Positions 1 to 36,500 of a stretch of DNA of 36,500 bases are shown here, piece after piece; within the stretch, counting starts at the first letter, position 1; the number at the start of each line of letters is the position of its first letter. This stretch comes from an uncultured Selenomonadaceae bacterium. Lineage in GTDB: Bacteria > Bacillota > Negativicutes > Selenomonadales > Selenomonadaceae. The notes below the pieces were generated by a model. It searched no databases, was not told where the DNA came from, and worked only from the letters and a program-made list of their open reading frames with translations. The translations under genes were made by a program, and so were the position numbers. The DNA is taken from NCBI GenBank assembly GCA_905236725.1, contig CAJOCT010000008.1, positions 3,782 to 40,281 of the forward strand, written 5' to 3'.

Positions 1-97
1 TGCAACGCCTGTATTCTACTGTAATGATTTTAGCGTGTCAAGCGCAATTCATCCCGCCACTTGTAGAAGTGGGGGATTTCTTGCTAATCAAGGTTAA
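1..97 (+). mobile_element. Possible right end of an IS200/IS605 (TnpB-type) element
   Basis: A hairpin with arms CCACTT and AAGTGG (about 57-72), extended by CCC/GGG pairs, is preceded by GCAATTCATC and followed by TTTCTTGCTAATCAA. This layout, a GC-rich hairpin followed closely by TTCTTGCT, is what I associate with the right end (and omega-RNA 3' end) of TnpB-carrying IS200/IS605 elements. A reading frame open from position 2 to a TAA at 95-97 could be a TnpB tail, but I do not recognise its residues. No T-run follows on either strand, so it is a poor intrinsic terminator for the oxidoreductase gene at 115. The rest of any element would lie left of the window. This is family recall, not proof. 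Confidence 0.35.
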
Positions 98-114
98 AAA
101 ATTTATTTTCAAGT

Positions 115-1350
115 TCAAGCGGAGGCTTTTTTTGATTTTAAATATTCGTCGATGGCTTGAGCGACTTGCTTGGAATAAAACACGGCGAGGACAACATTTT
201 TCGAGCCGGCAACAACATCACCCGCCGCAAAAACTCCTTCGCGAGTAGTTCGCCCCGCCTCGTCGATAACAATCAAACCGCGTTCACTGACTTTTAAATC
301 ATGCGTCGTGTTGACGATTTTATCTTTCGGTCCCTGACTTATCGCGATAATCGTGCTGTCGGCAGGCATCAAAACGGGTTCTTCTTCGCGGATTAAATTT
401 CCCTCTTCGTCGAAAATTCTCGGGACAAAAATCGGACCTTCTTCAGTAAATTCTTTAATCGCCATTCCCTGCTGAATGTCGATCCCGTCAACTGCGGCGT
501 AATCAATTTCGCGCTGACTTGCCGCAATTCTCTGTCGTCTTGCGTAAAGAGTAACATTTCTTGAGCCTTGTCGGACAACGGTTCTTGCAACGTCGATTGC
601 GGAATTTCCCGCGCCGATAATCGCAACCGTGTCGCCCAAGTCGTACGCTTCGGGATTTCTCAAATAATCGACCGCGAAATGAACATTACCCAAACTTTCG
701 CCCTTGCAATGCGTTCTGTTAGGTCTCCAAACGCCCGTGCCGATGAAAACTGCGTCATAACCGTCATCAAACAAATCGTCGAGGTGAAGAGCTCCGCCGA
801 TAGCCGTGTTGGGGCGGAAGTGAATTCCCATTTCGCGAAGTTTGCTGGCGTACCTGTCGAGAATTTTGCGCGGAAGTCTGAAGGCGGGAATACCGTAACG
901 CATCATTCCACCGATTTTGTCCAAGCGTTCAAAAATTGTAATTCTGTGACCGAGTGCGGCAAGTTTAACCGCAATCGTAATTCCTGCGGGGCCTGCGCCG
1001 ATTATCGCCACGCGTTGACCTGTATCCGGCAATTTTTCCAGATGAATTTTGTCAAAGTAAGAATCCGAAATGTAATGCTCAATATTCGGAATTTGAATCG
1101 CCGCACCGTCTTTTCTCTTGCCTTGAATGCAATTTCCTTCGCATTGATTTTCATGATCGCAAACTAACGAACAAACTATTGACAGCGGATTATTTTCAAA
1201 AAGCATTTTGCCCGCCTCATCGGTTTTTCCCGCCAAAAAAAGCCGAATCATTTCGGGAACATTTGTTTTTATCGGACAACCTTTTAACTGACAAAGCGGT
1301 TTTTTGCACTGAAGACAACGCCGCGCCTCGTTGATAACGTGAACTGCCAT
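115..1350 (-). CDS. NAD(P)-dependent oxidoreductase, glutamate synthase small-subunit (GltD/NfnB-like) family
   Basis: A 411-residue flavoprotein of the GltD type. The N-terminus carries a Cys-rich Fe-S region (CLQCKKPLCQLKGCP near residues 13-27, more Cys near 60-75), then an FAD-binding Rossmann motif (IIGAGPAGI near 115), an NAD(P)-binding motif (IIGAGNSAIDVA near 245) and a C-terminal FAD motif (GVFAAGDVV near 373). GltD passes electrons from NADPH to the glutamate synthase large subunit; NfnB and sulfide-dehydrogenase subunits share the fold. No GltB or NfnA partner is next to it, so the acceptor is unknown. The ATG has an AAGGAGGG site. It is somewhat shorter than GltD, about 450-480 residues. 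Family assignment is firm; the exact reaction is not. Confidence 0.88.
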   Translation of the reverse strand: MAVHVINEARRCLQCKKPLCQLKGCPIKTNVPEMIRLFLAGKTDEAGKMLFENNPLSIVCSLVCDHENQCEGNCIQGKRKDGAAIQIPNIEHYISDSYFDKIHLEKLPDTGQRVAIIGAGPAGITIAVKLAALGHRITIFERLDKIGGMMRYGIPAFRLPRKILDRYASKLREMGIHFRPNTAIGGALHLDDLFDDGYDAVFIGTGVWRPNRTHCKGESLGNVHFAVDYLRNPEAYDLGDTVAIIGAGNSAIDVARTVVRQGSRNVTLYARRQRIAASQREIDYAAVDGIDIQQGMAIKEFTEEGPIFVPRIFDEEGNLIREEEPVLMPADSTIIAISQGPKDKIVNTTHDLKVSERGLIVIDEAGRTTREGVFAAGDVVAGSKNVVLAVFYSKQVAQAIDEYLKSKKASA

Positions 1351-1397
1351 GAATTTTTACCCTCCTTCTTAAGTCAAAAAACAATCACTTGAGGGAA

Positions 1398-1426
1398 AGT
1401 TTATCATAACAATTTTTTCGTGACAA
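1398..1426 (-). promoter_or_regulatory. Candidate promoter of the GltD-like gene
   Basis: On the minus strand a TTGTCA -35 (1421-1426) and a TAAACT -10 (1398-1403) are 17 bases apart, about 48 bases before the start codon. The -35 box touches the end of the palindromic element that begins at 1428. The -10 is only a fair match. Confidence 0.45.
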
Positions 1427-1427
1427 G

Positions 1428-1659
1428 TTTAAGAACATGTGTTCATGGAGAAAATATTTTTCAATAACCGGCTTTTAAAATAAAAAATTTTTTTTCATTG
1501 AAATGATACTTTTCTTTTGACCGCAAAAGAAAAGTATCCAAAAGAAAACTCGCCCGCTTCGTTCGCATCACGCTCACTAGGCGGGCAGAGGCGCACGTCC
1601 TGTGCGCCGGGTTGTGATTAAAAATTTTTATAATTGCAACTGTGGACACATCTCCTAAA
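1428..1659. repeat. Palindrome-ended intergenic element, copy 1 (MITE-like)
   Basis: About 232 bp bounded by imperfect inverted ends: TTTAAGAACATGTGTTCA at the left, and TTTAGGAGATGTGTCCA read inward from the right. It matches a second copy in the opposite orientation at 6652-6880: 19 of 20 bases at the left end, an identical 22-base block (1467-1488 against 6824-6845) and 13 of 14 bases at the other end. Inside is a perfect 15-bp hairpin (arms 1505-1519 and 1524-1538) and a GC-rich hairpin GGCGCAC/GTGCGCC (1590-1608). No transposase is encoded. The right end overlaps the ktrA stop codon (1655-1657). This element fills the whole 304-base gap apart from the promoter at 1398-1426. Confidence 0.7.
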
Positions 1660-2317
1660 ATATTCCCAGTGCGCGTTCAAAATTTATCAACGAATCCGAA
1701 GTACCCGCAAGAAAAATTTTTTCGTCAGCTTTAAAGACGTGATTCGGTGAAGGCGTTACCAAAATTTTTTCGTCGCTTTTTATGGCAATCACGTTTAATT
1801 TATATTCGCCGCGAAAATTTGCCTCGATTAAATTTTTCCCGATAAATTTTTGAGGAATTTCTAAACTTAAGATGCCGATATCTTCGTCTATTTCTTTGAG
1901 ATCCGAAGAATTTTTTGAAATCAATCTTCGCGCCAGTCTTCGCGCCGTGTCGCGTTCGGAAAAAATTACTTCCGTCGCGCCCAAACGTTTCGCCATTTCC
2001 GCGTGTCGCTCGTCAATTGCCTTAACGATTATTTTTTCTATGTTGAACTCTTTGCAAAGCATCGTTGCCATCAAACTTGCTTCCAAACTTTTCGACGCGA
2101 TCACCACCACATCAATATCGGAAATGCCGACATCTCTCAACGCGTGTGCGTCCCTTATGTCGAAACTGACAACTTTTGTCAAATCTTGAGCCATTTCCGC
2201 AACAATGTTTTCGTCTTTGTCCACGCCCAAAACTTCATAGCCTAAATTTTCCAGCGTCAACGCCACATTTTTCCCGAATCTTCCGAGACCCAAGACCGCA
2301 AAATTTTTCTTTTCCAT
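1655..2317 (-). CDS. ktrA: KtrA/TrkA-type potassium uptake regulatory subunit (RCK protein)
   Basis: A 220-residue cytoplasmic gating subunit of a K+ uptake system. It has one RCK_N Rossmann domain (VLGLGRFGKNVALTL near residues 7-21, acidic VDKDE at the end of strand 2) and one RCK_C domain from about residue 135. A single RCK unit of ~220 residues fits KtrA rather than the doubled TrkA of E. coli. The start is the ATG at 2317, since a conserved RCK domain begins right after it and the open frame upstream lies inside ktrB. It follows the ktrB stop by 5 bases (TGAGGCGAATG), so translation is probably coupled. Its TAG stop lies inside the terminal repeat of the element at 1428-1659. Ligand, presumably NAD(H) or ATP, is known for the family only. 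Confidence 0.93.
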   Translation of the reverse strand: MEKKNFAVLGLGRFGKNVALTLENLGYEVLGVDKDENIVAEMAQDLTKVVSFDIRDAHALRDVGISDIDVVVIASKSLEASLMATMLCKEFNIEKIIVKAIDERHAEMAKRLGATEVIFSERDTARRLARRLISKNSSDLKEIDEDIGILSLEIPQKFIGKNLIEANFRGEYKLNVIAIKSDEKILVTPSPNHVFKADEKIFLAGTSDSLINFERALGIF

Positions 2318-2322
2318 TCGCC

Positions 2323-3663
2323 TCAACCTATCATTATTTTTTCTTCGGGGTATTTTATCCGCGTATTTTTTTGAGTTATCAGAGACAGCATGAACGTCAT
2401 TATTCCGACCCTGCCGACCAACATTGTCAACGCCAAAATCAGTTTTCCCCAAATGTTCCACTCCGAAGTTATTCCGATTCCCATTCCTACCGTTGCAAAG
2501 CCCGAAACTGTTTCAAAAATTACTTCTTCCAAGTCGTGAACTTCCCCGTCAATCACCGATAAAATTATTCCTGCAGTAACGACCCAAATTGTTCCCATTG
2601 TAAAAATTGCGAAGGCTTGGTCACGCAGATTTTTTGAAATTTTTCTACCGAAAATTATCATTTCTTCTCTGCCTCGAAAAACCGTCCACATCGACATCAA
2701 GATAACAAAAAAAGTTGTGGATTTTATTCCGCCGCCTGTTGAAAGAGGACTTGCGCCGATAAACATTAAAATTATCATTACCAGTTGTGAAATTTGTTTC
2801 GCCTGCGATAAATCAAATGTATTGAATCCTGCCGTCCTGCAAGAAATTGAAGTGAAACACGATTGAAAAATTTGATCGAAAACCGGTAATTTTCCGAGCG
2901 TATCTTCATTAAAAAATTCTACGGAAAAAATTAAAATCGTTCCGATTAAAATCAACAGAATATTTGAAACGACAACAATTTTCGTGTGCAGAGAAAATTT
3001 TTTCCACTTTCTTCTGTGAACAAAATCATTCATCACGGTGAAACCGATTCCGCCCAAAATAATTAAAAGCGCAATGCAAGTCATCAAAAAATAATCGTCA
3101 GTTCGTTTGCAAAGGCTGTCATAATTTCCGAACAGATCAAAACCGGCGTTGCAAAATGCAGAAATTGAATGAAAAATTCCGTAACCGATTGCCTCAAAAC
3201 CGAATTCGGGGAAAAAATGTATCGTCAACAAAATTGCGAAAAAAATTTCAATCGCGAAAGTATATTGAACAATTTTTTTTATCAAATTGAAAATTCCGAC
3301 TTGCGAGCTTTGATTTAAAGATTCTTGCAAAGTTAAATTTTGTTTGAGTTGAAATTTATGACCCATTGAGTGAACGACAAGCGTCGCCAAAGTCATGATG
3401 CCCAAGCCGCCGACTTGAATCAAAAAAATCATTACGACTTTACCGAAAAAAGTCAAATCGTTTTTGCAATCGACGACCGTCAAGCCCGTCACGCACGAAG
3501 CCGAAGTTGAAACAAACAACGCATCAATCGCCGACAAGCCCGAGTTGTTCGTCGTACTTATCGGCAACATCAGCAAAAACATTCCCAGAAAAATCATGAA
3601 TAAAAAACTTGCGATGATGACTTGCGTGGGCTTTAACAGAAAAATTTTTTGAAACTTATCCAA
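2323..3663 (-). CDS. ktrB: KtrB/TrkH-type potassium channel subunit
   Basis: A 446-residue polytopic membrane protein of the TrkH/TrkG/KtrB superfamily, the ion-conducting partner of KtrA. It shows repeated membrane-pore-membrane segments with family signatures such as STSASCVTGLTVVD (near 50-63), SISAFCNAGFDLFG (~165-178), CRTAGFNT (~270) and VSGFATVGMGIG (~385), each with a selectivity-filter glycine. The length fits KtrB. The start is a TTG with GAGGAG 6 bases upstream; no better ATG is near, and the symporter stop codon lies in the same Shine-Dalgarno region, 10 bases from the TTG. In other bacteria KtrAB uptake is Na+-dependent, which suits its Na+-symporter neighbour. Confidence 0.94.
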   Translation of the reverse strand: MDKFQKIFLLKPTQVIIASFLFMIFLGMFLLMLPISTTNNSGLSAIDALFVSTSASCVTGLTVVDCKNDLTFFGKVVMIFLIQVGGLGIMTLATLVVHSMGHKFQLKQNLTLQESLNQSSQVGIFNLIKKIVQYTFAIEIFFAILLTIHFFPEFGFEAIGYGIFHSISAFCNAGFDLFGNYDSLCKRTDDYFLMTCIALLIILGGIGFTVMNDFVHRRKWKKFSLHTKIVVVSNILLILIGTILIFSVEFFNEDTLGKLPVFDQIFQSCFTSISCRTAGFNTFDLSQAKQISQLVMIILMFIGASPLSTGGGIKSTTFFVILMSMWTVFRGREEMIIFGRKISKNLRDQAFAIFTMGTIWVVTAGIILSVIDGEVHDLEEVIFETVSGFATVGMGIGITSEWNIWGKLILALTMLVGRVGIMTFMLSLITQKNTRIKYPEEKIMIG

Positions 3664-3673
3664 GAGTTACTCC

Positions 3674-5212
3674 TCAATCATTTTTTCCAAGTGCAACACT
3701 TATCGGCACTTTAGTTTCTTTATCGTAACATTTGAAAGCATTGTCCACAAGATTTTTATCGGGCTTTGAAGTTATCGCGCTGACAATCGGCACAATTACC
3801 AATCCCGCCAACATTGCAATCGCGCCCGAGTTAATCGGTGACTGCATTATCGCGGGGAATGCGGGACGAATTAACATATTCGCCGTCATTAAAACCGTCG
3901 CGAAAATAAAGCATGCCCAACAAGATGCCGTCGTAACTTTTTTTGAGTAGAGCGAATACATGAACGGTGCCAAAAATGCTCCCGCCATCGCGCCCCAAGA
4001 AATTCCCATCAGCTGCGCGATAAAGTTTACCGAACTTGTGTATTGAATCAACGCCAAGACTGCGGAAATTGCGATAAAAATAACGATTAAAATTCTCATC
4101 AACAAAACTTGTTTCGATTCGCTCATATCTTTCGCAAAATTGTCTTTTATTAAGTCTATCGCCAAAGTCGAACTGGACGCGATAACCAAACTTGATAAAG
4201 TTGACATCGACGCGGACAAAACCAAAATCACGACGAGCGCGATCATTCCTTCACTCAAGCCCGAGAGCATTGTCGGAATTATCGAGTCGAAACCGTTCGC
4301 CTTTATGTCAATTTGCTCCGAAAATAATCTGCCGAAGCCTCCGAGAAAATAACATCCTCCCGCAACGACGATTGCGAATAAAGTTGAAATGACTGTGCCT
4401 TTTTGAATTGCCTGTTCATTTTTTATCGCGTAAAATTTTTGAACCATTTGCGGAAGTCCCCACGTTCCCAGCGAAGTCAAAATTACGACGAATAATAAAT
4501 TCAGCGGATCGGGGCCGAAAAATGATGCGAAAATTCCCGGTGTTGTTGCAACTTTATCGTCAGAAATTCTTGCAAGTCCGTCCAGTGCCGCCATAAATCC
4601 GCCCTTCGATTCGAGTACGGCATAAATTACCGCACTTATTCCGACGAGCATAACAGTTCCTTGAATGAAATCGTTTATCGCCGTCGCCATATATCCGCCC
4701 GCAATGACGTAAATCGCCGTCAAAATTGCCATCAGCGCGATACAAACAGAATAATCTATTGAAAAAGCCATTCCGAAAAGTCTTGAAAGTCCGTTATAAA
4801 GTGACGCGGTGTAAGGGATCATGAAAATAAAAATTATAATCGACGCGCCGATTTTTAACGCATTCGAACCGAAACGTTTCCCGAAAAATTGCGGCATCGT
4901 CGCCGAGTCGAGATGTTGGCTCATAATTCTTGTACGCCTACCGAGAATAAACCACGCCATCAAAGAACCGATAAGAGCGTTACCGATTCCCGCCCAAGTC
5001 GCCGCAATTCCGTAACGCCAGCCGAATTGTCCCGCGTAACCGACAAAGACAACCGCCGAAAAATAACTTGTGCCGTAAGCGAAGGCAGTCAACCAAGGTC
5101 CGACACTTCGCCCGCCCAAAACAAAACCGTCAACATCAGTCGCGTGTTTTCTGCAATATAAGCCGATTCCAATCAGCACGGCAAAATATAGAATCAGCAA
5201 CGCAATTTTCAT
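3674..5212 (-). CDS. Sodium:solute symporter (SSS family)
   Basis: A 512-residue integral membrane protein with about 13 hydrophobic segments, of the sodium:solute symporter family that includes PutP and PanF. Family marks include DVDGFVLGGRSVGPWLTAFA near residues 26-45, an IAGGYMA segment near 170 and ASSSTLAIDLIKD near 345. It imports a small organic solute with Na+, but residues that would separate proline, pantothenate or other substrates cannot be read by eye. Start ATG has GAGGAGG. It is the first gene of a run with ktrB (10-base gap) and ktrA. A consensus-like promoter lies 50 bases upstream. Confidence 0.9.
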   Translation of the reverse strand: MKIALLILYFAVLIGIGLYCRKHATDVDGFVLGGRSVGPWLTAFAYGTSYFSAVVFVGYAGQFGWRYGIAATWAGIGNALIGSLMAWFILGRRTRIMSQHLDSATMPQFFGKRFGSNALKIGASIIIFIFMIPYTASLYNGLSRLFGMAFSIDYSVCIALMAILTAIYVIAGGYMATAINDFIQGTVMLVGISAVIYAVLESKGGFMAALDGLARISDDKVATTPGIFASFFGPDPLNLLFVVILTSLGTWGLPQMVQKFYAIKNEQAIQKGTVISTLFAIVVAGGCYFLGGFGRLFSEQIDIKANGFDSIIPTMLSGLSEGMIALVVILVLSASMSTLSSLVIASSSTLAIDLIKDNFAKDMSESKQVLLMRILIVIFIAISAVLALIQYTSSVNFIAQLMGISWGAMAGAFLAPFMYSLYSKKVTTASCWACFIFATVLMTANMLIRPAFPAIMQSPINSGAIAMLAGLVIVPIVSAITSKPDKNLVDNAFKCYDKETKVPISVALGKND

Positions 5213-5263
5213 TTAAAAAATTCCTCCTCGAAGTTTATAACATAAAGTAATACTGCGCGGGGA

Positions 5264-5292
5264 ATTTTAGCACTTATTGCAGAGGAAAGCAA
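5264..5292 (-). promoter_or_regulatory. Promoter of the symporter-ktrB-ktrA operon
   Basis: Minus-strand TTGCTT (5287-5292), 17-base spacer, TAAAAT (5264-5269), giving a leader of about 45 bases before the GAGGAGG site and ATG. Confidence 0.6.
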
Positions 5293-5298
5293 AAATTT

Positions 5299-6489
5299 TC
5301 ACTCAAACAGAATTTTTCCGGCGTTTATTTGTTCGGTCAAAAGTTCTTTCGCCTTCGCAAGTTGCAAATCGTCGCTTGAATCTGTGTCAGGGTCGCGAGA
5401 AATCATCAGCGGTTTTTCGAGTTTAACTTCAACGTCCGGTTTAATTCCGGTGCCGTCGATACTTCTGCCGTTGGGCGTGTAATATTTTGCAATCGTGAGT
5501 TTCAGCCCGTCATCTTGAAACATCGGAATAACAGTCTGCACGGAGCCTTTGCCGTAAGAAGTTTCGCCGACGATTAACGCCGCCTTCGTGTCTTGAAGTG
5601 CGCCGCTCAAAAGTTCGGACGCGCTGGCACTGTTTCGGTCAAGCAAAACTATAATCGGATATTTTACCTGCTCAAGGTCGGAAGAAAAAATTTCTTTTTC
5701 GCCGTCGCGCTGAATGACGGAGACAATCGGACCTTTCGGAACAATCTCATTTGCAATTTCAATGCAACTTGTAATCACGCCGCCTGGATTTTGCCGCAAG
5801 TCCAAGATAAATCCGCGCATATTTTCGCTCTCAAGTTTTTTCATTGCGTCTTTAAATTCCGCGCCGGTGTTTTCGCTGAAATTAGAGATTCTGATATAAC
5901 CTAGCAAGTTGTCGAGCATTTTGCTTGAAACGGTCTGAACTTTAATAACTTCGCGGGTGATTGTGTAAGTTTTGTCCTCTTCGCCTTCGCGGTGAATCAA
6001 AAGTTCAACGTCGCTACCGACTTCGCCGCGAATTTTCAGAGCAATTTCGCTTGGATCAATTTCGCTTACGGGTTGAGAATTTACCGCAAGAATGTGATCG
6101 CCCGCCATCAAGCCGACTTTTTCGCCGGGACTGCCGGGAATAACGCTCAAAATAAAGACCAAGCCTTCTTTAAAACCCATGTAAACACCTATTCCGCCGA
6201 AAGTTCCGCTGGTGTCCGCTTTAAGTTGACTGTAAATTTTCGGCTCAAGATAACTTGAATGAGGATCGCCAAGCGAGCGCACCATTCCGCCGATTGCGCC
6301 GTCAATCAAAATATTTTTGTCAACTTCGTTTACGTAATGCGAACTTATAAAATTCATCGCGCCGATAAATCGTCCCAAGTTCAAAAAACTTTTCGCATTG
6401 AGTCCCAAAATCAGACAAAGTCCGCCGAGCGTCAACATTGAACTGATAATCGCCGTGACAATCACGCCAAAAAAAATTTTTTTCTTCAT
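5299..6489 (-). CDS. ctpA: C-terminal processing peptidase (S41 family, CtpA-like)
   Basis: A 396-residue membrane-anchored serine protease. An uncleaved signal/anchor segment (FFGVIVTAIISSMLTLGGLC, residues 6-25) exports the rest. A PDZ domain follows (about 95-175, with GGIGVYM and PAGLM-like GEKVGLMAGDHIL), then the S41 catalytic domain with SASASE (287-292, the nucleophile serine region) and SYGKGS with the general-base lysine 314. Such proteases trim or degrade extracytoplasmic proteins. The frame is open back to a TTG at 6540, and the ATG at 6489 lacks a Shine-Dalgarno, whereas AAAGGCGGTG sits at 6528-6537; the start is therefore uncertain. I prefer 6489 because the membrane anchor begins there. 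Confidence 0.9.
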   Translation of the reverse strand: MKKKIFFGVIVTAIISSMLTLGGLCLILGLNAKSFLNLGRFIGAMNFISSHYVNEVDKNILIDGAIGGMVRSLGDPHSSYLEPKIYSQLKADTSGTFGGIGVYMGFKEGLVFILSVIPGSPGEKVGLMAGDHILAVNSQPVSEIDPSEIALKIRGEVGSDVELLIHREGEEDKTYTITREVIKVQTVSSKMLDNLLGYIRISNFSENTGAEFKDAMKKLESENMRGFILDLRQNPGGVITSCIEIANEIVPKGPIVSVIQRDGEKEIFSSDLEQVKYPIIVLLDRNSASASELLSGALQDTKAALIVGETSYGKGSVQTVIPMFQDDGLKLTIAKYYTPNGRSIDGTGIKPDVEVKLEKPLMISRDPDTDSSDDLQLAKAKELLTEQINAGKILFE

Positions 6490-6552
6490 CAAAATTTTGT
6501 CGCAAATTATTTTAATTATGCAACCTGCACCGCCTTTCAAATTTTTACGCGT

Positions 6553-6581
6553 ATTCTATTTAAACAAAACATTATTGTCAA
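6553..6581 (-). promoter_or_regulatory. Strong promoter of ctpA
   Basis: Minus-strand TTGACA (6576-6581), 17-base spacer, TAGAAT (6553-6558). The expected transcript start, near 6546, leaves a leader of roughly 57 bases before the ATG at 6489, which makes the TTG at 6540 an unlikely start. Confidence 0.8.
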
Positions 6582-6600
6582 ATAACTTTAAGGCAATAAA

Positions 6601-6635
6601 AAAAAATCCCCCGATAACATTCGCAGGGATTTTTT
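6601..6635 (-). terminator. Terminator downstream of the M18 aminopeptidase gene
   Basis: AAAAAATCCC (6601-6610) pairs with GGGATTTTTT (6626-6635) over 10 bp around a 15-base loop; on the minus strand it ends in a T-run. It separates apeB from the ctpA promoter. Confidence 0.75.
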
Positions 6636-6651
6636 ATGAAAAAATTTTTTC

Positions 6652-6880
6652 TTTAGAAGATGTGTTCATAAAATTAAATTACTGAAGCCGCGCGCACGGA
6701 CGTACGTAACGAAAGTAGCAGACAGTGAACAGTGATCAGTGGTTAGGGAAAAATCCCTGTCACCTGTCCACTACCCACTAGCCACTACATTGGCGGCTCA
6801 AAGAAAAGTAAGTTCTTAAAAACATTTTTTATTTTAAAAGCCGGTTGCTGAAAAAATTAACATGAACACACGTTCTTAAA
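6652..6880. repeat. Palindrome-ended intergenic element, copy 2 (MITE-like)
   Basis: A 229-bp element in opposite orientation to the one at 1428-1659. Its ends are TTTAGAAGATGTGTTCAT (from 6652) and, read inward from 6880, TTTAAGAACGTGTGTTCATG. The 22-base block at 6824-6845 is identical to copy 1. The middle differs: copy 1 has a perfect 15-bp hairpin, this copy has only the half ACTTTTCTTT (minus strand) and a seven-base-phased repeat hairpin (6722-6787). The right end contains the TAA stop codon of apeB (6876-6878). With the terminator and ctpA promoter it accounts for the 335-base gap 6541-6875. Confidence 0.7.
6722..6787. repeat. Seven-base-phased repeat hairpin
   Basis: Reads as degenerate heptamers: CAGTGAA, CAGTGAT, CAGTGGT, TAGGGAA, then the complementary type TGTCACC, TGTCCAC, TACCCAC, TAGCCAC. 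The two halves can fold around AGGGA-AAAA-TCCCT. Similar seven-base phasing occurs near 16097, 19759, 25279, 25862 and possibly 35830. Confidence 0.65.
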
Positions 6881-8276
6881 TTTCGCTTAAAAATGCCGCG
6901 TAACCTTTTTTTGTTTCATAAACATCAATTTTGGCGGTGGCTTCCCAAGGCGCGTGCATACTCAAGACCGCAACGCCGCTGTCGATAACTTCCATGCCGT
7001 AAACCGCCATGATATGCGCGATTGTTCCGCCGCCGCCCAAATCGACTTTGCCGAGTTCAGAAAATTGATAAGCAACATTATTTCTGTCGAGAATTTCGCG
7101 CAGTTTGCCGACGTACTCCGCATTTGCTTCGCTTGCGCCGGATTTTCCGCGAGAGCCGGTAAATTTGTTGAAAACCATGCCTTTGCCGAGATAGGCAACA
7201 TTTTTTTTGTCATAAGAACTTGCATAAAGCGCGTCATAAGCACTGGAAACGTCTGAACTCAACATAAAAGAATTTTGCAGAGCGCGGCGAAGTTTGAGTT
7301 CCGAATATTGCCCGCAGGCGTTCATGACTTCGGCAAGCGCATTTTCAAAAAACTTCGACTTCATACCCGTCGCGCCAAAACTGCCGATTTCTTCTTTGTC
7401 GACCAAAAGACAGCAGGCGGTTTTGCCGACGGTTTTATTTGCCATTTCCAACATCGCAACGAGCGAAGTATAAGCGCAAACCCTGTCGTCCTGCCCGTAA
7501 CCCAAAATCATACTTTTATCAAAACCGAGTTCGCGAGCTTTTCCTGCGGGAACCAATGCGAGTTCCGCCGACATAAAATCTTCTTCTTCAAGCTGATATT
7601 TGTCTTTGAGAAGTTTCAAAACTCCGGCTTTGACGGATTCTTTGTCATTTTCTTTGAGCGGATAATTTCCGACCAAAATATCTAAATTTTCGCCGGTGAC
7701 AACTTTTGTCGCATCTTTTTTCATCTGTTCCTGCGAAAGGTGAATCAATAAGTCAGTCACGCAAAAAACCGGGTCGCTCTCGTCTTCGCCGATTATAATT
7801 TCCAAAACTTCGCCGGATTTTTTTACGACAACGCCGTGCATCGCGAGAGGAAGAGTAACCCACTGATATTTTTTTATCCCGCCGTAATAGTGCGTGTCAA
7901 GGTAAGCAAGCCCGCCGTCTTCGTAAAGCGGATTTTGTTTAACGTCAAGGCGGCAGGTGTCGATGTGTGCGCCGAGAATTTTTAAACCGCGCTCAATCGG
8001 CTCAACTCCGATTTGAAAAAGTACGACAGATTTTTTCATGAAAGAAAAATAAACTTTGTCGCCGACGTTCAAAGTTTGCTGATTTTTTACAACGTCCGCA
8101 AGATTTTTATAGCCGACTTTTTTCGCCGCCTCAATCACGTAAGAAACAGATTCGCGTTCAGTTTTGCACCGACTCAAAAAATCAATGTAGCCTTTGCTGA
8201 GATTTTCCATTTTAATTTTGTCAACGTTGCTGTAAGTGCTCCAAACCGAAGGCTTTTTGTCTTTTTTTTCTGCCAT
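6876..8276 (-). CDS. apeB: M18 family aminopeptidase (aspartyl aminopeptidase type)
   Basis: A 466-residue cytosolic dinuclear zinc exopeptidase that removes N-terminal residues, acidic ones in characterised members. Family marks are the metal-binding histidine in LGAHIDTCRLDVK (near 100), the glutamates of LVDKEEIGSFGATGM (near 292) and a Ser/Asp-rich stretch SSDVSSAYDA (~330); HAPWEATA near the C-terminus supplies the last histidine. Length is normal for bacterial M18. The ATG has AAAGGA at good spacing. Its final codons run directly into the terminal repeat of the element at 6652-6880, which provides the TAA, and a terminator follows at 6601-6635. It is a single gene, with the kinase operon ending 54 bases upstream. 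Confidence 0.92.
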   Translation of the reverse strand: MAEKKDKKPSVWSTYSNVDKIKMENLSKGYIDFLSRCKTERESVSYVIEAAKKVGYKNLADVVKNQQTLNVGDKVYFSFMKKSVVLFQIGVEPIERGLKILGAHIDTCRLDVKQNPLYEDGGLAYLDTHYYGGIKKYQWVTLPLAMHGVVVKKSGEVLEIIIGEDESDPVFCVTDLLIHLSQEQMKKDATKVVTGENLDILVGNYPLKENDKESVKAGVLKLLKDKYQLEEEDFMSAELALVPAGKARELGFDKSMILGYGQDDRVCAYTSLVAMLEMANKTVGKTACCLLVDKEEIGSFGATGMKSKFFENALAEVMNACGQYSELKLRRALQNSFMLSSDVSSAYDALYASSYDKKNVAYLGKGMVFNKFTGSRGKSGASEANAEYVGKLREILDRNNVAYQFSELGKVDLGGGGTIAHIMAVYGMEVIDSGVAVLSMHAPWEATAKIDVYETKKGYAAFLSEI

Positions 8277-8330
8277 TTTAAAATTCCTTTCGTCAAAAAA
8301 ATTTTTTTAAATTTTATCACAAAATTTTTT

Positions 8331-10892
8331 TCAATCAATCAAATTTTTTTCCTTCGCCTCATCGACAAAAGCATCGTAAAGTTTCATGGCCTTTTCGTGA
8401 TTTTCGCGGATGTAATTTAATTTACTTTCATCGCCGTTCAAATAATCGTGCCCCGCCATTTCCAACGCCTTCGCCTGCTCCGATAAAATTTTTCCGCCAA
8501 CTGAAAGCGAACTCGATTTTAACGCGTGAATGTGCGTTGTGTAGTTTTTCCAGTTTTCGCTTGAGAAATCGGCGTTCAAATCGGCCTGAATTTCTTTTTT
8601 GCGGTCGCAGAACATTTTCACGAACTCTTTAAACATTTCTTCCATATCGCCGCAATAACTCATTCCAAGTGCCACGTCAATATTTTCGGCGGAATTTTCT
8701 TCAGTTTCGGGCGGCTCGGGAATTTTTTCTTCGACTTCGGCGGGAATTTTTTCTTCATCTTCGACTGCAAGAATTTTTTCGGGAGGCAAATATTTTTGAA
8801 GAGCCTGCTCCAAATCTTTTCCGCTCACGGGTTTTGAAATGTAATCGGTGAAGCCCTTGCTCAAAAACATTTCGCGGACTCCGGAAATTGCGTTTGCAGT
8901 CAGCGCAATAATCGGCGTGTCTTTACATTTGCTGTCCTCCAAAACTTTCGCGCGTTCCAAAGTTTCGATACCGTCCATTTCGGGCATCATATGGTCGAGG
9001 AAAATTACATCAAAATGTTTTTCGGCAATTTTTTCCAGACAATCTTTTCCGCTCATTGACCGCGTAAGTTTTACTTGAGTTTTTTTCAAAAGATTTTCGA
9101 CGACAAACAAATTCATATCCGAATCATCGACAACCAAAATTTCTGCGTCGGGCGCGATGAAACTTTCGTGATAATTTTTCTGCTGATGAATGAATTTTTC
9201 TGCGCGTTCTCTGAAATCTCCGATCGCCTCGTAATTTTCAATTTTCTGCGGCAAAGTAATTTTAAAAGTCGATCCCTCTCCGTAAACGCTGTCAACCTTC
9301 AATTCGCCGTGCATCATTTTAACAAGTCGCAAAGTTATCGAAAGACCCAAGCCCGTGCCTTCGACGGTACGATTTTTTTTCAAGTCGAGGCGTTGAAATT
9401 TGCTGAAAAGTTTCGGTAAATCTTCTTCCTTGATTCCGATCCCCGTGTCGATTGCGGAAAATTCCATAATCGCATTTTCGTCGTCAACTTTTTTCCAGCC
9501 GACTTTAAAAGTCACGCTGCCTTGTTGAGTGTATTTGACCGCGTTGTTCAAAATATTCACGATAACTTGACGGATACGAACTTCATCGCCAAACATTTTA
9601 TCGGGAACGGTTTCGTCAACTTCAATTTTAAATTCAAGATTTTTTTGCTCGGCTTTAAATCTCATCATGTTGAAAACGTCGTTCAAAACAGAACTCAAAT
9701 AATAATTTGCCTCGACGATTTCCATTTTGCCCGATTCGATTTTTGAAAAATCCAAAATGTCGTTGATAATCGACAAAAGATTTTCGCTCGCGCTTTTTAT
9801 ATTCCAAGCGTAAGTTCTTACTTGAGAATCGGCGGGAACTTCGCGCAAAATCATTTCGTCCATTCCCAAAACCGCGTTCAAAGGCGTGCGAATTTCATGA
9901 CTCATATTTGCCAAAAATTCACTCTTCGCCTGATTCGCTCTGTCAGCCTCATCTTTTGCCTCGCGCAGTTCGTCACTTTCCGCCGCGTTCAATTCAGCGT
10001 TGAAAGAATATAAGACGAAAACTCCGAACAAAACAATTATCAAAAAGAAAACCCAGACAACAATTCTGTGAATTTCAAAAATTCCGCCGATGGCTCTGTT
10101 CCAATCGACGTAACCCAAAACAATCATATTGCCCTGAAGTTTCGACGCAAAAATCATATAATTTTCGTCAATGGCGGGCGAATAAATTGCGGCAGAACTG
10201 CTGTTGCTCAACTGCCAAACAATTCCGTTGTAACCTTTCGGCATCGAAAGTTGATCGTCAAAAAATCTGTCGCCGGGACCGTAACCCGTGTAAGGAATGA
10301 CGACTTTATTTTTTTCAACGTCGCAAATTAAAATTTTTTGGCTGATTTCGTTTTCAAGATGAAAATATTTTTCCTGTAACATATCGTCGCCGTAAATTTT
10401 ATAAATGACGTAACGAACATTTCCGCCGTACATCACGGGAACGCTCATGACAAGTCCGATATTTTCGTAATAATTAACGGCACTGTCGCCCGTCATCGAG
10501 CGTTTAATTTGCGCGTCAAATTCATCAAGCAAATTCGCGCCGGCAATAACTTTTTCGGAAAGGTCGCAAATTCCCGAAGAGACTCCGGGCTCACTCAAAT
10601 TTATTGCGGAAATTAAAACTTGCGGCGTTACATTTTCTGCCTCAAGTTGTTTCGCCAATCGACTCATTTGAACAAGTTCGCCGTTAAATCTTTCGTCGGC
10701 AATTTGCGCGGTTATGTCTGCTTGAGTCGAAATAAATTTTTCGATTTCGCCTTTCAACAAATATTCCATTCGAGATAAGACGAACCAACCGATTAAAAAT
10801 AAGACCGCCAAAAATATTATAAATCGCGTCAAGAGTTTCAATGCGAAGGTAAAAACATTTTTTTGTCCCGAATCGGTTTTTTCAATTTCCAA
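8331..10892 (-). CDS. Hybrid sensor histidine kinase (HisKA-HATPase-REC-HPt)
   Basis: An 853-residue membrane kinase with a multistep phosphorelay in one chain. Two membrane segments (about 19-40 and 275-297) flank an extracytoplasmic sensor domain of some 230 residues that I do not recognise by motif. Then come HisKA ([10 protein letters not shown], His 332), HATPase (N-box [10 protein letters not shown] ~447, G-boxes DTGIGI and GTGLGL), a receiver domain (ILVVDDSD ~585, phospho-Asp 633 in [11 protein letters not shown]) and an HPt domain (HIHALKSSS, His 789). There is no separate response regulator beside it, so the HPt probably signals to an unlinked one. It starts at a TTG inside the last codons of the BMP gene (11-base overlap) behind AAAGGAGTGAGG, so the two are translationally coupled; the BMP protein is a likely sensory partner. 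Confidence 0.92.
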
Positions 10893-11997
10893 CGATCCTC
10901 ACTCCTTTAATCAGCCAATCCATATTTCCCTGCAATTTTTGAAAGCCTATCGCCTCACCTGCAGAACATTTTCTGATATCTTTTCTGTCAAAAATATCTC
11001 CCGCGAAAATAATTCTGCCGCGCTCAATTTCTCTTTTCACCGTTTCGACAAAAACTTTTTCGCGAGTGGAAATTTTTCCCGCAATTTCCAAACTCACGAC
11101 ACCCTGCGCGACTCCGTAAACGTTTTGATAATTCATGGCGTAAGAACTGCGATAAGTTATCAAATCGTTATAAACTTTTTTCCAGTCAATTCTTATCGAG
11201 GCGAGACAATATTTATTTTGCGGATAAACTTCATTGAAGGCGATAAAATTTATTCCGAGACGCTTGCAGGCATTGGGGACGGCATCGCTGTTTTGGTGAT
11301 AAGTCAACACATCGACCCGCGCCGCCTTCAAATTTTGTACCGCCTGTTCTTCAGAAGTTTTATTATCCCAGTCGTTTGTCCAATTCAGCAAAACTTCCGC
11401 GTCGGGATTAACTCTTTTCACTCCGAGAGTAAAAGCATTTATTCCCTGATTGACTTCGCTGTTTTGATACGGCGCAACATAACCGATTTTATTTGTCTGC
11501 GTATGAAGTCCCGCCAAAATTCCCGCGAGATACGATCCCTCAAAAGATAAAATCGAATATCTGCCGCCCGTCCAAAGTGCGGAAATAATTTCAATGGTGC
11601 AAAAAGTTATCGTCGGATATTTTTTTTCAAGAGTTTTCAAGTCAGTGAGTTTTAAACCGTTCGTAAAGAAAATATTTTTGACTCCGCGCCGTGAAAGTTC
11701 TTCGACAATTTTTTCGTTCGAGGCGTAATCCATCGCCGACGCATTTTCACGCAAAATAAAATCGTAATCGAGATGATCGCAAACATTTTTCACCGCGAGA
11801 TATTGCGAACGATCCCAGCCCACACGATTTCTTTCGCCGGGGATTATCAACGCAACTTGAGACCAACCTGACCAAGCACGCGTCCCGAACTGATTTATTG
11901 AAATAAAAATCGTCGCCAAAAGCAAAATCGTGACGCAAGTATTCAAAATATAAAATCGCCGAGATAAATTTTCGTCAACAGAATTTTTTTCACTCAA
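10882..11997 (-). CDS. BMP/Med-family periplasmic-binding-like protein, membrane anchored
   Basis: A 371-residue protein with one N-terminal membrane segment (about 15-34) and an extracytoplasmic domain of the BMP/PnrA/Med family (type 1 periplasmic-binding fold). Recognisable parts include [30 protein letters not shown] (~150-168) and [19 protein letters not shown]. In ABC systems such proteins bind nucleosides, but no ABC permease or ATPase is nearby. The anchor is a hydrophobic helix without a lipobox Cys, which suits a sensor accessory protein rather than a free binding protein. The TTG start overlaps the EIIC stop by four bases (TTGA) with AAAGGCGGTGA ahead. It lies between the EIIC-like gene and the hybrid kinase, all overlapping. 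Ligand unknown. Confidence 0.85.
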
Positions 11998-13292
11998 GAT
12001 TTTTCACCGCCTTTTTTTTCGTCTTCAAACTTCAATGAATTTGCGGTTATAACAAACGGCGCGTAAATGAAAATATCCATGACGAGCCAGACGAGTTGCA
12101 ACATTCCGCCCATTATCGAATGAGTTGCAGCAATTCCGCTGATAAAAACCGGCATCGTCCACGGCAAATCTATTTGAAAAATCGGCACAATTCCCCAAGA
12201 AATTGCGATCCAGCCGACCAAAGTATTTGCCATCGGCGCGAAAATGTACGGAATTAAAAATATCGGGTTTAAGACGACGGGTAAGCCGAAGACGAAAATT
12301 TCTTGAATGTTGAACGCCATCAAAGGCAGGCTGAATTTTGAAACCGCCCGCCACTCCTCGTGTTGAGAAAAAACTCTAATTGCGATAATCAAGCCGAGTA
12401 CATGAATCACGCCCGCCTCAAAAAATCCCGTCGTAAAAATTGCGGCAGATTCCCCGATTTTATTTCCGAGTTGTGCGGGCAAATATGCAAACTCCTGAAT
12501 CGCCGAGGTTATACTGTAGCCCGGGATGCCGAGCCACCACAAAGCCCAAACAAAAAACTGATAAAACAGCACAAAAAAAATATTTTGGAAAAATTCGGGC
12601 GTGGTGTTGTTCGTCAAAAAATGCAGAGCGTTCATTTTTAAATTCATCGCGACGAATGCCCACAGCGAAAAAATTAAAACCGTCAACAGGACGGGAAAAA
12701 CCGCCGACAAATAATGCGTCATTTCTTTCGGGAAAGATTCGGGCGTTTTCAGCCGAATTTTTTTTATCGCGTAAAGCCACGAAAAAATTCTCGCCGATAC
12801 CGTTGTGATGAAAAACGCCGAAAAAAATCCGAGTTCGGAAAAATAATCTCTAATTTCTTTCTGCTCTATTGAAAAGACCGGCGAAAATAAAATAAACGAG
12901 GTTATCGCGCAGAAAATCGTCAAATATCTGTCAGATTTCCAAAGTTCGGAAAGTTTTCCCGCCAAAGTTATCGTGAAAATTATCGCGGTCATGCTGTAAC
13001 CTGCGTAAATAATTTTTCTGTAACTTTCCAGATAAAGTACAAATCGACTCTGCAAATATTCTTCTCCGCTCAAACCCGTCAGCCAAAAACCTAAATTTAA
13101 TCCGTCCTTACTGAATAAAATTCCCGACGGATTTAAAAATAAATTTCCGAGTATGTCGAAAAAAGAAACCGTCAGCCAAAAAGGCATCGACACGTAGAAA
13201 GTATGACGGATTGCCGAAAGATATTTGTTGTTATAAAAGTTCATGATGTTCGGAATCATCAAGACTTCCCAAAATGAATAAATTTTTTCCAT
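11994..13292 (-). CDS. PTS EIIC-like membrane protein (lactose/cellobiose type) without EIIA or EIIB
   Basis: A 432-residue protein with about ten membrane segments related to the lactose/chitobiose EIIC family. The best match is [20 protein letters not shown] (323-342), the counterpart of the family's FNINEPxxFGLPxVLNP with the conserved Glu (331). The segment [12 protein letters not shown] (249-260) corresponds to the usual W-GIHG motif, but Pro 257 stands where the family has His. The start is the ATG at 13292 behind GAGGCGGTG; the frame is open further upstream into the intergenic region, without family similarity. First gene of the EIIC-BMP-kinase operon. No EIIA, EIIB or glycosidase is near, so a sensing or facilitator role is as likely as PTS transport. 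Confidence 0.82.
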
Positions 13293-13375
13293 ACACACCG
13301 CCTCTAAAAATTTTTCTGCAAAATTCGACGCAATCAAAAATTTTCCCTGCGCTGTAAATTTCAGAAAATTTGCTA

Positions 13376-13403
13376 TCGACAAATTTTTCAGTTGTGATAA
13401 AAT
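13376..13403 (+). promoter_or_regulatory. Candidate promoter of the rubredoxin-mdh genes
   Basis: TCGACA (13376-13381), 16-base spacer, TAAAAT (13398-13403), 46 bases before the rubredoxin ATG. Confidence 0.5.
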
Positions 13404-13449
13404 TAGTGCCGTTAACTTAGAAAAAAATTTTTTTCGGAGGGTTTTTAAG

Positions 13450-13605
13450 ATGAAGTATGTTTGCAATGTTTGCGGCTGGGAGTATGACGAAGATCACGGC
13501 GATCCCGATAACGGAATTGAGCCCGGCACAAAGTTTGAAGATTTGCCCGACGATTTTGTTTGTCCCCTGTGCGGAGTCGGCAAAGACGATTTTTCCAAAG
13601 AGTAA
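13450..13605 (+). CDS. Rubredoxin
   Basis: A complete 51-residue rubredoxin, a small cytoplasmic one-electron carrier with a single Fe bound by four cysteines. It starts [18 protein letters not shown] and has the two knuckles CNVC (Cys 5 and 8) and CPLC (Cys 38 and 41), with the classical [20 protein letters not shown] core. ATG at 13450 follows GGAGGG at ideal spacing; TAA at 13603-13605. Rubredoxins in anaerobes pass electrons to rubrerythrin or to superoxide and oxygen reductases, none of which is in this window. It precedes mdh by 41 bases and may be co-transcribed with it. The gene is short enough to be missed by a length cut-off. Confidence 0.96.
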
Positions 13606-13646
13606 AATTTTTTACTAAATATTTTTTTCGAGGAGGAATTTTCAAG

Positions 13647-14597
13647 ATGAAAGTTACAGTAGTTGGTTCCGGCAACGTCGGCGCAACGGCGGCCAATGTT
13701 TTGGCAACAAAAGGTTTCGCAAGTGAGGTCGTTCTCATCGACATCAAAGAAGGTCTTTCCGAAGGTAAAGCGATGGACATTATGCAGACTTCGCATATGC
13801 TCAACTTCGACACGACTGTTTGCGGCGTGACGAACGATTACAAAGCGACTGCAGGTTCTCAGGTCGTCGTCATTACTTCCGGCATTCCGCGCAAACCCGG
13901 TATGAGTCGCGAAGACCTTATCGGCACCAACGCAAAAATTGTTAAAAGCGTTGTCGATCAAATTCTTGAATACTCGCCCGACGCGATTCTGATCATCATT
14001 TCCAACCCGATGGACGCGATGACTTATCTCACATTGAAAGATTCCAAACTTCCGCGCAATCGTGTTCTCGGTCAGGGCGGCATGCTCGACAGTTCAAGAT
14101 TCCGTTATTACCTCGCCGAAGCTCTCAAAGAGGCAGGTTATCCCGCAACTCCCACCGATGTTGACGGAATGGTTGTCGGCGGTCACAGTGACAAAACTAT
14201 GGTTCCGCTCGTCAGTCTTGCAACTTATCGCGGCATCCCCGTAACTCAACTCTTGAGCGAAGAACAAATTACTAAAGCTGTTGAGGCTACAAAAGTCGGC
14301 GGCGCAACTTTGACAAAACTTCTCGGCACCTCCGCTTGGTATGCTCCCGGCGCGGCTGCCGCGGCTATGGTTGAGGCGATTGCTCTTGACGCGAAAAAAC
14401 TTATTCCCTGTTGCGTCTACCTTGACGGCGAATACGGCGAAAAAGATCTTTGCATCGGCGTTCCCGTCATTTTGGGCAAAGACGGTTGCGAAAAAATCGT
14501 CGAAGTTCAATTCTCGGACGCTGAAAAAGCAAAATTCGCGGAAAGTGTTGCCGCCGCTCGCGATACAAATTCAAAACTCGGTGACGCGCTGAAATAA
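13647..14597 (+). CDS. mdh: Malate dehydrogenase (LDH-like MDH)
   Basis: A 316-residue NAD-dependent dehydrogenase that interconverts malate and oxaloacetate. The N-terminus has the Rossmann motif VVGSGNVGATAAN with Asp after strand 2 (VLIDIKEG). The substrate loop GIPRKPGMSREDL carries the arginines typical of malate, rather than lactate, dehydrogenase. ISNPMDAMT and the catalytic pair (Asp within GGMLDSSRFR, His in VGGHSD) are in place. ATG at 13647 has GAGGAGGAA; the upstream open frame from 13560 overlaps rubredoxin and is not used. A terminator follows at 14621. In fermentative anaerobes it often works in the succinate/propionate branch, which would agree with the cobalamin-related cobO gene in this window; that link is inference. 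Confidence 0.94.
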   Translation: MKVTVVGSGNVGATAANVLATKGFASEVVLIDIKEGLSEGKAMDIMQTSHMLNFDTTVCGVTNDYKATAGSQVVVITSGIPRKPGMSREDLIGTNAKIVKSVVDQILEYSPDAILIIISNPMDAMTYLTLKDSKLPRNRVLGQGGMLDSSRFRYYLAEALKEAGYPATPTDVDGMVVGGHSDKTMVPLVSLATYRGIPVTQLLSEEQITKAVEATKVGGATLTKLLGTSAWYAPGAAAAAMVEAIALDAKKLIPCCVYLDGEYGEKDLCIGVPVILGKDGCEKIVEVQFSDAEKAKFAESVAAARDTNSKLGDALK

Positions 14598-14620
14598 TTT
14601 CTCAGAAAAAATTTTGCAAT

Positions 14621-14657
14621 AAAAAATCCCGGCGTTTAATTGCGTCGGGTTTTTTTA
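14621..14657 (+). terminator. Terminator of mdh
   Basis: CCCGGCG (14628-14634) pairs with CGTCGGG (14643-14649, one G-U pair), extended by A-T pairs and followed by eight Ts. Confidence 0.85.
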
Positions 14658-14725
14658 TTTTCTTGAAAAAATTTTTTCACAGGAATAAAATTTTTCACGT
14701 CGAAATTTGCGCTTCGGTGATTTTC

Positions 14726-16096
14726 ATGTCTAAACAAAAAACAAAATATATTTGTCAGGAATGCGGCGCGGAGGCTTACAAACGGCTCGGCAGATGTCCT
14801 TCGTGCGGAAGTTGGAACACGATTGTTGAAGAAACTGTCGAAGAAGTCAAAACAGAACACGCTTTGACGACGGCTTTTGAAGTTCCGCGAAGAATTGCCG
14901 AAGTCGATTTAACAGAACTGCCGCGATTTGAAACAGGCTCGGGCGAATTGGACAGGGTTTTGGGCGGCGGACTTATTCCCGGATCGATAATTTTAATTGC
15001 GGGCGATCCGGGCGTCGGTAAATCCAGTTTGACTTTGGCGGTTTGTGCGTACGTTGCTCGCGCGGGGAAAAAAGTTTTGTACATCACGGGCGAAGAAAGT
15101 TTCCGTCAAATTCGTATGCGTGCGGAAAGATTGAACGCACTGGCGGACGAACTTTATATTTGCGCGGAAAATAATCTTGAGCGAATAACTCGCCACGTCG
15201 AAAAAGTTGAGCCGGAACTTTTAATTGTCGATTCGATTCAAACGATTTATAAATCCGACATCGAGAGTGCGCCCGGCAGTGTTTCGCAAGTTCGAGAATG
15301 TTCGGCAAGTTTAATGCGTCTTGCGAAAAGTCGAGGCGTAACAACTTTTATTATCGGTCACGTCACGAAGGACGGAAATTTGGCGGGACCCAGAGTTTTG
15401 GAACATATTGTCGATACGGTTTTGTTTTTCGAGGGAGAGAGGAGCGCGGATTTCAGAGTTTTGCGCGCGATAAAAAACAGATTCGGCGCGACTTCAGAAA
15501 TCGGGCTTTTTGAAATGCGTGACAGCGGACTTGCAGATGTTCCCGACGCGTCGAAACTTTTCTTGCCCGACCATGAAGTTGACTCGGGCAGCGTCATTGT
15601 CCCGACAGTCGAAGGAACTCGCCCGCTTTTGGTCGAGATTCAAGCACTCGTCACGCCGACGCCTTTCATGCCGCCGCGCAGAACTTCAGATTCGGTTGAC
15701 ATAAAAAAAATTCAACTTTTACTTGCCGTCCTTGAAAAAAGATTGCATTTGAGCATTGGAAATTGCGACGTTTATGTAAAAACTGCGGGCGGAATAAAAA
15801 TCGACGAGCCTGCGACGGATTTACCGATAACTGTTGCACTTGCGTCGAGTTTCGCTAACAGAAAAATTTTGCCGCAATGTGCAATTTTCGGCGAAGTCGG
15901 CTTGAGCGGAGAAATTCGCGCGGTAAGCAAGGCAAGGCAGAGAGTCGATGAGGCAGTACGAATGGGCTTTACAAATATAATCTTGCCTAAAAAAAATTTC
16001 GCGGAAGTTTCAAAAAATCAATCTGCAAATAAAATAAATTTAATTTCCGCAGAAAATTTGCGCGACGCATTAAGATTCGCAATGCCGCGTGAGTAG
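14726..16096 (+). CDS. radA: DNA repair protein RadA
   Basis: A 456-residue RadA (Sms), a RecA-like ATPase that drives branch migration during recombination. It has the N-terminal zinc finger (CQECG and CPSCG, within residues 10-30), Walker A GDPGVGKSS near 93, the RadA signature KNRFG (~250) and a C-terminal Lon-protease-like domain (~290-450). ATG at 14726 is followed directly by the zinc finger and preceded by a GGTGA-type site; the open frame from TTG 14663 is an unlikely extension. A transporter ATPase gene follows after 30 bases. Confidence 0.96.
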   Translation: MSKQKTKYICQECGAEAYKRLGRCPSCGSWNTIVEETVEEVKTEHALTTAFEVPRRIAEVDLTELPRFETGSGELDRVLGGGLIPGSIILIAGDPGVGKSSLTLAVCAYVARAGKKVLYITGEESFRQIRMRAERLNALADELYICAENNLERITRHVEKVEPELLIVDSIQTIYKSDIESAPGSVSQVRECSASLMRLAKSRGVTTFIIGHVTKDGNLAGPRVLEHIVDTVLFFEGERSADFRVLRAIKNRFGATSEIGLFEMRDSGLADVPDASKLFLPDHEVDSGSVIVPTVEGTRPLLVEIQALVTPTPFMPPRRTSDSVDIKKIQLLLAVLEKRLHLSIGNCDVYVKTAGGIKIDEPATDLPITVALASSFANRKILPQCAIFGEVGLSGEIRAVSKARQRVDEAVRMGFTNIILPKKNFAEVSKNQSANKINLISAENLRDALRFAMPRE

Positions 16097-16126
16097 GGAA
16101 AAGGATTTAGAAGTTAGGGAATAGGG
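16097..16126. repeat. Seven-base-phased short repeats
   Basis: The radA to ABC-ATPase gap can be read, starting at 16094, as heptamers TAGGGAA, AAGGATT, TAGAAGT, TAGGGAA, TAGGGAT. Only one arm is present, without a complementary half. The AGGG units may also serve as the ribosome-binding site of the next gene. Confidence 0.45.
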
Positions 16127-16870
16127 ATGCAAAAACATCATAAAAATAAACTTTGCGAAACTAAAGTTGAAAATTTCACGGTTACGGCAGGGAATTTGAT
16201 AATTTTTCAAGACGTGAATTTTACTTTGAACTGCGGAGAATTGACGGCGTTAATCGGTCCGAACGGTGCGGGAAAATCTACCTTGCTGAAATCTCTGCTC
16301 GGCGAAGTTCATCACTCGGGAAATTTAAATTATTTCGACGCGAAGGGAAAACATTTGCGCCCGATAATCGGTTACGTCCCGCAAACTCTAAAATTCGACG
16401 CGACTTCACCGACTTCGGTTTCAGATTTATTCATGGCGTGCCTTACAAATAAGCCGGTCTGGATTTATCCGTCAAAATTCATTCGCGAAAGAGTTTTGAA
16501 AAATTTGAGCCGCGTCAAAGCAGAATATTTAATTGACAGAAGACTCGGAGCGTTGAGCGGCGGCGAACTTCAAAGAGTTTTACTTGCTCTTGCCTTAGAC
16601 CCGTTGCCGGATTTATTGCTTTTGGACGAACCTGTCAGCGGCGTTGACAAAGTCGGCATGGAAATTTTTTACGAACTTTCCGCAAAACTCTGCGCGGAAG
16701 AAGATATGGCGATACTTTTAATTTCGCACGACTTGGACATGGTGGAAAAATACGCGGACAAAGTCATTTTGCTGAATAAAAAAATTCTTAAAATCGGCAG
16801 TGTATCGGAAGTTTTTCAGTCAAATGAGATGAAAGAAATTTTTTCGACGGGATATAATTTTTTTGCCTGA
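16127..16870 (+). CDS. ABC transporter ATP-binding protein, metal (Zn/Mn) uptake type
   Basis: A 247-residue cytoplasmic ATPase with Walker A GPNGAGKST (~43), Q-loop YVPQ, signature LSGGELQR (~143), Walker B LLLLDEP (~164) and H-loop SHD (~198). Overall it resembles ZnuC/MntB-type subunits of metal importers. The usual partners, a membrane permease and a metal-binding lipoprotein, are not next to it: radA is upstream and a receptor-like protein downstream. Either the partners are elsewhere or it has another role. Start ATG at 16127 lies in a run of AGGG repeats. Confidence 0.85.
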   Translation: MQKHHKNKLCETKVENFTVTAGNLIIFQDVNFTLNCGELTALIGPNGAGKSTLLKSLLGEVHHSGNLNYFDAKGKHLRPIIGYVPQTLKFDATSPTSVSDLFMACLTNKPVWIYPSKFIRERVLKNLSRVKAEYLIDRRLGALSGGELQRVLLALALDPLPDLLLLDEPVSGVDKVGMEIFYELSAKLCAEEDMAILLISHDLDMVEKYADKVILLNKKILKIGSVSEVFQSNEMKEIFSTGYNFFA

Positions 16871-16926
16871 AACAGTCACAGGATTTTTTTTTTGGAAACA
16901 GAATAAAATTTTTCGGAAGTGATGAA

Positions 16927-18528
16927 ATGAAAAAAATTTTTTGTCTGCTGATGATTGTTTTTAGTTTTTGCGCAGATGTTCACGCCGAAACAAAATTGCG
17001 CGTCGGTTATGTGCCGGGCACAGGATTTTTGGAGGAGGACAGGAGCGGGCATTTTTTGGGCTACGGTTATGAGTACATGGAGTTTTTGGCGCGGTACGGC
17101 GATTGGAAATTTGAATACATCCCCGCAACTACTTGGAAAGAGTTGGGCGAAAAACTTCAAAACGGCTCGATAGACCTTTTGCCCGCCGTCCCGGGAGATT
17201 ATCGGAGTTTGCAAAATGTCACTCGCACGGATCACGTTATCGGACGTTACGCGATGGCTCTCATAACCCACGACGCAATTATTCATCCAAATATGAGACT
17301 CGGCACGATGAGCATAAACCCGCCTTTGCCTTCCTTGCCGACCGTTGCGAAAAGTGAGGGCTTTGAATATGAGTTGGTGAATTTTGAAAGTTTTTTCGAC
17401 ATGGAAGACGCTTACAATCGGCGGGAACTTGACGGATATATCGCGCCGATGCTTGAGCCGAATAAAGCAAAAGAAGTTGCCGCAACTTTCGACAGGCAAA
17501 GTTACAGACTTTTGGTTCGATCTGACAGAAAAGATTTGTTAAAGGCAATGAATATTGCGATGGACGCAATGTTAATGGACCAGCCGAGCATTCGCGACAG
17601 GTTGACCGATAAATATTTGCGTTCGGGCGGAACTGCTTTAATTTTGAACCGTCAAGAAAAAGAATATTTGGCGGAAAAAAAGAAACTCAAAACCGCGATT
17701 TTAATGCACGAAAAACCTTATTCATATTGGGAGAACGGAAAAATTCAAGGAGTTATCCCGCGCATAATAAATCAAATTTCCAACGATTTGAATATTGAAA
17801 TTGAAATCGTCGAAACTCACACGCCGCAAGAAGCCGCAAATTTAATCCGTCAAGGCAAGGTCGATTTTATCGCCGATGCGGTCTGTGATTTCAGTTGGGC
17901 GGAAAAATTGAATATGTTGCCGACTCAATCATACTTAAAACTTGAATATGTGCCGGTAATGCGTCGCGATAACAGCATAGACGACGCGTTAATCGTTGCC
18001 TGCGTATCGAACCTTCTTTACACTCAAACTTATGTTTTCCCGAGATATGCCGAAGAAAACAGATTGTATCTTCCGACGCTCAAAGATTGTTTTTTGGCAG
18101 TTTCGGACGGCAGTGCGGATATTTTATTTGCGCCGCGCAGTGAAGTCATTCACTTGATCGAGGAGACGAACGCTTATAACTTGGAGCCGCAATCAGTCAG
18201 CTTATTTTCGGACTCGCTGAGTTTGGGAATTTCGACGAGCGCGGATATAAGACTTTGGCGAATCTTGAATAAAGAAGTCAATCACTTGGACGTTGAAAAA
18301 ATTTGGTCGGCAACCATTGCAAGTTTGACCGCGCCGGTGACGCATTTAAGTTTGCAATGGCAATTATATCATCACCCCGTGCGAGTTATGGCGGCGTTGA
18401 TAATTCTTAGCGTAATAATTTTAATCGCCTTCTGGTATAAAGTTTATTTGCGCGATAAAAATTTGACGATGGCTTTGCATATAAAAAATATTTTTCAACG
18501 CGTATTTTTGAAAATAAAAAAGGCATAA
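16927..18528 (+). CDS. Exported double SBP_bac_3-domain receptor with one membrane segment, no output domain
   Basis: A 533-residue protein: signal peptide (1-20, ending DVHA), then two family-3 solute-binding domains in tandem (about 23-235 beginning LRVGYVPGTGF, and 250-460 beginning LKTAILMHEKPYSYWENG), then one transmembrane helix (~485-504) and a basic tail of about 28 residues. This is the sensor architecture of EvgS/BvgS-like kinases and of SBP-linked diguanylate cyclases, but the protein stops right after the membrane helix, so no kinase or GGDEF domain is present. A terminator begins 10 bases after the stop, so the gene is not simply split here. ATG has GGAAGTGATG. It may pair with a separate signalling protein or be a decayed receptor. 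Confidence 0.82.
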   Translation: MKKIFCLLMIVFSFCADVHAETKLRVGYVPGTGFLEEDRSGHFLGYGYEYMEFLARYGDWKFEYIPATTWKELGEKLQNGSIDLLPAVPGDYRSLQNVTRTDHVIGRYAMALITHDAIIHPNMRLGTMSINPPLPSLPTVAKSEGFEYELVNFESFFDMEDAYNRRELDGYIAPMLEPNKAKEVAATFDRQSYRLLVRSDRKDLLKAMNIAMDAMLMDQPSIRDRLTDKYLRSGGTALILNRQEKEYLAEKKKLKTAILMHEKPYSYWENGKIQGVIPRIINQISNDLNIEIEIVETHTPQEAANLIRQGKVDFIADAVCDFSWAEKLNMLPTQSYLKLEYVPVMRRDNSIDDALIVACVSNLLYTQTYVFPRYAEENRLYLPTLKDCFLAVSDGSADILFAPRSEVIHLIEETNAYNLEPQSVSLFSDSLSLGISTSADIRLWRILNKEVNHLDVEKIWSATIASLTAPVTHLSLQWQLYHHPVRVMAALIILSVIILIAFWYKVYLRDKNLTMALHIKNIFQRVFLKIKKA

Positions 18529-18537
18529 AATAAGAAA

Positions 18538-18573
18538 GACCTCCGAAAAATTTTTCAGAGGTCGAATTTTTTT
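18538..18573 (+). terminator. Terminator of the double-SBP receptor gene
   Basis: GACCTC/GAGGTC outer arms (18538-18543, 18558-18563) continue inward as GAAAAA/TTTTTC after one mismatch, followed by a T-run. Confidence 0.85.
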
Positions 18574-18586
18574 GCACAGAAAACTT

Positions 18587-18624
18587 AAAATCCCCCTCGA
18601 AGACAATCGGGAGGGATTTTTTTT
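18587..18624. terminator. Second terminator between the receptor gene and the tRNA cluster
   Basis: AAAATCCCCCTCG (18587-18599) pairs imperfectly with CGGGAGGGATTTT (18608-18620), followed by Ts on the plus strand. On the minus strand it can also end the tRNA transcript, but its T-tail there is weak. Confidence 0.65.
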
Positions 18625-18646
18625 ATTTCGAATTATTGATTTCAAA

Positions 18647-18730
<84 letters not shown>

Positions 18731-18735
18731 GGCTA

Positions 18736-18813
18736 TGGTGACCTTGGAGGGATTTGAACCCCCGACCCTTTGATTCGTAGTCAAATACTCTAATCCAGCT
18801 GAGCTACAAGGCC
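18736..18813 (-). tRNA. tRNA-Arg (ACG)
   Basis: 78 nt including CCA. Acceptor GGCCTTG/CAAGGTC, anticodon stem TTTGA/TCAAA around CTACGAA, anticodon ACG (read as ICG after editing in most bacteria). Confidence 0.95.
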
Positions 18814-18845
18814 TTCTATAAAAATCCTCAAGTTGCGTAATTCAG

Positions 18846-18922
18846 TGGTGGACCCACTTGGACTTGAACCAAGGACCGACCGGTTATGAGCCGGTTGCTC
18901 TAACCAACTGAGCTATGGGTCC
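18846..18922 (-). tRNA. tRNA-Met (CAT)
   Basis: 77 nt including CCA. Acceptor GGACCCA/TGGGTCC, anticodon stem ACCGG/CCGGT around CTCATAA. The fully paired acceptor end argues against initiator tRNA. Elongator Met is favoured; a lysidine-modified Ile(CAT) tRNA cannot be excluded from sequence alone. Confidence 0.85.
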
Positions 18923-18968
18923 GGTTGCGTCTACATATTTATACCAACTTAAGTGCATGCTGACAATC

Positions 18969-19044
18969 TGGAGCGGACAACGAGGCTCGAACTCGCTACC
19001 TCAACCTTGGCAAGGTTGCGCTCTACCAGATGAGCTATGTCCGC
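18969..19044 (-). tRNA. tRNA-Gly (GCC), copy 1
   Basis: 76 nt including CCA. Acceptor GCGGACA/TGTCCGC, anticodon loop TTGCCAA in stem CAACC/GGTTG. It differs from the adjacent Gly tRNA at many stem positions. Confidence 0.95.
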
Positions 19045-19051
19045 AAAAACT

Positions 19052-19126
19052 TGGAGCGGAAAACGAGGCTCGAACTCGCGACCCCCACCTTGGCAAGGTG
19101 ATGCTCTACCACTGAGCTACTTCCGC
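19052..19126 (-). tRNA. tRNA-Gly (GCC), copy 2
   Basis: 75 nt including CCA. Acceptor GCGGAAG against TTTCCGC, anticodon loop TTGCCAA in stem CACCT/AGGTG. First gene of the cluster, directly behind a consensus promoter. Confidence 0.95.
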
Positions 19127-19158
19127 TTGTCACTGACTCGCGTCAATCAACGTGGCGA

Positions 19159-19187
19159 ATTATATTAGTTAATCGCAAATTTGTCAA
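19159..19187 (-). promoter_or_regulatory. Consensus promoter of the tRNA cluster
   Basis: Minus-strand TTGACA (19182-19187), 17-base spacer, TATAAT (19159-19164): perfect match to both boxes, about 33 bases before the first tRNA. Confidence 0.92.
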
Positions 19188-19197
19188 GAAAAATTTT

Positions 19198-19737
19198 TTA
19201 TCGGCGCACGGATTGTATTTTGCCGACTTCTTCGACTTTAAAAAGTATTGCGTAAATCATTACAAACATTCCGATGATGATTGCAACGTCCGCGATGTTA
19301 AAGACCGGCCAAACTCGAAAGTCGATAAAGTCCGTGACCTGTCCGCTTTGCGCTCTGTCGATTAAATTTGCAGTCGCGCCACTGACCAAACTTATCGCGC
19401 CGAATTTTAAAATTTTTTCGGTTTTTTTGAGTTTCGGGTAAAAATACGCCGCCAAGCCCAAGAGAATTGCGCCGATTAAGAGAAAGAAAACTCTTTGATT
19501 CGGCAAAATTCCGAAAGCCGCGCCCGGATTTAAGACGTATGTTATGTGGAAAAAATCCGAAATTACCGGGATTGATTCGCCCGGCACCATCGACGACATT
19601 ATTTTTGCTTTGAAAAACTGATCCAGCCCGATTATTGACATAAATAAAACTTTGTCCCAGTGAACGTACGCCACAAAAAAAATCAGCTCTACCACGAGCA
19701 AAATATTTTTTAGAAATGAAATGATTTTTTTCTTCAT
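19198..19737 (-). CDS. lspA: Lipoprotein signal peptidase (signal peptidase II)
   Basis: A 179-residue inner-membrane aspartyl protease that removes signal peptides from prolipoproteins. Four membrane segments, the catalytic Asp in NLIDRAQSGQVTDFIDF and the second Asp in FNIADVAI are present, and VLNPGAAFGIL matches the family's NxGAAFG motif. ATG at 19737 has GGGAGTGA six bases ahead; a TTG 15 bases upstream overlaps that site and is less likely. It follows divIVA in the same direction after 90 bases containing a palindrome. Its stop is next to the tRNA promoter. Confidence 0.95.
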   Translation of the reverse strand: MKKKIISFLKNILLVVELIFFVAYVHWDKVLFMSIIGLDQFFKAKIMSSMVPGESIPVISDFFHITYVLNPGAAFGILPNQRVFFLLIGAILLGLAAYFYPKLKKTEKILKFGAISLVSGATANLIDRAQSGQVTDFIDFRVWPVFNIADVAIIIGMFVMIYAILFKVEEVGKIQSVRR

Positions 19738-19758
19738 CGCAATCACTCCCAACCACAG

Positions 19759-19814
19759 TTGTCAGTTTTTAATTGGCAGCGGGCAGAAAATTTTCAAGAA
19801 CTGCCAACTGACAA
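19759..19814. repeat. Inverted, seven-base-phased repeat between divIVA and lspA
   Basis: TTGTCAGTT (19759-19767) and TTGGCAG (19773-19779) face CTGCCAA (19801-19807) and AACTGACAA (19806-19814), forming an interrupted hairpin. The left side reads as heptamers CAGTTGT, CAGTTTT, TAATTGG, CAGCGGG. No T-run, so probably not a full terminator; it could weaken read-through from divIVA to lspA. Confidence 0.6.
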
Positions 19815-19827
19815 TCAAATTGCGCAA

Positions 19828-20637
19828 TTATTTTTTCAATGGCTTATAGGTCATGGTTTTATCCAAGTCGGCTTCAGATTTTTTTTCGGGCGCGGAAATT
19901 TTTTCAATCGGCTCGGCATTCGCAACAACTTCGGTGACTTTTTCGACCAGAGATTTTTTTTCAGCCGGTTGAGTTGCAAGCGATTCGGATTTTTTCGGCG
20001 GCTCTGAAGAATTTTCCGGCTTGAAGTTGGAATTTTCCGCCTCAATCTTCGATAACATCGATTTTAAAGTCAAAAGATCGTCGAGATTAGGCAATGATGC
20101 CAAAAGTTGAACGGTAACCGCAAGTTCAGATTCCAACGCCGTGCGAAATTTCAGCAGGAACGAACTTTTTTCACGAACGATTTTTTCATATTCGTTGACA
20201 ATCGTATGAAGTTTTCTCGCCGCCTCGTCCAAAGTTTTTTTCGAGTCGAGATGTGCGCTCGTGCGAAGGTTTTGCGTTTCCTTCACCGTGTTGTCATACA
20301 TGCTTTGAGTGTCGCGGAGAGCGTTGTCGCGAAGTTCTTTTGAATTTTTTTTCGCCGCGGAAATAATTTCTTCGGCGGTTTTCTGCGCGGCGGCAACAAC
20401 TTCGTCGGCGGTTTTTTGTGCAACAGAAATGGTATCTTTCAAATTTTGTTCAAGATTTTTATAATTTTGAACTTCCTTTGCGTTAAATTCAATCTCGCTT
20501 TTGAGCTTATCATTTTCGCGCAAAATCGCTTCGTAATCGTTTACAATCTGGTCGAGAAAATCATCAACTTCGTTTTCACTGTAGCCGCGAAAACCTTTTT
20601 TAAATTCGTGATTGTGAATTTCCATCGGTGTAAGCAT
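19828..20637 (-). CDS. divIVA: DivIVA-family cell division/polarity protein
   Basis: A 269-residue cytoplasmic coiled-coil protein. The N-terminal MLTPMEIHNHEFKKGFRGYS and NEVDDFLDQIV match the DivIVA membrane-binding domain that recognises curved membrane at septa and poles. A long coiled coil (~30-190) follows, with Ala-rich heptads (AQKTADEVVAAAQKTAEEII), then a low-complexity Pro/Glu/Lys tail (~205-269). ATG has GGAGG. It lies between ylmH and lspA, the usual Firmicute order in the division cluster. Confidence 0.95.
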   Translation of the reverse strand: MLTPMEIHNHEFKKGFRGYSENEVDDFLDQIVNDYEAILRENDKLKSEIEFNAKEVQNYKNLEQNLKDTISVAQKTADEVVAAAQKTAEEIISAAKKNSKELRDNALRDTQSMYDNTVKETQNLRTSAHLDSKKTLDEAARKLHTIVNEYEKIVREKSSFLLKFRTALESELAVTVQLLASLPNLDDLLTLKSMLSKIEAENSNFKPENSSEPPKKSESLATQPAEKKSLVEKVTEVVANAEPIEKISAPEKKSEADLDKTMTYKPLKK

Positions 20638-20670
20638 CGAGATGCCTCCTTCAGCAAAATTTTTTATCGG

Positions 20671-21459
20671 TTAAAAGAATCTTTTCAACAAAACGCCGAT
20701 GCGTCCTTTTTTTGTTTGACCGCGAATTTCGGCAACTTCCAATCTGCCGCGCCCGCGCATACTCAAAATATCTCCGGCTTTTATCGATTGCGAAGAATTT
20801 TTAACGGTCTGCCAATTCAATTTGACTTTTTCCGCAGAAATTTCCGTCGCCGCCTTACTGCGTGACATACCGAAACCCGCCGCCGCAATCGAATCAACTC
20901 TGAGTGAAGCAACAGTCGCCTTAATTTCCTTGACGCGTTCTTCTTTCGGCAAAATATTTTCGAGTTCATCGGCGGAAGTTTTGACGGCAGTGTTGCCGAT
21001 TTTCGTCAAATTTGCAATAAAGTAATCGTCAATTTTTTTGTCAACGACGATTCTCGCAAAATTTTTCGTTGCAATTATATCACCGATAAATTCGCGGTCA
21101 ACACCCAAACTCATAATCGAGCCGAGTATATCGCCGTGACTTAATCTGGCAAATTCGCCGTTCCATTCGGCTTTTATCGCGGAAATTTCAAAAACGGGCG
21201 TTCCCTCAAAATCTTCGTGGCAAAAAGCCGCCCGCTGTCGTTCCGCGCCGACAAAGCCGCCGTCAAATTCGACTTTTAAATTTCCCAGACTGTTCGCGAT
21301 TGTTTCAGCCATATTTTGTTCAAAAGGCGTTAAAAATCCCGACAATTTATATTTTTGGTTTTTCAAAGCCTGCGCAGCGAAATCGACGAGTTTAACCGCC
21401 GTTTGTTCGCCTTCCGTGCCTTTGTAGTAACGAATTATTTTTTCTCGTGAGTCTTGCAA
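20671..21459 (-). CDS. ylmH: YlmH-family RNA-binding protein (S4 domain)
   Basis: A 262-residue protein. The N-terminal two thirds match the YlmH domain (RAAFCHEDFEG, LSHGDILGSIMSLGVDREFIGDI) and the C-terminus is an S4 RNA-binding domain (~183-245, RVDSIAAAGFGMSRSKAATEI). In B. subtilis it is linked to cell division and ribosome rescue. The start is a TTG (21457-21459) with GGAGGG upstream and no competing ATG. First gene of ylmH-divIVA-lspA. A CAGTTTT/AAAACTG palindrome (21478-21492) sits in its leader between promoter and ribosome-binding site. Confidence 0.92.
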   Translation of the reverse strand: MQDSREKIIRYYKGTEGEQTAVKLVDFAAQALKNQKYKLSGFLTPFEQNMAETIANSLGNLKVEFDGGFVGAERQRAAFCHEDFEGTPVFEISAIKAEWNGEFARLSHGDILGSIMSLGVDREFIGDIIATKNFARIVVDKKIDDYFIANLTKIGNTAVKTSADELENILPKEERVKEIKATVASLRVDSIAAAGFGMSRSKAATEISAEKVKLNWQTVKNSSQSIKAGDILSMRGRGRLEVAEIRGQTKKGRIGVLLKRFF

Positions 21460-21496
21460 AATTTCCCTCCGTTCTTTCAGTTTTCAAAACTGCCAC

Positions 21497-21525
21497 ATTT
21501 TAAACGCAATGAAAAATTTTTTCAA
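21497..21525 (-). promoter_or_regulatory. Promoter of ylmH-divIVA-lspA
   Basis: Minus-strand TTGAAA (21520-21525), 17-base spacer, TAAAAT (21497-21502). Confidence 0.65.
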
Positions 21526-21607
21526 CAAAAAAAATTCTTTTATGCCGGAAAACCGGTCTCAAAATTTTTTAATCGCCGTAAAAAAATTTCACAGATTTTT
21601 TCGATAA

Positions 21608-21636
21608 TTGCCTAACTTGAAAAAAAAGTATAGAAT
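21608..21636 (+). promoter_or_regulatory. Promoter of cysS-rpoE-pyrG
   Basis: TTGCCT (21608-21613), 17-base spacer, TAGAAT (21631-21636), 30 bases before the cysS ATG. The leader is too short for a T-box. Confidence 0.7.
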
Positions 21637-21666
21637 AGCGGCAGTATTTTTATCGGGAGGGTTTTT

Positions 21667-23163
21667 ATGTTACAAGTTTACAACACGATGACGAAACGCA
21701 AGGAGATTTTCAAACCGCTGAAAAAAAATGAAGTCAGTATCTATTGTTGCGGGGTCACGCCGTACAACACGCCGCACATCGGCAACGCAAGACCTTTTGT
21801 CACTTGGGACGTTATCCGCAGATATTTTTCAAAGCTCGGTTACAAAGTTCGTTACATTCAAAATTTCACCGACGTTGACGACAAAATTATTGCGGCGGCG
21901 AATCGCGAGGGCGTGACGTGGAAAGAAATTTCCGAACGAAATATAAATTCTTACTTCAAAGTTATGGACGCGCTCAACATCAAACGCGCTGACCTTTATC
22001 CGAAAGTTTCCGAAACGATGGAAGATATTATTTTGATGATTCAAACTCTTGTCGACAAAGGTTTTGCGTATAAAATCGAAGACGGAATTTATTTCAGCGT
22101 CGAAAAAGATGAGCATTACGGCAAATTAAGCGGGCGAAAAATTGAGGATATGCAGGCGGGGGCAAGAGTCGAAGTTGACGACAAAAAACATCACCCGATG
22201 GATTTTGCGCTGTGGAAATCTGCCAAGCCCGGCGAACCTTTTTGGGACAGTCCTTTCGGCAAAGGTCGACCCGGCTGGCATATCGAATGTTCTGCAATGA
22301 GTTTAAAATTTCTCGGAGAAAAATTTGACTTTCACGGCGGCGGCGCGGATTTAATTTTTCCTCACCATGAAAACGAAATCGCGCAGTCTCAATGTTGCAT
22401 CGGCGACGAAAATTCTTTCGCGCAATATTGGGTTCACAACGGCTTTATCACAATCGACAATGAAAAAATGTCAAAGTCCGCAGGAAATTTTTTCACGGTC
22501 GAAGATATTCTCAAAAAATATCCCGCCGAAGTCGTCAGATTTTTCCTCCTGCAAACTCATTACCGCAGTCCGCTCGACTTCAGCGAAGACAGGATTAAAG
22601 AAACTCAAACCGCTTACAATCGCTTGAAAAACACTTTCGACAATTTGAACGAACTCGAAAAAATTATTGAGTCGGGAAAATTCGTCAAGCAGACGACGGA
22701 TTTAAAAACTGCGGTTATTACAGTTTCACAGGCGGGCGGGCTCGTTGACCTTGCGGAAAGATTGCGGGCGGCATTCGATGACGCGATGAATGACGACTTC
22801 AACACGGCTCTCGCAATCAGTTATATGTTTGAACTTTCTCGCGACGTAAATTCTTATTACGCCGATTACATGAGCGGGAAATTTTCGCCGAAAGGTGCGG
22901 ACGCATTCATAATTTTGCGCGTGAAAGAAATTTTTATGGAGATGGCGGGAATTATCGGCATTTTTGAAAATATTCCCGAAGAAAAAAATTCTTCCGCAAA
23001 TTCCGAACTCGTCGAAAAACTTATGGAAATTATTATTTCGATTCGTCAAACTGCGCGAAAAGAAAAAAATTGGACGACTGCCGATAAAATCCGCGATGAA
23101 TTGAAATCTGCGGGAATTATCCTTGAAGATATTCCGCAAGGCGTTAAGTGGAAACTCAACTGA
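21667..23163 (+). CDS. cysS: Cysteinyl-tRNA synthetase
   Basis: A 498-residue class I aminoacyl-tRNA synthetase that charges tRNA-Cys. The HIGH-type motif is PHIGNARPF (near 37), the zinc-site cysteine lies in CCGVTPYN (27-34), WHIECSAMS and FPHHENEIAQS supply other zinc ligands, and the KMSKS loop is EKMSKSAGN (~268). Length is slightly above the common 460-470 because of a longer C-terminal helical domain. ATG has GGGAGG. It begins an operon with rpoE (23-base gap) and pyrG. Confidence 0.97.
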   Translation: MLQVYNTMTKRKEIFKPLKKNEVSIYCCGVTPYNTPHIGNARPFVTWDVIRRYFSKLGYKVRYIQNFTDVDDKIIAAANREGVTWKEISERNINSYFKVMDALNIKRADLYPKVSETMEDIILMIQTLVDKGFAYKIEDGIYFSVEKDEHYGKLSGRKIEDMQAGARVEVDDKKHHPMDFALWKSAKPGEPFWDSPFGKGRPGWHIECSAMSLKFLGEKFDFHGGGADLIFPHHENEIAQSQCCIGDENSFAQYWVHNGFITIDNEKMSKSAGNFFTVEDILKKYPAEVVRFFLLQTHYRSPLDFSEDRIKETQTAYNRLKNTFDNLNELEKIIESGKFVKQTTDLKTAVITVSQAGGLVDLAERLRAAFDDAMNDDFNTALAISYMFELSRDVNSYYADYMSGKFSPKGADAFIILRVKEIFMEMAGIIGIFENIPEEKNSSANSELVEKLMEIIISIRQTARKEKNWTTADKIRDELKSAGIILEDIPQGVKWKLN

Positions 23164-23186
23164 AAAATTTTTTGGGAGGCTGAAAT

Positions 23187-23495
23187 ATGAGTGAAAAAAA
23201 TTTTAACGAAAAAAGTGAGGTTGACCTCGCTTACAAAATTTTGACTTTGTCGGGAAAAGATAATCCGATTCATTACAAAAAATTGATTTTGGAAATTCTC
23301 GACAAAAAAAATAAAGCCGTGCAAAATGAGGCAGCGGCAATTTCCGAAATTTATACGATGATTAACATGGACAGCCGCTTTCAGCACGTCGGCGACGGAA
23401 TGTGGGGACTTACCGAATGGAATCCGCCCGAAGTCAAACGCACTCGCGGCACAAGAAAAGTTGCGGCGAAGACCGATAAAGTTGCTGAAGAATAA
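23187..23495 (+). CDS. rpoE: RNA polymerase delta subunit (HARE-HTH protein)
   Basis: A 102-residue protein whose first ~75 residues match the HARE-HTH domain of the Firmicute RNA polymerase delta subunit (VDLAYKILTLSGKDNPIHYK, ISEIYTMINMDSRFQHVGDG, MWGLTEW). The classical delta factor of B. subtilis is about 173 residues with a long acidic tail; here the tail is short and Lys/Arg-containing (VKRTRGTRKVAAKTDK), so any nucleic-acid mimicry by an acidic tail is lost. Its place just before pyrG is the conserved Firmicute arrangement. Confidence 0.88.
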   Translation: MSEKNFNEKSEVDLAYKILTLSGKDNPIHYKKLILEILDKKNKAVQNEAAAISEIYTMINMDSRFQHVGDGMWGLTEWNPPEVKRTRGTRKVAAKTDKVAEE

Positions 23496-25145
<1,650 letters not shown>

Positions 25146-25160
25146 TAAATCATTTGCAAC

Positions 25161-25197
25161 AAAAAAAGTCCCCGCCAAAAAAGCGAGGATTTTTTTA
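25161..25197 (+). terminator. Terminator of pyrG
   Basis: GTCCCCGC pairs with GCGAGGAT (one mismatch) around a short A-rich loop, followed by seven Ts. cobO converges from the right. Confidence 0.75.
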
Positions 25198-25278
25198 TTG
25201 AGAAAATTCGCTTGCAATAATTTTTTTCGGATTAAATTACGAAAAAATCCAACTATATGTTTTCAAAAAATTTTTGCG

Positions 25279-25301
25279 CTGTTCACTATCCGCTGACGCA
25301 G
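25279..25301. repeat. Short seven-base-phased repeat downstream of cobO
   Basis: Reads CTGTTCA, CTATCCG, CTGACGC, then AG, resembling the heptamers next to groEL. The rest of the gap (25198-25304) is AT-rich with no other signal seen. Confidence 0.35.
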
Positions 25302-25304
25302 TTT

Positions 25305-25838
25305 TTAAAATTCTATACCGCGTTGAGCTTTTATGCCCTGTTGAAAAGGATGTTTTATCAAAGTCATTTCGGTTACAAGGTCGGCTGATTCGATTATTTT
25401 TTTTTGAGCATCGCGTCCCGTCAAAAGCAAATGAAGTTTCGGCGGGCGTTTTTTTATGAGATTTAAAATTTCAGTTTCGCTTATTAAATTAAATTTCACC
25501 GCATAATTTATTTCGTCCAAAATAATTAAATCCCATTCGCCCGACAAAATTTCTTTTTCGGCAAGTTTTAAAGTTTCTTGCGCGATTTTTTTATGTTCGT
25601 CGAAATTTTTTTTGTCGATAAATCCCAAGCCGCACTGTTGAATTTTAATTTTTCCTTCGCAATCGGGAATTTTTTCAAGAAGTTTTATCGCGTTTAATTC
25701 GCCGCAATCTGCACGACCTTTTATAAACTGCAGAATCAAAACTTTTAACCCCGCGCCGAATGCCCTTAACGCGAGGCCGAGCGCGGCAGTAGTTTTTCCT
25801 TTACCGTCGCCCGTGTGAACCATTAAAAGACCTTGCAA
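25305..25838 (-). CDS. cobO: Corrinoid adenosyltransferase (CobO/BtuR type)
   Basis: A 177-residue cytoplasmic ATP:cob(I)alamin adenosyltransferase that makes the adenosylcobalamin cofactor. It shows the P-loop HTGDGKGKTTAALGLALRAFG (about 8-27) and the family motifs LILQFIKGR, WDLIILDEINYA and LLLTGRDA. I set the start at the TTG 25838 because GGAGGG lies 8 bases upstream, the same arrangement as ylmH, and the family core begins at once; the frame is open back to 25919, but that part is translated from repeats and is not conserved-looking. It lies 85 bases beyond groEL with a terminator-like hairpin between. The presence of cobO implies B12-dependent metabolism in the host. Confidence 0.9.
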   Translation of the reverse strand: MQGLLMVHTGDGKGKTTAALGLALRAFGAGLKVLILQFIKGRADCGELNAIKLLEKIPDCEGKIKIQQCGLGFIDKKNFDEHKKIAQETLKLAEKEILSGEWDLIILDEINYAVKFNLISETEILNLIKKRPPKLHLLLTGRDAQKKIIESADLVTEMTLIKHPFQQGIKAQRGIEF

Positions 25839-25853
25839 AATTTTTCCCTCCAA

Positions 25854-25921
25854 TAAAAAAAAGTGGTCGGCGGAAAGTGAACATTTTTTTCTGTCCACTG
25901 ACCACTGACCACTGACCACTA
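25854..25921 (-). terminator. Heptamer-repeat hairpin, likely groESL terminator
   Basis: On the minus strand just after the groEL stop, tandem AGTGGTC-type heptamers (four on the plus strand at 25895-25921 as CCACTGA/CCACTAA) pair back: AGTGGACA with TGTTCACT near the loop and AGTGGTC with GACCACT at the base, followed by eight Ts. This is both a seven-base repeat array and a plausible intrinsic terminator. Confidence 0.6.
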
Positions 25922-25923
25922 AA

Positions 25924-27546
<1,623 letters not shown>

Positions 27547-27573
27547 TTATATCCCTCCGAAAATTTTTCAGAA

Positions 27574-27855
27574 TTACAAAACCGCCAAAATATCGCTTTC
27601 GCGGATTACGAGATAATCTTTTTCATCCACTTTGACTTCGCTGCCCGCGTATTTGTTGAAAAGAACTTCGTCGCCTTCTTTGACTTCGGGAACCGCGCGA
27701 GTGCCGTTGTCGAGCAATTTGCCCGTGCCGACCGCGATAACTTTGCCTTTCTGCGGCTTTTCTTTAGAAGTCTCCGGCATGATGATGCCGCTTTTTGTCT
27801 TCAATTCAACTTCTGCAACCTCAATGACAACTCTGTCTCCCAGTGGTTTTATCAT
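27574..27855 (-). CDS. groES: Co-chaperonin GroES (Hsp10)
   Basis: A 93-residue co-chaperonin that caps the GroEL ring. It shows the start [13 protein letters not shown], the mobile loop [17 protein letters not shown] (~20-36), [10 protein letters not shown] and the C-terminal [28 protein letters not shown] has TAGGAGG. First gene of groES-groEL; its leader contains an inverted repeat. Confidence 0.98.
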
Positions 27856-27881
27856 ATAAATCTGCCTCCTAAATTGGAATT

Positions 27882-27915
27882 TACCCTTGTTTCAATCTCT
27901 CAATCGAAACGGGTA
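27882..27915 (-). promoter_or_regulatory. Inverted repeat in the groESL leader, possible operator (not CIRCE)
   Basis: Plus-strand arms TACCCTTGTTTC (27882-27893) and GAAACGGGTA (27906-27915) are complementary apart from a two-base bulge, around a 12-base centre containing a GATTGA direct repeat (minus strand). It begins three bases after the -10 box, the position where CIRCE normally lies, but it does not match TTAGCACTC-N9-GAGTGCTAA or the CtsR heptamer. Confidence 0.6.
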
Positions 27916-27917
27916 CT

Positions 27918-27945
27918 ATTATATTCAAAAAAATCAAAAAGTCAA
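27918..27945 (-). promoter_or_regulatory. Promoter of groES-groEL
   Basis: Minus-strand TTGACT (27940-27945), 16-base spacer, TATAAT (27918-27923): a good vegetative-type promoter. Confidence 0.8.
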
Positions 27946-27991
27946 TACTCAAAAAAAATTGCCGAAAAAAATTTTTTTGGCTCAATAAATC

Positions 27992-28021
27992 TTGCCAAAA
28001 AACTGTTTGCCGTTATAAAAT
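27992..28021 (+). promoter_or_regulatory. Promoter of serC
   Basis: TTGCCA (27992-27997) followed after 16 or 18 bases by TATAAA (28014-28019) or TAAAAT (28016-28021). It diverges from the groESL promoter. Confidence 0.65.
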
Positions 28022-28042
28022 ACGCGCGGAGGTGTTTTTTAA

Positions 28043-29125
28043 TTGAAACGCGTATATAATTTTAATCCCGGTCCGGCGACCTTGCCGCTTGAAGTTTTGC
28101 AAGAAGCACAGGCAGAATTTTTGAATTTTGCTGACTCGGGGATGTCGATAATCGAAATCAGTCACAGATCAAAGCCTTACGAAAAAGTTCACAATCAAGC
28201 GAAGGCGGATATTTTGGAACTTATGGGGCTTGGCGACGATTACGAAGTTTTATTTATTCAAGGCGGGGCAAGTCTGCAATTCGCGATGATTCCGCTGAAT
28301 TTTGCGACCAAAGAAAAGCCCGGCTCTTATGCCGTGACGGGAACTTTTGCGAAAAATGCTCACAAAGAGGCGAATAATTTGGGAGTGGCAACTCTCGCCG
28401 CGTCAACAGAATCGGAAAATTTTCGCCGCATTCCTCGCCAAGATGAGTTGAAAATTTCGCCCGACTCCGCGTATTTTCACATCTGCAATAACAACACGAT
28501 TTTCGGCACGGAATATCACTACATCCCCGACACAAAAAATATTCCGCTTTTCGCCGATATGTCTTCGGATATGTTGAGCCGTCCGATGGATTTTAAAAAG
28601 TTTTCGCTGATTTATGCGGGCGTTCAAAAAAATCTCGGACCTGCAGGCGTTGTTGTCGTCGTTGCAAAAAAATCGTTGCTTGAAAAATCTCCCGAAAATT
28701 TGCCGACGATGCTTAAATATGAAACTTTCTACAAAAAAAATTCTCTGTACAACACTCCGCCCGCATTTTCAATTTATATGGTCGGAAAAGTTGCCGCGTG
28801 GATAAAAAATTGCGGCGGCCTCGAAGAGATGGCAAAAAGAAATTCCGCTAAGGCAAAAATTTTGTATGACGCAATCGACGAGTCGAACGGTTTTTATAAA
28901 GGTCACGCGGAAAAAGACAGTCGGTCTTTCATGAATGTAACTTTCCGCCTGCCGAGTGAAGACCTTGAGAAAAAATTTGTTGCCGAAGCGTTGGAGAAAA
29001 ATTTGAGCGGCGTTAAAGGACACAGGTCTGTCGGCGGAATGAGAGCGTCGATTTATAACGCGATGCCGATTGAAGGCGTTGAAACTCTTGCCGATTTCAT
29101 GAAAAATTTTGCAAAAAATAATTGA
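28043..29125 (+). CDS. serC: Phosphoserine aminotransferase
   Basis: A 360-residue class V PLP-dependent aminotransferase that makes 3-phosphoserine from 3-phosphohydroxypyruvate and glutamate in serine synthesis. It has the hallmark start NFNPGPATLP, the phosphate-binding FIQGGASLQF, NNTIFGTEY, and the PLP lysine in YAGVQKNLGPAG (~195); HRSVGGMRASIYNA is near the C-terminus. The start is a TTG (28043) with GGAGGTG at good spacing. A gene for an exported protein follows after 13 bases. Confidence 0.96.
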   Translation: MKRVYNFNPGPATLPLEVLQEAQAEFLNFADSGMSIIEISHRSKPYEKVHNQAKADILELMGLGDDYEVLFIQGGASLQFAMIPLNFATKEKPGSYAVTGTFAKNAHKEANNLGVATLAASTESENFRRIPRQDELKISPDSAYFHICNNNTIFGTEYHYIPDTKNIPLFADMSSDMLSRPMDFKKFSLIYAGVQKNLGPAGVVVVVAKKSLLEKSPENLPTMLKYETFYKKNSLYNTPPAFSIYMVGKVAAWIKNCGGLEEMAKRNSAKAKILYDAIDESNGFYKGHAEKDSRSFMNVTFRLPSEDLEKKFVAEALEKNLSGVKGHRSVGGMRASIYNAMPIEGVETLADFMKNFAKNN

Positions 29126-29138
29126 CAGGTGTTACTTG

Positions 29139-30227
29139 ATGAAAATAAAAAACAAACTTGCCGCGTTGACGATTCTGACGGCGTTCAACTTTTCAAACGT
29201 GCAGGCAGCAACGATTGATACCGAATTGGCGGTCATTGCGGCTGAACAGGCGGACGACGATTCACAGCAAAAAAAAGTTGAGCAACCTGCCGCCCCTGAA
29301 GAAAAAAAATCCCGCAAAGAAATAAAGGCTGAAGAAAAACGGCTCAAGGAAGAGCGTAAAGCCGCCGAAAAACAGCGCAAAGAAGAGATGAAGGCGGCGG
29401 AAAAAGAAGTTCGCGAGGCGCAAAAAAACAGCAGGGATAAAGATTATCAGCAGTTAAAAAAGTCCGAGCGCGACACTTCCAAAGCCAACTTCCCGACAGT
29501 CGACCCCGCAACAACTCCCGTTGAAGCCGTGCCGATTGAAAAACCTAACCCCGCCGAAGAAGTCACAACTTTTGAGCCGCCGTCCGTTTCCGCACAACCT
29601 CAAACTCCTGTACAGCCTCAAACTCCCGCTCAAGCACAGCCACAAACTCCCGCTCAAGCACAGCCTCAAACTCCCGCTCAAGCACAACCTCAAACTCCTG
29701 TACAGCCTCAAACTCCCGCTCAAACTCAACCTCAATCCCCTGTACAGCCACAAACTCCCGCCCAAACTCAACCTCAATCCCCCGCGGTTGCTTTGCCTAA
29801 TCCGGTTGAAATGAAATCAAATTTTGATGAACTGGCGATTGCGGCTGATTTTATTCCGCTTTACATGCCGAAAAAATCCGGGTTTACTATAAATTCTATG
29901 ATGATGATTGACGGGCGGACTGCAGAGGTTCGTTACGGGCGCAGGTGGGAGCCGGAAGTTTCTTTGAATGTCAGGACTTACAGACGATTTGACGGCGAGG
30001 AAACAAAAGACATCAGCGGAGTCAGCGGCGTAAAATGGCGAGTTGACATGACGAGCGGCACGACGGTTTACATTGCTAAAATTTCCGAGAGCAAACACGT
30101 TGCGGCTTGGGCTGTGGGGAATTACACTTTTTCCGCGCTGGTCGAAAATCTTTCCTTTGCCGCTTTTCACGCACTTGTTGCCGATGAACTTGTAGACCTT
30201 TCGCGCCATTATTACATAAACAGATAG
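29139..30227 (+). CDS. Exported protein of unknown function with charged coiled coil and Pro/Gln/Thr repeats
   Basis: A 362-residue protein I do not recognise. A signal peptide (1-24, ending NVQA) is followed by a Lys/Glu/Ala-rich coiled coil (~45-105), an acidic/Pro linker (~110-150), a low-complexity array of PQTPAQAQ/PQTPVQ units (~150-217), and a compact C-terminal domain (~225-362, with YMPKKSGFTINSM and AEVRYGRRWEPEVSLNVRTY) rich in beta-strand-like residues. The repeats, eight to twelve residues each, may span peptidoglycan. The C-terminal domain would be the functional part. ATG at 29139 has AGGTG upstream. It lies 13 bases after serC and 9 bases before purB, so it is probably co-transcribed with two biosynthetic genes without obvious functional link. 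Confidence 0.75.
   Translation: MKIKNKLAALTILTAFNFSNVQAATIDTELAVIAAEQADDDSQQKKVEQPAAPEEKKSRKEIKAEEKRLKEERKAAEKQRKEEMKAAEKEVREAQKNSRDKDYQQLKKSERDTSKANFPTVDPATTPVEAVPIEKPNPAEEVTTFEPPSVSAQPQTPVQPQTPAQAQPQTPAQAQPQTPAQAQPQTPVQPQTPAQTQPQSPVQPQTPAQTQPQSPAVALPNPVEMKSNFDELAIAADFIPLYMPKKSGFTINSMMMIDGRTAEVRYGRRWEPEVSLNVRTYRRFDGEETKDISGVSGVKWRVDMTSGTTVYIAKISESKHVAAWAVGNYTFSALVENLSFAAFHALVADELVDLSRHYYINR
29595..29784 (+). repeat. In-frame repeat array within the exported protein gene
   Basis: Tandem and interspersed units close to CCTCAAACTCCCGCTCAAG, mostly 24-base steps mixed with 18-base ones, encoding PQTPAQ-type repeats. Near-identity of adjacent units at the DNA level suggests recent expansion and probable length variation between strains. 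Confidence 0.85.
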
Positions 30228-30236
30228 GAGAAAAAA

Positions 30237-31529
30237 ATGATTGAGCGATACACCTTGCCCGAGATGGGAAAAATTTGGTCAATCGACAACGAATGGCGGA
30301 CGATTCTGAACGTTGAACTTGCCGCCTGCGATGCAATGGCCGAACTTGGCGAAATTCCTGCCGAAGCGGCAAAAAATATTCGTGCGAAGGCAAATTTCAC
30401 GGTCGAGCGAATTAAAGAAATTGAAGCCGTTACCGATCACGATATTATTGCTTTTTTAACGAATGTTGCCGAATACGTAGGCGAAGATTCAAAATACGTT
30501 CACAAGGGTTTGACATCTTCGGACGTTAAGGACACGGCTTATTGTCTGATGATGAAACAATCTGCTGAAATTATTATTGACGACTTGAAAAATTTTCGCG
30601 AAGTTCTTCGCCGTCGCGCAGTTGAGTTTAAGCACACGCCTTGTATCGGCAGAACTCACGGGATTCACGCCGAGCCGATGACTTTCGGGCTTAAACTTTT
30701 GCTTTGGAGTGCGGAAATTGAACGCGACATTGAGCGCGTCGAGCACGCAAAAAAAAATGTAAGCGTCGGAAAGTTAAGCGGAGCGGTCGGCACTTACTCA
30801 AATATAAATCCGAAAATTGAAGAACTTGTCTGTCAAAAATTAAATTTGCAACCTGCGCGGCTGGCGACCCAAGTCATTCAGCGCGACAGGCACTCGGAAT
30901 ATATGACAACTTTGGCGATTGTTGCGAGTACGTTGGAAAAAATTGCGACTGAAATCAGAAATCTTCAACGAACTGACATCCGCGAGGCAGAAGAATATTT
31001 TCAGCCCGGTCAAAAAGGCTCTTCCGCAATGCCGCACAAAAGAAATCCGATTAACTGCGAAAGAGTTGCGGGAATGGCTCGACTTGTTCGCGGAAATGCG
31101 ATTGCGGCGATGGAAAATATTACTCTTTGGCATGAGCGCGATATTTCTCACTCTTCAGTCGAACGCGTAATTTTGCCCGACTCAACAATTAACGTCGATT
31201 ACTGCACGAAAAAAATCACTAAGATTATCGACAAACTTCTGGTCTATCCCGATGCGATGTTGCACAATATGAATCGGACGGGCGGACTGATTTACAGTCA
31301 GCGAATTATGTTGGCGATTGTCGGCAAAGGAGTTTTGCGCGAGGACGCTTATAAATGGGTTCAGCGAAACGCCATGAAACGTTGGCTTGAAAAAGAAGAT
31401 TTCAAAACCAACATCGAAAACGACGTGGACATAAAAAAATATTTGTCGAAAGAAGAAATTGAAAATTGTTTTGATTACAAGTGGTTTTTGCGCAACGTCG
31501 ACATGATTTTTGAGCGTTTCGGACTTTGA
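30237..31529 (+). CDS. purB: Adenylosuccinate lyase
   Basis: A 430-residue enzyme of the fumarase/aspartase superfamily that acts twice in purine synthesis: it splits SAICAR and adenylosuccinate, releasing fumarate. Visible are the start MIERYTLPEMGKIWS, the TSSDVKDTA and GRTHGIHAEPMTFG loops, and the superfamily signature GSSAMPHKRNPI (~262). Length is standard for Firmicutes. ATG follows TAGGAG, 9 bases after the upstream gene. A terminator follows. Confidence 0.97.
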   Translation: MIERYTLPEMGKIWSIDNEWRTILNVELAACDAMAELGEIPAEAAKNIRAKANFTVERIKEIEAVTDHDIIAFLTNVAEYVGEDSKYVHKGLTSSDVKDTAYCLMMKQSAEIIIDDLKNFREVLRRRAVEFKHTPCIGRTHGIHAEPMTFGLKLLLWSAEIERDIERVEHAKKNVSVGKLSGAVGTYSNINPKIEELVCQKLNLQPARLATQVIQRDRHSEYMTTLAIVASTLEKIATEIRNLQRTDIREAEEYFQPGQKGSSAMPHKRNPINCERVAGMARLVRGNAIAAMENITLWHERDISHSSVERVILPDSTINVDYCTKKITKIIDKLLVYPDAMLHNMNRTGGLIYSQRIMLAIVGKGVLREDAYKWVQRNAMKRWLEKEDFKTNIENDVDIKKYLSKEEIENCFDYKWFLRNVDMIFERFGL

Positions 31530-31540
31530 GAAAAAATTAA

Positions 31541-31574
31541 AGCCCCTCCGAATTCGGAAGGGCTGTTTTTTTTT
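31541..31574. terminator. Bidirectional terminator between purB and rpmB
   Basis: A long near-perfect palindrome, AGCCC then TCCGAATTCGGA then GGGCT with one mismatch, flanked by A-run on the left and nine Ts on the right, so it can serve both converging genes. Confidence 0.9.
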
Positions 31575-31584
31575 CGTCATAAAT

Positions 31585-31776
31585 TTAAACCGCGCGTTGA
31601 ACTTTTCCACTGCGAAGGCAACGAGTGCAAACATTGACGCGTTTAATTTCGCCGTCGACAATCGCGCGAACACGCTGAATATTCGGTTTCCATTTACGTT
31701 TGGTTTTCAAGTGCGAATGACTGACGTTCATTCCGGACATGGTACCTTTATGGCAAATCTCGCAAAAAGCAGACAT
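31585..31776 (-). CDS. rpmB: 50S ribosomal protein L28
   Basis: A 63-residue ribosomal protein. It has two Cys pairs (CEIC at 5-8 and CTRC near 51-54) of the zinc-binding L28 form, plus the family core GNxVSHSHxKTKRxWxPN as MNVSHSHLKTKRKWKPNIQ and RVNVCTRCLRSGKV. ATG has GGAGTGA. Transcribed alone from its own promoter. Confidence 0.97.
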   Translation of the reverse strand: MSAFCEICHKGTMSGMNVSHSHLKTKRKWKPNIQRVRAIVDGEIKRVNVCTRCLRSGKVQRAV

Positions 31777-31809
31777 TAAATTTCACTCCTTCCAAAAAAT
31801 AACGTGCGA

Positions 31810-31838
31810 ATTATATCACAGAAAAAAAAGCCTTGCAA
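31810..31838 (-). promoter_or_regulatory. Promoter of rpmB
   Basis: Minus-strand TTGCAA (31833-31838), 17-base spacer, TATAAT (31810-31815). Confidence 0.75.
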
Positions 31839-31861
31839 ATATTTTTTCTCGGCGGCGAAAT

Positions 31862-31890
31862 TTTACGGCGAAAAATTTTTTTGTTATACT
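31862..31890 (+). promoter_or_regulatory. Candidate promoter of addB-rnhB
   Basis: TTTACG (31862-31867), 17-base spacer, TATACT (31885-31890), 38 bases before the addB ATG. The -35 is weak. Confidence 0.45.
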
Positions 31891-31928
31891 TTATCAAATT
31901 TCAAAAATTTTTTTGAAAGGAGAAAAAA

Positions 31929-34900
31929 ATGTCAGTTGAAGTGATTATCGGTCGGGCAGGTACTGGAAAAACTTTTTTTTGTCTTCAGCAAATGAAAAAA
32001 ATTTTGCAAACTTCTCCGCTCGACACAAAAATAATTTTTTTATTGCCCGCTTATCAAACTTATCGCGCAGAATTGGAACTCGCAGAAATAACCGGCGGCG
32101 CGGTCAACACTCGAATGTGCAGTTTTCAAAGATTGGCGCGGCAAATTTTATCTGAAGTCGGCGGCGCAATTATTCCGAGAATTTCTGAAATCGGCAGAAG
32201 AATTTTGCTTAGAAAAATTTTAATAAATCGCACGAACGATTTAAAATTTTTTAAAAAATCTGCCGGTCAAAGAGGTTTTGCGGAAAATTTATCTCAAGAA
32301 CTTCAGGAACTTCGCACATATTCCATCGATTCCGAAAAAATTCGCGAAATTTTAAAAAATATTGAAAATGACGAACTTAAAGACAAAATTTTTGATTTGG
32401 CGATTTTGTCCGAAGATTTCAGAAATGCAATCGCCGATAAACAAAATGACGAAAGTGATTTAATTGAAAAAGCCGCTGAACTCATAAAATTTTCCGACGA
32501 CATTAAAACTTCGGAAATTTTTATCGACGGATTTATTTTTTTCGATCCGCAACAGAGAAAAATTCTGCGCGAAATTTTTATTAACGCGAAAAATGTTCAT
32601 ATTGTTTTGCCGATGGATACGGATTTGAACAGCCGCGAAAATATAAATCCTCTCGGAATTTTTAACCGCTCGTTTGAAACTTTTAAATCGATAAAAAATT
32701 TGGCGGAGGAAGTCAAAACAGATTTTAAAATTGTTCGCTGTGAAAAATTTCGACGTTTTGAAAATGAAACGCTGAAAATTATCGAACAAAATATTTTCGG
32801 AAAAAAATTTTTTGTGCAGAAAAAATTTGACGATTTTAAAATTGTCGAGGCAGTCAATAAGCGCGTCGAAGTTGAAGCGGTTGCGCAAGATATTTTAAAA
32901 ATTCACGAAGAAAAAAATTTTCGTTTTCGCGAAATCGGAATTATTTCGCGTGACGAAAGTTACAGCAATTTACTCAAGCCGATTTTTGAAATTCACGGGA
33001 TACCTTTTTTCATCGACAACAAACGCGCGGCGACTCATCACCCTTTCGCAGAATTTATCCGTTCGACTTTGGAAACTTTGCGCACTTGGAGAGCCGAGCC
33101 GATTTTTCGCACACTTCGCACCGGATTTTTTGACATTCTCGCGGAAAAAATCGATTTACTTGAAAATTATGTGATTGAATTCGGTATTCGCGGAGAAAAA
33201 ATTTGGACGCAAAGTGAAGATTGGACTAAACACAGACACAGACTTGACGAAAATTTAAATGAGCCGTCGAAATCCGAAATTGAAAGACTTGCTGAAGTAA
33301 ATGAAATTCGCCGAAAATTTTTTGCTCCGCTGATAAAATTTTCAAAATCGGTAAAGAAAAAAAATTCCGCGCTCGAATTTGTGACGGATTTATATAATTT
33401 AATCGAAGAATTGAGAATTTACGAAAAACTTGTCGAAATGTCGGAAATCGAAGAAAAACGCGGCAATTTATCGATGTCGAAAGAAAATTTAAAAATCTGG
33501 GACGACGTGATAAATTTATTTGAGCAAGTTGCGGAATCAATGGGCGACGAAATAATTGACGCACGAAAATTTGAACTAATCATCAACGAAGGACTTGACG
33601 CGCTGGAAATGTCGATAATTCCGCCGGGAATCGACGAAGTGACAATTTCGCAATTCGATCAAAATTCACTGCAAAATTCGCGGGCAATTTATTTATTGGG
33701 ATTTTCTGACGCGGATTTCCCGAAAAGAGCTGACGAAAAACTTTTGCTCACCGACGCGGACAGATTGATTTTGAACGAAAATCATCTGGAAATTTCCAAA
33801 GGCGGACAGGAAAGAATTTTTGCGGAAAAATTTTTAATCTATCGCGGACTCACGGAGGCGAAAAATTATTTATATATTTCCTACCCGCTGGCAGATTCCG
33901 AAGGCAAGGCGATGCATCCCGCAAGATTGATTGAAAAATTGAAAAATATGTTCGCCATTGAAAAAGTTGAGACGAAAAATTTGGATATTCTCAAAAATTT
34001 GGGAAGTGCGGCGGAATATTCACTCACTGAAAAAACTCTGTCATCGGACACGGCGAAAAAACTTTATGCGCCGTCGAAAAAATTGCGCGGTTCAGTTACG
34101 AGATTTGAAACTTTTAATAAATGTCCCTTCCAATATTTTGCAAATTATGGCTTAAAACTTCAGGAGCGGCGGGAATATAAAGTTAAAGCCCCGGACATCG
34201 GAGATATTTTGCACACAGTCATGAAAAATTTCGGCGAGCAGTTGAAGGATGAAAATAAACGTTGGGCATCTGTTGATGACGAGAATTTAAAAAATCGCGT
34301 GACAAAAATTTTGGACGAACTCACGACGAATTTAAACAATAAAATTTTGCTCACGACGAACGCATATAAACACCGTCGCGAGAGAATAAAAAAAGTTGCG
34401 ATAAGTTCGCTGAAAAGATTGATTGAGTTGGACAGAAACAGCAAATTTCATCCCGAACTTTTCGAGAAAAATTTTAACGAGCTTGACGGAAAATTTTTGG
34501 CTTACGAAATTAACGACACGAAAATTGATCTGACGGGGATAATTGACAGAATCGACTTCAACGAGGACGGGAAATATTTTCTGATAATCGATTACAAAAC
34601 CGGCAAGGCTTATTTAAATTTGACGGAAGTTTTTTACGGCGTAAATTTGCAGTTGCTGACTTATTTGGCGGCGGCGAAAAAATTGGACGAGGTCGGCGAA
34701 AAAATGCCTGCGGGAATGTTGTATTATTTTTTGAAATATCCGAGTGAACGCATCGATACGATTTCGGACGCAGATAAAAAAATTGATAACGCTTTGAAAT
34801 CCGAAGGCTGGTATTTGGACAATGAAGATATTGTTTATCAAATCGACTCGTCTTTAAATTCTATAAAAGTCGGATTTTTAAAGGACGGAGGCTTTAACAA

Positions 34901-35183
34901 AAATACTGAAAAAAATATCGTGAAGAGCGAAGGGGCGTTTCAAAAACTTATAGAGCGGGTTGACAAAATTTTTCAATCTGCCTGCAAACAAATTTTGAGT
35001 GGAGAAATTTCCGCAAAACCTTTTCAGACAAAAAAAATGAATGCTTGCGATTATTGCATTTATTCGGAACTTTGCGGCTTTGACTCAAAAAACGATAAAG
35101 GCAATTCCCCGACGCTTGACGACAATGAAATTTTGAAAATTATTAACGGATTGGAAGAAAATGACGATAAAAAAGCTAAGTGA
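31929..35183 (+). CDS. addB: ATP-dependent helicase/nuclease subunit B (AddB)
   Basis: A 1084-residue AddB, one half of the AddAB complex that processes double-strand breaks for recombination. The N-terminus has Walker A GRAGTGKTF (8-16); the C-terminal nuclease domain has LIIDYKTGKAYL (the DYK motif, ~880). An iron-sulfur cluster is implied by a Cys in FNKCPFQYFANYGLKLQER (~735) together with CDYCIYSELC (~1040), the standard AddB arrangement. Slightly shorter than B. subtilis AddB (1166). ATG has AAAGGAG. No addA is visible here; it would be expected downstream or elsewhere. The 3' end overlaps rnhB by 23 bases. Confidence 0.95.
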   Translation: MSVEVIIGRAGTGKTFFCLQQMKKILQTSPLDTKIIFLLPAYQTYRAELELAEITGGAVNTRMCSFQRLARQILSEVGGAIIPRISEIGRRILLRKILINRTNDLKFFKKSAGQRGFAENLSQELQELRTYSIDSEKIREILKNIENDELKDKIFDLAILSEDFRNAIADKQNDESDLIEKAAELIKFSDDIKTSEIFIDGFIFFDPQQRKILREIFINAKNVHIVLPMDTDLNSRENINPLGIFNRSFETFKSIKNLAEEVKTDFKIVRCEKFRRFENETLKIIEQNIFGKKFFVQKKFDDFKIVEAVNKRVEVEAVAQDILKIHEEKNFRFREIGIISRDESYSNLLKPIFEIHGIPFFIDNKRAATHHPFAEFIRSTLETLRTWRAEPIFRTLRTGFFDILAEKIDLLENYVIEFGIRGEKIWTQSEDWTKHRHRLDENLNEPSKSEIERLAEVNEIRRKFFAPLIKFSKSVKKKNSALEFVTDLYNLIEELRIYEKLVEMSEIEEKRGNLSMSKENLKIWDDVINLFEQVAESMGDEIIDARKFELIINEGLDALEMSIIPPGIDEVTISQFDQNSLQNSRAIYLLGFSDADFPKRADEKLLLTDADRLILNENHLEISKGGQERIFAEKFLIYRGLTEAKNYLYISYPLADSEGKAMHPARLIEKLKNMFAIEKVETKNLDILKNLGSAAEYSLTEKTLSSDTAKKLYAPSKKLRGSVTRFETFNKCPFQYFANYGLKLQERREYKVKAPDIGDILHTVMKNFGEQLKDENKRWASVDDENLKNRVTKILDELTTNLNNKILLTTNAYKHRRERIKKVAISSLKRLIELDRNSKFHPELFEKNFNELDGKFLAYEINDTKIDLTGIIDRIDFNEDGKYFLIIDYKTGKAYLNLTEVFYGVNLQLLTYLAAAKKLDEVGEKMPAGMLYYFLKYPSERIDTISDADKKIDNALKSEGWYLDNEDIVYQIDSSLNSIKVGFLKDGGFNKNTEKNIVKSEGAFQKLIERVDKIFQSACKQILSGEISAKPFQTKKMNACDYCIYSELCGFDSKNDKGNSPTLDDNEILKIINGLEENDDKKAK

Positions 35184-35829
35184 CGACAGGGAGCGCGTGG
35201 AAAAACTTTACACGTTTGAAAATGAACTTTACGCGCAGGGATATAATTTAATCGCGGGCGTTGACGAGGCGGGACGCGGTTCACTTGTCGGATCGATGAC
35301 GGTTGCGGCGGTGATTTTGCCGAAAAATTTGTATCTGCCTAAACTCAACGACTCAAAAAAAATTTCCGCACACATCAGAGAAATTTTGTACGAAGAAATT
35401 ATTTTGAAGGCAATAAGTTTTTCTGTTATCGAAGTCAGCGTTGAGGAAATCGACGAGTTCAATATTTACCAAGCGACTTTGCGCGGAATGAAAAGAGCCG
35501 TCGAAAGTTTGGACACGGTGCCGAATTTTGTTTTAACGGACGCGATGAAATTGGACTTCGGCGACAAAATAAGAACTCAATCAATTATTCACGGCGACGC
35601 ACTTTCTGCCTCGATAGCCGCCGCCTCGATTGTTGCAAAAGTTACCCGCGACCGAATGACGGACGAATGGCACAAAAAATATCCCGATTACGGTTTTGAT
35701 CACAATCGTGGTTACGGCACAAAAACTCACATCGAAGCGATAAAATCAGTCGGACCTTGTCCTTTGCACAGAAAAAGTTTTAATCCTGTCAAAAGTATTT
35801 TGGCGGGACTTCAGATTGAAAGAAAATAA
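35161..35829 (+). CDS. rnhB: Ribonuclease HII
   Basis: A 222-residue RNase HII that cuts RNA in RNA-DNA hybrids and at single embedded ribonucleotides. Catalytic acids are in GVDEAGRGSLVG (Asp 34, Glu 35), VLTDAMKLDF and the SIAAASIVAKVTRDRMTD region; the C-terminal YGFDHNRGYGTKTHIEAI and GPCPLHRKSFNPV are canonical. The first motif is usually GRGPLAGP; here it is GRGSLVGS. ATG lies within the end of addB (23-base overlap) with GGAAGAA before it, so translation is coupled. Confidence 0.95.
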   Translation: MTIKKLSDDRERVEKLYTFENELYAQGYNLIAGVDEAGRGSLVGSMTVAAVILPKNLYLPKLNDSKKISAHIREILYEEIILKAISFSVIEVSVEEIDEFNIYQATLRGMKRAVESLDTVPNFVLTDAMKLDFGDKIRTQSIIHGDALSASIAAASIVAKVTRDRMTDEWHKKYPDYGFDHNRGYGTKTHIEAIKSVGPCPLHRKSFNPVKSILAGLQIERK

Positions 35830-35862
35830 ATGTTAGGGGTTAAAAAATTCCTAATTCTTGAA
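35830..35862. repeat. Short TTAGG/CCTAA inverted motif after rnhB
   Basis: TTAGG and CCTAA face each other across a dozen bases just after the rnhB stop; wording resembles the TAGGGAA heptamers elsewhere. Weak; no T-run. Confidence 0.3.
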
Positions 35863-35876
35863 ATGGGGGGATTTAA

Positions 35877-36500
35877 ATGCCGATTGATGCAGGTGCAATA
35901 GGAATTCGCCCTGTAACTCAACAGAGACCGACCGGCGGAGTTGACAGCGTTCAAAGGCGGGACGACGGCAGTTCAAGCGGCGGAGGTTTTCGACCTCAAA
36001 CAAACGTTGCCTTGAAAACTGCCATTGAAGATTTATCGAACGCACTGTCAAAAATTTCTTCGCAGGAAAAATTCGGAATAAACAAATTGCCGCAAGAAGT
36101 CGGCGACATCGTTAGAAACATCTTGCAGCAATCTTTTTCAATGGAAGAAACTTTATCGCAGGGAATCGGCTCGACAATCGAAAGTCAAAGGTTTTCCATG
36201 GAACAACTCACGGTTTTTTCCCGAATGTTACTGCAAATCGGCGCACTTGCCGACAAAGGTTTTTCCATGCAACTTAGCGACGAAACTCAACTTTTATTGT
36301 CGAAGTTCAAAGATTTATTGGTTGCGCAGGAAGGCGGCAACTCTTTGGAGCCGGTTTTACTTTCAAAGGCGGCGTTTGAACTTATCGACTCGAAAACCGC
36401 CGAACAACTTCCGCAGGCACTTTACGAAATTTTGGCACAACTCGCGCAACAAATCCCGACAATGCAAACGAATCAGCCGCAACAATCGGAGGGCATGCAA
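35877..36500 (+). CDS. Unknown protein, 3' end outside the window
   Basis: An open frame of 208 codons running off the right edge, starting MPIDAGAIGIRPVTQQRP with GGGGGG six bases ahead. The N-terminal ~45 residues are Gly/Arg/Gln-rich and probably disordered; residues ~50-185 look helical (ALKTAIEDLSNALSKIS, DETQLLLSKFKDLLV); a Gln-rich stretch begins near 190. No signal peptide. I do not recognise a family. In B. subtilis rnhB is followed by ylqG and the FlhB-like ylqH, so this could be a positional counterpart of ylqG; that is an inference from gene order only. Confidence 0.7.
   Translation, partial: MPIDAGAIGIRPVTQQRPTGGVDSVQRRDDGSSSGGGFRPQTNVALKTAIEDLSNALSKISSQEKFGINKLPQEVGDIVRNILQQSFSMEETLSQGIGSTIESQRFSMEQLTVFSRMLLQIGALADKGFSMQLSDETQLLLSKFKDLLVAQEGGNSLEPVLLSKAAFELIDSKTAEQLPQALYEILAQLAQQIPTMQTNQPQQSEGMQ

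Follow-up and report, generated by a model that had tools for sequence, protein, structure and literature searches.

The 36,500-nt stretch of DNA considered here, referred to as the window, comes from an uncultured Selenomonadaceae bacterium and raises the question of how the groESL genes are controlled in a genome in which the hrcA gene was not found. On the minus strand the window carries groES (27574..27855; NCBIfam NF001534, E 9.7e-42) and groEL (25924..27546; NCBIfam TIGR02348, E 6.8e-259), with serC divergent from the pair. The source genome (G000) is 2.65 Mb in size and 97% complete, and the nearest named GroES records are those of uncultured Selenomonadaceae or Selenomonadales; ruminants are the source of many. 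The groES promoter, also on the minus strand, consists of a -35 hexamer TTGACT (27940..27945) and, at a spacing of 16, a -10 hexamer TATAAT (27918..27923); the ribosome-binding site AGGAGG lies at 27865..27870. By a rule-of-thumb estimate, transcription would start near 27911. The reading that we consider likely from the sequence evidence is that groESL is repressed by CtsR through a GTCAA repeat of 8-bp period on the -35 element, that an ancestor had dual control, that hrcA and its operator CIRCE have since been lost, and that a prominent inverted repeat downstream of the promoter is an mRNA hairpin.

Loss of HrcA and CIRCE

HrcA (PF01628) is present in 114 of 189 genomes of the family, but these are divided very unequally: 114 of the 123 genomes from other genera have it, and all 29 of those genera have it in at least one genome, versus 0 of 66 in the genus of the window. 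Among family genomes with a completeness of 90% or more and a contamination of 5% or less, HrcA was found in 84 of 99, and in 0 of the 14 own-genus genomes meeting this standard. In many Firmicutes, grpE lies beside hrcA. Of the 66 genomes of the genus, 60 have a GrpE match, so the genes of the dnaK operon are not simply missing, and these two results together indicate that incomplete assemblies do not explain the loss of HrcA.

The operator shows the same distribution. With up to two mismatches allowed, CIRCE occurs in 121 of 123 genomes of other genera versus 2 of 66 in the genus of the window; these two (G024 and G090) have one match each, and a reversed control pattern matches five own-genus genomes. 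The full element TTAGCACTC-N9-GAGTGCTAA has no match in the genome of the window at the same tolerance, and its half TTAGCACTC occurs neither in the window nor at grpE, clpB or ctsR of that genome. Judged from the genomes, hrcA and CIRCE have been lost from the genus. The preliminary description of this DNA is supported in part: the groES repeat is not CIRCE, HrcA is absent, a control of another kind is required and the leader is structured. It had also raised a second groESL copy driven by CIRCE; the genome gives one GroES match and no CIRCE (≤2 mismatches).

The inverted repeat and the groES leader

The repeat occupies 27882..27915 on the minus strand, where TACCC (27915-27911) and GTTTC (27910-27906) are followed by a 12-base spacer (27905-27894), GAAAC (27893-27889), AA and GGGTA (27886-27882). 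Its existence downstream of the groES -10 hexamer and the GATTGA..GATTGA direct repeat within the spacer are as previously described; it does lie just downstream of TATAAT, but at a distance of two bases rather than three. As RNA, and once G-U pairs are counted, the stem is stronger than had been noted: UACCC-GUUUCGAUU-GAGA-GAUUGAAAC-AA-GGGUA, with 14 bp, a GAGA loop and one 2-nt bulge. The 68-nt leader folds at -16.9 kcal/mol (z -3.62), a value equalled by none of 200 shuffles. Among 4558 window segments of 48 nt (step 16, both strands) the hairpin ranks 14th by z, and 46 segments have z ≤ -3.5; it is therefore well above chance for a fixed place, yet not unique. A start near 27911 would leave the outer arm partly untranscribed; a stable 5ʹ hairpin is itself a prediction.

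The leader was compared across the genus. Of the 66 genomes, 60 gave a GroES match, and 58 leaders were taken (G123, which is without upstream sequence, and G105 were left out), 57 of them with a promoter call (G009, whose sequence is cut, has none); the automatic call may be wrong in G003, G023 and G119. A stem often follows the -10 hexamer, with letters that differ between species. In G013, whose GroES is identical to that of the window, the loop is unchanged, as is most of the inner stem (GTTTCAGTTGAGAGATTGAAAC); in G008, G006 and G103 the letters of the hairpin differ from those of the window. The fold of the first 48 nt past the -10 hexamer is significant (p ≤ 0.05) in 21 of 57 leaders, with a mean z of -1.46, and in G002, G011, G019, G110, G023 and G096 it is no better than shuffles. 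A leader hairpin is thus common in the genus, not universal.

Covariation was tested in one clade of 32 sequences, with the spacer TTGTTGA or TTGCTGAAT, to which the species of the window does not belong. Changes on both sides occur at 5 of 11 pairs (13 cells), and the covariation score is 0.246 versus 0.202 (0/500 shuffles). Pairing is kept at 95% in the inner helix and 76% in the outer, and RNAalifold recovers an inner helix of 5 pairs only. The case for compensatory change is a moderate one.

These data bear on two ways in which the repeat might regulate groESL. One proposal of the preliminary description was an operator for a different repressor, one that would have taken the place of HrcA; the strong symmetry of the repeat, its location just past the -10 hexamer and the disappearance of HrcA and CIRCE from the genus all fit such a role. 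However, an operator used throughout a genus should keep its letters, whereas a hairpin need keep only its pairing, and here the letters vary, so the repeat is probably not an operator. Comparison of the groES leaders found that the arms are not conserved between species of the one genus, and compensating arm changes were seen in one clade. The arms are missing, moreover, from the related stress loci: the window has a single copy of GTTTC-N12-GAAAC, and none was found at grpE, clpB or ctsR in this genome. An operator of this kind is very improbable. The other proposal was an RNA thermometer in which heating frees the ribosome site; the leader is structured, and in the species of the window a 4-bp UUCC pairing with that site is indeed predicted. 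Yet the ribosome site lies outside the main hairpin, its predicted openness in the window leader is 0.34 at 30 C and only 0.37 at 42 C, and none of 56 leaders switches between these temperatures in silico. An Rfam search likewise returned no match above threshold, the three matches below family thresholds being at chance level, and a thermometer is also very improbable. Most likely, the inverted repeat forms a hairpin at the start of the groES mRNA and would affect the stability of the message.

A CtsR-type box on the groES -35 element

The absence of CIRCE had earlier been taken to point away from both classical repressors. In the case of CtsR this does not hold, as the genome encodes the protein and a CtsR-type box lies on the groES -35 element. 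The ctsR gene (PF05848, E 8.1e-30; G000 C92:2842-3045) specifies a product that matches the solved CtsR 3h0d over residues 4-150 (E 9.6e-23). CtsR was found in 177 of 189 family genomes, in 57 of 66 of the genus and in all 16 genomes examined from other families of Negativicutes; the nine own-genus genomes with no CtsR match include G100, which is 94% complete. In the genome of the window, ctsR stands alone, with no mcsA-mcsB-clpC after it and a solute-binding protein gene next (L340:386-1924). Further along the same locus (L340:3729-4744), a gene resembling aspartate-semialdehyde dehydrogenase is split between two overlapping open frames, through either a frameshift or a fault of assembly. 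CtsR has a glycine-rich wing loop whose sequence is RGLGGY, RGMGGY or RGLGGF in this genome (L340:386-862), in 18 other own-genus genomes and at five outgroup loci, unlike the RGGGGY of Geobacillus CtsR (3h0d). According to PMC5506225, a glycine-rich loop is the part that is sensitive to heat.

The box was sought with a matrix trained solely on 23 ctsR promoter regions from other genera, 21 of which have a site, without any groES or grpE sequence; these promoters read GTCAA-N3-GTCAA. Among 72,968 positions scored in the window, the top score (19.8) falls on the groES -35 element at 27931..27947 on the plus strand (AAATCAAAAAGTCAATA), with the core ATCAA-N3-GTCAA at 27933-27945 and a period of 8 bp. 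The runner-up (13.2) lies within a tRNA-Arg gene, and the ctsR promoter of the same genome scores 15.6. At groES as at ctsR, the core promoter therefore carries GTCAA as a direct repeat in tandem.

The box overlaps the -35 element, whose own consensus provides one half-site. Since groES and grpE promoters were located through TTGAC[AT] or a similar sequence, which contributes one half-site, an anchored control was run. Other TTGAC[AT] sites exceed the 99% level of the window in 3 of 64 cases within the window and 15 of 252 in the flanks of groES loci, and a second half starting TTG follows in 0/64 and 7/252, respectively. Above the same level are 22 of 57 groES promoters of the genus (35 fall below) and all 30 grpE promoters, the latter being the 30 best-scoring of 60 genomes. 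The grpE core promoter is much like that of groES and reads TTGAC-N3-TTGTC in 26 of 30, where the second half-site is one change from the family box. At groES, 31 of 57 promoters have TTGTT as second half-site, which differs from TTGAC by two changes; the direct-repeat form is found in the genome of the window (TTGAC/TTGAT) and in three others (TTGAC/TTGAC). The claim is accordingly strongest for the genome of the window and for grpE and clpB, and weaker for groESL in the large TTGTT clade, where promoter sequence suggests that CtsR control may be weak or lost.

A pattern search across the genus identified further sites. The 13-mer TTGACWTTTTGWC occurs 161 times in the 66 genomes versus 10 times for the reversed pattern. 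Among the 150 matches listed, 48 are at grpE and 18 at groES; 41 of the 84 others were read, giving 12 clpB promoters, with most of the other 29 inside open frames. Ten of these clpB genes are confirmed by NCBIfam and two (L318, L325) were named by eye; that 12 of 12 clpB promoters have the box is circular, since they were selected by the motif itself. The -35 element TTGACWTTTTGTC is found ten times in six own-genus genomes (six at grpE, two at groES, one at a clpB gene that NCBIfam confirms and one in an open frame), and twice in outgroup G065, upstream of hrcA and an HtpG-like gene (both named by eye). A first joint groES/grpE promoter pattern, which was too strict, had no match in the genome of the window. 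Several isolated observations were made alongside. In two own-genus genomes (L314, L319), TTGACTTTTTGTC stands at promoter position before what by eye resembles an Rrf2-type regulator gene. TTGACWTTTTGAC occurs six times in G007, never at its grpE. In the genome of the window an open frame appears, by eye, between grpE and dnaK (L212).

Relatives that retain HrcA indicate how this arrangement may have arisen. Named groES loci were scored in 31 of 80 cases, picked by organism name, along with 20 hrcA loci from the family, 19 of which have CIRCE in range. In HrcA-bearing Selenomonadaceae the box lies upstream of CIRCE at 7 of 7 groES and 17 of 19 hrcA promoters. Outside the family it lies at 1 of 13 groES and 1 of 8 hrcA promoters of other Negativicutes, and was found in 0 of 11 groES promoters of Bacilli. 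The likely order, from this distribution, is that the family gained the box at chaperone promoters and the genus then lost HrcA and CIRCE.

Two other explanations of the -35 element deserve attention. The sequence TTGACWTTTTGTC might be a palindrome, GACA-N3-TGTC, recognized by another heat-shock repressor, or simply a strong sigma-A promoter retained through common ancestry. The symmetric form at grpE and the resemblance of the element to the hrcA promoters of relatives can be read in this way. Such a reading is nevertheless unlikely: a matrix built from the ctsR promoters of other genera alone detects the element, groES has the direct-repeat form in the genome of the window and three others, and TTGAC[AT] sites elsewhere seldom have the second TTG half. 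Alternatively, heat-shock repression may have been lost altogether, leaving groESL constitutive in the genus and both box and hairpin as leftovers. The temperature of the rumen is stable, which would favour such a loss, as would the degenerate second half-site in more than half of the groES promoters; but the box is strong in the genome of the window and is kept at every grpE promoter of the set, making constitutive expression quite unlikely.

Control by CtsR alone is what we infer for groESL, since CtsR is present, the best hit in the window is on the groES -35 element and the same box recurs at grpE and clpB. The points against it are the degenerate groES half-sites, the altered TTGTC half-site at most grpE promoters of the set, the lone ctsR gene, the nine genomes without CtsR and the overlap of box and -35 element. 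In the proposed mechanism, CtsR would bind the GTCAA direct repeat on the -35 element and keep RNA polymerase from acting until the repressor is inactivated by heat. An ancestor of the family would have had both controls, with the CtsR box on the -35 element and CIRCE further downstream; the genus would then have dropped hrcA and CIRCE, leaving CtsR.

Spacing of the box and comparison with known systems

In the 23 ctsR promoters of other genera, pairs of period 8 were found on 21 strands versus 0.55 in shuffles (17 versus 0.1 for exact pairs), and pairs of period 10 on 3 versus 0.2. Among the ctsR promoters of 16 further Negativicutes families, 15 also have a GTCAAA pair of period 8 when one mismatch is allowed. 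The published CtsR box, as given in PMC12634643 and PMC1409795, is A/GGTCAAA-NAN-A/GGTCAAA, and the half-sites in the DNA of the 3H0D complex are 10 bp apart as listed in PMC6480146. The canonical CtsR box was considered at groES and rejected, the half-sites there being 8 bp apart rather than 10. The canonical box is likewise a tandem GTCAA direct repeat on the core promoter, and the repressor here matches 3h0d; the difference is the spacing, because of which the element is called a CtsR-type box. That such boxes repeat every 8 bp across Negativicutes appears from these promoters to be a new detail. Within the literature covered, to which subscription journals and regulon databases do not belong, no description of an 8-bp CtsR spacing was recognised, nor any work linking CtsR with Selenomonas, or CtsR with Negativicutes and a regulon. 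A broader claim can be put forward only tentatively, at somewhat less than an even chance: that CtsR of all Negativicutes uses the 8-bp repeat, that one rumen genus, having lost HrcA and CIRCE, has it as sole heat-shock operator at groESL, grpE-dnaK and clpB, and that a compensating RNA hairpin replaced CIRCE in its groES leader.

If the proposed CtsR control is correct, the genus would be a second, independent and genus-wide case in which the HrcA circuit was given up and CtsR took over. As sister genera with HrcA are available for comparison, the rewiring of a core stress circuit could be studied stepwise, and the class-wide 8-bp box would allow a direct test of how a CtsR dimer accommodates an altered half-site spacing.

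Two known arrangements are close to this one. Oenococcus oeni, which has neither hrcA nor CIRCE, is, according to PMC6305308, the sole member of the Firmicutes known to control dnaK and groEL through CtsR alone; it shares with the present genus the presence of CtsR and of its operators at chaperone genes. The differences are that the present case lies in Negativicutes, spans 66 genomes of one genus and has a box of 8-bp period, and that its CtsR control is predicted only. Dual control by HrcA and CtsR is described for staphylococci and streptococci in PMC11298487, PMC6305308 and PMC3199253, with CtsR boxes and CIRCE in tandem in staphylococci (PMC11298487). In these dual systems both elements are found at groESL, and in staphylococci also at the dnaK operon, much as in HrcA-bearing Selenomonadaceae, whereas the HrcA half has been lost in the genus of the window. 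By analogy, the window appears to hold a system that works like that of Oenococcus oeni and descends from a dual state like that of staphylococci.
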